Origin: Chrysophaeum taylorii
Lineage: Eukaryota > Sar > Pelagophyceae > Pelagomonadales > Pelagomonadaceae
Direction of reading: 5' to 3'
NCBI GenBank assembly: GCA_029834535.1
Contig: JAQMWT010000445.1
Location: forward strand, 1-60,510
Length of the DNA: 60,510 bases
Below are positions 1 to 60,510 of the stretch, in pieces. A program made the translations under genes and the position numbers. Every line of letters begins with the position of its first letter. Position 1 is the stretch's first letter. A model generated the notes under the pieces. The model was not told the DNA's origin. It saw nothing but the letters and a program-made list of their open reading frames with translations, and made no database searches.

Positions 1-308
1 TGTGGCGTAAGGAGAATTTAGGCCTACCTGGCGTGCCTTCGATTCCTGGCTCGCCGCTCGCGTCCGTGCCCTTGATGGGGTCACTGGACGAGGATGGCCG
101 TTCTCCCGCCACACAACCACAAACAACTTCCGTGCCTGGTCCTCACAACTTGAGGATCGGCTGTTGCTATGATTAGAACACATGAATCACAGAAATCAGG
201 GAAGATGATGTCATAGAAAAACTGACATCATCAGAACGGAGTAGGGTGCCCCTGATAAGGGGGTCCCTAGAAGAGGGTAGGCCTTAGGAGGCGGGAGTTG
301 CCGCCACA
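1..308 (-). repeat. 3' LTR of the Gypsy element
   Basis: This 308-bp repeat matches 9870-10186 almost base for base, with small indels and a few substitutions. Its ends are TGTGGCG and CGCCACA, a perfect 7-bp inverted repeat. Because the element reads on the minus strand this is the 3' LTR. The bases just inside it (309 onward) read on the minus strand as a modest purine run, AGGGAGTCC, a weak polypurine-tract candidate. Confidence 0.9.
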
Positions 309-347
309 GGACTCCCTGGTAAGAATTCGAGCTGCCCCAGCGAGGTG

Positions 348-2218
348 CTAGCGCGAGGAGCGCGGCTTCGCCTTACGAGCATCTCGTGAACGAATCTTCT
401 GGTAAACGCGGGTGATGACCGGTTCAGGAACTCGGCCACTGCGTAAAGTAAACTTGGGGATCAACACATCAATCTCGTGCGGAGCGAAATCCGTGACACA
501 AGGAGTTGTGTTGGAGGAAATTCTGGACTTGTCGGTGAAACTTCGACCTTCAACGTCCTTGAACTCGGGCTTGAGTTTGCGGTGCGAAAGGTGAGAGGTC
601 GGCTTGAAATAAGCGACATCATCGTTCGGACCCAAATCAGAATAAAAGTGACAACACGATCATTGTGGTAATCGTAAGGCTCGTAAACTTCAGCAACATA
701 AATCTTCTTGCGCCAATCAGAGCGCTTCCGGTCAGGAATTCGGAAAACAACAAACTTACCGTGCTGATAATCATCACGGAAGGTTTCTTCGGGTTTGCGG
801 ATGGTTTGATCAACGATCGGAGGTACCATCACAGGCGTGATCTGACTAACATGAACACGTCGTTCTTCGGGCGGAGAGTCGAGAGACTCAATCCTATAGG
901 TGACCGGGGAAAGGCGTTCCTTGATAATAAACGGTCCTCGCCATTCCGGTCGAAGTTTGTTCTGAAAAGGAATGTAGAGCAAAATGTGCGATCCTTCCTT
1001 GTATTCAACATCAACATGATCAGCATTGTAAGCCAATCGTTGTTTCTTCAAAGCTTTATCACGAGCCTCGCGGACGATCTTCGTATAATACTTCAATCGT
1101 TCACGAGTTTCGGCGACTGCATCAGAGCGAGTCTTCGGCAACAATCGCGTATCAAAGTCCATAAGCGTGTAGTCAGTCGGCAGCATCGGCTGACGGTTCA
1201 GGCGCAGCATAGAGGGTAAAATCTGCGTGCCTGGAATAAACTTGCGGTTGTAACAAAACGCAATATAATGGGCAAAGTCGGGCCAATCCGTGATGTTCCG
1301 GCCCTGAAGGCAAGCACGGAGGAAGGCCTTGATAAATCGGTTAACACGCTCAGCCGGGTTCGACTGGGCATGATAAGGATCGTAGTTTGGTATCGTGTGT
1401 TGAAGAGATGGCAAAACTCGCGCATCAACTTGTTCACGAACTCTTTACCGTTGTCGGTACGAATCATCTGGGGCAAGTAGCCCTTGAGGAGGATGTTAAT
1501 GACAAAAGACTCGAGGACAGACTCAGCAGTCTTATCGTTCAAAACATCCAGAATCAAGAAATGCGAGAACGGATCAAAAATACTAGAACGTCTCGGGACC
1601 AGCGCTGGGCAAGGGTCCAAATAAATCCATGCAAAGAACAGCACCATCACCATCGTAGACGGGCTGCTGCAAGAGTCCAGCTCGTTTCGGCTCAGGCGTA
1701 CGAGCTTTCTGGCAAACTAAACATTCAGCAATGAAGACTCCAACTTCGTTCGACATGTGGGGCCACCAAAATCGTTCTTGGATAGCCTGGACGGTACTGT
1801 GACGTCCCATATGACCACCGTTAACCGGAGTGTCATGGTAGAGTCGAATAATGCGCTTGCGCAACGTAGCAGGTGCAACAATCATCGGGTGCAAATCAGC
1901 AGAAATGCGGTAAAGAACGTCCTTAACAACTTCGAATCGTTCGTTCGCTCGGGAACGTCGCGGCGTCTGACCTTGGGCCATTCGGTAGCGAATATCCTCG
2001 CAAGTAGCATCAGATTCTTGCTCACGTGCGATCTCAGCGAGCGTCATATTATCGGGTATCTTATCGATATAATCTTTGTAAGCGGCTGCGTCTTTGAAGA
2101 TCTGTGGCTCATCGCGCACGGTTCTTCCGACGTTGTCTCGTAGCGTGAGACGTTGCCAATTTTGTCGGATCCTTTTCATGATCTTCTTCCTCGTCTTCCG
2201 GCAGTTCGGTCGTAACAA
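348..2218 (-). pseudogene. Gypsy integrase region, frameshifted
   Basis: The integrase is spread over several overlapping minus-strand frames. Frame 1 (1583-2218) has the HHCC zinc-binding part, with LYHDTPVNGGHMGRHS followed by ECLVCQK. Frame 2 (1198-1653) has the catalytic core, with a DLFGP-type first Asp region and IRTDNGKEF for the second Asp. Frame 3 (461-1414) has the catalytic-Glu region (NPAERVNRFIKAF) and a GPY/F-like tail (LRPEWRGPFIIKE). The last piece (348-635) continues a basic C-terminus. The frame changes fall near 2150-2200, 1600-1650, 1400 and 620. The family is clear; a functional enzyme is not possible from this copy without several recodings. The frame changes could also be assembly errors, but their number argues for decay. 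Confidence 0.85.
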
Positions 2219-5141
2219 ACGACATTATGAAGCGGCAACCGGAGGCGGGAACTCCTCGGTCATCAACAGGTCGGGGAAGCTCTTGGAACACCAAATAAGC
2301 GTGGTTCAAAGGTTCTCCAAACTCGTCAGTCTCGATGACATGATCTATCGGGTTGCGGGAGAGACAGTCAGGGATACTCATTCCCGGTGACTTTCCCGGC
2401 TTGTAACCAAGTTCAGGGTCAAAATTGGCGAGGCGCATCGCCCAACGAGCAAGCTGCCCAGACGAGTGCGTCGCCTTACGTAAAAACGTCAAATTTCGGT
2501 GATCGGTCTCCAAAACAGTCCGGTGCCCTTCGATGTAGGCTCGAAAGTGCTCTAGAGAAAGTATAACTGCCAGCAGCTCTAGCCGACGGGGCTCATAATT
2601 GCGCATCTCCTTCGGCACAGCTCGGCTCCAATATTCAATCACTCGTTCTTCTCGAGTCACTCTTCCGGCATCGTCCTTGACTTCGACAATCTGGAAGAGA
2701 TACGCTCCAAGTCCATCCTTGGAAGCATCGGATCGGATCTGAAAAGGCAGATCATAATCGGGGTGGTAGACTCCTCTGGAATCAACCAAAGCTTCAATAA
2801 TCGTATCCCAAGCTTTCTGACACTCGGGCGTCCATTCGAACTTTACACCTTCGAGGCATAATCGTCTTAGCGGTTCCACGATCTTCGAATAGCCCTTCAC
2901 ATATCGCCGGCAATAATTACTCATGCCGATGAAAGAGCGTATCTGGGTCTTCGGGAAAGTATTCGGGAAAGTATTCGGTAAAGTACCTGGAATCGGCATC
3001 TTCTGCAGTGCTTCCAGCGTCTTCGGATTCGGCTTCAAGCCTTGTGGGGTCGAGATGTGTCCCAGAAATTCTATATCATCCTGGAGAAGGTGGAACTTCG
3101 CGGTTCGACCGCTGTACCCTCTCTGTGCCAAATGACACATCACTTCGATCAAAACTTGTAAATGTCGATGAAGATCGTCGGATCCCATCATAATATCGTC
3201 AACAAACGCAACCAAGTCTCGATACATCCATTTCGAAAGGTCGCTCGCCATTTGCTTGCAGAAAAGAGCTCCGGCCGTCTTCACACCTAGAGGTAATCGC
3301 AAGAAACTATGAGCGCCAAGTGGGCTAACCATCGTGACAGCGTCTTGCGCTGCCGGATCCAGACGAAGGTTGTGGTATCCCCATCTAATATCAATGCATG
3401 TCCGCCATCGTCGCATAGCGAGAAAAGCTAAAGCATCATCTTGTCGAATGTTCGGCCAACTGTCATTGACCAATTGATCGTTGAGCTGACGTAAGTCAAC
3501 TGCAGCACGTAACGCGTTTGACGTTCCAATCTCAGCTCCTTTCTTCGGAAGCATCAACACAGGAAAGCCCAAAGGTGAGTTGGCCGGACGAATGACTCCA
3601 GCCCGGCACCACTCGCTGATCTGCTTGCGGAGACAATCGAGCTTCGCAGGCGTCAATCGGTAGGGCGTCATCTTAATCGGTCGCGGATTCGCGTCTTTGA
3701 ATCGTAGAGACACAGGAGGTGAGTCCACAGGTCTCATAATCGGGTCGAAAAAGGCCCAAGAATATTGCTTACAGTGACGGAGCTTCATTTTCGCCTCGTC
3801 ATCTAAGTGCGGATTGTCAGGAATTCCCAGCTCCTGAACAACCTTGTCAACTTCTTCCTTCGTAGGAACTTGAACTTTCATAGCCTCATTATCCTTGACA
3901 TGCTCGGGAGTTTGCGGCAGCGGTGCACCCTCAGCATCGCGCGGCGCATCTTTCCACAGCACATCAAACTTCATCTCATATTTTAGTCTCACTTCCGGGT
4001 GGCTTTTGTTGATCCTCTCGCCTTTGACACGAACACTCGGCTCGCTCTTAATCTTCGGTTCCCGATCTCGCTCAGGATCTGGCGGAACGTCCAAATTTGG
4101 TTGTCGGGGGGGGGCAGCAGAAGAAGCATGAGATGTCCCCGGCTCATCTGTTGCAGGCGGAACCAACGGTACCTCGGGAGGTTTCCATTTGGTGCGATCT
4201 TGGAGATCATCAGTCGATACCCATCTTACGACACGTGTGCGTGTGTTTAACAGCGGAACTTGTACGTGACGAAGGGTGGTTTCATCAATTTGCAAATAAT
4301 AATCAAACGGTCGGTCTGCAGGACTCAACGCGGACGGCAAAGCTTCGCCGCTCAGGTGAAAATCCTTGGTCACAGAGTTGTGCAGATCGAGTACTAATAA
4401 GGTCATCGTGTCTGGTGGCACGACGGACGCCAAGTGTTTCAACGAGGTCGAGCCGGCCCAATCAAACTCAAGGGGCATCGTCAGCAACTCCGAAGTCATT
4501 TTCAGATTCAGAGATCTGTAATCGGAACGGTGCGGTCCTACGCGAAGCGGGACACGCGTAGCGGTATAAGCTGCGTCTGTCGCGGCTCGTGATGATCCTA
4601 AATTGTTCATCCGAAGTAAATGTCGTTCGTCGGCGTAGCCAAGCGCAGCGGCGAACTCTTGTTGCATATTCTTGCAAGTCTTTGGAACTGCGCGCAAATG
4701 GGGCGGGTGGCTGGAAACCAACAATCGCACGCGACAGCTCATCAAACTGGGCGTGATGTCGTAAAAATTGACGACGTACACGTAAGGGTGCAAACGTGCA
4801 ACGTAAGAAATAATCGAAGCCTCCTGCTCTATCAACCACATGAAAAAACCAGCCATCTTGCATAATTTCATCGTCCAGTGGGTAGCGGTGACTCCCTTGC
4901 CAACATCTCTGGAAGTCAAGTTGCACAGAGCGGAGTGTACGCAGGGTGGCGATGCGACACACATCGACGACGACCATTCCGCGTAGGGTAAATAAGATTC
5001 GATCAACCGTAAGGTTGTAACATAGCGACCACACAGTGTGTGCTGCACCACAGGAATATTCGGAAAGTTCTTGTGGTGTATCTGGCTGGCGGTATCCGAC
5101 GCATCGAGTGCTAGCACGACTCGAAGCGACGTTCCACACAT
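2109..5141 (-). CDS. Gypsy pol ORF: end of methyltransferase, reverse transcriptase, RNase H
   Basis: A 1010-codon minus-strand frame. Its first ~260 codons carry the C-terminal part of a C5-methyltransferase-like domain (see 4400-5200). A low-complexity linker follows. The reverse transcriptase includes SPLGFPVLMLPKKG, RAAVDLRQLND, IDIRWGYHNLRL and the catalytic FVDDIMMG (about 3187-3210). RNase H has IRSDASKDGLGAYLF (about 2700-2745), YEPRRLELLAVILSLEHF and LETDHRNLTFL. Near 2943-2990 a short 12-15 bp repeat gives the peptide TFPNTFPNTFPK. The frame ends just before the integrase, which continues in another frame. The displayed start is simply where this frame opens inside the methyltransferase; there is no evidence it is a true initiator. 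Confidence 0.88.
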   Translation of the reverse strand: MCGTSLRVVLALDASDTASQIHHKNFPNIPVVQHTLCGRYVTTLRLIESYLPYAEWSSSMCVASPPCVHSALCNLTSRDVGKGVTATHWTMKLCKMAGFFMWLIEQEASIISYVARLHPYVYVVNFYDITPSLMSCRVRLLVSSHPPHLRAVPKTCKNMQQEFAAALGYADERHLLRMNNLGSSRAATDAAYTATRVPLRVGPHRSDYRSLNLKMTSELLTMPLEFDWAGSTSLKHLASVVPPDTMTLLVLDLHNSVTKDFHLSGEALPSALSPADRPFDYYLQIDETTLRHVQVPLLNTRTRVVRWVSTDDLQDRTKWKPPEVPLVPPATDEPGTSHASSAAPPRQPNLDVPPDPERDREPKIKSEPSVRVKGERINKSHPEVRLKYEMKFDVLWKDAPRDAEGAPLPQTPEHVKDNEAMKVQVPTKEEVDKVVQELGIPDNPHLDDEAKMKLRHCKQYSWAFFDPIMRPVDSPPVSLRFKDANPRPIKMTPYRLTPAKLDCLRKQISEWCRAGVIRPANSPLGFPVLMLPKKGAEIGTSNALRAAVDLRQLNDQLVNDSWPNIRQDDALAFLAMRRWRTCIDIRWGYHNLRLDPAAQDAVTMVSPLGAHSFLRLPLGVKTAGALFCKQMASDLSKWMYRDLVAFVDDIMMGSDDLHRHLQVLIEVMCHLAQRGYSGRTAKFHLLQDDIEFLGHISTPQGLKPNPKTLEALQKMPIPGTLPNTFPNTFPKTQIRSFIGMSNYCRRYVKGYSKIVEPLRRLCLEGVKFEWTPECQKAWDTIIEALVDSRGVYHPDYDLPFQIRSDASKDGLGAYLFQIVEVKDDAGRVTREERVIEYWSRAVPKEMRNYEPRRLELLAVILSLEHFRAYIEGHRTVLETDHRNLTFLRKATHSSGQLARWAMRLANFDPELGYKPGKSPGMSIPDCLSRNPIDHVIETDEFGEPLNHAYLVFQELPRPVDDRGVPASGCRFIMSFVTTELPEDEEEDHEKDPTKLATSHATRQRRKNRAR

Positions 5142-5200
5142 TTCGTTGTTGGAGACCTAAAGTGCTGCCTCCTGTTCCACTGAACAGCATCACCACCTTG
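4400..5200 (-). other. C5-cytosine DNA methyltransferase-like domain inside Gypsy pol
   Basis: Motifs appear in the order expected for C5-cytosine methyltransferases. Motif I is VVMLFSGTGGSTLGLQQ (5161-5205), followed by an acidic cofactor-region strand VVLALDAS. Motif IV is VASPPCVHSA with the catalytic Cys at 4941-4949; the usual PPCQ is PPCV. A motif VI-like WLIEQE stands where ENV is usual. Motif VIII-like SCRVRLLVSSHPP lies at 4681-4745. A motif X-like STSLKHLASVVPPDT lies at about 4405-4455, where GNAVPP is expected. Motif I sits in the protease frame and the rest in the RT frame, so a one-base frame change near 5135-5141 splits the domain. The substitutions plus the frameshift suggest an inactive copy. 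The sequence shows motifs and order; methyltransferase identity is family knowledge; capture by the element is inference. Confidence 0.75.
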
Positions 5201-7560
5201 CGATAAGTGATTGGAAGCCATTGAACCTTTTCGTATCGGCGGCGGGTCTCCGCTTCGGTGATCTTGCGGCACTTCTTTTCATCTTCTTCCGACCTTCGAG
5301 CAAAATCGTCGTCGCCTTCGGGTCGTTTGAGGGAGGACTTGTTCGCCATAGCGGTCGTAGCGTCCTTCTGCGCCGTGCTCAGCAGCATCGGCGGGGGAGA
5401 ATTGTCGCAGCGCGCCAAGTGACTAGCGACAGAAACGGTGAAAGAAAGGCTCCCCTTGTCGTATCCTTCTTCACATTCTTTCGTAAGTTCGTTGATCGTA
5501 GAAACGATCAACTCATCTACGTACCGAACGATGTCGCCAATCGCGAGGACCTCGCCTTGAGTGACGGCCGTCGGCACTTCTTCCGCGGCAGTAACCGCAA
5601 CCCGAGCAGCGGACCGGTCGAGCTCTTCGCAAGAAGAACACATTCCTTCGACAACTCCCAACTGCTCGTTCTCAGCAAACGTAGCGACGAAAACCTGTCC
5701 TATTTCCATAGGTTTCGACAAAATAACCGGTAGATTGTAAGTTCGACCGGGCTCGATTTGAAGCGTGCGCGCAGCGTAAGCCACTACTCCTCGCGCGTCT
5801 TCTCCCGGAGCTGGGGAGAATTTGTTCGTAGCATATCCCCGCGTAGCCAAGGCTACCGTACGTTCCGGCGGCGGGCTTCGGAGATCTTTAATCGTGCTCA
5901 AACGAGCGTAAACTCGAGTCTTGACCAGGTCGAGACTCTTCCGAAAGGCATCGTGTTGATGTTTGTAAATCGGTACGGTGATCGGATCTCGATCGTAAAT
6001 AGATCGTAAGGTCACGATTGGTGCATCGATTCGTTCGTCCTTGAACTTAATCTTCTTGCGCCCGTAGACGACTTGGGTTCGATAAAAACAGATTCGATCG
6101 TGGGGGTAGTCCACGACGGCTCCTAAAACTCGTATATCGCGCCCTCCCAACAGGAACATATAGTTCGTATCGGCCACAATAGCGACAATGGGGGCGGCGA
6201 TATAGTCGGCGAGGGCGACCCGAATCGCGATCCAACGAAAGATCGTCGTCGTATTCAACCCTGATCCGTACAGCTTGCGCTTAATCGGAAGTTCGCCTTC
6301 ATCGAAAATCAACTGATCTTTGGCCAACTTTCTGACCATTTCTCGGCAAATATAAGAAACATCTGCCATTCCATCGACACCGATGGTCGTCGAGAATTTC
6401 GGTCCGTCACGATTCCTGTAGATGTGACAGGCCATAAACGCAAGAGTACCCGTATCCAAACAACTGAGGGTAGCCAAGTCATCTTCGATCGTCTTGCCAT
6501 CTCGCAGCGTCAACGAAGTGTGAGCACATCGGGCTCTGACTCGCTCATCTCCGGGGTTGGGCATCGATACCGCGGCTTGAGCTTTCGTATCAACTGTTGT
6601 TGGCGTCATCGACGTAACGCTCGCGGCAGCCTCTTTATCTGGCGGCTTCCGCTCTTCCTCCAAGACAATCTCAGAGGGAATCAGTGCTGGTAGGGGATCC
6701 CGATTTTCGCTATTCTTTGAAGCAAAGGACCCCTCCCATAAATCATTCATTTCGTCTTTCCAGAATGCATCTGTAAATTCATTCGTCATCGGTTGATCAT
6801 CACCCTCATCGGCGATCGGTTCCGTGTCGGCTGCAGCTTCGAGTCCGTCGTTGAGCGGTTGTTCTGGTGGCTTCTTTAGCAAGAAGTTCCGAGTTCTCGT
6901 CCACCAATCCTGCAGGTTCCACGTCGGCTCATCTTCGTCCCACTCGAGAACGCTGCTAATCTTCTTCTTAAATCTATCCTTTTCTTCCGGCGGCGTGTCC
7001 ATGGCTCGATCCGTCGTGACCGAAACCGTTTCGGGGGGGTCCGCAGGAAAAGATGGCGTCGTCCCCGACGTCAACTCTATCGTAAGCTCGTCGTCTGCAT
7101 TACTCGCGCTGGTCATCGTCTCGTTCGTCGAGTGATCACACGAGCTATCACTGCAGAAATCCATGTCTGGCTCACCGCCAGTTCGGTCGCCAAAGGTCGT
7201 CCCTGGAGGGTCCAAAGATAAGCCGATGGCGTCGAGGGCTTCCTCGTCAAAAATAAACGGCGGGTCGTCCGTGGACGACTCGTCAAATAACGTTATCGCG
7301 GACACTGGTTCGCGAGGTGTAGCTTCTTCTTCTTCCGAGTCTGAATCGCCTTCCCAGTATCGTGGAGCTTCGAGGTCATCGCTCGAATCTTCGAGTTCAT
7401 CGCTCGACATCTCCTCATAAATCTGTGCCAAAGACCGACGATTGGTCAGCACGTCGTTGGGTGGCTCGTCCATCGGCGGGCGAGCAAGATCTTCGAATGC
7501 GGCCGTGGCAAGGACGTCGGCTGCGTCGTCGGTGCGGGTGTCCGTATTCGGGTACACCAT
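4468..7560 (-). CDS. Gypsy acidic linker, aspartic protease and start of methyltransferase
   Basis: A long minus-strand frame starting at the ATG at 7560. The upstream reading (NARVYDPCGQQLPLG) also looks coding, so the natural protein probably begins further upstream and is cut by a frameshift near 7620. The first ~340 residues are Asp/Glu/Pro/Ser-rich linker. Residues around 385-490 (about 6080-6420) resemble a retropepsin: IGVDGMADVSYI in the active-site position, where DSGA or DTGA is usual, and later FLLGGRDIRVLGAVVDY, the ILG-type flap partner. A Lys/Arg-rich region and methyltransferase motif I follow. The final ~220 codons (below about 5140) overlap the RT frame and are probably read-through shadow. 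Confidence 0.7.
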   Translation of the reverse strand: MVYPNTDTRTDDAADVLATAAFEDLARPPMDEPPNDVLTNRRSLAQIYEEMSSDELEDSSDDLEAPRYWEGDSDSEEEEATPREPVSAITLFDESSTDDPPFIFDEEALDAIGLSLDPPGTTFGDRTGGEPDMDFCSDSSCDHSTNETMTSASNADDELTIELTSGTTPSFPADPPETVSVTTDRAMDTPPEEKDRFKKKISSVLEWDEDEPTWNLQDWWTRTRNFLLKKPPEQPLNDGLEAAADTEPIADEGDDQPMTNEFTDAFWKDEMNDLWEGSFASKNSENRDPLPALIPSEIVLEEERKPPDKEAAASVTSMTPTTVDTKAQAAVSMPNPGDERVRARCAHTSLTLRDGKTIEDDLATLSCLDTGTLAFMACHIYRNRDGPKFSTTIGVDGMADVSYICREMVRKLAKDQLIFDEGELPIKRKLYGSGLNTTTIFRWIAIRVALADYIAAPIVAIVADTNYMFLLGGRDIRVLGAVVDYPHDRICFYRTQVVYGRKKIKFKDERIDAPIVTLRSIYDRDPITVPIYKHQHDAFRKSLDLVKTRVYARLSTIKDLRSPPPERTVALATRGYATNKFSPAPGEDARGVVAYAARTLQIEPGRTYNLPVILSKPMEIGQVFVATFAENEQLGVVEGMCSSCEELDRSAARVAVTAAEEVPTAVTQGEVLAIGDIVRYVDELIVSTINELTKECEEGYDKGSLSFTVSVASHLARCDNSPPPMLLSTAQKDATTAMANKSSLKRPEGDDDFARRSEEDEKKCRKITEAETRRRYEKVQWLPITYRKVVMLFSGTGGSTLGLQQRNVWNVASSRASTRCVGYRQPDTPQELSEYSCGAAHTVWSLCYNLTVDRILFTLRGMVVVDVCRIATLRTLRSVQLDFQRCWQGSHRYPLDDEIMQDGWFFHVVDRAGGFDYFLRCTFAPLRVRRQFLRHHAQFDELSRAIVGFQPPAPFARSSKDLQEYATRVRRCAWLRRRTTFTSDEQFRIITSRDRRSLYRYACPASRRTAPFRLQISESENDFGVADDAP

Positions 7561-7649
7561 CACTCCTAATGGTAATTGTTGACCGCAAGGGTCGTAAACG
7601 CGAGCGTTGCGCTCAAAAAACCCAAATTATATTGGTGTTGGCCTCCGTC

Positions 7650-8717
7650 CTATTCGTCGTCGCGCGATCGGCGTCGTCTGTGCCGGCGCGAACTTCGACT
7701 GGGGCTCTTGTTGTCTTTGTCTCTCTCTGGCGTCAGTTCGGCAGGTCCTAGTACCTCTGGATCGTCCCTGTAGGCGACTGGTGCTCCCAAGCCTATCCGA
7801 ACTGTCTCAGTCTCCTCGTCTATCGGAACATCGACAAATGCGTCGTCTTCTTGACAAAACTCCGACCAAACGCAAATTAACTCTCCGTTGGCGAATAAAT
7901 CCATGCCTCGGGGTCGGAATCGAACTTCTTTCCGCTCTGGCGGTTTCTTCCTCAGGAAACAGTGAGTTCGTATCCACATCGTCGGTACGCTCATCTTCCT
8001 CTTATCCATGCTGATCGTCCCATCCAAATTCGATTCCGGGCGGCAGCTATACTCATCCCTCATAGTATGTTCGGGATCTTTCTTTATCACATAGCCATCA
8101 TCATATGCAGGCTGAAAATCTTTGAACTCTTAGTTCATGAGTAATACGCCAGGGCTTTCACTGAGCTCCAAAGGCAGTTCATGCGTTATAAGATTCTTCA
8201 TCTCTTCCGCTTTCGTATTCATTTTCTCGGCTGTTTCACTCGGCCTATCATCCACTCCATCGCTTCGAGTATCGGCAATCGCCTCGTCACTAAAAATGTC
8301 GGCACACGAAATGTCTGCCATCGTCAAAGGGAATAAAACATCTGCAAAAACGTTTGCAGTCGGTTCGTCGGGGGGCCCTGCAAAAGAAGAAGGCGTCGCC
8401 CCCGACGTCATATCTGTCAAAAAATGGCCACCAAAGGGCACGTGACGTTCGATGGGTGTGTACTCAGGTGCGCGCTTATCATTCGAGGTAATCCTCTGCG
8501 ACGCATCGTTGATCGATCGTGGAGACGAAGTGCCATCCACTTGAATGTCCGGAGGTAGACTCATAGCATCGAGCGTAGCAGCGGCGGGTCCCTTCCTTTG
8601 GGCGTCATCGGCTGCACGGGGCTCGTAAATCGGATTCAGACACAACTCCGGCGCGTCGTCAAAACCGAGGGTTGTGGCAGCTGACGACAAATCATATCGT
8701 GCCACCAACGGTGACAC
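7650..8717 (-). pseudogene. Gypsy gag-pol linker, two frame-shifted ORFs
   Basis: Two minus-strand frames (7650-8090 and 8130-8717) lie between the gag-like and protease regions. They are Asp/Glu/Pro-rich and lack a recognisable domain or zinc knuckle. Both contain short peptides resembling ones in the downstream protease ORF. MWIRTHCFLRKKPPE (about 7935-7980) resembles WTRTRNFLLKKPPEQ (about 6870-6915). MTSGATPSSFAGPPDEP (about 8360-8420) resembles LTSGTTPSFPADPPET (about 7030-7090). This suggests an old internal duplication. Stops between the frames mark decay. Confidence 0.45.
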
Positions 8718-8721
8718 CGGG

Positions 8722-9500
8722 TCAGAAGCGGTTGTCGGCTTCGGCGTTTAACGACGTTTCGGTCAGATTCTCCGATTCTGTGGGGATTTTGGTTTGGGTG
8801 AGCTCCTTCGACTTGGATTGCTCTTGCTCGTAGTTTAACGACGTTTCGGTCATCTCGGACGACACGTCGTCGTCGTCGCGCGGCTTCCTAACTTTCGCTC
8901 GCGTTCGCGTGGGGGGCGGTACCTCCGAGGGTCGGAATTCTCCCTCAAGACTGCTCGCTCGCCTCGAGCGACTCGGCGTACGCAATACATCCCTCTCGCG
9001 GGTAAACCATCGTACTTGCTCCTGTATTTTATCTAATCGAGCGTGTTCGTGCCGCATTTGCTTTTGCATTATTTTTATCTTCTTCTTGTGTAGCCATTCA
9101 CGCCGCATCTCTTCTTCTATCAGCTGGATGAGGATTTCTTGTGCGCGCTTATTTTCTCGGCGTATCTCGCGTAACTGGGCTTTGTAAATCTTTGCAACGT
9201 TCGTTGGTTCATCATCTCGCGCACGTTCTGGATGGGCTGCCGGTTGTCTCGCCGGCGGCGCCCTCGGCGGTTCATCGCCGTTGTAGTTCAGCTCTTCTTC
9301 CTCCTCATCATCATCAGTATCGTCATCATCGTCCCCCTCGCTCGTCTCATCCTGACGGCTTGGCGGTCATATCGCATCTGCTCTTCGGCACCATCATTGT
9401 CTTCCATATCGGCTCTGGCTCGTTCTAATCGGCCGAGATCAGAGCGGGTCCAAGATGGTTGAGTCGTCGTCGTTCTCGTGCTCCTTCGACTCTGGGACTT
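8722..9500 (-). CDS. Gypsy gag-like coiled-coil region
   Basis: The clear minus-strand frame 8722-9108 starts MRREWLHKKKIKIMQKQMR and is strongly basic and helical, then turns into an Arg/Ser and acidic tail. Upstream in the same sense (9109-9300) the reading NVAKIYKAQLREIRRENK is also coiled-coil-like, so the original gag was probably longer. No CCHC knuckle or major-homology-type motif was found. Position next to the leader and 5' LTR is the main reason to call it gag. The tail contains MTETSLNYE and LTETSLNAE, encoded by two copies of a 19-bp sequence found elsewhere in the window. Confidence 0.45.
8747..8765 (-). repeat. 19-bp recurrent motif, copy 1
   Basis: Plus strand TTTAACGACGTTTCGGTCA. 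It is identical to copies at 8834-8852 and 56809-56827 and near-identical to 58056-58074 and 59907-59925. Confidence 0.8.
8834..8852 (-). repeat. 19-bp recurrent motif, copy 2
   Basis: Plus strand TAG followed by TTTAACGACGTTTCGGTCA. On the minus strand it reads ATGACCGAAACGTCGTTAAA, in frame as MTETSLN in the gag-like ORF. Confidence 0.8.
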
Positions 9501-9869
9501 CTACTCGTCCACGACACGCGTAATATCGTCGTCGCGTGCGTCTTCCACCGACCGATCTATCAGTCCGGTGGGCGGCAGAATGCGTCTCTGCCCGGCAATC
9601 AATGCCTCAGTGAGTTGTGATCTCACTCCGCTCGCCTGCGGCAGCGGTACCCGGGTTGCGCGTCGGCTAGAACCGAATCGCGCGTCGTCACCTCCGACGA
9701 CTAACGTATTCGGCTGGGGAACTTTCCCACGGCAGTGGTCCTTCTGGAATTCCTTGTCGGCGCGCTTGATCAGGGCGCGCACGGCTTGTCCGGACCGTGT
9801 AGAGAATGCAAGATGCACTCGTTCGCTGCGACCGATATGGTCGCTCGAATCTCGTGTTCCTCCACCACC
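9501..9869 (-). other. Gypsy leader / possible gag N-terminus
   Basis: Sequence between the 5' LTR and the clear gag-like frame. A minus-strand frame is open from inside the LTR to 9501 and includes VRALIKRADKEFQKDHCRG. It could be the start of gag separated by a frameshift, or untranslated leader. Nothing else is recognisable. Confidence 0.35.
9850..9867 (-). other. Candidate tRNA primer-binding site
   Basis: On the minus strand, two bases inside the 5' LTR, the sequence is TGGTGGAGGAACACGAGA. This would pair with a tRNA 3' end finishing in CCTCCACCA. Position and leading TGG fit an LTR-retrotransposon primer site. The cognate tRNA was not identified. Confidence 0.5.
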
Positions 9870-10186
9870 TGTGGCGCAAGGAGAATTTAGGCCTACCTGG
9901 CGTGCCTTCGAATCCTGGCTCGCCGCTCGCGTCCGTGCCCTTGATGGAGTCACTGGACGAGGATGGCCGTTCTCCCGCCACACACAACCACAAACAACTT
10001 CCGTGCCTGGTCCTCACAACTTGAGGATCGGCTGTTGCTTTATGATTAAGAACACTTGAATCACAGAAATCAGGGAAGATGATGTCATAGAGAAAACTGA
10101 CATCATCAGAACGGAGGTAGGGTGCCCCTGATAAGGGGGGGCCCTAGTAGAGGGGTAAGCCTTAGGAGGCGGGAGTTGCCGTCACA
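9870..10186 (-). repeat. 5' LTR of the Gypsy element
   Basis: A 317-bp partner of 1-308, beginning TGTGGCG and ending CGTCACA. It should carry the element's promoter and polyadenylation signals. The few differences and indels between the two LTRs mean the insertion is not brand new but not ancient either. Confidence 0.9.
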
Positions 10187-10588
10187 GTACACATTATAGT
10201 GTAGCGCTCTGGAGCATTTTCGGTTTCAAGGTTGATGACTCCGTCCATATTCGTACTTGCCGAAAAAACGGAAAGAAAGTACATACACGCAAGAAAAGTT
10301 GTGATGATTAGTGTACCAAGATCTTATTACTCGCAGCCACTCAGCTGGGGCAGAGACAAGAAAATAGTCCGCGGCGGATGTGGGCGCCGACGATCATGTA
10401 TCTGCATGGCAAGGAACGAAGTCCCCTCGCAGGCTGCAGCCCCTCGAGATGACAAATATCATGGGCACCAGGCCGACGAGCCGCCGGGTTGGTGTTAATT
10501 ACGTATCCTAGAGGCGCCTCTGCAGGGAGGCGCTAGAGATCGGGTCGAAGACGAACATTAACACACACACACATGTTCGGTCGCTCGC
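10187..10588. other. Intergenic, no gene seen
   Basis: About 400 bp between the LTR and the next gene. An 88-codon plus frame (10232-10498) has no recognisable features. A short (CA)n run lies at 10560-10573. Confidence 0.5.
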
Positions 10589-12295
10589 TCACGAGAGCAG
10601 GAGAGCCCTCGGGGTTGAGGGGGATCCGGAGGAGGAGGCGTCGACGAACGCAGAAGATGGTGGCGGCGGAGCGGAATCTTCTGGCTTGGGCGAGCGGCAG
10701 CGTTGCTTGTTGGGCATGATCGCGGGGTGGTCGAGGATGACGAGGTCTGCGCGACCACGTCGTTGGCTTTCGTCGTCGTCGTCGTCTTCGTCTAGTCTGA
10801 GGAGGGGTCGTCGTTCGAAAGTGCCCGTTTCGGGATCCTCCTTGGAGTCTTCTTCGAAGTAGGTTGTCGGGAATGAGATTTGCGAGTTTTTCGCGGCCGC
10901 GGTCACGCGCGCGTCGATCCACCAGGCGTAGGTGTAGACGAGGGAGGCTAGGGAGGAGATGGCCATGCCGAGGGCATCCCACTGGTCCAAGGCGGGGTCC
11001 GGCTCCGAGGCGATAGCCGAGGCGACGAGGGAGCGGTAGGTGGAGAGTGCCGTCGACTTGAACCCGCCGGCGACGAGCGTGGTGAGAGCCGTGTTGTGGA
11101 GAGAGCAGGCGTAGACGGCACACTCGTGGACGGGTCCCATGGCGACGAGGAGGGTAAAGGTCGCGAGGAAGTTGTCCGAGGACCAAAGGTAGCGGTGGAA
11201 GAGCGCGGCCGCGATGCCGGCGGCGTCGAAGGCGAGGCCGAAGGCGAAAATGAGAGGGAGCGAGAGCGCGGAGGTGCGAACGAGGAGGGCAAAGGAGAAG
11301 GCGACAGTTTGCGACTTGGCGAGCCAGGTGGTCCGGATCCTGCGGCGTCGGTTTCGTTTTGCCTCGAGGGCGTGGTCGAGCTTGCTGAGCGAGGGCCAGC
11401 GCGGGGGGTCCTCGTCGTCGGTCGATTCGCCGTCGTCGACGACGCAAGGGGACGGGAGGTCTCCTCCCGGCCCTACGACGCGCTTGGTGCACTTGCCGTC
11501 GATCGATCGCGGCGTCCGCGCGACTGGGACCACGAAACTATCGATCTCGTCGCGCTCGTCGAGCTCGCGGCACTTGGTGAGCGCGCGCCGCAGCAAGACG
11601 ACGCGCGCGGCGACGACGAGCGCCGAGACGACGGCGGCGGCGCAGCCGCGCGAGGTCGTCGCGTCCCAGGGTCCGTTCATGCGGAGATGCGCTGAGGGGG
11701 GAGCGTGGTGATGGTGGGGCTTGGTCCCACCTTTCCCCAGAATGATCGTCGACACCTGGCTCGCCGACTCGGCGTAGGCGACGGCGGCGTCGGTCGCCGT
11801 CTCCGTCGCCGTTCGCGCGAAGGACGCCGCCTTGCCGCGGCCGCAGAACAAGCCGAGGAGGGGGCCGAGGACCATGGACCACGAGGCGCAAAAGACGGCG
11901 GGCGAGGGGCCCTGGGGGCGCATCGCGAGCCTCGACTCGAGGTGCATGGCGAACGGGATGCTGAACCTACGAAAAGCGGCGAACGCGTCGAGGCCTAGCG
12001 ACCGCGTCGCCGCGTGGCCGAGTGCCACGTCCAGGACGAACAACGCGGCCATCTTGGGGGCCGTCGTCCGCACGAGCTCGCCGTACAACGGCGCGGCCTC
12101 GCGACCACCCCAGGCCCACGCGAGGCTGCACGACGCAAGAGTGCACGCGACCTGGGCGATCAGAATCAGCGTCGTCGACGGGAAGGCCCAGGCGTCGAGG
12201 ACTTGGTGGTTCAGACACACCAGTGCGAGGCTCGCCCCGCCGTACGCCAACGCCGTCACCCCGCCCGCGATCAACTCGCGGTCCAACAACAACAT
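10589..12295 (-). CDS. Nucleotide-sugar-transporter-like (SLC35D-type) membrane protein
   Basis: A 568-residue multi-pass membrane protein. The ATG at 12295 is the first Met in the frame. The N-terminal half matches the drug/metabolite transporter fold seen in Golgi nucleotide-sugar transporters: LALVCLNHQVLDAWAFPSTT, then VLDVALGHAATRSLGLDAF followed by AFRRFSIPFAMHLE. The C-terminal half has STALSTYRSLVASA and further hydrophobic helices. A polar insert with a His run (HHHH, about residues 217-220) and an acidic segment separate the halves, and the acidic C-terminal tail is probably cytosolic. It is longer than typical family members (about 330-400 aa) because of these insertions. Likely role is import of a nucleotide sugar into Golgi/ER; the substrate cannot be read. 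It is divergent to CIA30, with 101 bp between start codons. Confidence 0.6.
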   Translation of the reverse strand: MLLLDRELIAGGVTALAYGGASLALVCLNHQVLDAWAFPSTTLILIAQVACTLASCSLAWAWGGREAAPLYGELVRTTAPKMAALFVLDVALGHAATRSLGLDAFAAFRRFSIPFAMHLESRLAMRPQGPSPAVFCASWSMVLGPLLGLFCGRGKAASFARTATETATDAAVAYAESASQVSTIILGKGGTKPHHHHAPPSAHLRMNGPWDATTSRGCAAAVVSALVVAARVVLLRRALTKCRELDERDEIDSFVVPVARTPRSIDGKCTKRVVGPGGDLPSPCVVDDGESTDDEDPPRWPSLSKLDHALEAKRNRRRRIRTTWLAKSQTVAFSFALLVRTSALSLPLIFAFGLAFDAAGIAAALFHRYLWSSDNFLATFTLLVAMGPVHECAVYACSLHNTALTTLVAGGFKSTALSTYRSLVASAIASEPDPALDQWDALGMAISSLASLVYTYAWWIDARVTAAAKNSQISFPTTYFEEDSKEDPETGTFERRPLLRLDEDDDDDESQRRGRADLVILDHPAIMPNKQRCRSPKPEDSAPPPPSSAFVDASSSGSPSTPRALLLS

Positions 12296-12396
12296 TTCGT
12301 CGTCGTCGTTGTAGTCTCCGTCACGCGCGTCCTGGGACCACGAATTTCCTGAATCCTGCCCTACTACCAAGGGGTTATTGATTGATAACTTCTACC

Positions 12397-13149
12397 ATGG
12401 CAGCCGCTACCACCTTCTGGGAGCGACACGTGATCCCCTTCGCGCGCCTCTTCGACGGCCACCCCGAAAAGGCTCCGACGCGACGGGTGCTCTTCGCCTT
12501 CACGGAGAGACACCGCCAGTGGCAGCGCGACGTCGAGGCGACGCCGTCCCGCCCCGCGCGAGCGAAAATCACGACCGACAAGGGCTGGGGAGGCCGCAGC
12601 TGGGCGACCTTCCGCGTCGGGCGCCTCGGACCGGGCGGCGGCGTCGGCGCCGTCTTCGAGGGCGAGACGAGGCGCTCGGCCTCGCTCCTCGCCGAACGCC
12701 CGCCGCCGACCGAGAAGCTCGGGTTTGCCGCCGTCACGCTCGACCTCTGCGGCGACGAGATGATCTGCGACGACTTCGAGGCCCTCACCATTCGCGCGAG
12801 GCCGCGCGACCATCGCACCTACTCGGTCACGCTCCGCGGCACGGCCCTTTTGGCACCAGATTTGAACTACCAGGCTTTTATCAAGACCCGACCGTCGGAT
12901 ACTTTCGTCGACCTCCGCTGCAGTTTCGAGCATTTCGTCGGCCTCCGGGGGTCCCGCATCCTCGACGACAACCGCGTCCTGGACGTCCCCCGCTTCTCCG
13001 CGATATCTATCGCCGTCGCCGACACCGCCACCGATGGGCCCTTCCGCTTCGAGCTCGAGGTCATCCACGCCAACAACGACCCCGCCAACCCGTCCCCGGA
13101 TAACATCGTCAAACCCGACGGCCTCCCCACGCCACCTCGGCCCTTTTGA
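12397..13149 (+). CDS. CIA30 / NDUFAF1-like complex I assembly-factor domain protein
   Basis: A 250-residue protein. The ATG at 12397 sits in ACCATGG, a strong Kozak context. The CIA30 domain covers most of the protein: ITTDKGWGGRSWATFRVG and AVFEGET near the start, TYSVTLRGTALL in the middle, then YQAFIKTRPSD, a block around RGSRILDD, and FSAISIAVADTATDGPFRFE near the end. Family members help assemble mitochondrial respiratory complex I, or act in plastid or stress roles in algae. The Arg-containing N-terminus could be a weak targeting sequence, but no clear presequence is visible. The stop codon lies 17 bp from the convergent neighbour's stop. Confidence 0.7.
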   Translation: MAAATTFWERHVIPFARLFDGHPEKAPTRRVLFAFTERHRQWQRDVEATPSRPARAKITTDKGWGGRSWATFRVGRLGPGGGVGAVFEGETRRSASLLAERPPPTEKLGFAAVTLDLCGDEMICDDFEALTIRARPRDHRTYSVTLRGTALLAPDLNYQAFIKTRPSDTFVDLRCSFEHFVGLRGSRILDDNRVLDVPRFSAISIAVADTATDGPFRFELEVIHANNDPANPSPDNIVKPDGLPTPPRPF

Positions 13150-13166
13150 ATAATAATAAGTCCAAC

Positions 13167-13667
13167 CTACGGCGTGTTGTGTTTGGACTTGTGTTTCTTT
13201 CTGTGCTTCCTCTTCTCCTTCTTGTGCTTCTTCTTCTTCTTCTTGTTCTTCTTCTTTTTGCTTTCCTCTCGTTCCTTCTTCTCCTCATCCACGATCGGGG
13301 GCGAGTCATTGTCGCTTTCATCATCGCTCTCGTCGTCGTCGTCGTCGCTGCTCTCGTCGAGCGCCGGGACCTCCCAGCCCTTGGGCGGTCTCTTCCGTTT
13401 CAAGCCCCAGAAGATATTTTTGGAAAAGTCAGCGCCGCGGTCCCCGATCCCCAAGCCGACATTCGAGAGCCGCGCCAGCTCCAGGATCCCCCGGCTCCGC
13501 TCCACCTTGGCGGCCGCCTCCTGCGCCGTCTCCTCGGTGTTTTCGCCCTCGGGGGCGTAGGGGTCGTACCCGATCGTCTTCGACCACATGCCCGTCATCT
13601 TCAGCGCCCCGGACGTGCTCATACGGTTGTTGTGCGGCATCTTCGTCCGCCCGGCCGTCGCCGGCAT
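13167..13667 (-). CDS. Lys-rich small protein with acidic patch, unknown
   Basis: A 166-residue minus-strand ORF starting MPATAGRTKMPHNNR; an alternative Met at 13640 gives 157 aa. The N-terminal half is the conserved-looking part: RMSTSGALKMTGMWSKTIGY, YAPEGENTEETAQEAAAKVE, LELARLSNVGLGIGDRGADF and FWGLKRKRPPKGWE. A Ser/Asp run follows, then a ~45-residue Lys/His/Arg tail ending KHRKKHKSKHNTP. Such a tail suggests a nuclear or nucleolar, RNA-associated protein. I do not recognise the family. The 447-codon opening continuing upstream on this strand is only the antisense of the formiminotransferase gene. Its start is 57 bp from that gene's start, a divergent pair. Confidence 0.6.
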   Translation of the reverse strand: MPATAGRTKMPHNNRMSTSGALKMTGMWSKTIGYDPYAPEGENTEETAQEAAAKVERSRGILELARLSNVGLGIGDRGADFSKNIFWGLKRKRPPKGWEVPALDESSDDDDDESDDESDNDSPPIVDEEKKEREESKKKKNKKKKKKHKKEKRKHRKKHKSKHNTP

Positions 13668-13724
13668 CTTTCGACGACCACGACACCAACAACGCTGCTG
13701 GGAACTTGCTGAGTAGGGTTTAGG

Positions 13725-14603
13725 ATGGCGATCGTCGTGTCCACGGTTTATCTCAGCGAGAGCGCTCCGCGCGGCCTCCAAGTCCTCGCGCGGCACCGCC
13801 CCCCGGGCTCGAAGCTCCTCAACCACTTTGTCGACGCGGCATACGAACGATGCAGCTACTGCATCGGCGGCGCCGCTGCCGCCGTCGCCGACGCCGTACT
13901 GGCCGTAGCGAACGACGCCTTCGACCGCCTCGACATGCGCGCGCATCGTGGCACGCACCCGACACTCGGCGCCGTCGACCACATCTCGGTGAACTTTATA
14001 GCTGGTCGCGACGAGGACGCGGCCGTGTCCGCGGCGCGCGACATCGCGGCGCGCGTTGCCGCCAGGGTTCCGGTCTTGCTCTACGGCGGAGCGCACCCCG
14101 CGCGTCGCTCGCTCGCCGAGACGCGACGAGCCTCCGGAGCGTACTTTGGAGACCGCCCATTCTCGCTCGAACCCGACCTCGGCCCCCCCACGCCCGACCC
14201 GCGCCTGGGTGTCTGCTGCTGCGGCGCGACGCCTCACGTCCTTAATTACAACATGCAGCTCGATCGGGGTTCGACCCTGGCGCAAGCGAAGCGCATTGCC
14301 AGCGCCGTTCGAACTCGCGGCTGCGAACAACAACAACAACAACAAGAAGAACCCCGGGCGTTGGCCGGAGTCGAGGCCCTCGCCCTGCGCCATGAAGCAG
14401 GCACCTTCGAGATTGCGTGCAACCTCCTTGACGTCGAGAGGTCCCCGCCGCACCTCGTTTTGGCGCGTGCACAGCGCGCTGCGGCGGAAGAGGGCTCGCG
14501 CGTCACCCATGAGTATACGATCGGCCTCACGCGCGACCAGATCGTCGCGCGCCTCCGCGAGGACCCCGAGATTGCCCCCTTATTAGAAGTTGGTGAGTTG
14601 TAG
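13725..14603 (+). CDS. Formiminotransferase N-terminal-type domain protein
   Basis: A 292-residue protein starting at the ATG at 13725. It resembles the N-terminal subdomain of glutamate formiminotransferase (folate/histidine one-carbon metabolism). Supporting motifs are VVSTVYLSES at the start, RGTHPTLGAVDHISVNFI, an alternating A/V helix, PVLLYGGAHPARRSLAETRR, a GAYFGD block and LNYNMQLDRGSTLAQAKRIA. It is shorter than bifunctional FTCD and has no cyclodeaminase half, like the single-domain plant and algal homologues. A Gln run (CAA repeats, 14328-14345) followed by Glu is an unusual low-complexity insert. The next gene starts 34 bp after the stop. Confidence 0.7.
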   Translation: MAIVVSTVYLSESAPRGLQVLARHRPPGSKLLNHFVDAAYERCSYCIGGAAAAVADAVLAVANDAFDRLDMRAHRGTHPTLGAVDHISVNFIAGRDEDAAVSAARDIAARVAARVPVLLYGGAHPARRSLAETRRASGAYFGDRPFSLEPDLGPPTPDPRLGVCCCGATPHVLNYNMQLDRGSTLAQAKRIASAVRTRGCEQQQQQQEEPRALAGVEALALRHEAGTFEIACNLLDVERSPPHLVLARAQRAAAEEGSRVTHEYTIGLTRDQIVARLREDPEIAPLLEVGEL

Positions 14604-14637
14604 GAATCGTTGACATACCCGCGCTCGTAGTAATATT

Positions 14638-15960
14638 ATGTCACTTGAGGAAGCGAGGGGTGGCGATGACGATGAGTCAGCAACGACGATGTGGGAGTTG
14701 CGAGTAAGCGTCCAAGGGGTGTCCAAGGCCGTGGCGATTTCCGCCGAGGCGACAGTAGCTGAGCTTAAGAAGGCCGTGCGCGCGGCGTTCAAATCGAGCG
14801 ACGGCGCCACAGTGAGCATCTCCGGCGGGTTCCCGCCGCGCGAGCTGACCGCCGAAGGCGCCGTGCTGCGGGAGGTGACGAGCGACCGCGCGCTGCTGCG
14901 CGCCGTGGTTACCGACGAGCCCAAGACGAAGAAGAAGGCGGCGCCATCTAAGCGCAAGGAGACGTCGGTTCTCGCGACTATCGGCGGCACGAAACGCGGC
15001 AAGAGGAAGCAACTCGAGGCGACGTCGATGCCCGAGGCGCTTGTGGAGGCCGTCAACTCCAAGACCAAGACGGGGCTCTTCATGCGGTCGGCACTACGCG
15101 CGGCCATGGTCGCGCGCCAGGAGGTGACCAAGGCCGAGGACCGGTACGCGGCGTCGCTGTCGAAGCACTACGAGATGCGGGAGGAGAGCCGGAGACTCGA
15201 CGGCGCGGCGTCGTCGCTCGAGGTTTCGTTCGCGGTCGAGGGCTCGACGGGCCGCAAGTCGCGCCGCCGTCACGTCGACACGATCGAGGCCCTCGACCTC
15301 GACAAGGTTCGCGCGGCGATTAAACAGGTCCTCGAGGACCCTCAAGACCACGAGATGCTCCGCGCGCCCAACATGGCTCGCTGCTCGCCGCGCGTCTTCT
15401 GGGCCCTCGTCCGCCACTCGGACGGCAACGATGTCGAGACGGCCCTCCGAATGCTGCTCCCCGATGTCGACTGGACGCCCATTCTTGGAGAGTGTACCGC
15501 GCCCCTCCCGACCGCGCCATCGTCTGCGCCGGCGACCGCGCCGGCGACCGCGCCGGCGACCGCACCGGCGACCGCACCGGCGACCGCACCTCTCGCGCCT
15601 GACGAGCGCCAGCGCCGAGAGGCTCGCGCTCGAGCGGCCGAACTCCGAGCGTCGAGGATTGGCGGCGCCGATGACTTCGTTGACCGCGCCCTCGAGGAGT
15701 GCGTCAATCACGCGCCAGGAGCCCTCGACTTGCTGGCGCGAGCAAACATCACGGCGCCCCGCGACCTCGCGCTCTGGAACCCCTGTCCCGACATCCTCGC
15801 CGAGTTCATCGGCGACGATGCCCCCCCCGTCAAGACCCTCCGCGAGTGGGCCGACAAAGCTGAAACCATGATACACGAAAAGCCAGACCTCATGGAATTC
15901 CTTGCTGCCCCGCTTTCTACAACCGCGGGCGGCGGCGACGACGACGGCGACGCTGATTGA
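14638..15960 (+). CDS. Ubiquitin-like-domain protein with Ala-Thr-Ala-Pro repeats
   Basis: A 440-residue protein. Residues ~17-90 look like a beta-grasp (ubiquitin/UBX-like) fold: MWELRVSVQGVSKAVAISAE, then ATVAELKKAVRAAF and SISGGFPPRELTAEGAVL. A Lys-rich linker follows. The middle (SALRAAMVARQEVTKAEDRY, then SSLEVSFAVEG) is predicted helical then strand. A region LDLDKVRAAIKQVLEDP, MARCSPRVFWALVRHSDG and ETALRMLLPDVDW resembles helical repeats of UBA-like character. Between about 15530 and 15590 a 12-bp tandem repeat encodes (APAT)n. The final third is helical. Function is probably in ubiquitin-related protein handling, but I cannot name an orthologue. Confidence 0.6.
   Translation: MSLEEARGGDDDESATTMWELRVSVQGVSKAVAISAEATVAELKKAVRAAFKSSDGATVSISGGFPPRELTAEGAVLREVTSDRALLRAVVTDEPKTKKKAAPSKRKETSVLATIGGTKRGKRKQLEATSMPEALVEAVNSKTKTGLFMRSALRAAMVARQEVTKAEDRYAASLSKHYEMREESRRLDGAASSLEVSFAVEGSTGRKSRRRHVDTIEALDLDKVRAAIKQVLEDPQDHEMLRAPNMARCSPRVFWALVRHSDGNDVETALRMLLPDVDWTPILGECTAPLPTAPSSAPATAPATAPATAPATAPATAPLAPDERQRREARARAAELRASRIGGADDFVDRALEECVNHAPGALDLLARANITAPRDLALWNPCPDILAEFIGDDAPPVKTLREWADKAETMIHEKPDLMEFLAAPLSTTAGGGDDDGDAD
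15530..15592 (+). repeat. 12-bp coding minisatellite
   Basis: GCGACCGCGCCG repeated about five times with A/G third-position drift, encoding Ala-Thr-Ala-Pro repeats in the ubiquitin-like-domain gene. Confidence 0.85.
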
Positions 15961-16439
15961 AGAAGACTTCCCTCCGCCTCCGAATTAGGGCGAACTCTCC
16001 ACCCAGCGGAGCTCGGTATTATAACTAACTACTAGTAATGTCGTCGCCGTCGTCGCGGCCGTTATGGCTTGCTCTTGGCTCGAGTGCACTGGGGGCTGTG
16101 GCGCCGCGGTTTTCGCTGATCTGATCCCCCCTCCTGCTTTCTTGCGATGCCAATGATAACCCTCGGCCTTAAAATCCCGTGTACGAGCCGCATAATATGC
16201 GTACGACCTACGGGCGTGGCCCACCATTTCTTCCCCTGCCCCGCGGCTCTGCGATAGCCCCGACTAGGCCCCGCCTCTCAGGCAGCCCCCACGTCCTTAC
16301 CCCCAACGCCTGAATGGTATACCGGCTCATCCATCATGTCTACAATTCGAATACAAGTACTTGTACACACAACACACCGAAACTCTTCAAGCAACCCCCC
16401 CCCGCTTAGCAGTCGACCTTAAATAAAAACAAGTGCAGG

Positions 16440-16760
16440 CCAGTAAGTTCACCTAGTCCCAATCTCTAACCCCAGTAAGTTCACCTGGTCCCAGTAAGTT
16501 TCATATAAGTTCACCTGGTCAGGAAGTTCACCTAGCTCACACCCACTCCTTTGAGCTCGTCGCTCTCGCCTCCGCCAATCTAAGCTGCTTTGATCCGCAC
16601 GCGCCGCCAACCTTTGAGTTTACTCTAAAAGTCCTTTACTCTAAAAACCCCAGTATGTTCACCTGGTCCCAGTAAGTTCACCTGGTCACTCAGTTCACCT
16701 AGTCCCAATCTCAAACCCCAGTAAGTTCACGTGGTCACAGTAAGTTCACCTATAGTGCGC
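16440..16760. repeat. AAGTTCACCTGGTC array, copy 1
   Basis: About ten irregularly spaced copies of CAGTAAGTTCACCTGGTCC and variants (CTAGTC, ACGTGGTC). They are interrupted by a ~110-bp non-repeat spacer (16540-16650). No coding potential. Confidence 0.85.
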
Positions 16761-16769
16761 GTGTAGACA

Positions 16770-17340
16770 CCGGGAGGGGGCTTATCGGTATTGCGCAGCA
16801 CGTGTGGGGTAGGGTGGAGTCGTCGACCCAGATGAGTATATCCTCGGGGATGCCGATCGACAGAGAGCCACGTAGAGCTGGACGTGGCAGAAGACGGGTT
16901 TGGGCAAAAGGACGCCGACCTCGCGGGGCGTCTGGCCCTGGCTCTTGTTGATCGTTTGGCGTAGGCGGGCCTTAAGGGATACAGGTTGGAGGAGCCTCGG
17001 TGACAACGACACGATCGATCATGTATCAGGTACCGTTGCAGTGGCCGTGCGACGGGTCGAGGTTTCGAAGACCTTAAGCTCGCGATCAAAGTCAGCATGC
17101 CGTTGGTTGTCAGGGAGTCGAAAACTCGACTGTAAAGAGCGAGGCGTCGTCTTTCGACCCAACCTAGTCGGCCGAAAAGAACTCCGACGCCTCGTCCCGG
17201 GAAAAAAAGGCCGCGGTCATGCGCGCGTTGTCAGCATCGACAACATCGTTTCGACGGGGCGTGAGAATGGCGCGCTGAAAGAGCCGCCGTGGGTCGTGGA
17301 AATAGTCTGCGAGGTCGCCGTAGACGGCTTGGAGGATCAC
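16770..17340 (-). pseudogene. PIF1/Helitron-type helicase C-terminal fragment, copy 1
   Basis: The minus strand encodes LRQTINKSQGQTPREVGVLL, then LPKPVFCHVQLYVALCRSAS. These are the last conserved motifs of PIF1-family helicases (TINKSQGQT and QLYVALSR). Upstream pieces (to about 17340) lie in other frames, so the fragment is frameshifted and 5'-truncated. Such helicase ends are typical of Helitron transposons; a host PIF1 relic is the alternative. It is about 95 % identical by eye to 24960-25537. Confidence 0.65.
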
Positions 17341-17549
17341 TGTCTGGCTCTCGCGCCTACCTGATCCTTACTCTCGCGCCTACCTGATCCTTACCCTAAA
17401 TCGAGGGACAAAGAAACAAACAAACAAACAAACAGACAGACAAACATCTGTCGATTAGTAGTTAGGACCCTTATTACGAGCCAATGATGACTGTCGATGC
17501 CTACTCGCAACGCTAGAGGCATAGTCGCCCCGCGACACCTCCTAGCGCC

Positions 17550-19268
17550 ATGTGTGGCGGTGGCTCGTCGAAAAGAGGCGCGCCGCGACCGTGCGCGTGG
17601 GTTAACAACAACACTCTGGTGTTGACGGCGCTAGTGTGCTTCGCGGGGGTGTATTCGACGACAATGATCGTTGAGTGGCGCTGGTGGCAGGTCGAGGGAG
17701 ACGAGGGAGGCTTCCCGCTTCTCACGAGACAACCCGTCCCGGCGTCGCCCGCGACTTCCAGTCGCGCCCCGACAGCCGCCGTCCCGCCGGCGCCCCCTCC
17801 CGAGACGAAGAAGGCGCCGCCCCGCGAAAAGAGCATCTGGGAGATGACGGCCAAGGAGCAGCGCGCGCACCTATGGAAAATACACGCGGACGAGGCGGGG
17901 CCGTCGGATCGCGCGGCGCAAAGATTTGAAGACTACGCGGGACGCCACCACGCCCCGGGCGCGCGAACAGACTCGGAGGAGGAGGAGACGATCTTTGTGG
18001 TGACGGCGTCGTACCGAGACCCCGAGGTCGCGTCGACCATCGCGCGGGCCTACGCGCGCGCGGCCAAACCCGAACGCGTGCGGTTTGGGGTGCACGCACA
18101 AAACGCCGGCAGCGACGCCGAGCCAGAGCGCGACCCGGTCGGCGGCCTCGGCGCCCTCAATGTCTCGTGCCCGCGGCACCCCGTGTGCCGCGCCGTCGCC
18201 GAAGGCCGCATCAGCGTGAGCCGCGAGCTCTGGAAGCGTGCCGAGGGGCCGACGGTCGCGAGGGCCCTCGCGGAGCGATGGTACCGGAACGAGACGTACG
18301 TCGCCGGCGTCGACAGCCACTGCCACTTCGTGCGCGGCTGGGACGAGGTGGCGATCGACATGTTCAAGCGCATCGGCAACGAGCACGCGATCATCACGGC
18401 GTACCCCGAGGGCTACGGGAGCGATCTGCAGGGCGGCGACGGGACGGAAGCCTACGAGCCACCCACGGTCGTGCGAAGCGTCGGCTGCATCGCGCGCACG
18501 AGGCGCGTCAACGTCCACAATACGGTATCCTTCAAGCACGATATGACCAAGTGCGCAACGCCCAACGGGGGTGTGCGCGTCGCCTTTTTCGCAGCTGGCT
18601 TTTCCTTTTCGAGAGGCCACAGGGTCTTGCGCGTGCCCTACGACCCCCATACTCCCTACGTATTCGACGGCGAGGAGATCTCCATGGGGGTCCGGGCCTG
18701 GACCTGGGGATACGATCTCTACCAGCCCGACTGCAACATCATCTCGCATCTCTACATCCCCAGTGGCTCGCCGCTAAGGCCTGTCTTCTGGACCGAAGAC
18801 TGGGGACGACGTTGGCCGTAAGACGACGCCCGGCGTCTTTTAGCCATCGAGTACCATAAATCTCTTTCCAGGTGCCAATTCCGGTCGCTCGTGCGCATCC
18901 ACAAGCAGCTCCGCATCAAGGAGAAACTCACGCCGGGGGTGCCCGACGACATGATCGACCTCGACGACTGGGACCTCTACGACGTCGGGCCGCGCCGCGA
19001 CCCGGCCACTTTCTTCGACTGGGCGAGGATCGACGTCGTCAACGAGTGGGGTGACAAATGCATGCCGCGCAACGCGCCGGCGCTCCGCGGCCAAGCGACT
19101 GGCAACAAAGCCCACTGTTGGAGCGATGACCTCCGCGGCGACTACGGTAAGCCCGGTGGCATGCCCTACGTCCCGTGGCGGCCCGGCACCGAGGATCTCT
19201 TTCCTCCTATGGTCCGAACGGCTGCTTACCCCCCGCCGGAGAACCAGTGGTGGAGACATAGGCGGTGA
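17550..19268 (+). CDS. GT60-type (Skp1-hydroxyproline) GlcNAc-transferase-like, one intron
   Basis: Exon 1 is 17550-18817 and exon 2 is 18872-19268, joined across a 54-nt intron (GTAAGA...TTTCCAG). The spliced protein is 554 aa; without splicing a TAA follows Trp-Pro. Residues ~24-40 form a single transmembrane segment (type II membrane protein), followed by a Pro-rich stem. The catalytic domain has IFVVTASYRDPEVASTIARA, VRFGVHAQNAGSD, the metal-site-like VAGVDSHCHFVRGWDE, then AIITAYPEGYG. Near the end come FFAAGFSFSRGHRVLRVPYD and PHTPYVFDGEEISMGVRAWT, all characteristic of the GT60 / GlcNAc family. Exon 2 continues with FRSLVRIHKQLRIKEKL. Cytosolic Skp1 modifiers lack a membrane anchor, so this copy more likely works in the secretory pathway. 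Confidence 0.8.
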
Positions 19269-19372
19269 CGAACCAAACCCAGCGCGGTGCTTGGTCTACC
19301 TACCTACTACTTTGTCATGGATGCTGCTTGGATTTGAAAAGTAAAGTATTGAAGCGCATTTAAAAATATTAA

Positions 19373-20271
19373 CTAACTAACTAACTTCGGACCTCTCCCG
19401 GGCATGGGAGCCAGGCTGGGCCGGTAGTAGCCGGTCCAGGATCACAGAGCAAAAAATCACACAGTTGGGGTAGAAGCTTGGGATGAAAGTGCATGGATGG
19501 CGGACCGCCACTGCGCGCGGTCTTGTGCGAGGTCGTGCCACGAGTTGAAGGGGATGTCGCATTTCCGGAGTGCCTTGGCGAGCGACCTCCCGTACGTCAT
19601 CTGCGGAGCCCCCGGTGGGCGCTTGGAGCGGACCCAAGACGAGAGCATCTTGCGAGGGAGTCGGGAGAAGGGCATGCGGGCGACGTGACCGGCCCAGCGG
19701 AGCTGGCGACGCGTGACGTAGACGTCGATGGACTCGAGGCCGAGGCGCCGCCGCAGGATCTCCGTTGAGATGTGGTGGGACCAGGTGTGTTTCCGGGTCA
19801 CACGACACATGACGCGGGCGCACTGCGCGTGGAAACACCGCAGCCGGCGGAACAGGACCTCGGTGAGGCACCACGATTCCGCACCGTGAAGGAGGATGGC
19901 CAGGACGAGCGAGACATAGACGAGGCGCTTGGCGCGAGCAGAGACGGACTTCGAGGCGAAGATGCAGTCCCGCAAGGCACCGAAGGCCTGAGACGCCTTC
20001 TTGATCCGCGCGTCGACGTCTGAGTCGTCGCGGCAGTCGCGCGATAGGACCGAGCCGAGGTACTTAAACTGGTCGACGACCGGTATGAAGCGGCCGCGCC
20101 CGAGCTCGATGTCCGAGAGGTTCGTGTCGTCGAACGACTTTGGGTCGCCGTTCAGGTGTGCCGGGCGAGCGACGAACAGCATCTCCGTTTTGGACGCCGC
20201 TTTCGTGTGTCGGTTGCCGCAATGCACCTAACTAACTAACTTCAGACCTCTCCCGAGCATGGGAGCCATTG
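19373..20271 (-). mobile_element. 5'-truncated LINE (non-LTR retrotransposon) insertion
   Basis: The minus-strand frame 19457-20227 encodes the end of a LINE reverse transcriptase and its C-terminal domain: PVVDQFKYLGSVLSRD, ILLHGAESWCLTEVLFRRL, a short Cys/His region, then RRQLRWAGHVARMPFSRLP. The 3' end on the minus strand is GGCTCCCATGCCCGGGAGAG, then AGGTCCGAAG and (TTAG)n. The insertion is bounded by a perfect 10-bp target-site duplication AAAATATTAA (19363-19372 and 20272-20281). A second copy of the 3'-end sequence sits at its 5' edge (20228-20268), inside the same duplication. The RT catalytic motif is absent, so this copy is dead. Confidence 0.8.
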
Positions 20272-20468
20272 AAAATATTAAGTCAACTTTTTTATTTAAC
20301 GTTGAAGCAGTGGCAGGTGGGAAAAGGAACTTTCTTCTTTACTTTCGGTCCAGTGGTGGTAAGCGTCCTCAACTTGAAGATTTAGTTACTGACGCCTCTA
20401 TGACTGTTTGAGTGTAATAAACGTCAAGTTGCAGGAGCAAGTGAGGGTAAGCGCTGGCGCATCACTTT

Positions 20469-21439
20469 ATGTTCACGTTGCTCACTTTTCTTCTCCCCTT
20501 GACAACCACCGCCGTGCCGACCTGCAACTTGGATCCGTGGGTTCGGCCCGGAGAGCCAGAAACATGGGCGCGCGACTGGCAGCCCTACGTCGCGCGGCGG
20601 CTCGTCAAGCAGCAGTGGCACTATGTCAAGGGCAGCACTAGCCTCGTGTTCGTCCACATAAGCAAGTGCGCGGGCACCACGGTGAAGCGGGCCCTGACGG
20701 TCGCGGCGAAGAAGATGGGACTTGCCGCGCCATATACGCTGTATCGCAAGACATGGCGGCGTTTCCTACACGCCTGCGAGAAAGGCGGAGACCTGTGCTC
20801 TCGCGACTTTTACGTGGGCACCAACACTCTTGGGGCCTGCGACTTCATCGCAAGGAAGCGCTGCGCGTATGTGACAGTGCTTCGCGACCCAGTATCGCGT
20901 ATCGTCTCGAGTTGGCGCTACTTCTGCTCGAATGGCGCAGAGAACAAGAAGGGCTGGCAGCGCGGCTGGAAACGCTGCGAGTGGAATCTCACTGATTGGG
21001 CCAGACTCCAGTGCGTCGTCAATTTCACACATTCGCTCAGAGCGTTTATAGGCCCGCGCTCGCGACACTCGAACTCTCGACGCGCCAGGCACCCACGCTC
21101 GTCACATCCGCGAAGAATCAGAGCCGCGACTGTCCACTCCTCGCCGATGGGCCCGCTGCTGAGCGAGCGCCCGCCCGTGCCCAGGCCCACCTGAACGCCG
21201 CCCTCGCCAACATCGGTGTCGAAGGACCCGTGTTTGCGCTCACGGTCGAGCAGCTCGCGAGCGGCCTTCGCGCTCTCTCTTCCGCGATTGAATTGCCGTT
21301 CATCACCGATGGTGCAAAGCTCAACGTCAACGAGGGTGCGACTGACCTAATCTCGGAGGAAATCGACGACCTCCGCGCGCATCTCAAACTTGATCTTTCT
21401 CTCTATGCCGCTGTTCGAGCCCAGGCAGCTGCATGGTGA
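20469..21439 (+). CDS. Secretory sulfotransferase-like protein, frame change inside
   Basis: The ATG at 20469 opens with a signal peptide or anchor (MFTLLTFLLPLTTTAVP). The 5'-phosphosulfate-binding loop is LVFVHISKCAGTTVKRAL and the 3'-phosphate-binding motif is YVTVLRDPVSRIVSSWRYF, both typical of sulfotransferase family 2 (Golgi carbohydrate sulfotransferases using PAPS). Cys-rich spacing suggests disulfides in the lumen. The frame with the signal peptide runs to 21194, but the family-like C-terminus (HLNAALANIGVEG, ELPFITDGAKLNVNEG, ending LDLSLYAAVRAQAAAW) is in another frame ending at 21439. Either a 41-nt intron (21011 GTGCGT to 21051 TTATAG) or a frameshift joins them. The substrate cannot be inferred. 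Confidence 0.7.
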
Positions 21440-22298
21440 TTTTAAGCCGCTTTTCGCCAGAGCAAGCCTCGGTCGCATGATACCTGTTGCGGCAAAAAAA
21501 ATGGTCTTCGCAAGGCCGCCGAGACTACGACAGGTCCCGACATCGAGCGACTTGCAAGCACATCCGCGAGCGAACCTGAAAGCTTTGGCCGGCACCGCAC
21601 ACGATCGCGTGCACGCTCACAGACATCTCATGCGCCTGTTCGCGCTGAGGCCATGGGCGCCGAATGACATCAATCAAGTGCGCTCCGGGATACCCGACGG
21701 AAGCTGCGCACTTTCTTCGTAGTGAACACCTCAATGGGAGTGCCACACTGGTCTCCATGTGCGCCGGAACGGGTGTCGCCGCTCGAAGCCAGTCGCAGAG
21801 GTATGCTTGGCTGCACACACGGTACCGTGACCACACGAATTTCCCGTAGCGGATCTAATCTTAGTACTCGAGGTCGACGTCACAATCACCTGGCTACCAA
21901 CAATCTAAATAACTTATTAATTAGATTTTCCGAAACGGCGTCGGTCACGTCGATAATAATAATTCTATTCGAACTCTGCCGCAATCAGACAGCATGCTGG
22001 TTGCACGGAGGCTAGTTTCCTCCCCGAGTCGCGACGGTCCTCCCGTGAACCAGTGCCCATCTATCTCGCCCATGGACTTCTGCGAATAGCACCCGAGAAG
22101 TGAGCTTTTTTTGGTCGCCCTCTCCATTCACTAGCACTACCCCCCCCCACCGGAGCACCACAATATTTCGCGGAAGCACTATTAGAGTATATCTCTACAC
22201 TTCATGACGTCACTATCTCTAAGCGTTATTGCCCGTCGAATTGTTGTTGGAGCCACGGATAACATTGGCGCGCTGGTTGCGTAGACAAAGGGCACAAA
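21440..22298. other. Intergenic, no gene seen
   Basis: Short unconvincing frames only. The stretch 21840-22290 is more AT-rich than the flanks and has a C9 run near 22140. No repeat family or RNA gene recognised. Confidence 0.5.
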
Positions 22299-22951
22299 AT
22301 GGGGATCGATGATGACTTCGATGCCAAGGCACTCAAGGGCGAAGACGCTCCGCTCCCTCCCATCATTCAGAAGGTAAACCGTTCGCAAATTCACGCAACG
22401 GGATTCGCCGACAGGCTATCAGTTACTGCTGGTCGAACGGATTCTTGGATGTCTTCAGAAAGTATTTTCGGTGCGGATCGCCCGTGTGTTTTGTTGAGAG
22501 CGGTGCACAGGGAGAACGCCAAACCCTTTGTTGGCTATCCGCCGAAACGGGAAATGGAGTCAGCGGAACACTCGCTGGAACACTGGGATCTCTTTCAGGA
22601 ATATCTCAAGCTGTACGAACGGACACTCGCCGAGTGGCTCGACGATCAGGGCGTGGGCCAGTCCGATTTTTACAACGACGTCCGCGAGGTCCAGCGGACG
22701 ACCACCGATCCAAAGGTCCAAGAGTTCGTATATTGCCTGCTAGCCTCTTGCGACTACGACAGTTTCTACTCGGTAATGGTACGCGAGGCAATGAAACTCA
22801 ATAGCTCCCTCGCACCCGTCAAGGCCGAAGCCAAGGTCAGTTGCGATTTTTTACGTCGGTTGTGAACTTAATTTTTGTGTGTCTGCAGGGTGGCGACGAC
22901 GATTCTGGCGACGCGAAGGGTGCATCTGTGGGTGGCAAAGGAGAAAAGTGA
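22299..22951 (+). CDS. Possible BART-like (ARL2-binding-type) helical protein, one intron
   Basis: Exon 1 is 22299-22835 and exon 2 is 22889-22951, with a 53-nt phase-0 intron (GTCAGT...TCTGCAG); the product is 199 aa. Unspliced reading would end at 22865. The N-terminus is disordered. Residues ~88-165 are helical: EHWDLFQEYLKLYERTLAEW, SDFYNDVREVQR, VQEFVYCLLASCDYDSFYSV. The pattern resembles BART domains of ARL2-binding and cilia-associated proteins, in which a folded helical bundle binds an ARL GTPase. This is a pattern-level match only. The exon 2 tail is Gly/Asp/Lys-rich (GGDDDSGDAKGASVGGKGEK). Confidence 0.55.
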
Positions 22952-23389
22952 CGTGGTATATTCCTTTCAAGTTGGCGGAAATAAGAGATTGATGCTTCAT
23001 TGTCGCTGCGTGTTTCTTGACTGACATCCGGCATAGCTATATCTGAATATTTTCCCATTCACACCACCTTGGAGGGAAGGCCGATGCGCAACGGCTGCGC
23101 ACAATCGGGTCGCACATCACAAATTCCTCACTAAGAGCACCCAGACTAGTGCACGCGGTGACTTGTGGCTTTAATACGTGCACACGGGATGGGATCCGGA
23201 AGGACCCTGTCTTTAGAGGCTGAACACCACAGCTCGGTTATCCATAATACATGGGTATTTTTCACCATTAAAATAGGGGTAAACTCTCCCTAGGTAAGGG
23301 TAAGGGTAGGGGTAAGGGCAGGGCATACATACCCTGCAGAAAAAGAGTGAAATAGGGGTTAGAGTCCGGAAGCATAGAGCATTGCCGCG
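22952..23389. other. Intergenic with GGGTAA-rich patch
   Basis: No gene seen. Around 23279-23325 there is an irregular run of GGGTAA/GGGTAG units just upstream of the coiled-coil/SAM gene. Confidence 0.5.
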
Positions 23390-24076
23390 ATGGAGGCGAC
23401 GCAAGAGGCGTCATCGCAGTCGATTTGCTCACAGTCGGCTGTCGAGAATGGTGAGAACGAGGAGGATGGGGACGTAGAAGCGGAGTTAAGCCAGCTGCGA
23501 AAGGAGGTGATGGAGGCCAAGAACGCCGAATTGGAAGCCGTCAAGCAGCTCGAAGCTCGAGCGAAAGAGATGCGGCGGCTTCGACTGCAATACGAGACGA
23601 TGCGCGCGGAAAATAAGGGGCTGCAGACTGAGATCGAATTCGAGCGGAGCGAGCTGCGGAAGATGTGCAAGGAGCGGGACGCCGTTTTGGCAGAAGTCGC
23701 GTGCCTACGAGTGGAGCAGCAGACCGACCGGAGGCCTAGCCCCCCCGACGACATCTTGACCTTTCTCAAGCGGTGCGGCCTTGCCGCACACATCGAGACC
23801 TTTCGCAAGGAACAGATCGCCACTGTGCGGGACCTCGAGTTCCTCAAAGAGGACGACTATGCGACCGTACTCAAGCTCAAGGCTGGCCCCCGCGCGAGGT
23901 TGAGAGAGGCCTTGGCGGCGCACCGAGACGCCGCGGCGCAGCGTGGTGGTGCTGCGCCGAACGCGGGCGGTGCCGCTCTTCATAATTATAAGAGTCGGGC
24001 ACCGCCGAAAAAGAAAAGGCCGCCGGTGGACAAAAGGTCGTCTCCGCAGTCAGTCATTGTCTACACCCCCATTTAA
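23390..24076 (+). CDS. Coiled-coil protein with SAM domain
   Basis: A 228-residue protein beginning at ATG 23390. Residues ~28-108 form a long coiled coil (DVEAELSQLRKEVMEAKNAE, LEAVKQLEARAKEMRRLRLQ, then further heptads to RVEQQ). Residues ~118-172 match a sterile alpha motif: DDILTFLKRCGLAAHIETFR, EQIATVRDLEFLKEDDY and LKAGPRARLREAL. The C-terminus is Ala/Gly then Lys/Pro-rich (PPKKKRPPVDKR) and could be a nuclear localisation signal. SAM domains mediate protein self-association or RNA binding; a scaffold role is likely, but the specific partner is unknown. The domain call is firm, the function is not. Confidence 0.75.
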   Translation: MEATQEASSQSICSQSAVENGENEEDGDVEAELSQLRKEVMEAKNAELEAVKQLEARAKEMRRLRLQYETMRAENKGLQTEIEFERSELRKMCKERDAVLAEVACLRVEQQTDRRPSPPDDILTFLKRCGLAAHIETFRKEQIATVRDLEFLKEDDYATVLKLKAGPRARLREALAAHRDAAAQRGGAAPNAGGAALHNYKSRAPPKKKRPPVDKRSSPQSVIVYTPI

Positions 24077-24249
24077 TCATTAAACCACGTGTATTATCAT
24101 GATGGCCCCAGGCACCACGCACGTCTCCACACTTGTAACGCCTCAGCCCTTCCACGCACCTGCATCTCACTCTTGCAGCCCCCCCTCTTGGCAGTCGACA
24201 AATGCTTATTTGTAAAATCCCTAGCGCATCGCTGCGCGACCAGGGTGGA

Positions 24250-24589
24250 AAGCGGCAGTTCCAACTTCGCAGAGGCCAAGGCGGCCAAAACTCGCCGCAT
24301 CTACCGCGAGTGGGGGATCGCCAACGGATTGGGCCGTGCGCGCTGTGCCCTCACCGCCCTCAGCTGCCACGTTGCTGCCTTGGGCAGCCCCACCCAGGCT
24401 GCCCCGGCCCAGCAGGACGTCCACTTCGTCGCACATACGCCCGGGGGGCAACATACGTACGACCTACGGGCGGGGCCGGTCCTCTCTTCGCCTCCCCTGC
24501 GGCTCGGCGATGACCTCGGCGATACCCCGACTAGGCCCCGTCTACGCCCTTCAGGTACACCCTTCACGCCCCCACACACAACCTCTTAG
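24250..24589 (+). pseudogene. YREWG module, copy A
   Basis: A plus-strand reading FAEAKAAKTRRIYREWGIAN, then GLGRARCALTALSCHVAA, AQQDV, YDLRAGPVLSSP and LRLGDDL. It aligns residue for residue with copies B (25774-26001) and C (29414-29641). It lacks the shared stop position and runs on to 24589. It is probably the C-terminal part of a transposon or host protein carried by the repeat. Family unrecognised. Confidence 0.55.
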
Positions 24590-24599
24590 CAGTCGACAA

Positions 24600-24960
24600 G
24601 TGCAGGCCAGAAAGTTCACCTAGTCCCAATCTCTAACCCCAGTAAGTTCGCCTGTTCCCGTTAAGTTCACCTAGTCCCAATCTCAAACCTCAGTAAATTC
24701 GGCGTAAACTCACTCGTGCTCACATCCACTCACCCCACTCTCATTCGAACTCGTCGCTCTCACCCCCGCTAATCTAAGCTGCTTTGATCCATACACGCCG
24801 CTAGCCTTTGCGTTTACTCTAAAAACCCCAGTAAGTTCACTTGGTCTCAGTAAGTTCACCTGGTCACTAAGTTCACCTAGTCCCAATCTCAAACCCCAGT
24901 AAGTTCACCTGGTTCCAGTAAGTTCACCTGGCCCCAGTAAGTTCACCTACAGTGCGCGTG
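24600..24960. repeat. AAGTTCACCTGGTC array, copy 2
   Basis: About nine or ten copies of CAGTAAGTTCACCTGGTCC and variants with a non-repeat spacer (24700-24800), parallel to 16440-16760. Confidence 0.85.
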
Positions 24961-25537
24961 TAGACGCCGGGAGGGGGCTTATCGGTATTGCGCAGCACGT
25001 GTGGGGTAGGGTGGAGTCGTCGACCCAGAAGAGGATATCCTGGGGTTGCCGATCGACAGAGAGCCACGTAGAGCTGGACGTGGCAGAAGACGGGCTTGGG
25101 CAAGAGGACGCCGACCTCGCGGGGCGTCTGGCCCTGGCTCATGTTGATCGTTTGGCGTAGGCGGGTCTTAAGGGATACAGGTTGGAGGAGCCTCGGTGAC
25201 AACGACACGATCAATCATGTATCTGGTACCGTTGCAGTGGCCGTGCGACGGGTCGAGGTTGCGAAGACTTTAAGCTCGCGATCAAAGTCAGCATGCCGTT
25301 GGTTGTCAGGGAGTTGAAAACTCGACAGTAAAGAGCGAGGCGTCGTCTTCCGACCCAACCTAGTCGGCCGAAAAGAACTCCGACGCCTCGTCTCCGGGAA
25401 AAAAATGCCGCGGTCATGCGCGCGTTTTCAGCATCGACAACATCGTTTCGACGGGGGGTGAGAATGGCGCGCTGAAAGAGCCGCCGCGGGTCGTGGAAAT
25501 AGTCTGCGAGGTCGCCGTAGACGGCTTGGAGGGTCAA
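24960..25537 (-). pseudogene. PIF1/Helitron-type helicase fragment, copy 2
   Basis: The minus strand encodes, from upstream, DLADYFHDPRRLFQRAILTP, RRNDVVDAENARM, then in another frame LRQTINMSQGQTPREVGVLL and LPKPVFCHVQLYVALCRSAT. RAILTP plus N-D-V-D is the PIF1 motif preceding the 2B region, and QGQT/QLYVALSR are its last motifs. The fragment is frameshifted and truncated at both ends. It is nearly identical to copy 1, so the duplication is recent relative to other elements here. Confidence 0.65.
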
Positions 25538-25773
25538 TGCCTGGCTCGCGGGCCTACCTGATCCTTACCCTAAATCGGGGACAAACAAACAAACTCGTTG
25601 GGGCCCGTCCTCTCTTCGCCTGCCCCACGCCTCGGCGATAGCCCCGACTAGGTCCCGCGTACTTATCTCCGCCCGTCAGGCACATCCCTCATACCCCACG
25701 AACCCACCCACATCCTTCATGCTCCCCCCACGCACACCTCTCTTAGCAGTCGACATTTAAAAACAAACAAACT

Positions 25774-26001
25774 CGCCGCAGCTACCGTGAGTGGGGGATC
25801 GCCAGCGCATTAGGCCGGGCTCGCTGCGCCCTCACCGCCCTCACCCATGTCGCCGCCTCGGGGAACCTCACCCAGGCCGCCCGATCCCAGCAGGACGTCA
25901 CCCTTCGCCGCACATACGTCCGGCGGCAGCATGCGTACGACCTACGGGCGGGGCCCGTCCTCTCTTCGCCTGCCCCACGACTCGGCGATGACCCCGACTA
26001 G
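25774..26001 (+). pseudogene. YREWG module, copy B
   Basis: Plus-strand frame RRSYREWGIASALGRARCAL, then THVAASGNLTQAARSQQDVT, LRRTYVRRQHAYDLRAGPVL and SSPAPRLGDDPD followed by TAG at 25999-26001. It shares its end with copy C. Differences from copy C are concentrated at third codon positions. No start codon context or upstream exon is visible. Confidence 0.6.
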
Positions 26002-26223
26002 GTCCCGCGTACTTATCTCCGCCCGTCAGGCACATCCCTCCTACCCACAAACCCACCCACATCCTTCATGCCCCCCCCACACACCCGCCTCTTAGCAGTC
26101 GACATTTAAAGACAAACAAACAAACAGACAAACATGTGTCGATTAGTAGTAAGGACCATTAAAACCGCTAGAGTAGATAACGGAAGCAACACGAAGTTCA
26201 AGGCATTGGATTGATGGTGGAGA

Positions 26224-27348
26224 ATGGATCCTTTGCTAAGGAACGAGGAGGAGATGTTGACCAAAGAGAGCGTGTCGGCGTGGATCGCTCGGTACGAGCC
26301 GCGGTACGCCGTGCGGATCGGACGGCCCGAGAAGGTGATCGCTGGGGGTCTCCACAAGAACTTTATCACGTATCCTGTAATACGCGAGGACGGCGGTCGA
26401 GTTCATCGCAGGTTCAGCGAGTTCGAGGAGATTCGGGAGACGCTTGTGCGAAAATTCGGAGTGTTCGGCCTGCTCGTCCCGAGCCTGCCGCCAAAGCAGG
26501 GCCTCTTTGGGACGTCGACGTCCGTCGTCGTTCAGCGCGTCGGTGCCCTCGGCATCTTCTGCGAGCGCGTCAACGCTAACCCCTTCTTGGGGAGCGACAA
26601 CGACTGGATCGCGTTCATCGGGGGCGGCGCGCAGTACGCGATATCGATTGGGCAGCTACGGTGGTTCGAGCAAGCGGCGCAATACGGTCCGTTGGACCTT
26701 TGCCAATCTGAGCTCCGGTCGGAGATCGAGCGGTGGGAGAGCTCGTTCGAACGGTCGAGGAAATCGATCGCAGCGTTTATCGCGACGCTCGACAAACTCG
26801 TCGCCGACGCCGATTACTGTCGCGTCGAGGTCTCCGACGACAGGCTTCGCTCGCCGTTCGCCGCGATCAGCGCGAATCTCGCGCGCGCTTCGTCGGGACC
26901 CGCGTCGTTCCTGCACGGCCTCGCGGCCTTCGAGGCGAGGCAGGCCCGCGAGCTCAAAGACCTGCTCTCCAAGGTTCCCGAGCTTGAAAAGGCTTGGGCC
27001 TCGGCGGCGGATCGCCTCGCTCGCGAAAACGCGGCCCCAAAGAATGTACACAAGCCGACTGACCTCGCGGCGGCGGTGGCCGAGAAAGAGAAGCGATGTC
27101 GGGAGTATAAGGCCGCGCTCGTCCATTTCTCCATTCCGACCTACCGCCGTGCCGCCGACGACGCGCTCTCCTCCCTCGCCAAGCACGCCGCGCTCCTCGC
27201 CGGACTTCTTGGGGGCGATTCCGACGTTTCTCCATACACCGACGACGACAACTCGCCCACCGCGACACCCTCTGGTGGTCCTCTCGACGCGGCCACGCCG
27301 CCAACACCCAGCGACGAGGACGTCGCGCTAAGCGTCGCCGCCGTTTGA
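26224..27348 (+). CDS. PX-domain sorting nexin (SNX1/2/5-type, PX plus BAR-like)
   Basis: A 374-residue intronless gene from ATG 26224. The PX domain covers residues ~25-130. YAVRIGRPEKV is the first strand. RRFSEFEEIRETLVRKFG carries the phosphoinositide-binding Arg and the Phe-Ser-Glu-Phe. VPSLPPKQGLFG is the Pro-rich loop, and GALGIFCERVNANPFLGSD is the last helix. Residues ~150-335 are long charged helices (RSEIERWESSFERSRKSIAA, DLAAAVAEKEKRCREYKAAL) consistent with a BAR-type dimerisation domain. The C-terminal tail is disordered. The family binds PI3P and shapes endosomal tubules in retromer-type cargo recycling. No transmembrane segment is present, as expected. Confidence 0.8.
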   Translation: MDPLLRNEEEMLTKESVSAWIARYEPRYAVRIGRPEKVIAGGLHKNFITYPVIREDGGRVHRRFSEFEEIRETLVRKFGVFGLLVPSLPPKQGLFGTSTSVVVQRVGALGIFCERVNANPFLGSDNDWIAFIGGGAQYAISIGQLRWFEQAAQYGPLDLCQSELRSEIERWESSFERSRKSIAAFIATLDKLVADADYCRVEVSDDRLRSPFAAISANLARASSGPASFLHGLAAFEARQARELKDLLSKVPELEKAWASAADRLARENAAPKNVHKPTDLAAAVAEKEKRCREYKAALVHFSIPTYRRAADDALSSLAKHAALLAGLLGGDSDVSPYTDDDNSPTATPSGGPLDAATPPTPSDEDVALSVAAV

Positions 27349-27542
27349 TTCGCTATCTTAATCTACAGTATTTGTGGAACAACAAGCGTGTCTACGCATT
27401 ATCTTTCGTCTCATCAGGCTGGTGGCGCGATTTCCAAGAAGCGAATTCAGAATCCACGTCTGGGAAAGTCGCGTTTCTTATCCGGGGGTGTTTCGCTCGC
27501 GCTCTTCATCGTCAACGACACGATGCCCCTTCATTTAGCGCT

Positions 27543-29171
27543 CTATGTAGAGCGTCGTGCCTCGAGGATCTTGACGTGTCGCTTTAAGGGTGCCTCCTCC
27601 TCGTCGTCGTCGTCGTCGTCGTCGATTACGAGATGCCGCTTTTTCTTCGAGGGCGATGGTGCCGTGTCGTCCTCCAGCTTCGCTTGTCGCTTCGACGGCG
27701 CCTCGTCATCGTCATCAATCGCGAGATGCAGCCTCTTCTTTGTGCTTGCAGGGCGAGGCACCTCCTCATCCTCCATCATCTCTCGTCGCTTCGACGGCGC
27801 CTCGTCATCGTCATCAATCACGAGATGCCGCCTCTTCCTTGTGCTTGCAGGGCGAGGCACCTCCTCATCCTCCATTATCTCTCGTCGCTTCGACGGCGCC
27901 TCGTCATCGTCATCAATAACGAGATGCCGCCTCTTCCTTGTGCTTGCAGGGCGAGGCACCTCCTCATCCTCCATTATCTCTCGTCGCTTCGACGGCACCT
28001 CGTCATCGTCATCAATCACGAGATGCCTCCTCTTCTTCGTACTCGCAGAGCTAGGCACCTCCTCGTCCTCAATCTCCTCTCGTCGCTTCGACGGCACCTC
28101 CTCCTCGTCCTCATCATCAATCACGAAATGCCGCCTCTTCTTCGTGTCTGCAGAGCGAGGTACCTCATCGTCCTCCATCTCCACTTGTCGCTTTGAGGGC
28201 GCCTCGTCATCGTCATCGGTCACGAGATGCCGTCTTTTCTTGGTATTCGCAGAGCGAGGTATCTCGTCCATCTTCAATCGTCGCTTCGAGGGCGCCTCGT
28301 CATTGTCGTCGTCGTCGTCGTCGTCAATCACCAGATGCCGCCTCTTTTTCGTACTCGCAGAGCGAGGTACCTCCATGTCCTCCGTCGTCACCTGACGATT
28401 CGAGGGTGCCTCCTCCTCCTCATCCTCGTCGTCGACGACGACCTGCCGCTTCTTGGAAGTAAAATCGCTGCCCTCGTTGGAGACCGTCTCGCTCGGGTCG
28501 TCACGCCGCTCGCCTTTGCTAAAACTTCCATGCTCGTCACCACGGTGGCGCTTCTTAGTTAAAGAGTCACGACTTTTTTGCGGGCTCGCAAAAGGAGGAA
28601 TAACGTCGTCGTTGTCATCATCGCTCAACTGGACCAGCTTTGAATACTTTTTGACGACAGACTGAAAGAATCGGCCACTCTCGGGACCGTCGTCGTCGTC
28701 CTCGTCGTCGTCATCGTCATCGGGCAATCGAGCGAGCCTCGCCTCCGACTCCTCCGTTAGCGGCTTGTTGTACCACTTTCCACCATTGGAAGCGCGCTTT
28801 ACAGCATTTCTTTCGCGCTTATGCCGTTGCTTTCTCGTCTCTTCCTCAGCCTCGGGACCATCGAGCTCCACGTTGCGCCGCGCCGTTGCCTCGAGACGCT
28901 TGATGTAATTCTTGTAGTCTCCAGCCGTGTGTAGCAGGCAGTAGATGTCGCCGTTATAGTCGCCCTTTCGTTGCTGTTTGGTCGAGAAGTCGTCCCTAGG
29001 CTTCAGTTCACCGCATATGAAACAGTGTAGCTTTCCGCTGTATTTCTCCTCCTCATCATCCTCGTCAAATTCCTCGTCCGACTCGTCAACTTGCACTGGG
29101 CGGAGCTCCTCCTCGTCGTACTCCTCAAGCTCCTCGTCGTCGTCCACGATGAAGCCGTCTAAATCGGCCAT
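27543..29171 (-). CDS. Acidic/basic protein with ~9 tandem 33-residue repeats
   Basis: A 542-residue minus-strand ORF; ATG at 29171 begins MADLDGFIVDDDEELEEYDE. After the acidic N-terminus, residues ~48-82 (LHCFICGELKPRDDFSTKQQ ... DIYCLLH) carry a CxxC and a later C/H pair that may bind zinc. A Lys/Arg region and Asp runs follow. Residues ~240-535 consist of about nine copies of a 33-aa unit: KKRRHLVIDDDDEAPSKRRE, then IMEDEEVPRPAST. Each unit alternates a basic KKRR cluster (NLS-like) with Asp/Glu runs and a SKRR element. The product is probably nuclear, perhaps chromatin or histone binding. I recognise no family. Strong repeat homogeneity implies recent unequal exchange. Confidence 0.65.
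   Translation of the reverse strand: MADLDGFIVDDDEELEEYDEEELRPVQVDESDEEFDEDDEEEKYSGKLHCFICGELKPRDDFSTKQQRKGDYNGDIYCLLHTAGDYKNYIKRLEATARRNVELDGPEAEEETRKQRHKRERNAVKRASNGGKWYNKPLTEESEARLARLPDDDDDDEDDDDGPESGRFFQSVVKKYSKLVQLSDDDNDDVIPPFASPQKSRDSLTKKRHRGDEHGSFSKGERRDDPSETVSNEGSDFTSKKRQVVVDDEDEEEEAPSNRQVTTEDMEVPRSASTKKRRHLVIDDDDDDDNDEAPSKRRLKMDEIPRSANTKKRRHLVTDDDDEAPSKRQVEMEDDEVPRSADTKKRRHFVIDDEDEEEVPSKRREEIEDEEVPSSASTKKRRHLVIDDDDEVPSKRREIMEDEEVPRPASTRKRRHLVIDDDDEAPSKRREIMEDEEVPRPASTRKRRHLVIDDDDEAPSKRREMMEDEEVPRPASTKKRLHLAIDDDDEAPSKRQAKLEDDTAPSPSKKKRHLVIDDDDDDDEEEAPLKRHVKILEARRST
27640..28440 (-). repeat. 99-bp coding tandem repeat
   Basis: The unit start GAGGCACCTCCTCATCCTCC recurs at 27755, 27854 and 27953, exactly 99 bp apart. 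More diverged units continue to about 28440, each keeping the reading frame. Confidence 0.9.
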
Positions 29172-29413
29172 CTATCTCACCGCTCTTTTCAGGGCCGCAG
29201 GCGTAAGGGGTGTTGTTTTGACGGATCAATCTGATAGTCTGCGCAGGTTCGACCGAGGACCACCTCTTACGATTACCAGAGGCAACGCGGGCGCCACGGG
29301 TGCTCCTCAGGCTTGAGAAAACACGGGTCGGGTTCCTGCAGGTGAGGGTAATAACACTTTAGACATACCAAGGGTAGACATACCGAGGATGGCACAACAC
29401 GTGATGGGTACCC

Positions 29414-29641
29414 CGCATCTACCGCGAGTGGGAGATCGCCAACGCCTTGGGCCGAGCGCGCCGCGCCCTCACCGCCCGCTGCCATGTCGCCGCCCCGGGC
29501 AGCCTCATCCAGGCTGCCCGCGCCCAGCAAGACGTCTCACTTCGTCGCACATACGTCCTGCGGCAAAAGCATGCGTACGACCTGCGTGCGGGACCCCTCC
29601 TCTCTTCGCCTGCCCCGGAGCTCGGCGATGATCTCGAGTAG
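29414..29641 (+). pseudogene. YREWG module, copy C
   Basis: A solo copy without array or helicase: RIYREWEIANALGRARRALT, then CHVAAPGSLIQAARAQQDVS, LRRTYVLRQKHAYDLRAGPL and SSPAPELGDDLE, ending in TAG 29639-29641. It has one extra in-frame codon (Lys) relative to copy B, and most base differences are synonymous. The flanking sequence is intergenic. Confidence 0.6.
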
Positions 29642-30082
29642 GCCTCGAAGACATGTACCTTGCAGGCACCATTTACGTCATCGCTAATCCCCTCAAACCA
29701 ATGAACGCTCGCACCCCCCACCCCTCTGCTGTCGACCAAGAATAATGACTCTTACCCCAACTAGGGTCGGATAAGAAAACGAGACTAGCCCGCGCCGCAA
29801 CGACGGGTCCTACAACGCGTGGGCTTTTCCCTTTTTTTGCGTGAGAGGACGAAAGGATGCCGACTTCACTATGGGGACTAGTTCCATCGCGACGATCTCG
29901 CGGCGTGGCGGCACATACTGCTTGAGTACAAATGAACATAGCTCAGCGATCCGTTGAGTATGTCTTAGTACAAACTGAAACATAGTTAACGGCTCGTACG
30001 AACTTTCTTATCCGACCCTACCTACCTGGGCCCAACGTCTTACCCCCGCTTCTTTGTGCTTTCGAACCCACAACGGAAAAAT
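29642..30082. other. Intergenic, no gene seen
   Basis: Contains TATCCGACCCTA near 30009 and its approximate inverse AACTAGGGTCGGATAAG near 29759, about 250 bp apart. This pair could be inverted ends of a small element. Confidence 0.4.
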
Positions 30083-31126
30083 ATGAAGCTTGAGTGGTGC
30101 TGCTGTGCCGATGCGTCGAGGGTCGCAGAGCATCGAAAAAGTCTCGCTTGGTGGCGCGACGTGCGCGGGACAGTGCGTTCCGATACGGCCGAGGTGCGGC
30201 TGTCTTGGCTCAAGGCAAACGACCTTTGCCTTCGAGCCTTGGAGGCTACGCTGCACAACGGGGGCGTCTGCCCACGCGGTATACTGCGGCTGTGCGCCGT
30301 GTCCAAGGCCGCACACCGCGCTGCCGGACAGACGGTGCTGCAAGAGCTCGTTGCGCTCGAGGCGCGCTTGCCCAACGTCGTCCTCCCGGAACTGCCGGCC
30401 GGGCGCCGTTTTGTCGCACTCACGCAGGCCTCCGAGCTTGCCACTTTCGTCGAGCCAAAGCTCTGGCATAGTTATGAGTCGCGGAGCCAACGACTCAGGC
30501 TCGCGAACTTGCCGCTGCCCGACAGCTGCCAGGTGCTCTCCGCGCCGAATGTCCGGAGCCTCGTGTTCGCGAACCGCGGCTCATTCGAGGGCAACAAGGT
30601 GCCTTCGCTGCCCACGACCGCCAACTTTACCCTCGTCGCGCTAGTGCTGGTCGAGCTCAACATCGATGATGGGTGCGCCGAGCGCATTGCGCGCTGCTTG
30701 CCGATGCTACCACGGTTACGCAAGCTGCACCTGCCGTCGAATCGCATCGGCGACCAGGGCGCGGGCATCTTGGCGTCGGCCGTCGCCACGCACCTCTCGC
30801 TGAATCTCTTGAACCTCGCTGCTAACGACGTTTGCGACGCGTCGGCGTTCGCGAATGTTCTCCTCGTCAACTCCACTCTCATCACGCTTCGGCTGAGTTC
30901 GAACCTCTTCGACGATCGCGCCGCCGACGCCCTCGCCCACGTCCTTTGCCACAACAACTCCCTCCGTTTCCTTTACCTCAAGTATAACCACAACATCACC
31001 CCTGCCGGAATCGCGCGCCTCGCCCGCGCCCGGCCTACGCCCCTGTACATCGATCTTCTCGACCGCCTCCATGACCACCCTCGAGTAAGTCGGCGCGCAT
31101 CAGCGCCCCCCTGTGCGATGAGGTGA
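30083..31126 (+). CDS. Leucine-rich-repeat protein (ribonuclease-inhibitor type)
   Basis: ATG 30083 gives 347 aa starting MKLEWCCCADASRV; the frame is open further upstream but without Met. Residues ~75-135 (RLCAVSKAAHRAAGQTVLQE) resemble an F-box/BTB-like helical region seen before LRRs. From about residue 190 there are four or five RI-type LRRs: LRKLHLPSNRIGDQGAGILA, SLNLLNLAANDVCDASAFAN, LITLRLSSNLFDDRAADALA, LRFLYLKYNHNITPAGIARL. The role is protein-protein interaction; the partner is unknown. Near the end a consensus donor GTAAGT at 31085 could splice to an acceptor at 31170, giving an alternative C-terminus VVAEVKSLRSLGLRV with stop at 31218. Confidence 0.7.
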   Translation: MKLEWCCCADASRVAEHRKSLAWWRDVRGTVRSDTAEVRLSWLKANDLCLRALEATLHNGGVCPRGILRLCAVSKAAHRAAGQTVLQELVALEARLPNVVLPELPAGRRFVALTQASELATFVEPKLWHSYESRSQRLRLANLPLPDSCQVLSAPNVRSLVFANRGSFEGNKVPSLPTTANFTLVALVLVELNIDDGCAERIARCLPMLPRLRKLHLPSNRIGDQGAGILASAVATHLSLNLLNLAANDVCDASAFANVLLVNSTLITLRLSSNLFDDRAADALAHVLCHNNSLRFLYLKYNHNITPAGIARLARARPTPLYIDLLDRLHDHPRVSRRASAPPCAMR

Positions 31127-31565
31127 CCGACGGAAAGCGCGGATTGTGCAACCGGTTTCTGTCGATCGAGGTGGTCGCAGAGGTGAAGTCACTTCGGTCG
31201 CTCGGCTTGCGGGTCTAAGACGCGAGCACGCGAGAGTTAACGCCACACCATCGTGCGCTGGGAGTCCCTCAAGACCCAAAGTGGACACAATTCCGTCATG
31301 AAACGTCGTGGCTTGCGTATACAGTGGTAGGCTTCTTTGCTTTCGACACGAGTTAGTTTTCGACACGTCGTGCAACGGGACCACGGCGCCTCACATGGGT
31401 GAGTGATTCGGCGGCCGATTGGAACCAGGAGCTGGGCGACGAAGGCGTTGACAGCAGCGCCGCGGGTACGAGTGGTGCCCATCGCGCTGCCGCTGAGCCG
31501 CGCGGTGGTCGACCCTGGAGCTAACTAACTAACTATAGGTCAGCCCAGTGCACGGGGCGTAGGCC
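31127..31565. other. Intergenic or 3' region of LRR gene
   Basis: Holds the possible alternative last exon of the LRR gene (31171-31218). A CTAACTAACTAACTA tract at 31520-31535 matches the 3' tail sequence of the LINE at 19.4 kb, a possible solo tail. Confidence 0.4.
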
Positions 31566-32123
31566 CTGGATCGTCTCGCGAAAAAGCACAAGGTGGCGGC
31601 CACGATAGACGCGATGTTCCGCAAGCGCAAGGCAGATCATGAGACGGACGACTCGGAACGCATAAACCTCTCAAAGGCGAATTTGGCGATGACACAGCAG
31701 GCAGCGGAGACAGCGGAGACAGCGGCCAAATTGTTAGAGGCTACCGAGCGGGCCGAGAACAAGTAGACGGCTACGGCTGCGCAGACATCGGCTGAGACGA
31801 GGTCGACGGCCAGAAGCCCCTTGTCGAAGAAAGCCCGCATCGCCCTCCGAAACATCACGGACTCGCAGTGCACGACGACGCCCACACCAACGCCCACGCC
31901 TCAACCGCCAACCACAAACGACCGTGCACACAACGAAGACGAAGTCGCCAAGTGCGTGACGCCGACATCCCCGATACCACCCCCGATGCCGCTGGCTTGG
32001 TCATCTGCCACGAGTGCGCCCCGAGTAGGCTCGCGTCCGTTTTCGACAATCCGCCGCGAACACGCCGCCTTCAAACGACCACCACGCGGCACCTGGACGC
32101 GCGTCGCCGTCACGACGGCCTAA
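31566..32123 (+). pseudogene. Coiled-coil gene remnant with internal stop
   Basis: One plus-strand frame reads LDRLAKKHKVAATIDAMFRK, RKADHETDDSERINLSKANL and AMTQQAAETAETAAKLLEAT, then hits TAG at 31764. It continues as plausible coding sequence (TARSPLSKKARIALRNITDS, a Thr-Pro repeat) to 32123. The Ala/Glu heptads suggest a coiled coil, and an upstream TAG at 31560 could be part of a splice acceptor. Family unknown. It could be an exon of a live gene if the internal stop lies in an intron. Confidence 0.4.
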
Positions 32124-32491
32124 GCTAGACATCGTTCCAACCGTCCAGAGTAAGGTGAGCGGCACGGGGGCCGCGGTGCACCGATTCGGGACGGTCGGGG
32201 TTGAACAAAACGTGCCGAGATGCTTCGCAGCCGTGTGAACGGATTTGGCCTCAGAGCTCGACGAGGAGCGGGTGGTTCGGACAGGAGGGCGCTCCCTGGT
32301 GCTGTGGCAGAAGCGTCACGAGGAGCACGTGGCTCCGCTTTGGAGCTGTGGTCACAGTCGCGCGCGGTGGCGTGGTCGAGGTGTGCATCTCGAAGGCAGC
32401 CTGATGGGACGAGGGGGCAAGGCAGATTGCGACGCTTCGAGGCCGCGTTGGCGAACGACTGTGGTTTTCCGCGGGCAGACGCGCCACATCG

Positions 32492-33004
32492 GTGCATGGT
32501 ACTAGTGAAGACGGCCTCGGGGACGATCCATCGCGATGCAGGCATCGGGTTGGGCGCGGTCTTTGCGTAGAGAGCATGAGGAACGCGGGAGACATTTCTG
32601 GAGGGGGGCGGCGTGCCCAACCAAGCTGGAGCAAGGGCTCAACGCGAGCGGCTGCGTCGAGACGTTTACCCTCGCTCGAAATGGTGGCCCAAGCGCGACT
32701 GCAACACGACGGAGCCTGGCCGCTGGTAGGCCTACGAAACGTTGCGCAATTTTTTCGAAAGGACGTCACGATCGTGCTCCTCGACTCGGTGACCAATTAC
32801 TACCGCGCCCCGTGGAAGGCGTACGCCGAGGATCCTGCGTTGTGGAGTCCATTGACCCAGGATCTCCACCTTCGCACGATCGCCGACGTCGAGGCGCCCC
32901 CACGAGTTTTTGACGGGCATAAGCCGTCGAGCCCCGCCTCCATGTCATCCCCCTCGAACGCCTTGTCCTCCGTCGACGCTTCCGATGGTCCTTTCGCGAC
33001 ATGA
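32492..33004 (+). pseudogene. Coding-like fragment, unknown
   Basis: A 170-codon plus frame. The second half looks protein-like: MVAQARLQHDGAWPLVGLRN, VAQFFRKDVTIVLLDSVTNY, YRAPWKAYAEDPALWSPLTQ, then a Ser/Pro tail. No family recognised. The surrounding frames are broken. It may belong to the same decayed gene as 33099-33443. Confidence 0.35.
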
Positions 33005-33098
33005 CTCCCATTCCACTGTTCCGCGACAATGACCAGCACCAGGGAACAGCTGTTGAACCCCCCAACGACGCAGCAGTCGAAGACGCAACCACGCGCCC

Positions 33099-33443
33099 GA
33101 AAAGCTCGCTCTCGATACCGCGCTGTACGACGCGCTACTGGGGTTCTACGAGAATGGTCGGCGTGCGGTTGAGGAGAATGGTGCCGGTCTGGAGGGCTCC
33201 GTCGCAGAAGAAGCCGTGGCCCTGAGCACCGTCGTCACGAATATCGTCGACCACGCTTTCTTCGGCCCTTGCCGGCGTCCAAAACAAGCGACTATCCGGA
33301 ACTTCCGAGGCCGCACCAGGCGTACGACCGACCTCGGACATGAAGAGCATGTCGAAGCCCTTGCCGCTGACTCATCTCGAGATCGAGTAATGAAGGGTAT
33401 TCAGGGTCGCCTCGACCCCGCCCTCCTTCAAGGTAGGTTTTGA
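33099..33443 (+). pseudogene. Coding-like helical fragment, unknown
   Basis: A plus frame reading EKLALDTALYDALLGFYENG, RRAVEENGAGLEGSVAEEAV and ALSTVVTNIVDHAFFGPCRR before degrading into Arg-rich sequence. The amphipathic helices suggest a real but truncated coding exon. Confidence 0.35.
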
Positions 33444-33790
33444 TAGCGTAGTGATATATAGAACAGTGTGGTAGGGCCAGTGAACATGCCGGCCGGAAGT
33501 GGACGGTGGTCGCCCGCATTGGTCTTTCTGTTGACTCTGTTAGTTTTCTGGAACCTACGACAACAATCGTGCGTCCCTGAGAGGTGTGGCTCGTAATATT
33601 CTGGCCCTCTGAGCCTTAAATTGATAACCACAGTAACAATAACAACGCGGTAGGCAAGTATACATCCGCTACAGCTAGTGTTGGCCAGTGTCGCCTTTGC
33701 TTCTCGGAAGCCCGCTAATGTCTCTCTCACGCTTGCCAAAGCTCCCCCGACCATGCGAAAAGGATCAGAGGACCGAGACCAGAAGGGGGG
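33444..33790. other. Intergenic, no gene seen
   Basis: AT-richer than its flanks; no supported gene, RNA or repeat recognised. Confidence 0.45.
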
Positions 33791-33792
33791 GG

Positions 33793-33993
33793 GTCAAGCG
33801 CATCGTCCCAGAAAATGCCACTTTCGTGCAAAGTGGCTCAAAATAAAAAACTCGCCTCGAGAAGGGGGTGTCAAGCGCATCGTCCCAGAAAATGCCACTT
33901 TCGTGCAAACTCGCCTCGAGAAGGGGGTGTCAAGCGCATCGTCCCAGAAAATGCCACTTTCGTGCAAAGTGGCTCAAAATAAAAAACTCGCCT
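33793..33993. repeat. Three-unit tandem repeat containing a hairpin
   Basis: Three copies of a unit beginning GTCAAGCGCATCGTCCCAGA. Copies 1 and 3 contain CCACTTTCGTGCAAAGTGG (7-bp stem, 5-nt loop) followed by CTCAAAATAAAAAACTCGCC. The middle copy lacks the AGTGG half of the hairpin and the A-rich part. Confidence 0.85.
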
Positions 33994-35230
33994 CAACAAG
34001 ACCGCCTTTGGCTCTACACATTGTAGCGGCAGCGACTCCTACGGGTCTCGGGCTCGTTCCCACGTGTGGGTGCAGATGTCGAGGCTGTGTCGCTGGCTCG
34101 GCGGCGCCCGGGATCGACCTCTTGCGTGTTTTCGCAGGGTCGCAAGAGACTCCTCCCTTCAACTCCTGGCTCATCGCTACGAGGCGAGCGAGTAACCCGA
34201 ATCTAGCGAGTCGCCTGGATCTACCCTGCAATATCGAAGCCGGGGGAAGCGGTGGTCGTGCGGTGTATTCTTGCTCGAGGGCTGGACGAGAAACCGGGGC
34301 GACAGGCCGTGCCGATGTTGGAGCTCAAGTGCGCTGTTCGATGTAAGTCACGACATGAGTCGAGGAGGAACGTGCACCCAACGCGCGCTCGGATCGCTTG
34401 AGCCTGGCATCGACGCGCGCGCCGCTTCGTTTCACCAACGACTCGAACCGCAAAGGAACCAAAGCAGCTATCTCGTGCGGATGCTCGCTCAATCACGTCC
34501 AGATGCCAAGGTCTGCCCATAATTGTCGAACGAATACCCCGCGATCATGCTGTTCGTTATGGGAACATGGATTGCAAGATGATCCCGTACCTAAACTATG
34601 CTCAAGGTCTCGAAGCTCTGATGGGAAGCCTCGTACTTGACATCAGACGCATCCCAGTCAACTCTTCAGTCTCGGTGCTTCCTATTTGGCTTATTGCGGG
34701 ACTTCGACTTCTCCAGCGCGTGTCGCCAGGAGGTTTCTTAAGACTGAGTCGTGGCTTCGTCTAGAAGGACTTACGGCGGTCACATCCTGCACGTTCCTCC
34801 TCAGCACGGTGAACGTCGAGTTGATGATATCTGAGCGGTCGTAGCTGTCGTCGCCGTCATCTTTGTTCCTGCAATCCAACGCGGAGCCCGCCCATCGCAC
34901 TCCAAAGTACAAAGGCTCCCTGCCTCTTGAGAACAGTCCGAAAACGCTCTGCTTGTGCACTTTCTTTCAGCACTGGGCGTGCTAAGGGTCCGACTCACGC
35001 TGCAGCGATTTGACGTGCAGTCACCTCGGCGCCAGGACTCAGGACTCAGAGCAGACCCAAAAACCTCTGAGACCAATACGCTGAGGAATTACGTCGTTAG
35101 CTTGATGACGTGGCCCACAATGCCGACGGCTATTTGTAGTACAAGCTCCCACCGGTACAGGAAACTGAATGCGAATATGGACTAGTTTATCTTACTCGGG
35201 GATATTTACTTCGGCTACTCAAATTAAAGC
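33994..35230. other. Intergenic, no gene seen
   Basis: About 1.2 kb with only short unsupported frames on both strands. No repeats shared with other parts of the window were noticed. Confidence 0.45.
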
Positions 35231-37947
35231 TCAGGTCGCCAGGTCGTCGTCGTCGTCGTCATGGTCTTCGGCGGCGACGGCGTTCGTAGGTCTGTTATGG
35301 GTGGAAGGGATATCGCCGTGTCGTTGTTTCTTACTTGGGCCCCCATCACGGCCCTTTTTGCCACGTGCGCGGTTCTTGTCGTAGTTGGGCCTTTGCCTTG
35401 AGAGCTCCTTCTGGAGCCAGAGGAGGTGAGAACGTTCGGGTTTTCTGGAGTTGGGGAACTGGTCCTTGATGAGACTGTTGAGAAATGCGACACCGTCGAC
35501 CTCGCCCTTCGTTTCTAGGACCTCGTAGATCACAGCGCGCCTGCTGAACGCTTTTTCAAAAGCGCGCTCGTCCTTGCGGGTGCCATTCGAGCGCCACGAA
35601 TGTTTGCCGTCCTTGCCCATCCCAGACCGCTTCTTTGGACCGTAGAAGCGCTCGAGCTCCTTGACTGGTGGGCCTCCGTCGACGCCGCGAAAATACTCTT
35701 GGGCCACATCCTGCGGCGACTCGCACGGTCGTAGGTTATAACACGACGCGAATTTGGGGAGCGGGTCCTCGTCCCAGGTCGACGAGTCAGCAACGACGAG
35801 AGGTCGAATACCAAACATGAGCTCATCTTCAGCCATGTCCTCGGTGGCAGGCCGACGTGGCGGCGTAGCAGGTGGCTCGGCGTGGCCAATCTGAGCGATA
35901 GAGGACCCGGCGGGCGCAATAGGAGGCTCAGGACGACTAGTAGCGCCGCACACTTGGCTGTGGATCTCGCTAAGCAGGCGCATAGGGGTGTTTGCAAGCC
36001 GGACGGCGGTCGTCGTCGAGGGGTCGGCCAACCCCATAGGAGCCTCGGGATGACAAGTAGCGTCGCACACTTGGCTGTGGATCTCGCTGAGCAGGCGCAT
36101 AGGGGTGTTTGCAAGCCAGACGGCGGTCGTTGTCGAGGGGTCGGCCGATGCATCGAGCTTTTGGCAGTCGTCGCAGAGCGAGGTGTTGATTTTGTTGATG
36201 GCGGCGGCAGTCTGCGCGTCGCCGCGTTCCTGTGCTGCCGCAGCCGTCATCCGCAGGCGCTCGGCCGGCATGTTCTTTATAGCGGTGTCTTGGCGCTCGG
36301 CGTAGTCGGCGAACTCCTTCGTGTTGAAAGGCTCGTAGCCCCACATTGGGTGGTCGTCCATCTTGCCCTGCCTGCGCATGAAGGCGGCATCTTGGACCAG
36401 GCACTCAGCAAGGTAATCGATCATCTGCAGGTGGTTGCGCGTCGTGTGGTCAAACGAATTATTGCGAAATAAGTCGGTGCCCAAAGCCGCACTAACCGGG
36501 TTGACAACAGAGCCGAACACCTTTTTCTTGAGGGAGTCAGGCACAGGCTCGAGTGATCGCGCAACGTAGAAACAACCGCCTTGGGGCGGGAAACCGGCGT
36601 TGTGTCGAATAAATCGCATAGGGAAGTCGTTGCAGTTCGAGATGCTGAGAACGTCCGCCTGGCGGTGGTGTTCGACTTCACGAAGCTCGTCGCGGCTGAC
36701 TCCGGCAGTCTCCGCCATTCTGAAAGACTCGCGGCGGCGCAGGCACACGACATACTCAGGATCTAAGATCGGGTCTGCGATCGCCTCGTACATGTGCTTG
36801 GTATCATCAAGCATCGTCCTGTTCGAGAGCGGGGCCGTCGGGTCGGGAGGCCGCGACTTGCCGGGACAGCCAGAAGGCTTGTTGCCGAAGAACAGGAAGT
36901 CAGTCATCCACTCGTGGACGACAATCGGCTGCCCATCGTTCTCGTCCACGCCCTCGTACGGAACGTAGTTGGGCTTGCGGACACCGAGAACGATCCACAT
37001 CGTGAACAAATAGAGCGCCATGCTGAAGTGGAGGCACCTACAGATCCAGCGCGTGAACGGGGCGCGACGCGGCGGAGCGCCTACCTCTCGGGGTTCGTCG
37101 CGTGGCGCATCGCGGCGCTCGCGTCGACGTGTCCCGCGTGGTTTCTCGTGCCGTTGTCGTGCAGAAACACCAGCAACCAGCAAACGTGAGGGCCTTCGGT
37201 AGAACGCGTCTGGAAAATTAGCCAGTCTGCAATCTGACACTTGAGAAGGCTGTCGCCACGCAGAGCGAGCGCGTGCTGGAGCACGTGTTCGAAGCGCGCC
37301 CGAGTCCCGCGGAAGAGCTTGTTTCGGCCGCCCGGGCCAGGCGCGCCGTCGAACAGCGCGTACTCGCAGAGCATTCTGTGCTGCTCGTCGTTGTAGCCGT
37401 TCTGCAACGCCTCGGTGTCACGGTTGATAAACTTGCGGCGCTTGCGGCTTGACATCTCCTTGGCGTGATTCGCAAGAACGACCGGGATAAACCGATTTGT
37501 TCGGGGCGACGGGATCTTCTGATCGAGTAAGCGGGGCATGTAATTCTCGAGCGTAAGCTGCTCCTTGTATAAATCGACGAGGGCCTTCAGCATTTGCTTC
37601 AACGTGCACGTCTCGACCCGGCTCCCCTGGATCGGGTTGCCGTTCGAGTCCATCTTCGGGCGCTTTGACGTGAAGTACAAGAACTCGAGGCTCTTCTCGG
37701 GCGTTACCAGGTCGTCCTCGTACACCTTGCGATCAGAATCGATATGGTGGCCGTAGAGCATCGACCCCGGCGCCGCGGCCACAAACGTACGGAACTGCTT
37801 GATCCATCGCGTTCCCTCGCCCTCGGACGTCCCGTATGACTTTGACGTATTCTTGGGACGCTTCTCGAGCGTATCGACCCGAACAGCACGCTGCATTAGT
37901 ATGGAACGCTTCGAGAGCAACGTCATCAGATTCTCCCGCCGCTCCAA
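35231..37947 (-). mobile_element. Crypton-type tyrosine-recombinase transposon ORF, frameshifted
   Basis: Two minus-strand frames overlap at 37081-37240. The upstream one (first ATG 37926) reads RPKNTSKSYGTSEGEGTRWI, then ENYMPRLLDQKIPSPRTNRF, EYALFDGAPGPGGRNKLFRG and TRARFEHVLQHALALRGDSL. It ends with HVCWLLVFLHDNGTRNHAGH. The downstream one continues with FSMALYLFTMWIVLGVRKPN, then RMAETAGVSRDELREVEHHR, AGFPPQGGCFYVARSLEPVP and DSLKKKVFG, the layout of Crypton tyrosine recombinases. The C-terminal part (DVAQEYFRGVDGGPPVKELE, RFYG ... AFEKAFSRRAVIYEVL) resembles the GCR1_C DNA-binding domain found with Cryptons. The segment NCNDFPMRFIR stands where the nucleophilic Tyr is expected and shows no Tyr. 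The frameshift and this loss suggest a dead copy. Confidence 0.6.
35934..36167 (-). repeat. 117-bp in-frame tandem duplication in Crypton ORF
   Basis: Two adjacent 117-bp units (CACTTGGCTGTGG at 35951 and 36068) encode a duplicated 39-residue block, DPSTTTAV(W/R)LANTPMRLL and on, between recombinase and DNA-binding domain. Confidence 0.85.
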
Positions 37948-38048
37948 GTCTACTTATTCCGCGTTGGTTGTGTCAAGCGGCTTCGGCGATCGACCATCGA
38001 CGATCGATTCCATTTTGAATCCTTTGGGACAACCGTCGCCGAGACGTT

Positions 38049-38297
38049 GTGCCACGCCAGAACTGCATCCAAACTCCAACGGACCGCTCTTCCGGACGCC
38101 ACGCCATTTTAGTGATTCTCGCGTCCAGGGTCCGCTTCCAGCAGCACCATGCCATCGACGACGTCTTTTTCATCTGCTGCATCCTACACAATATATTGTT
38201 GCGAGAAGCCGAATGGGACCACCAGCGCCACGAGTCGCCAGGATACTGGACCACGGTCACTGCAGTCACCAAGCCGAGCTCGAGACTCTGGACGTGA
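38049..38297 (+). pseudogene. PIF/Harbinger-like transposase C-terminal scrap
   Basis: The plus frame contains RVRFQQHHAIDDVFFICCIL then HNILLREAEWD. DDE_Tnp_4 (Harbinger) transposases end with a similar helix, typically (C/T)C-I-L-H-N-(M/I)-L. The catalytic DDE residues are not present here and the flanking frames are broken. It lies directly beside the 5' end of the Crypton ORF and may have been interrupted by it. Confidence 0.5.
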
Positions 38298-39446
38298 TGT
38301 CGATCGAGACAGATGACCAGCCGCAGGTTGACTGACCACAGCGCTTCGACCTCTACCGCGGCCGCCAACAACGCTAGTCGCGTGCGCGAGGTCGAGACCC
38401 GCGACGAGGATGCGCATCACGACCTCCGAAAGAAAAATAACTTACGCCCTCCACTTTACAGCAAGGTTCGGTGGCTCATAGAAAAGACTGTTGCCGACAC
38501 AAACATAGATAAAAGCCCCAGAAAGTAAGCGAATGAAGGGGGGTCGGAGGGAGGTTTGCGGAAGGAGGACTGCAGTTGGGGTGGTGCGCTCAAAAAGTGT
38601 GGAGGGCGTGGTGGTAAGAGGACTGTTATTTTGTGAGGCGGAATCAGTGCTTTGCTAGAGGCCGCGGCGGGGTGCTCGGCGTCTTCATTGTCGTTGGCGG
38701 CGGCACCGATGGCGGGGGTTTTAATGCCCGCTAAGGTCAGAATGCCTGGCGTCTGTGGTTGTGGTTCGGCGAGGTGTGCGCGCAGCGCCGCCCTGGCGCT
38801 ATTTTCCTCAGGGGTGTCAATGGCCAGATCGTAAAGCAGTTTCAAGCGAGCGTCCTTGGAGGCGCGCGAGGTGCTGGAGCAAGTTCGCGGTGTTTCTTGA
38901 GCTCACCTCGACCTGCTTTAAGCAAAGATTCTTGTGTGCGATATCCGCGGCTTGTGTGCGGGCCCTCTTCGCTTCTTTCAACCAGTTGTTGGGCGCATAC
39001 TTATTTTTTTGTTTTCCAGTAGTAGCCGTATGCATTGGGCTTTGTTCCCTTCGATAAAGTTAACGAGGTTGACGACGAGAGTCTCGACGAGGAGGAGGAG
39101 GAGGATGCAGTGATTGGAATCTCCCACTGATAAGGGTGGTGGAACAATTCGCAGCGCTTGTTCAACAGTGCGGTGATCGTAACGACGATACAAGGGTCTA
39201 GGGTCAGTAGTTTTATTGACAGTAGCGAAAGGCGCTGAACACCAGAGCCTTTCCGGGAAAGACGTTGTAAAAACCTGGCGATTTGAATTCGAGCCGCTGG
39301 AGAGAAAGAGAGAGACAGACAGACACAGACAGACACAGACAGACACCTCGGGCCACGCAGCGGGCGGGTACTTTTAAAGAAAGAAAAAGGAGAAGAAGAG
39401 GCTGATGCTTAGAGAAGCGTGGGAAAGAAAGGGTGTGGGGCGTCAG
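38298..39446. other. Intergenic with weak minus-strand coding signal and microsatellites
   Basis: A minus frame (38456-38845) starts KLLYDLAIDTPEENSARAAL, then RAHLAEPQPQTPGILTLAGI. The adjacent frame (to 39035) reads VSSRNTANLLQHLARLQGRS, so a short frameshifted exon is possible; family unknown. GAGA and CAGACA microsatellites lie at 39300-39345 and 39375-39400. Confidence 0.35.
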
Positions 39447-41600
39447 TCAGTCAAAGGGCGGCAGTGCCGGTGTTTTGCGGAGGTCGGGCGGGGATTCGGA
39501 TGTCGCGCGGGTCATGGCCGCAAAGTAGGCCGGCTCGAGGTGATGTTTGATAGCGTCGCCCGACGAAAGCGCCGCCAGGAGCTTGAGTTCGATATCGGCG
39601 TATGTGGGATCGACGCCGGCGAGGGCGGCAAGTTGCGCGGGCGACTTTGAGATCTCGTCGAGGGCGAGGTCGCGAAAGCGGCGGGCGACGTCGAAGGTTG
39701 TCGCGAAGGGATTCCAGGCGGCGGCAGCGGTGTTGTTATCCTCGTCGTCGTAGGAGGAAGACTTATCGATGATGCTCATGAGGGCGGAGCCCTTTTCGAG
39801 GGGCGACGAGACGAAGCTGCGGGCGGAGTCGGCGAGTTTAAGCGGACATTCGCCCATGTCCTGACCCTCGACCCAGAGGGAGGTTTCCTCCGGGCCCTCG
39901 TTAACGAGGACCGTGCGGCCGGCGTGGGCGTAGGCGAAGCCTCGGGGGAGGCGCGCGACGACATCCTGGCCGTTGACGACGCGAAAGTGGTTGGGGACGC
40001 GCGCGTCGAGGGCGCGCGAGAAGGCGAGGTCCCCGGCGCGCGGGGCGCCGAAGGTGATGAGGGTGAGGGAGGCGAGACGCACGAGGTCGACGTTTGGGGG
40101 CGTGGCCTCCTGGGCGCCGAGGATGTCGAAGAACCAGGGTCGGCCCACGCGCGCCCTGATCGGGAGCGCGCGGTCGGGGTCGACGCCGTCGGCGACGTCG
40201 AGGGCGAAGAGGGTCGCGAGCGCGCCGCCGAGGGAGTGGCCGGTGAGCTCGAGGTGCCAGGGTTCGTCTTTATCGTCGTCGCCTGCGAGCTTGAGGAGCT
40301 GCTTGAGGCGTTGGGAAATCGAGTCGAGGGCACCGCGAAAGCCGGCGTGGACGCGCGGGTCGCCGACGGCGAACGGAACCGACTCGTAGCCGTCGGTTTG
40401 CCTGTCGGCGGCGCGCGCGAAGGGGGTCATGGCGGCGCTCGCGTCGGTGACGATGTCTCGGGGCTCGGACGTGCCGCGGAAGGCGACGAGGAGGGTCCTG
40501 CGGCTCGCGTCGCGCCACGCGCCCGCCTGCGTGCCCGTGCGACGGTGGTCGACGAAGAAGAGCGGCTCGTATTCGCGGCGGACGCCGAGGAGGGACCAGT
40601 CGACGCCGGGCGAGGCGCCCTTGGTGGTCGTGGTGGTGGTCGTGTTCGCGAGGGACGGCGCGAGCCTCGCGACGTCGGCGTCGGTATCGAAGGGAAAGTA
40701 CTCGAGCTCGATTTCGAGCGATCCTCGCCGCTCTTTAGCTTTGGCCGCCGCGGCCGCGGCGGCGATCGCGACCGCGGCGACCCCGGCCGTCGCGGCGCCC
40801 GCGATTGCGGCCGCGGCTGCCCCGGCGAGGCCGGCGCCCGTGTCGAACATCTGCGACTCGGAGTCGGCCTTGAGGTCGACCGCGCCGCGCCACGCGCCCT
40901 CCCGGCGCGCGATCGATTCGAGCTCGAGCTCGGCCGCGCCCAGCACGTCGTCCTCCTGGACGTCCTCGTCCATCACGGTGATCGCGAGGCGGGCGATCGA
41001 GGGGTCCCGCACGAAGAGGCAGTAGGTCTCGTCCTCGGGCCATCGCACGACCTCGTTTTCGCCCTTGCGCCAGATCGTCGTCGTCCTCGCGACGTCGGTC
41101 GCGTTGCCCGCGCGCTTCGTCAAATACTCGTCGCTCCGCGAGCTTTCGATGACGGCGAGCCGGACGTAGGGGTCGCTCTTCCCGCCCGTCAGCGCCACCT
41201 CGCTCAGGTCGCGCTGGTCTGGCAGCCCGCGCGCCTCGACGACGCGCGCGACGATCGCGCCCCGGTAGCACGCGCGCACGAACCGTGCGCTCGAGAACGC
41301 GACGTCGCACCCGTCGGCACCGCGCTCCCACCGCGCCCCGAGCGGCGCGTTGTACGACTCGAACGCGAACCCCGCGAACACGCTCGCCTCGTCGAGGTCG
41401 AACGCGTTGGTCACTGGATCCCGCGGGGCCCGCCGCCGCAGCGCCTCGTTGTCGGCGCGCAGGGCACGCACGAGCTCCTCGAGCTCGCGCCGCGACAGCT
41501 CCGACAAGTCGGACTCCTGTGCTCCTCGTTTCGACAAGGGCCCCGCGCCGCGCGGCACGACAAAGGCGTGCACCACAGCAGGCAGAAACCACCACCTCAT
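39447..41600 (-). CDS. C2-domain class-3 lipase
   Basis: A 717-residue minus-strand gene. ATG 41600 starts MRWWFLPAVVHAFVVPRGAG, a signal-peptide or targeting-like N-terminus; the longer upstream opening is antisense to MCM8. A short coiled coil follows. A C2-like domain spans ~residues 110-260: IVARVVEARGLPDQRDLSEV, SDPYVRLAVIESSR, RLAITVMDEDVQEDDVLGAA. An Ala-rich hydrophobic segment (GAGLAGAAAAAIAGAATAGV) may insert in membrane. The alpha/beta-hydrolase lipase domain has RRTLLVAFRGTSEPRDIVTD, VHAGFRGALDSI and the nucleophile elbow LTGHSLGGALATLFALD (Ser in GHSLGG). It continues with LITFGAPRAGDLAFSRALD and VPNHFRVVNGQDVVARLP, supplying the Asp region. It probably hydrolyses lipids at membranes in a Ca2+-dependent way. 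Confidence 0.82.
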   Translation of the reverse strand: MRWWFLPAVVHAFVVPRGAGPLSKRGAQESDLSELSRRELEELVRALRADNEALRRRAPRDPVTNAFDLDEASVFAGFAFESYNAPLGARWERGADGCDVAFSSARFVRACYRGAIVARVVEARGLPDQRDLSEVALTGGKSDPYVRLAVIESSRSDEYLTKRAGNATDVARTTTIWRKGENEVVRWPEDETYCLFVRDPSIARLAITVMDEDVQEDDVLGAAELELESIARREGAWRGAVDLKADSESQMFDTGAGLAGAAAAAIAGAATAGVAAVAIAAAAAAAKAKERRGSLEIELEYFPFDTDADVARLAPSLANTTTTTTTKGASPGVDWSLLGVRREYEPLFFVDHRRTGTQAGAWRDASRRTLLVAFRGTSEPRDIVTDASAAMTPFARAADRQTDGYESVPFAVGDPRVHAGFRGALDSISQRLKQLLKLAGDDDKDEPWHLELTGHSLGGALATLFALDVADGVDPDRALPIRARVGRPWFFDILGAQEATPPNVDLVRLASLTLITFGAPRAGDLAFSRALDARVPNHFRVVNGQDVVARLPRGFAYAHAGRTVLVNEGPEETSLWVEGQDMGECPLKLADSARSFVSSPLEKGSALMSIIDKSSSYDDEDNNTAAAAWNPFATTFDVARRFRDLALDEISKSPAQLAALAGVDPTYADIELKLLAALSSGDAIKHHLEPAYFAAMTRATSESPPDLRKTPALPPFD

Positions 41601-41612
41601 CTTCCGAACAAC
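41601..41612. promoter_or_regulatory. 12-bp gap between two divergent start codons
   Basis: The ATGs of the lipase (41600, minus) and MCM8 (41613, plus) are separated by only 12 bp (CTTCCGAACAAC). Any promoter must lie inside, or transcription must start inside the partner's coding region. Confidence 0.6.
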
Positions 41613-42668
41613 ATGCGTGATGAATCGGCGGAATCGTCGAGGAGTCTCGCGCGGGTACGGCGGGTCTGGGAGCGGCACCCGACCAAGCTCGCGTGCACGG
41701 AGGGCGACGCCGAGGTGGTGGGCGTCTTCGAGGCCTTCTGGGCGTCGTCGGCCTGGGGTCGCCGGCTCCTCGAGGAGCGGCGAAGCCTCCATGGCGGCGG
41801 CGGCGACGTCGGCGTCGACTTTCGTCGGCTGTGCTCCGAGATGGTCGGGGTGTCGGACCTGGCCGAGATGATCACGAGCCACCCCGCGCGGCTCCTCGTG
41901 CAGCTCGGGGTCGCGGCCGACCTCGCCGTTCCGGGACGAGGGGTCGCGACCGCGATCCGCCTCGAACGCGTCGAGCCCGAGACGCCTCTCGCGAACCTGC
42001 GCGCCTCCAAGGTCGACAAGCTCGTGTCGGTGCGGGGGACCGTGACGCGGGTCGGGACGATCAAGCCCCTCGTGACGCGCGTGGCCTTCAAGTGCGCCAA
42101 GTGCGGCGCCGACGAGTGGCGCCGGCTCGACGACGGCAAGTACGACCCGCCCCGGCGCTGTCCTTCGGAGGGCTGCAAGGGCCGCACCTTTGAACTCGCA
42201 AGATCCTCGGCCGAGACCGTCGACTTTCAGCAGATCAAGCTCCAGCAGCGCGACGAGGACGTAGGCCGCGTCCCGCGCTCGATCGACGTCGAGCTCGTCG
42301 GCGCCGGCCTCGTCGACTCGAGCGTCCCCGGCGACGTCGTCGTCGTCGCCGGCATCGTGCGCACGGTCAACGCCGACGTCGCCGGTGGCCGCCACGACAA
42401 AAATGCCCTCAGTAAATCCATGTATCTCCTCTACCTCGATGCTAACTCCCTCTACAACGCGACCCGACGTGAAGCGATCGTCGAAAGACCTCTCGGCCAA
42501 GCCTCTTCGAAAAAGCGCTTCCACGCCCTCGCCGCCGACGACCGCGTCCTCTCGATCCTCGTCGGCTCGCTGTGCCCTTCCATCTTCGGCCACCACCTCC
42601 CAAAGCTCGGCCTCCTCCTGGCGCTCTTTGGCACTACCTCCTCTGGTTTAGACGCGTCTTCTGGCCGA

Positions 42669-42701
<33 letters not shown>

Positions 42702-43931
42702 GGGCCGCCGACCAAGAAGAAAAAAATCGAGGACGACGACACCACGAGGACCGTGCGGGCGAGCAGCCACGTCCTCATCGTTGGCGACCCGGGCATGGGC
42801 AAGTCCCAGATGCTGCGCGCCGCCGCGGCCGCGGCGCCGCGCTCCGTCTACGTCTGCGGCAACACGACGACGACGTCGGGCCTCACGGCAAGCGTCGTTC
42901 GCGACAAGACGGGCGGCGCACTCGAGGCGGGCGCCCTCGTCCTCGCCGACCGCGGCGTCTGCGCCCTCGACGAGTTCGACAAGATGGAAACCTCGCAGCA
43001 CGCCGGCCTCCTCGAGGCGATGGAGCAGCAGCGGGTCTCCATCTCCAAAGCGGGCGTCGTCGCCACGCTCTCGGCGCGGACGGCCGTCCTCGCCGCGGCG
43101 AACCCCGTCGGCGGCCAGTACGACAAATCCCGATCCATCGCCGAAAACCTCTCCAAACTCGCGGCTCCCGTCCTCTCTCGCTTCGATCTGATCTTCCTCG
43201 TCCTCGACGACCCCGACGCCCGCCGCGACAATCTCCTCTCGCGACACGTCCTCGACTTCCAGACCGCCGGGATCCCCCCCGATCAAGACGACACCTACCT
43301 CGGCGGCAAGATTGCGCCCATTCCCCAAGCCCGCGTCCTTCCGCGCGCCTTCCTCCGGGACTACGTCGCCTACGCGACCAACGTCGACCCTAAACTCACC
43401 ACCGACGCCGCCTACGTCCTCCGGTCCACTTACCTCCGCCTCCGCCGCGACCACCAGCGCGGCGACGCCCCCGCGACCATGCGCCAGCTCGAGTCCCTCG
43501 TCCGCCTCGCCAAGGCCCGAGCCCGCGTGGAGCTCCGCGATCTCGTCACCCGCGACGACGCCCGCGACGTCTGCGCCCTCTTCGAGGCCTCCTCGCTCGA
43601 CGCCATCACCAACAACCTCCGCGGGACTTCCGCCTCCTCCGGCCACATCCTCCCCGGGGCCTCGGACGCAAAGGTCGTCAAGGTTCTCCTCAAGGCACTC
43701 CACGCCGCCGCCGACGCTCACCGCGACCTCTGGTTCACGCTTCCCCAGATCGCCGCCCTCGCATCCAAGTGCGGCCTCGACGACAATTCCCGCAGACCCC
43801 TCCGTGACTACGTCGACATCCTCCGCGACCAAAATTACCTCATGTACCAGCGCCATCCTTCCGATCCCAAATCTTTCGCCTACAAGCTCGCGTCCTCCTC
43901 GGCCTTTCCGTCCGCCCGACCGGAGCGATGA
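41613..43931 (+). CDS. MCM8: MCM8 DNA helicase
   Basis: A 772-residue intronless gene from ATG 41613. The N-terminal OB region includes LVSVRGTVTRVGTIKPLVTR and a zinc-binding set, FKCAKCGADEW plus RRCPSEGCKGRTF. The AAA+ core has Walker A VGDPGMGKSQMLRAAAAAAP, the MCM8-typical VYVCGNTTTTSGLTASVVRD, Walker B VCALDEFDKM, sensor 1 LAAANPVGGQYDKS and arginine finger LSRFDLIFLVLDDPD. A C-terminal winged-helix region follows (FTLPQIAALASKCGLDDNSR). An Asp run (GAC repeats, 42672-42700) and KKKKIEDDD form an insert before Walker A. MCM8 works with MCM9 in homologous recombination and interstrand crosslink repair. MCM8 rather than MCM2-7 is chosen from the VCGNTTTTSG motif. Confidence 0.9.
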
Positions 43932-44342
43932 CAGGCCGATCTCTGATACTATCTATCTACCACACGACAACTCGGGCCCTGCAATCATACTTTGCCTTCC
44001 TTCCGACAATGCGGCGCTCTCGGATCATAGCTTGCTTTTTGAACGACACGAGGACTCCTCTTTGTCTTTGGCTTTTTGGGCTTGGGCTTTGGCTTTGGCT
44101 GGCGGCGGCGTGCGACGTGCGAGAGTGCGGTGTGGGAGGGCGCCGGAGATCGATCTCAACAAAATCAACGGAATTATATTTTTTTTGTGTGCTTCTGAAC
44201 GCTCTGCCCTGCTGCTGTCGAAAGAAAGGGTCTGCAATTTTGTATAATTTTGCCCCACCAACGCTACTACAGTATATTAACTTATAATACACAAGCACCC
44301 CCCCCCCCCCTTATATTATCTATCAGTCTAAAAAACCCCGAA
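43932..44342. other. Intergenic, poly-C tract
   Basis: No gene seen. A Phe/Gly/Leu-like simple repeat at 44060-44105 (GGCTTTGGGCTT type) and a ~13-base C run at 44296-44310 just upstream of the kinase gene. Confidence 0.5.
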
Positions 44343-45818
44343 ATGGTCGTGCGGTTTGCGCCGTTGGCCGTCGTGTCCCAGGAGTGGCGCGAACGCGCGT
44401 ACGCGCTGCAGCTCGTCGGCGACGTGAGCGTCGCGACGGGCGCGAGTTTGGTGGAGCACGGCTTTCGGAGGGACGCGCACCTCCGCTCGGCGCAGCGGCT
44501 CAAACGTCTCGCCGAGAAACACGGCGGACTGTTGTGTAAATTCGGGCAGCACGTGTCGACGCTCCACCACGCCGTCCCCCGCGAGTACGTCGAGGTGTTG
44601 TCGTCGCTGACCGACGCGCAGCCGGCCTCGGATGTTGCGTCTCTTGTGCGCGACGCGTGCCCGGGCCTCGAGCTCGAACCCCGGCCTATCGCGTCCGCGT
44701 CGGTCGCGCAGGTCCACCGCGCGTTTCTCCCCGACGGAAGGGTCGTCGCTTGCAAGGTGATGCACCCCGGACTCGAAAAAAAGATCGACGCGAGCCTGTG
44801 GGCGCTGCGCTGCGGGTTCGCCCTGGCGAGCGTTTTCACCAAAGAATGGGCCTGGGTTCTGCCCGAGTTCGAGGACGCGCTCGGCCTCGAGCTCGACCTC
44901 CTCCAGGAAGCCGCCAACGCCGAGCGCGCAGGCCGCGTGTGCCGCGTGCCGCGGGTTCTCTGGGAACACTCGTCGCGTCGCGTCCTCGTCACAGAATTCG
45001 TAACCGGTCATCGCGTCGACGACGCGACGGCTCACAGAGCCCACGGCATCGACCCCCGCCGCGTCGGCGACGCCCTCGTCGCGGCGGTGGCCTCGCTGGC
45101 CTACGAGCACGGCCTCGTCCACGCCGATCCCCACGGCGGGAACGCCCTCGTCGAACCCCTCGGCAACGGAAGATTCAACTTGTGGCTCTTGGATCACGGC
45201 CTCTACCGCCGCTTGGACGACGCCACGCGCCGCGACATCTGCGCCCTCTGGGAAGCCCTGGCGCGCGGCGAGCCCCCAGAGGCGGCGGTACGCCTGGGCC
45301 TCGGCCGCGACCTCGAGGAGGCCACGCGCGTCGCGAAATTGCTCTTTTTTTTTTCCGGAACGAGGCGCTTTGGCGCCGAGCCCGACGCGGTTTCAAAGGC
45401 CAAAACCAGAGCCCAGGTCCGGGACCTGCTCCCCGAGGCTTCCGCGAGGCTCCGAGCGCTCCCGAGGGACCTTCTCTTTGCGCTGCGCTCGGCGTCTCTC
45501 CTCCGAGGGCAGCACCAGGCGCTGGGGGGCACCCGCCGCGATAGGTATCTCATTTTCGCCGCGACCGCCGCGAGAGGCGCCGCCTTGCCCCCAACCGACG
45601 ACACGGCAACCCCCGTCGCGCGCCCCGCTCGCCTCAAAAATCCTAACCACCCCCTCAACCTCCCGACGGCTTCCGAAGCTCTCCAGCGACGGGGGGTTAT
45701 CGTCTCCCTCTTCTACGCGGCATACGCGACCCTCCGCGTCGCCCGCCTTCGCCTCCGCCTCCTTCTCGCCGAGTTCCTTCGATTCGCGCGATCGAGTTTC
45801 CTTCCTCATTTTAGTTGA
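44343..45818 (+). CDS. ABC1/ADCK-family (UbiB-like) atypical kinase
   Basis: A 491-residue protein. ATG 44343 is the first Met in frame. The family-defining KxGQ is HGGLLCKFGQHVSTLHHAVP. The Ala-rich nucleotide loop is PIASASVAQVHRAFLPDGR, the Lys strand VACKVMHPGLEKK, and the ExD motif ALGLELDLLQEAANAE. The catalytic loop is YEHGLVHADPHGGNALVEPL and the metal motif WLLDHGLYRRLDD, with DHG in place of DFG as in ADCK1/5-type members. A C-terminal hydrophobic helix (VIVSLFYAAYATLRVARLRL) may anchor it to an organelle membrane. The family supports coenzyme Q or lipid metabolism in mitochondria and plastids through ATPase/kinase activity. All key residues are present, so it is probably functional. 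Confidence 0.88.
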   Translation: MVVRFAPLAVVSQEWRERAYALQLVGDVSVATGASLVEHGFRRDAHLRSAQRLKRLAEKHGGLLCKFGQHVSTLHHAVPREYVEVLSSLTDAQPASDVASLVRDACPGLELEPRPIASASVAQVHRAFLPDGRVVACKVMHPGLEKKIDASLWALRCGFALASVFTKEWAWVLPEFEDALGLELDLLQEAANAERAGRVCRVPRVLWEHSSRRVLVTEFVTGHRVDDATAHRAHGIDPRRVGDALVAAVASLAYEHGLVHADPHGGNALVEPLGNGRFNLWLLDHGLYRRLDDATRRDICALWEALARGEPPEAAVRLGLGRDLEEATRVAKLLFFFSGTRRFGAEPDAVSKAKTRAQVRDLLPEASARLRALPRDLLFALRSASLLRGQHQALGGTRRDRYLIFAATAARGAALPPTDDTATPVARPARLKNPNHPLNLPTASEALQRRGVIVSLFYAAYATLRVARLRLRLLLAEFLRFARSSFLPHFS

Positions 45819-46649
45819 TCTGATGTTTTAGCAACTCCCAGGTGGCGCGCGCAACGAAAGAAAATGACAAAGGAAGCCAAAAGGCGGAAGGGAGCAAAAA
45901 TGGCGGAAGGGAGCGAAAAGGCGGAAGCAAAAATGCGCTGCGCAAAGGTGGGTGGGGGCCAAGGGGGAGAAGAAGAAAGGGTGAGGACGGCAAGAAAACA
46001 AGAGCGAAATAGAAGAGGGCACAACATGCAGGGAGAGGATAACGTGCACACATGAAGAAAGTCAAACAGACAGACAGGCAGACACACACAAACGGGAAGA
46101 CGACGACGCAATGAAGCTGTCGCAGCACCAGAGATGGCGCCAAACTACCGAACGTCGTCGCAACGCGCATGTAAACAACCACACAACCCAGCAACATCAA
46201 CGGCGCGAGCGACAAGGAGAGATGCTCTCGAGAACCTCCGCCGGCAACCGCCCGCGTGCGAAGTTAATGAACGGAAGGCCATCCGGGAAGTCTGATGAGT
46301 CCCGCGAAGCTGTGCTCGCAAGAACAAGATGATATTAGCCACAACTGTAATGCGTCCTTCCCCACAAACCCACCCACATCCTTCATGCCCCCCACAAAAA
46401 AAACCCTCTTAGCAGTCGACATTTAAAGACACAACTGTAATCCGCCATCTCGTTCTAATATAAGTTGACGGATGCCAAACGATTGTGAAGTCTACTACTT
46501 AATACCTACTACTGCCGTCACGACTACTTCCTGAATTCTAAGGTCAATAATGATCCCAAAGACAACCCTTTACGTTTCCTGCGAGCCAGACCGAACTCCA
46601 AATCCGTTCGGTATCTTCTGCTGTTTAGATGATGGCCCAGCTCTAAAAG
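45819..46649. other. Intergenic with composite-repeat scrap
   Basis: Purine-rich sequence at 45860-46100 with no convincing gene. At 46355-46440 there is a fragment matching 26040-26110 (CCACCCACATCCTTCATGCC, then AGCAGTCGACATTTAAAGAC), a small remnant of the composite repeat. Confidence 0.5.
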
Positions 46650-48467
46650 ATGCAGCCTGCCCTGAAGGAGACGACGACCACGAACAGGTGGTTTGCGACA
46701 TATCTTCAGGCCTCGCGGCAGGATAAGGTCCCCCACGTCGAGTCGAGCGGGTGGCAGGAGGCAAATAGCTTGTCGAAGGGTAGGTACGCGTCCGCGTATA
46801 ACTCTCGGGCGCGCACAATCGACATCGAGGCGCTGGAGAAGTGGTCGCTGCAAGGAAAATTGCGGCGACGGCGGTTCCAACGGGGCGGACAGGTCGTGGC
46901 GGCAATCAAGAGCTTGGAGACGCTGAGCCACATCAAGACGGTCAAGGAGGCGGTGTCGACGATGGAGCTCATGACGCGGACGGCCGAGCCCGATCCGAAG
47001 ACAATCCCGATGCCAACGCTGCGGTTCATGCCGAGGCGCCTTCTACGGCGGAATTTGTACTGCGAACTTTGTTCGGAACCGACCCTGGGTTCGGCGGGCG
47101 CCGTGTCGGCGTGCGCTTACTGCCCCGTCGTCGCGCACGCGAGATGCGTCTCGCAGAGCGAGAGCACCTGGAAGGATCCGCTGGGCTTCGAGCGGCTTTG
47201 CTGCCACATCTGCAAGGCCGAGCTTGACGAGAAAAAAGCGGACCGCAGCGACCGCATCCAAAACCTGCGTGCGGCCCAGCGAGAGGCGGTCGCGTGCGAG
47301 GTCATCAAAAACGTCGTTCAGTCCTACTTGACCAACAAGCACTTCAACGCGCTGCGGCGCCGCATCGTCATGACCCAGACAGCGGCGCGACGCATCGTGG
47401 TGCGGAACAAATTCCTCGCGCAGCGCTCCGAGGCGAAGCGGGTCATTCTCGTGCGCCCGATCGAGGCCGTGCTCTGTTTCCGCGAGCCGCCGCCCGACGG
47501 CCCGGCCATGCTCCTCGGATTTTTGACGGTCATGGACGCGTCGCAGCGATGTTTTCTCTTCTGCGCCGAGATCCCAGAGACGCCGCTACGCCGCGCACCG
47601 CGCGGTCGCCCGCGCGCGGACAACGACGACGACGACAGCAAGGCCGTCGTGCTCCGCGCGACGCTCGGCGCGCCCCACGTCCTCGCGGGCCTGCCGCTCA
47701 ACATGACCGTCATCTTCACGCTTATCATTCGCACGACGCGCGCGCGGCCTGGCATCGAGGACCGCCGCACCGAGGACCACTTTCTCGGGCAGAGCATTTT
47801 GCGCGTCAAGGGCACGCGGAGCGACTTTGATAAGTTCGCAGTCCCCTCGAGTAGGGCGCCCAAGTGCACCGTCGACCTCGGCCAGATGCGCCACCCCCTC
47901 GCCGACCAATGTCGCGACGACGTCCGGGAGATGAACGCGAGCCGCTCGCCCATCGTCGCGACGTCCGCGATAACATCTGAAGTCTGCGTCTTGAACTCAC
48001 TCATCCACCTCGCCGCGTGGCTCGACGGGCCCCACTACGATATTTTGAAAAAGCCCGAGGGCCGCGAGACCACCGTTACGAAGGGTGGCCGCAGCCAGAG
48101 CTGGTGGGCAACGCTCCTCGACGGCACCCTCGGTCTCCACACCACCTCCACCGATCGTCAGCCCCGCGTCGCCCTCCCCGCTGCCAAGATCGCATTTATC
48201 GAGACCCATCTCGACTCTTTTCGTGTCGTCTTTGCCAACCGCCGCCGCTGGATCTTCACGGTTCGTTGCGATTGTTATTGTTGCGCGTTGTCGTCTGTCT
48301 GGTAATATTTAGTGTCGTTTGCGCAGCCTGCAACGCGCCCCGAGCTCCCAGCGTGGGCCGCCGCCCTCGACTACTGGCGCCTAAGGCACACGCAATCCCA
48401 CGACGCTGCATTCAAGGCCGTGTTTTTGACAGCCAGACGACCTGAGGTCTCTTTTCCACCCAAATGA
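46650..48467 (+). CDS. Zinc-finger (PHD/C1-like) protein with C-terminal PH-like domain, one intron
   Basis: Exon 1 is 46650-48260 and exon 2 is 48327-48467, phase 0 with a 66-nt intron (GTTCGT...TTGCGCAG); product 583 aa. Unspliced reading stops at 48305. Residues ~135-190 hold a Cys/His cluster of PHD or C1 type: YCELCSEPTLGSAGAVSACA, YCPVVAHARCVSQSES, LCCHICKAE. A basic helical region follows (FNALRRRIVMTQTAARRIVV). Then comes a mostly beta region (IEAVLCFREPP ... TVIFTLIIRTTRARPG) with an RNDDDD-type acidic insert, possibly C2-like. Across the splice, FRVVFANRRRWIFT joins PATRPELPAWAAALDYWRLR, the last strand and helix of a PH domain. This suggests a membrane- or chromatin-linked adaptor; the exact family was not recognised. 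Confidence 0.6.
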
Positions 48468-48482
48468 TGATTGTTCGGGTAC

Positions 48483-48590
48483 AAAGCCACGATCGCAGCC
48501 GATCCGAACACCTCGCCGGCGCACTGCAACTACGGAATTTTGCTGATGGACGTGCGCGAGGACTACACTGGCGCCAAGCGCGAGTTGTAA
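48483..48590 (+). pseudogene. TPR repeat scrap
   Basis: A 35-codon frame reading KATIAADPNTSPAHCNYGIL then LMDVREDYTGAKREL and TAA. This is one tetratricopeptide repeat (ADPN...NYG.LL.D...DY.GA) of the kind found in algal TPR proteins. No neighbouring repeats or start are visible, so it is a fragment or a lone exon just downstream of the zinc-finger gene. Confidence 0.5.
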
Positions 48591-48715
48591 CGGCAACTCC
48601 TGCGGCCCGCTGTCAGCCTTTCCGCCGCTGCCGAAAAGTTCCGCCGCAGGCGGACCCTTACTCACAGGGTACGTGGGTGGCGGCGGGAGTAGTTAACAAA
48701 CGAGGAGACGAGCAG

Positions 48716-49170
48716 GGAGAGCCGCGGCTGAGGAGAGACACCTTAGGCGGAAAAGGTCCTCTGCCTTTTAGCTGCGCGGTCGTTCTCCGATCTGGAGGAG
48801 ACCGTGCGAGAATCGGCGAAGGTTTGGGTTGGGGAGGCCGTGCGAAAGTCGGTGAAGGTTTGGGGAGTGGCCAGAATGCGCAAGTTGCGAGGAGGGTCCT
48901 TGAGCTTGTAGAGCTGGTCGAGGCGGTCCGAGATCCAGTTCATCCCGAACTCGGGGGGAACGAGGAGAGAGAACCGCGGCTGAGCAGAGACACTTTATGA
49001 AGAAGTCCTCTGCCTTTTGGCTGGGCGGGCGTTCTCCGACCGCGAGGCCGCGCTGAAGTCGGCGAAGTTTTGGGGAGTGGCCACAATGCGCCAGTTGTGA
49101 GGAGGGTCCTTGAGTTTGTAGAGCTGCTCGAGCCGGTCCGAGATCCAGTTCATCCCGAACTCCTGGTCTA
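48716..49170 (-). repeat. Direct duplication of ORF end (~240 and ~205 bp)
   Basis: GAGAGCCGCGGCTGAGGAGA at 48718 and the closely similar GAGAACCGCGGCTGAGCAGA at 48968 begin two tandem copies. Both encode, on the minus strand, MNWISDR then LEQLYKLKDPPHNWRI (or DQLYKLKDPPRNLRI) and RPAKRQRT-type tails. Copy 1 has an extra internal GAAGGTTTGGG duplication. Confidence 0.8.
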
Positions 49171-50623
49171 TGTTCTTGGCAAGGAGAGTAGTTGGTAGTT
49201 TGAAGCCGGAGTTGGGGTGGTGTTTGCGATAGGCGCAGAAGGCGTCTTGGAGGCGCTCGACAATGAGTCGACCGAGGAAAGCGACATCAGCGCGTTGTGC
49301 TCCGCGCTCCACCGTCGAGTCCGCGAAGCTCAAGCGCTCGTCATCCGTCGCCATCTTGTCGAACCAATCGACAACCAAAGCTGCACGCTTCGCGTCCTCG
49401 GCGAGAGGTTTAGGGGATGGGCATTCTTTCGGCGCTTGAAGTCGAGGTAGTAGTCGACAGCGACGACGCCTTTCAATGTCTCCACCAGCGTCGGAGCTCG
49501 AGCTTGGGCACGGCAGGGCGGGAGGATGCGCGCAGTCGCGGGCGCAGTCGCGGGCCCAGTCGCAGCTGGCACCAGGGGTTGCAACACCATTGCGGAAGTG
49601 ATCGGCGCTGATGCTCGAGACGGAGAGGAAGACACGGGCAGCCTTGCCGACGCCGGAGCGGAAGCCTCAGCCGCAGCCGAGGCCACAGCTGGTCCCAGGG
49701 TTTCTCCCTGCATCGAGGATGAAATTGGCCCCAACGCAGGAGACGGAGACGAAGTCGCAGAAGCACCGGAGCCTCAGGTACTTGTCACAGACTCACAAAG
49801 GGCGGCAGAGGGTCGAGCTCCTCTTCTGCAGTGAAGGGAGCAGAGGACGGGGCGGCGACTGGAGGCAACGGTGGGGCGACTGGAGGCGACGGGGTGGCTG
49901 GGGGGGCGATGATGCGGAGGTTGGGTCGCACGAGGGCTAGTAGCTGCTGCAACTCCGAGCGCAGGCCGCGCAACTCGCCGCTGCTGCACCTCAGACCGCA
50001 GTCCGCGCACCTCGGCCCGAAGCTCCACCAGTTCCGCTTTCAACGCAGGAGGCGGCGCGTTGTCCGGGATCCACCGCCCAGTCAGATGGAGGTTGTCGTA
50101 CTTGAAGCGAGCTTGGAGCGCCCGGCTCCAGGCGACGAGGACCTCGTGAGCATTTGCCACTCCGCCACCAAAGGCAGCGTCGTAATGGCCCCGCATCTTC
50201 GTGATGACCGACGATGCCTGCCCCGCCCGCTCACGCTGCTCGTACCAGAGGACAAGAGTCGCGAAGATGGTCTCGGTCATCGGCCAGAGCGACCCAGCCG
50301 GCAGGAATTCGGCCGGACTGGAGCTTTCGAGTTGGAGCAGGTCGATGAGCATGCGACGGAGCCTTGCCCCTGTTCACGGGCCCCTCGGACTTGTACACGT
50401 TGACCAGATAGTGGGCGAGCTCCTGGTACAGCTCTCTACTGCAGGCCGTCGCCTCGTCCAACGAATCCCATGACGGCATCCCTTTTCCCGCCAGAAACGC
50501 GTGCACGATTCGCTTCGTACTGTTTTGTTTGGCGACCGTAACGTCCGAACCGCCAGCAGAGCCGATGGCGCCGGACATTTCGCTGCCGTTCAAATCACGG
50601 AAGTCTGCGCACCTTACCAACAC
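48995..50623 (-). pseudogene. Unknown broken minus-strand ORF, probably element-derived
   Basis: Several minus frames seem to form one former protein. N-terminal part (50231-50623): WDSLDEATACSRELYQELAH then YLVNVYK. Next (49774-50352): LIDLLQLESSSPAEFLPAGS, TIFATLVLWYEQRERAGQAS and VAWSRALQARFKYDNLHLTG, then a coiled coil and a Pro/Ala linker. Then (49330-49734) TLVETLKGVVAVDYYLDFKR. The end (48995-49378) is WFDKMATDDERLSFADSTVE, RLQDAFCAYRKHHPNSGFKL and an NLS-like RPAKRQRT. At least three frame breaks. I do not recognise the family. The coiled coil, nuclear signal and location beside Copia suggest a gag-like or transposon accessory protein. Confidence 0.4.
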
Positions 50624-51407
50624 GCACGCTTACCTCCGATGGTACCTGCTGACGCATGAGCTCTAGACAATATCGCTGCGTCACACCCGAAGAGACTGCA
50701 CGGATCTGCGCTCCAGACGACTCAGTCCTGCACGAGCGATGGCGCAAGATGTCACCCGGGCAAGTGTTCAAAGAGCAGGCGTCCATGATCGCTCCCCCGC
50801 AGCTTTTGGCGCTTTACTTATCGCTTCACCGTGTAACGCCTAAATACGTCGTGTCATGTGATATCACTGACTTTGCGACCGCGCAACAAAACGGTGTAAG
50901 CTCCAAAGCCCAAGACTTGGACAAACTACTCCACAGTGGCGACGTAACAGCAGCGTGTGCAGCCCAACTCACGACCGCCATAACTGGCTCGCACAGCCAC
51001 TCTGCGTTAGCTGCAATGGTAAAGCACTTCAAGAAACGACAACCTAAGCAGAAAGCAGAAGCCTACTTACAAGATCAAGGCGGTTCGGTTCTCACCGGCA
51101 GCGGCAAAGACCAAAACAGCGGATCCCATCCCGAAGTCAGAATGGCCTCCTGGGTTGCCTCCGACGTACCGTGGTTTCCCCGCTAATAAGCTCTTCAATG
51201 TCAGCTGGTACAGATCCATTTTCCTGCACTCACCTGACTTGATGGAACGCAACATACGAGCAAACCCCAACGTCTGCAACCTACAACCAGGTGATTCGCG
51301 ATACCTGAGGTTTCTAGTCCCAGACGACAGGATGTCAAAATACCTGGATAACCTGCCGTGGACCAACAACCTCGAGACGTACACTCCAAACGAGCTCTCC
51401 TTCGCCT

Positions 51408-53100
51408 TTGGCCAAGTTCTTGCTCTGGATGTCGCACTTTGATGTCGCCGAGTCGACGATCCACTCGGCTTACCGCCACTATTCCCACTTGTACGTTGTG
51501 GTGTGTGTGAAATGCGATTTCAGTGTCGTATACCCCGCAAACCGCCTAGACGTCAAGGCCGCTCTCGCTGCAATCCTCTATGGTGTGAACCTGTTGAAAA
51601 TCAGGTACGACATACGAGGGCGAGTAGTGCTCACTGACGCGGCCAAACAGTTCCAAGCTCACGAGCTGAACAATATGAAGACCGAGCTCTCCCTGCAAAT
51701 CGAGACGCTTGGACGATACCAGCTGCACTGGCAGTCCCGTTGAGCATTTCATTGGCCGCCTCACCAAAGGCGCCACCATGGCACAAGAAGGCCTGCGAGG
51801 CAAGACGGTCAAAGGCCACCAAATCGGCGCCTCAACGTACTGGGCGTTTTCGAGCTGGTTCTACAGTACCGTGCATAACAACACAGGCTCGCGAGTCCTC
51901 TCCCGTCGTGAACATGTCGATCGCACGCCACACCAGGTACTGTCCCGTCAGGAGGAGATGAGCTCCCGGCTCTACCCCTTCGGCTCCTGGGTGCTGGTCA
52001 ACCAGCAGCACCGTAACAAGCGAGAACCCAAAACAGTACGAGGTATCTACCTCGGAAGTGCCGATATGCTCCCGCTAGCCGCGCTGTACATCGCCAGCCA
52101 CCGCGAGTCACTCTTCCAGCTTGTTGAGACTGGCGACATCATCACCACTGGGCAGTTCCAAGCCGAGGACCTCCGCCCAGACTGGCGCGCGTATCGCACT
52201 CAGCAACTGGTGAACCAAGCCACCAATGCCAACAAGTTCTTGAAGAATCCGCGTGTAATACCCAACACCGCGCAAGACGCATCCCCGCCAATTCCGCCTG
52301 AACCTCCACCGGCGACGCCACCCTCATTGCGATTGTCCGGCTACCGGCCTGTCCCCGATAACGCCGCTCCGCCAGAAGACGATGACGACCACCAGTCGTC
52401 CGAGTCTGAGTCCGATGCCGACTCCCCGACACCGCACCTCCGACGCAGCACGCGACACATCAAATTGTCGCCGGATAATCCCACTCCGCGCCCACCAGCT
52501 CGACGCATCACACCTCGTCGCATCCCCGGTGTCCGCCGCCGTGAAGTCTCTTCGGCTTCGGCCCCACCGACTGGCCCTGACTCCCCCAAGTCCTGTTCGT
52601 CCACGGTCACCAAATCTCCCGCTCCGAGTGCGCCACCACAACCAGATGTTCATGATGACGCCCCTGGCCCCACTCGGTCCCAACGTCGCCCTCACACCGT
52701 GTACCACTGTGCTCCCCAAGCGCGTAACGTGATCGAAGTTCGCTGGCACGGTTCCGATGGGAACGATATCTGGGCAGAGGCCCTCATCGCCCCCAATCAA
52801 CGCGACAAAACCCCGCTCGAACACGCCAACGGTACCCCGATGCCCACGGAGGAAACTCGTGTGATTGTCGATCTCCAAGACCCGAACAGGACACGGTACA
52901 CCAAACATCTCTCCCCACGTGATCATGGTGACACCTGGCGGTACAAAGGTACCACCACCCGAACCCGCTCGAAGTCGTTCGCGCATCTTACAGCGCAGTC
53001 CGCAATGGACACATTGCCGGCACTCACCCGACTCTGGTTGCCACGTGCCTCGACACCAGCGACGACCCTGCCGTCGACGACGCGTACGAAAACCCCCTGA
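51408..53100 (+). pseudogene. Copia 1 integrase and linker
   Basis: YRHYSHLYVVVCVKCDFSVV and RGRVVLTDAAKQFQAHELNN (second catalytic Asp) are in the first frame. SPVEHFIGRLTKGATMAQEG (Glu region) and FGSWVLVNQQHRNKREPKTV, RGIYLGSADMLPLAALYI (the typical 'GIFLGY' tail) are in the second. A long Pro/Ser/Arg linker (52250-52700) is followed by a conserved-looking stretch (RYTKHLSPRDHGDTW). Broken near 51700 and after 53000. Confidence 0.7.
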
Positions 53101-53869
53101 CTCATGCAGTACGCCTCGAAGGGGTGGATTTCTCCCCACCTGCGCACACCAATGCAGAACACCTACATGACGCAGAAGATTACACCGAAGCGCTCGCAAG
53201 GTTCAAGCAAAACGCGTACGCCAACGCCCGCTACACGACAGAGTTCAGCGAATTTGGAGGAACAGCTTCGGACCTACGGCAAGCACTCGAGAATCAATTT
53301 GTAAAACTGGATCTCACCGCCTACGGCCCCAAGATGGTCGAGCAACTGGTCGCACTCATTCATCCCGAGCGCACCATGCTACCTCATATAGACCCAGCGA
53401 GGGTTCAACTCGAACTAGAATCCAAGGGACTATTCCAATGCGAGCCAACCACCTACGACGACATCTCGCTCGCTCTCTTCGGATCCACAGACGCAGCGCC
53501 TGCAGTAAACGCTCTGAACAATTCTCGGACATCCCTGTTCAATGGATGCGAAAATGATCACCTGTTTGGTCAACACCACGCCCCAAAAAAGGATCTGCTC
53601 TCTCAGCTCCTGGATACAGACGTCAGCCAAGTGGAGTCAATGCACCTCACATTCGACCCGCTCTCAACGCACACTGGAGATGGCCCTGATATCAACACCG
53701 GTGATCTCGAATATTCCCCTGATCAGATACTGGAGTTAAAAGGAATGTCGGACGATGAGAAACGAAAGCAGCTGGAAGGTATCATCAAAGAATTCGATGG
53801 TAATACAGATAAGGAGTCATCCGCCTATCCCTCGTCCCAGAAGGCAGATCCGCCCTTCCTACGCGCCTT

Positions 53870-54892
53870 GTCCTCAAGGTCAAAACCGATTATGGTGCAT
53901 ACGTGAAACACAAGGCTAGATGTGTGGTCACAGGCTTCCTGGCCCGAGTCGGACTCGACTTCTACAGTGTCTACTCACCGACAACGATGCTGGCCACTGG
54001 TCGCACACTAATCGCTGTCGCCACCCACCATCGGCTGCCTGTGCATCATTGTGATGTCCCGCAAGCTTTCATCCAAAGTCTTATTGGCAGGCCTATCTGG
54101 GTGGATCTTCCAAAAGGCGTGCAAGTGAAGCCAGAGATCACCGAGAAATTTAGACAAATGAACCCGAAAGGCAAGATCGCTTTCCGACTGATCAAAGCCC
54201 TCTATGGACTCCAATCGTCGCCCGCCCTCTTCTCACAACACTTGAACAAGTTCATGACAGACCTTGGCTTCACCTGACGCAGGACTGATGCCACACTGTT
54301 CACGAGACATGACCCTAACACCAATATGTGGTGTGCACTCACTGCCTTTGTCGATGACCTGCTCGTAACAGGTACAGACACAGCGCTCATCCGACGAGTC
54401 AAAGACGCACTCTTCAAAGCATTCGGAGATGGTGTTAAACGGGCAGAAACCGTCAAGTCTTTTCTTGGACTCAAGTGCACCTACGATTCGGTCAAGGGGG
54501 TGTTCACTATGAGCGCTGGACACAAAGTCAAAGAGCTCCTCTCTAAACTCAACTTGGGACAGCTCTCGTCTTAACGTATCCCGCACCATTCAGATTTTAA
54601 AGATCTGCAAAAGAAGAATCACATACCACTGACCCTCCTGCAAGCAAAGATCGGAGATTCGTTTCAAACAGTGTGTGGTTTCCTGGTATACCTGAGCATC
54701 ACAGTCAGACCGGACATAACCACAATACTCAGCCGCGCTTGCAAGGGCATGCACTCGCCTGAGCGCCTACATGTAGTTTGGTTAGAAGTCACGCTTAGGT
54801 ATTTGCACACAAACCCAGACCATGGATTGGTTTACAAAGCAGATGGCTCACCTTTGTCATCCGACATCATCAAGATGCTGTGCTCCAAGTAG
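53870..54892 (+). pseudogene. Copia 1 reverse transcriptase / RNase H
   Basis: HKARCVVTGFLARVGLDFYS, then HCDVPQAFIQSLIGRPIWVD, LIKALYGLQSSPALFSQHLN and, after an in-frame TGA at 54276, the catalytic FVDDLLVTGTDTALIRRVKD. FLGLKCTYDSVKG follows. After a second stop, GFLVYLSITVRPDITTILSR and RYLHTNPDHGLVYKADGSP mark the RT-RNase H connection. The element is not functional. Confidence 0.8.
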
Positions 54893-54969
54893 GAACTGAA
54901 GAGCATCTCATCAGGGGCACTAGCCTGTTCCCTGAACTCTTACCTGCCAGACTCACACGGTGAGTCGGG

Positions 54970-55049
54970 ATGGTTCTTCAGTGACTTCATACCACTGCAG
55001 TGTAGAATACTCCGCTGGTTATGGGCCCAGCGGAGTCCTGAAGAACCAT
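54970..55049. other. Large imperfect stem-loop
   Basis: Outer arms ATGGTTCTTCAG (54970-54981) and CTGAAGAACCAT (55038-55049) are perfect 12-bp inverses. Inner arms ACTCCGCTGG (55009-55018) and CCAGCGGAGT (55027-55036) are perfect 10-bp inverses. A 27-nt one-sided bulge lies between them on the left. Confidence 0.85.
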
Positions 55050-55067
55050 GTATTGCATGCTAGTAAC

Positions 55068-55463
55068 TGTTGGGTATGAGACTGTTGCGCCACACGTAAG
55101 GACTGCATATATTAGTGTGTCTGTTTATAAGCTCTCGTGTTGTCGATGGGTGTTGGTGTGTGTGTGTTCTGTAGTTAACTGTGCAGATTGCACGCGCACT
55201 ATGGAATAATTTTGGGTATGTCCACATGGGCGCTCTACGATGATGCATCTAACCGCTCTTGCAATACAGAGCACCACCTTACAACTGCCAGTCAGTGCTA
55301 ACTGCACTGATTGGGACCACAGTTTGTACAGAAGCATGATATGCATCTTGCCATCGTTTAACCGATGGGTGTACATAGACTCCCGCTAGGCAGAGCCCCT
55401 TAGAATGTCTAGAGGTAGTTAGTAACATCCTGCTCTGACCAGAACCTCACAGGTTCACGTCAC
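55068..55463 (+). repeat. Possible Copia 3' LTR (single copy seen)
   Basis: Begins TGTTGGGTATGAG, a Copia-like LTR start, just after the decayed pol, and could end at CACA near 55451 or 55463. No second copy is in the window, so this rests on position and the TG...CA ends only. Confidence 0.3.
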
Positions 55464-55470
55464 AGTCCTC

Positions 55471-55689
55471 ATGGCAGAACAAGCAGGAGGCAGAGCTCCG
55501 AAAGCAGTTACCGGAGCCGATATTATCCAGCTCGAGGCACCCGTTGTTGAGTTTCTCAATGATGGGAATCGCTTCCAGTTACAAAGCCAGAAGGATTATT
55601 TGCAAATCCGGCAAATCCGGCAGATGCTATGGTTTCACCATGCAGATACCACCACTTTCGAATATGACTCGTACGAGGCTTACACATGA
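55471..55689 (+). CDS. Short ORF, possible Copia gag start
   Basis: 72 codons from an ATG directly after the LTR candidate: MAEQAGGRAPKAVTGADIIQ, then LEAPVVEFLNDGNRFQLQSQ. Position suggests a gag N-terminus of a further element, cut off by later rearrangement. A short in-line repeat (GGCAAATCCGGCAAATCC) falls inside. Family not established. Confidence 0.3.
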   Translation: MAEQAGGRAPKAVTGADIIQLEAPVVEFLNDGNRFQLQSQKDYLQIRQIRQMLWFHHADTTTFEYDSYEAYT

Positions 55690-56573
55690 TCTTGCACTGA
55701 CTATGAAGTCCTTCGCAATTGCAGAGCATTAGCAAGCAGTGGTAAGTCACCTGGGAAACCATCCCGTCTCATCATGAACGTCTGGAAGTATTTAATTCGG
55801 GGAATGAAAAGGTATGTTCCCTATATCCTCAGAACACGACAGGCGGCATCTAGAACTACACGAGAAAGGTAAAGTGTATAGTGCTACATACCTCGGGACG
55901 CGCTAGACCATGATGATGAGCGTAGGCACAAATCAGAGGACTATTTGATTGTGTAGAAAGGAAGAAGAAGGGTAAGGAAGAGATCACGTTCTCAACGGGC
56001 GGATAAGGGTAAGAGGCAGCAGATTTCTCTGCACCCCCTCGAGATGTCTTAAGCGCAAGGTGCGACTGTAGAGCATCTCTTGAGAAAGATGATGATGAAG
56101 AAAAAAGAGGGAATACAGTCTTGATGGTCGCAGAGGTCACATACGAAGCATCCAGAGTATAGAAGGGTCTTGGGACTTGGACTTGGACTTGGTGGAGCTA
56201 AGAGTCGATTTGACCCTTTTGAACAGAACATTAAGAAACACAGATACAACAGACAGTGTGTTAGGATTATTAATCATCGTCAGCTTCTGCTGTAAGGTGG
56301 TGAACACCAATAGCTGAATGATGTGGTGCCAAGAGAAGGGTGAGTGCAAGTAGAGCATTCAGTATGGATGGCGACAGAGAATCTAGTTGAAAGGTGTCCA
56401 GTTGGTTTTCCAAAAAAAAGGTTGGACTTGGCGAACGAAGATAGAAGAGTCTTCAGATTCACATGAGAGCGGACGGAATGCTCTGAAGCATGAGAGCAAC
56501 TTGTCACGTAGATGAAGGAGGTGATCGTCCGGGGAGGAGTGGTTGGTAGCATGTTGATCATGAGCGGTGAGTG
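55690..56573. other. Element debris, no clear gene
   Basis: Lower-GC sequence with short minus frames rich in Ser, Thr and Leu. A GGACTTGGACTTGGACTTGG microrepeat lies near 56172. No recognised domain. Confidence 0.4.
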
Positions 56574-56828
56574 TTAAGCGAGACAACAGCTCTGTGATCT
56601 TGTACAGTGTCTAAGTAACACGTGGGTGTTGGCTGTAGGAGGGAAGAGCCGGTTCTCCAGGGAGGTGATTGAAGCAATGGCAGCCTCGGTAATATATAGT
56701 TGGTCGACTTGTTGGCACACGACGTCGAAATCAGCAAGCGAAGCAGAAGGCGTAGGTAACGATGGCGAAGATATTTCCAGAGTAGCGTTTAGCGTGGAGT
56801 GTGAGTAGTTTAACGACGTTTCGGTCAA
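56574..56828 (-). CDS. Short ORF beginning with the 19-bp motif
   Basis: A minus-strand ATG at 56828 opens MTETSLNYSHSTLNATLEIS, then VVCQQVDQLYITEAAIASIT and SLENRLFPPTANTHVLLRHC. The first seven codons are the recurrent 19-bp motif. The Leu/Ile pattern suggests one coiled-coil helix. The frame is followed by other broken minus frames. No family recognised. Confidence 0.3.
   Translation of the reverse strand: MTETSLNYSHSTLNATLEISSPSLPTPSASLADFDVVCQQVDQLYITEAAIASITSLENRLFPPTANTHVLLRHCTRSQSCCLA
56809..56827 (-). repeat. 19-bp recurrent motif, copy 3
   Basis: TTTAACGACGTTTCGGTCA preceded by TAG, identical to the copies in the Gypsy element 48 kb away. Confidence 0.8.
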
Positions 56829-57043
56829 CGTTAAAAAAAAAAGGGGTGCAGGAAGCCTTAATGTTCTGCCCGAACATAAGTGTGGCCGAACATTACATCC
56901 CGGAGTGATAGCGATTCTGTATCATCAGAGGATGATGCGTAGTTGTTAAGATGTTGTACACGCGATCGAGCAACAGTAGTAATCAAATGCTGAATGGATG
57001 GCTTGTATAGCCTGAGCTGTGCGACTCTGTGTTCGAACACGAG

Positions 57044-58033
57044 TTACAAGAAAGTTAAGATGCTCCAGGTGTATCTGAGTAATAAGCCGAAGATCCATGC
57101 GAATGGCAGTTGAGTGATGGAGTCTGTGGCTGCATCGGTTACTGATAAGACTAAATGAGCAAGTGGCGGATATTGCGTTAGACTGCTAGTCAAGAGAGTA
57201 TGTAGCTCCTTTGGCAAATGATACGTGCGTATGATGGTTGCGCGTATATGACCAGCTGAGCACCCATCACAGGGGGGTTGGAAGGAAGTAGCATTACGTG
57301 CACATACGATAGGCTGTATGGGCACCTGATCGGTGTTGTGACAAGCGCAACAAATGTTAATGGTGATAGTTGAGATGGGAATGTGACCATTCTTCTTGTG
57401 GTCATCTGTGTTGAGGTGACTCAGCACTTCAGTGGGGAGTTCACTAGGTGCTTGTGACTTCGAATTATATATGGTGGAGGCAAGAAATGTAGGTTGCCCC
57501 AAATCGTTGAGGCATTGCGTACAGTAGGATGACAGAATGAAACGTTGGTGTTTGGGGCATCTGTAGCAGCTAATAGAAGCAATAGCAGGAGCAGCTTCCC
57601 AAAGTATAGTAATGGGTAAGCGCATGGACATGAATGTGGTCAGGTCTACAAACAATGAAAAGTCAGTAGACTCATAGGTCAGTGTAAGTTCCACTCGCAT
57701 AAAAGAAGAGAGAAATGGGTTGACAGGGACACGGAAGTTCTCAAGGAGAGAGATTCCTCGCTTGTAAGCAGCATAGTCAATACTGAGGCCGTCCTGGAAC
57801 GTCGTCAGCGAATGAGGTGAGATATGCACGGCTAGTGTTGGTGCAAACGCAGCAGCCAGTGTGGTTGCAGTTGTAGCAGTCGTGGTTCGTTGTTTTTGCG
57901 ACAACCTGGGGGAAGGTTCAGCCGTGGAGAGCGAGAAAGGACTGTCCTTCAACCGACTAGTGAGATGCCGCGGCCACGGGAGTGTCAAGAAAAGATATGA
58001 ACAACACTCGTCCGTGTACAAAAATTGTGGCAA
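57044..58033 (-). CDS. Unknown Cys-containing ORF downstream of Copia 2 pol
   Basis: A 329-codon minus frame, longest in this lower-GC end. The visible start is weakly supported. Thr/Ala-rich N-terminus (TTTATTATTLAAAFAPTLAV), then a folded-looking part: LSIDYAAYKRGISLLENFRV, FMRVELTLTYESTDFSLFVD. A zinc-ribbon-like pair follows, SCYRCPKHQRFILSSYCTQC. More Cys lie further on: ICCACHNTDQ and PPCDGCSAGH. The last third is hydrophobic/helical (LAHLVLSVTDAATDSITQLP). It sits between two 19-bp motifs and on the same strand as Copia 2, so it may be an extra 3' ORF of that element or part of another one. No family recognised. Confidence 0.4.
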   Translation of the reverse strand: MPQFLYTDECCSYLFLTLPWPRHLTSRLKDSPFSLSTAEPSPRLSQKQRTTTATTATTLAAAFAPTLAVHISPHSLTTFQDGLSIDYAAYKRGISLLENFRVPVNPFLSSFMRVELTLTYESTDFSLFVDLTTFMSMRLPITILWEAAPAIASISCYRCPKHQRFILSSYCTQCLNDLGQPTFLASTIYNSKSQAPSELPTEVLSHLNTDDHKKNGHIPISTITINICCACHNTDQVPIQPIVCARNATSFQPPCDGCSAGHIRATIIRTYHLPKELHTLLTSSLTQYPPLAHLVLSVTDAATDSITQLPFAWIFGLLLRYTWSILTFL

Positions 58034-58055
58034 AAGAAGGTAAGGCCAGGGCTAG

Positions 58056-58074
58056 TTTAATGACGTTGCGGTCA
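58056..58074 (-). repeat. 19-bp recurrent motif, copy 4
   Basis: TTTAATGACGTTGCGGTCA preceded by TAG; two mismatches to copies 1-3. Lies between the Copia 2 RNase H stop and the unknown ORF. Confidence 0.75.
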
Positions 58075-58090
58075 CTAGGGTTAGACATCT

Positions 58091-60510
58091 TCAATCCTGT
58101 AAAGGATTGTCGTCAGAGGCATGATGCATACCGAGTAGAGAGCGAAAGGTGGAGAACTCAGCAGCAAGTGGCTTTGTAAAACCATCCGCCACGTTCAGCT
58201 TGCCGGGAACATGATGGACTCGTATTTTCTGAAGCGATATGTACTCACGAATCTTAAACCATCTGGTCGACAGTGCCTTGGATCGAGAGGACCCATCTGG
58301 GTTATTAGAGGTGTGAACAGCGGCAGCATTGTCAGACAAGAGAGGTAGGCTTCTGATGAAGCGCATATCTTCAGCAATTGGGTTGTCATTGTCATCGAAG
58401 TCAACAGGGTCAGCGGTGTTCTCACCATTAGCATTGTTGACGTAGAAGGTGGGGTTGACGACAAAGGAGAGTTCCAAACAGCTTGCGTAGCCAAACAGCT
58501 TCATCAGCACAAATACTGAGGGGAATCAACTCAGCTTCGTGAGTTGAGCAGGAGACAATCGGTTGAATTTTGCTTTTCCAACCAATAAGGCAGTTGAAAG
58601 ATAGAAGACAAACCCGGTGGTAGATTTCCTATCTTCCTGTGCTAAGGAAGGGGCATTGTCAGCGTCAACCATGGCAACTAAGGGGTCAAACTGTCCAGTA
58701 GTTACATCCTGCGGTTGGTAGTCGACCACAGTGGATGATCAATTCGATTAGCGGAGACAGTGCGAAGGTGAGCTTCAATGGCTTACCTTTAGGATGGAAC
58801 CAGAGGCGAAGTGAGCGGTTTTCCGGCTTCTTGAGGTAGCGAAGCAAATGCTCTCTAGCATTTGGACGTGAACATACGTGGTGCATGCATACCACGCGAA
58901 CATCTGCCCAAGGCTTGCGAGAAGTCAGTCTGCAGGCAACTTGCATGAACACCAGCTTGCCAAGGAGGGTGGCAGAGTGCGAATTGATGTACAACTCTGT
59001 TTCATATCGTGGAGTGCCATCTTTATACTTGAAGGACGATGACATAGGATATTTAAGCGGGTCAGTTGCTGCAAGACTGGGTGATCAGCGAAGATTCATC
59101 CAGCTTGGCTTGCACATCCAGAGAAATGGAGCCGTCAGATGTGCGACACACACGCATGCCGTTTGCGGAGGGCATCCTGTAATTCAGTACGAAGAGGGTC
59201 GTCATTGGACACAATAACACTGTCGTCTACAGACAGACTGCATACGACGAACTTGGCATGTGCGGATACTCGAGCATATAGGCAAGAGTCCGAATGCAGG
59301 CGTTTGTAGCCAAGGCTACGGAAGAAGCCGTCTATCTCTTTGTTCCAAAGAGATGGTGATTGCCGAAGTCCATAAAGTGACTTCAGCAGTTTCGGTAGAC
59401 GTCGGCCCTTGTACTTGGCGCCATCGGGGTCGATAAGCTTGATGCTGTCTGGTAACTGAACATAGACATTGGCATCAATGTCAGACTGAACGAAGGCGTT
59501 CGGGACGTCTGCATGGTAGACAGGCAATTGCTTGTATGCTGCAATAGCTAGTAGTACCCGGATTGCGGTCATGGTGTGAAGGTGCCAAAGAAATCGGCGC
59601 CAAGAGATGCTAGGAAGCCACGTAGTACGAGGCGAGCCTTGTGCTTAACGTATTTGCCTGCAGAGTCTGTTTTAATCTTCAGCACAATCTTGCTGTCAAT
59701 AGGACGAGAGATACCGTCGGGTAAGGAAAGTTTGAAGCAGCCAAAGCGGATAATGTCGTGGAGTTCCTTGGCGATGGCCTTGAGGTAGGCGTGCCTGTTT
59801 TCAGGCGACAAACCGTGGAGGCATTTAAGTTTTATATCCGTCAATGGAAACGGCCGCTTCTTGGACCTTATATTCGCCAGGACCAACAATGGCTGGTGAA
59901 TTATAGTTTAGCGACGTTGCGGTCGAGGCAGTGTGCGCAACTTCGGGATAAGCGGAAACAGCGTCAGTAGGAGTAGTAGGGGTAGATTCCAGTTGATATG
60001 GATAGTAGGGTCGGTACGTAAGACCTGGTTGATAAACTCTGTAGAGACCAGGTATTCCCCAAGTCAGCCAGAGATGCAGAAGTAGCGCCGAACTCGGAGG
60101 AGTTGTGATCAACAAAGCTGGTCGGCGCCAGGTACGTAAGTGCATATTGTAAGGAAGAAGTGCCGAAGGCAGCAGCGTGTTCAGTGAACGCAGATAAAAG
60201 GCTGAGGAATAGGGCACGTAGGTGAACCATCAGCAGTTAAAAAAGTTGCAGCTGGGATGCTGGATGCGCACTTGGCGTGTCAAGTAACCATCGACGTGCG
60301 GGTAGCGGGCAAGTAAGCCAGTGCGCAACGGGAGAAGAAGACGAGCTAACAACGCATGTTCCCCTCTGAGCAGATAGCAGACCAGAGGATACCACCACGG
60401 AGATGAAGGGCGGAGAGGGCGGGAGACTTGAACGTAAGAAAGTGGGTGCGAAGATCCAAGCGGAAATCGGCGAGCTTGCCACCAGCGGCTTTGTAAGCAC
60501 CAATAGTAGA
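58091..60510 (-). mobile_element. Ty1/Copia element 2, partial, runs off the window
   Basis: Minus-strand RT and RNase H in several frames. 59569-59889: KYVKHKARLVLRGFLASLGA and FFGTFTP. 59135-59572: YHADVPNAFVQSDIDANVYV, LLKSLYGLRQSPSLWNKEID and catalytic SLSVDDSVIVSND. 58686-59045: GKLVFMQVACRL. 58526-58729: AQEDRKSTTGFVFYLSTALL. 58091-58510: LPLLSDNAAAVHTSNNPDGS, RSKALSTRWFKIREYISLQK and VHHVPGKLNVADGFTKPLAA, the Copia RNase H end. Sequence beyond 59900 (for example KAAGGKLADFRLDLRTHFLT near 60430-60500, minus) is coding-like but unassigned. Integrase is expected beyond the window. Confidence 0.8.
59907..59925 (-). repeat. 19-bp recurrent motif, copy 5
   Basis: TTTAGCGACGTTGCGGTCG preceded by TATAG; three mismatches to copies 1-3. 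Lies just upstream (minus strand) of the Copia 2 RT block. Confidence 0.65.

Follow-up and report, generated by a model that had tools for sequence, protein, structure and literature searches.

A large family of Ty3/Gypsy retrotransposons in the pelagophyte alga Chrysophaeum taylorii very probably carries a captured C5-cytosine methyltransferase (MTase) domain within its Pol polyprotein, as judged from comparison of its copies with known MTases. The window analyzed here, a stretch of 60,510 nucleotides of contig JAQMWT010000445.1, holds on its minus strand one Ty3/Gypsy element, probably a decayed copy of this family, in which the MTase domain lies between a protease-like segment and the reverse transcriptase (Table 1). 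The same contig also carries ordinary cellular genes.

Table 1. Features of the window copy of the Ty3/Gypsy element
Feature	Positions	Strand	Basis or remark
5' LTR (TGTG...CACA)	9870..10186	-	repeat alignment; TGTG and CACA ends placed visually
Primer-binding-site-like stretch	9844..9864	-	directly internal to the 5' LTR
Retropepsin-like protease segment (VDGMADVSYI ... LLGGRDI)	6133..6387	-	motif reading only
C5-cytosine MTase domain	4200..5200	-	split over two frames here; ends approximate
MTase motif I (SAM binding), FSGTGGS	5152..5196	-	VVMLFSGTGGSTLGL, in ORF 7626-4468
Motif II-like stretch	5061..5123	-	in ORF 5156-2109
MTase motif IV, CVASPPC, putative catalytic Cys	4941..4961	-	ORF 5156-2109
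Motif VI-like WLIEQE	4815..4847	-	ORF 5156-2109
Motif VIII-like R-x-R (CRVRLLV)	4710..4763	-	ORF 5156-2109
Possible motif X (HNSV)	4368..4397	-	by eye only
Reverse transcriptase (PF00078)	3054..3515	-	Pfam E 2.6e-12
RNase H (PF17917)	2421..2759	-	Pfam E 6e-26
Integrase zinc-binding domain (PF17921)	1697..1873	-	Pfam E 7.5e-19
Integrase core (PF00665)	1384..1581	-	E 1.1e-6, 29.3 bits; curated cut-off of 32.6 not reached
3' LTR	1..308	-	terminates at contig start; final CACA at contig positions 4-1

The element shows the Ty3/Gypsy domain order of reverse transcriptase (RT), RNase H, and integrase, with the integrase core encoded in a further frame, and its LTRs form a direct repeat in the plain LTR arrangement (window 10190-9870 against 312-1: 303 identical positions, 9 mismatches, and 9 gaps). 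The genome contains 99 stretches, 52 forward and 47 reverse, that resemble its putative primer-binding site with at most two mismatches to the pattern, as against none for the reversed pattern, and no primer tRNA matching the stretch was identified. The protease segment of the window has no Pfam match; motif reading finds a similar segment in copies L041-L044, and in all four copies inspected the motif takes the form D-G-M-A in place of the expected D-[ST]-G, again with no Pfam match.

The sequence-only reading had placed motifs I, IV, VIII, and X of a C5-MTase in this region. Motifs I and IV and a motif VIII-like stretch are indeed present on the minus strand, but VVPP (4427-4410), its choice for motif X, is doubtful, and HNSV is the likelier candidate. 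In the window copy the domain is split because the reading frame changes near 5150, with motif I falling in ORF 7626-4468 and the later motifs in ORF 5156-2109, which runs on from the MTase motifs into the RT and RNase H domains. As a consequence of this split, a search of both window frames with the Pfam profile PF00145, which that reading had suggested as a check, gave no match at E ≤ 10, an outcome that it had named as one ground for refutation.

Its other ground, a different domain in intact relatives, does not apply, for unbroken sister copies do match PF00145. At E ≤ 1, matches were obtained for all 17 domain rows, which represent 16 distinct copies (lowest E 2.6e-6), for the whole ORFs of copies L041 (8.2e-4, below the curated cut-off) and L044 (1.1e-4), and for all four further copies of subfamily B; the match of the subfamily-B copy L055, in which the Glu is replaced by Lys, lies below the cut-off. 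These matches extend over about 50 of the 324 profile positions and reach motifs I-IV at most, no profile similarity having been found beyond motif IV, and motifs VI, VIII, and X of the Gypsy domain were placed by reading and spacing rather than by profile. An hhalign comparison of 12 copies gave a probability of 95.0 and a score of 63.0 against five DNMT2s, and a probability of 92.6 and a score of 56.5 against six bacterial MTases, whereas none of 100 column-shuffled decoys reached the true scores (best 24.8 for the DNMT2s and 21.6 for the bacterial enzymes). Given the score of 63.0 against a best decoy of 24.8, the similarity to MTases goes beyond chance, and together with the PF00145 matches of the sister copies it bears out the earlier claim of a C5-MTase-homologous domain inside a Gypsy element. 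An NCBIfam search yielded only a weak dcm match (0.0016). In searches of 5.8 billion proteins, no homologue passed for either the polyprotein region (3786 candidates, with length limits) or the domain profile (7998 candidates), and none was found in viral contigs.

The MTase-bearing family occupies at least 125 places in the genome, distributed over many contigs; 14 of the best 20 of these places, the window among them, are stop-free across the MTase domain. The domain occurs in two subfamilies and was therefore present before they split. Its dN/dS is 0.068 between the subfamilies (45 pairs) and 0.20 and 0.25 within them: the domain is under purifying selection. Between one copy of each subfamily, DNA identity is 0.69-0.79 for the MTase, 0.61-0.70 for the protease segment, and 0.82 for the RT. 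A listed MTase hit is absent for 56 of the 122 RT hits; in each of the five of these that were checked the MTase region is present, though broken or rearranged. The use of MTase-free elements as an empty-site control was dropped, since all five copies fetched from the 56 carry the region.

Our best overall explanation, which we consider reasonably probable, is that the captured C5-MTase in Pol methylates the element's own nucleic acid. The domain would be made within the Pol polyprotein, released by the protease, and packaged alongside the RT and the RNA, where it would use SAM to modify cytosines of the element's nucleic acid, most likely new cDNA and possibly RNA. In yeast, CG is methylated by two DIRS enzymes from dinoflagellates (PMC5890265); cDNA as the main substrate is a tentative choice that falls a little short of being probable. 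The mark would be brief, set before or at integration, for example as a self-mark or as protection, rather than lasting CpG silencing. Among the Gypsy copies neither a CpG transition excess (ratio 1.05) nor CpG depletion (o/e 1.29) was seen, which speaks against lasting CpG self-silencing; this absence of CpG decay is compatible with transient marking, with methylation in other contexts, or with an RNA substrate.

That the Gypsy domain is an RNA methyltransferase, with RNA as its main substrate, is unlikely, though it fits several observations besides the undetected CpG decay. DNMT2 (TRDMT1) is a tRNA C38 methyltransferase. In the HMM search all five DNMT2 references come ahead of the remaining MTase references, and the subfamily-B domain reaches four PDB sequences at E ≤ 10, of which three are MTases, all of them DNMT2s (9hgm, 1g55, 4h0n; E 0.05-0.1). 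DNMT2 also provides the best profile match of the Gypsy domain over motifs I-IV and shares with it a common motif II form, A-x-D-x(4)-A-N-x(5)-N-F-P. However, no DNMT2 score is significant alone, one of 2,800 decoys outranking three of the five DNMT2s; the subfamily-A profile has a non-MTase, GGA1, as its top match; and the bacterial profiles come nearly equal in the hhalign probabilities given above. The MTase tree does not resolve whether the Gypsy domain groups with DNMT2 or with DNMT3, and the domain sits on a long branch (2.98). Further, the CFT stretch of the target-recognition part, present in the five aligned DNMT2 chains and in the host DNMT2, is found in none of the 13 A3 rows. The lack of an identified primer tRNA also counts against an RNA substrate. 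Other differences from DNMT2 are the distance from the Glu to the RxR, 32 as opposed to 41, and a C-terminal half of the Gypsy domain with no detectable similarity.

Catalytic activity of the Gypsy MTase is probable, at least for some of the copies. The F-x-G-x-G of motif I is kept, as FSGAGGS in 15 of 17 A1 rows and 11 of 13 A3 rows and as FGGAGGS or FSGVGGS in the remainder. The SPPC of motif IV is found in all 17 A1 rows and in 12 of the 13 A3 rows, the exception reading SPLC, such that the Cys is present in every A3 row. Classical C5-MTases have ENV (Glu-Asn-Val) as motif VI; here the corresponding stretch is EQE, with the Glu at Cys+38 in 12 of 13 A3 rows and the Asn-Val absent. The motif VIII-like RVR, placed by eye, is present in all 13 A3 rows and lies 32 residues past the Glu. 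This 38/32 spacing of Cys, Glu, and RxR is enzyme-like and was matched by 3 of 100,000 shuffles, in a test whose pattern was picked after viewing the sequence and whose ranges came from known enzymes. A former MTase devoid of catalysis, retained in Pol for a nucleic-acid-binding or structural role, would account for the change from ENV to EQE, the loss of profile similarity past motif IV, and the great distance from all references; yet the conservation of the Cys, Glu, and RxR with such spacing in two old subfamilies at a dN/dS of 0.07, along with the prevalent FSGAGGS form of motif I, makes this distinctly improbable. Chance similarity or mis-assembly, with no MTase in the element at all, might be read from the silence of PF00145 in the window frames, but is refuted, to the point of near-negligible probability, by the spread of the family over many contigs (at least 125 places), the PF00145 matches of sister copies, the failure of all 100 decoys, the recovery of the region in all five checked copies apparently lacking it, and the cellular genes on the window contig.

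The published DNMT-bearing retroelements that we found are dinoflagellate LINE and DIRS elements and streptophyte elements, as described in PMC5890265 and PMC12344493. A pelagophyte stramenopile lies outside these hosts, and the earlier suggestion of a new host lineage thus holds. Placement within pol, also put forward as a novelty, is not new, because the Pol ORF already includes the DNMT in both KnitGypsy-Dnmt3 of the charophyte Klebsormidium nitens and SymbioDIRS-Dnmt3 of Symbiodinium (PMC5890265). According to that source, KnitGypsy-Dnmt3 is an LTR Gypsy element with several copies, under purifying selection (Ka/Ks < 0.2), with Dnmt3 affinity and, per the legend of its Fig. 4, a DIRS-like repeat arrangement; this sole Gypsy enzyme assayed, and a LINE enzyme, showed no methylation in yeast, a result its authors call inconclusive. 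Judged by that description, the C. taylorii family resembles it as a multicopy Gypsy element with an MTase in Pol under purifying selection (0.07-0.25), but differs in its pelagophyte host, its plain LTRs, and in having DNMT2 and bacterial enzymes, not DNMT3A, as closest profiles. The hhalign probability was 0.3 against one single DNMT3A sequence. With SymbioDIRS-Dnmt3 and SymbioLINE-Dnmt, C. taylorii shares the presence of numerous DNMTs carried by retroelements within a single algal genome, but those are tyrosine-recombinase DIRS and LINE elements, as opposed to Gypsy and Copia LTR classes in another host. As far as the literature was searched, the stramenopile host, the co-occurrence of Gypsy and Copia carriers in one genome, and the DNMT2- or bacterial-like affinity are new.

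The C. taylorii genome additionally harbors a Ty1/Copia family with an MTase domain in the Copia polyprotein. This domain resembles bacterial C5-MTases of the M.HhaI type in its PCQ, ENV (17 of 18 loci), and a stretch like motif VIII. Its alignment with six plasmid MTases extends across 142 columns, at a probability of 94.3, but it differs from the bacterial enzymes in its degenerate motif I (AIIAGGLHQEG) and its location inside a Copia polyprotein. A single capture shared by both families was rejected, as the two MTases have no mutual similarity; from this dissimilarity, two captures are likely. C. taylorii also encodes its own DNMT2-like and DNMT5-like genes. A more specific scenario, of independent captures both C-terminal to the protease, with a DNMT2-like Gypsy enzyme working on RNA (genomic RNA or primer tRNA) and a bacterial-like Copia enzyme, is improbable; if true, it would give a retroelement with its own RNA cytosine methyltransferase. 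Retroelements bearing an enzyme of the host silencing system present a paradox, and the fact that a single 71-Mb stramenopile genome holds two dissimilar MTases, each in a different LTR superfamily, suggests a repeated advantage from the domain. With this rare phenomenon extended to a new branch of life, the role of the mark for the element becomes askable, and as the alga is in culture and its genome is small, methylome and expression testing is practical. In both the Gypsy and Copia families the most changed dinucleotide is CT, not CpG; in the Copia family ACG is the most changed of the 16 trinucleotides (0.27), with TCG among the lower ones (0.13).

The C5-cytosine methyltransferase (MTase) domain within Pol of the window's Ty3/Gypsy element belongs to a family of sister copies in the Chrysophaeum taylorii genome, and it is these that settle its presence in the element. 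The sequence-only reading had placed motifs I, IV, VIII and X of such an enzyme between protease and reverse transcriptase (RT); in the window, these motifs indeed lie between a protease-like segment and the RT, RNase H and integrase domains that follow in that order in profile searches. Motif I occupies one frame (ORF 7626-4468) and the remaining motifs another (ORF 5156-2109) that continues into RT, and a PF00145 profile search of both frames gave no match at E ≤ 10. The intact relatives sought in the searched genome (70.8 Mb in 697 contigs, the window being contig C445; the published assembly is summarized as 71 Mbp in 702 contigs, PMC10366177) do exist and match PF00145: the unbroken ORF of L044 does so at 1.1e-4 and that of L041, with a score below the curated cut-off, at 8.2e-4. 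All 17 domain rows of an alignment match as well at E ≤ 1 (best 2.6e-6), as do four additional subfamily B copies, one below the cut-off. One place was entered twice in the alignment, as L022 and L042, so that its rows represent 16 distinct copies; the open copy L031 was omitted from it. The match is limited to the motif I-II region in 7/7 Gypsy-domain proteins with coordinates shown.

Coordinates of the principal features
Feature	Location	Strand	Basis or content
Ty3/Gypsy element	first 10.2 kb of window	minus	LTRs and coding domains
LTRs	10186-9870 and 308-1	minus	pairwise alignment
Primer-binding-like stretch	9844-9864	minus	sequence reading
Protease-like segment VDGMADVSYI...LLGGRDI	active site 6349-6387	minus	motif only
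Copia element L048	L048:3097-8952 (G000:C96)		1952-residue ORF
Copia MTase family members	L003-L020, L046, L047, L048, L049, L050
Host DNMT2-like gene, with CFT stretch	L001:1498-2580
Host DNMT5-like gene	L002:1006-3537		match to PDB 7r76

In the own-genome search, 1006 candidates yielded at least 125 scored places, the window included, with identities of 76-100%; 101 of the 125 matched stretches lack a stop by hand count, and among the best 20, which include the window, 14 are stop-free from upstream of motif I through motif VIII. These copy counts are lower bounds that near-duplicate contigs may raise slightly: the contig pairs C10/C297 and C25/C521 show paired matches at almost equal coordinates and scores, which suggests uncollapsed haplotype copies that would inflate the counts slightly. 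The LTRs of the window copy (10190-9870 versus 312-1) align with 303 identities, 9 mismatches and 9 gaps. The primer-binding-like stretch resembles, in complementary sequence, the T-arm and acceptor end of a tRNA, shifted out of register by one base, and the protease-like active site reads D-G-M-A rather than D-S/T-G-A in 4/4 sister copies examined.

The MTase is a constrained part of the Gypsy element. It is common to both subfamilies, A and B, which are ~80% identical in the domain, with an NG86 dN/dS between them of 0.068 (range 0.054-0.079; 45 pairs from 9 A and 5 B copies) at a near-saturated dS of ~1.9, and of 0.20 and 0.25 within A and B, respectively. DNA identity between one A and one B copy is 0.61-0.70 in the protease segment, 0.69-0.79 in the MTase and 0.82 in RT. 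A listed MTase match lies directly upstream of 66 of 122 RT matches, and all five fetched from the other 56 retain the region in broken or rearranged form; among these 66 and five, no Gypsy form without the MTase was found.

Putative catalytic residues could be traced in the tail, with motifs VI, VIII and X located by reading: at +38 from the Cys of motif IV stands hydrophobic-hydrophobic-Glu-Gln, and 32 beyond that R-x-R with two hydrophobics. This spacing, picked after the sequence had been seen and with ranges from known enzymes, is matched by 3/100,000 shuffles of the tail and by 9 of the 13 references (14 in total) with a recognised motif IV. In a 13-row alignment, the Glu is conserved in 12/13 rows and RVR in 13/13.

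Given mixed results across methods, we regard the Gypsy domain as a C5-MTase domain with a DNMT2-like leaning. In hhalign, 12 Gypsy copies aligned with a set of five DNMT2s, made up of the host's enzyme and four PDB chains, over 76 columns spanning motifs I to IV (probability 95.0, score 63.0), and with six bacterial plasmid MTases (probability 92.6, score 56.5); the best of 100 column-shuffled decoys for each reached 24.8 and 21.6, respectively, none near the real scores. Probabilities for DNMT1 (1.6), DNMT3A (0.3) and DNMT5 (0.2) are low, a ranking unfair to these enzymes, as each was entered as a single sequence. In an HMM search of 14 references and 2,800 shuffled decoys, all five DNMT2s outrank every other reference; of the five, 1g55 alone is well separated (13.3 bits, E 0.004), and three rank below one decoy. 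All MTases among the matches listed in a PDB sequence search were DNMT2s (E 0.05-0.2), and a non-MTase ranked first with the A-subfamily profile. A 22-row tree gave no resolved placement of the query domains, which sit on very long branches. The domain is, as judged from its motifs, not DNMT2 proper, because the CFT stretch of DNMT2 is found in 0/13 rows.

A second MTase family is carried by Copia elements. The whole-genome PF00145 search gave 57 matches, two being host genes; the 18 others fetched (L003-L020) encode a different MTase, with LPCQ in 18/18 and VENV in 17/18, counts that cover these loci. The ORF of L048 encodes, in order, a protease-like SLIDGGASF (by eye), PF00145 (1.1e-7), an integrase core (0.006, under the cut-off) and RVT_2 (1.6e-38), an organization that identifies it as a Ty1/Copia element with the MTase between the protease-like segment and integrase. 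Genome-wide, at least 136 stretches match this family, and some belong to one and the same element. The family's motif I is degenerate, and the domain is under constraint, with a median dN/dS of 0.15 (range 0.09-0.52; 61/78 pairs with dS > 0.3, from 13/18 usable loci). In hhalign it leans to bacterial enzymes (probability 94.3, 142 columns) versus DNMT2 (50.5). The two MTases may share very old descent; however, given this distinct affinity and the lack of detected similarity on comparing the Copia with the Gypsy MTase, two captures look more likely than one.

A full-text search (titles and abstract openings of the papers listed, with most subscription journals and bioRxiv preprints outside its reach) found no report of DNMT-bearing elements in pelagophytes or other stramenopiles. 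An MBE 2025 paper (PMC12344493) mentions DNMT3 for both streptophytes and dinoflagellates, in elements that it names 'LTR Copia and DIRS', whereas the streptophyte element is a Gypsy in the 2018 paper (PMC5890265). The latter reports de novo CG methylation in yeast by two SymbioDIRS-Dnmt3 enzymes, with DNMT2 as the negative control, and none by the SymbioLINE and KnitGypsy enzymes, which its authors deem inconclusive because human DNMT3B was also inactive; they propose self-methylation of cDNA (PMC5890265).

Self-silencing, which the sequence-only reading had also entertained, should, if it involved long-lasting CpG methylation of copies, leave more C-to-T change at CpG than elsewhere. No such excess was seen across 20 Gypsy (ratio 1.05) or 18 Copia loci (1.10), and CpG observed/expected is 1.29 in Gypsy, 1.06 in Copia and 1.22 in the remainder of the window. 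The counts are pairwise, the sequences compared are related and largely coding, and efficient repair could mask decay; the result therefore speaks modestly against a lasting self-silencing at CpG and is neutral on transient or RNA marks. Among the 16 trinucleotide contexts in Copia (L003-L020), ACG shows the highest change (0.27) despite no excess for CpG overall, and TCG is low (0.13).

The host's own DNMT2-like gene adjoins one for a light-harvesting protein that shares 99% identity with CTAYLR_008532 of C. taylorii. Its DNMT5-like gene matches PDB 7r76 ("DNA repair protein Rad8" in PDB) at 3e-143, which we take to be Cryptococcus DNMT5; with its DNMT2-like and DNMT5-like genes, C. taylorii may methylate cytosine in tRNA as well as in DNA. 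Elsewhere in the window, a minus-strand ORF (35234-37417) combines NDC10_II and GCR1_C domains, a pairing known from Crypton-type tyrosine-recombinase transposons.
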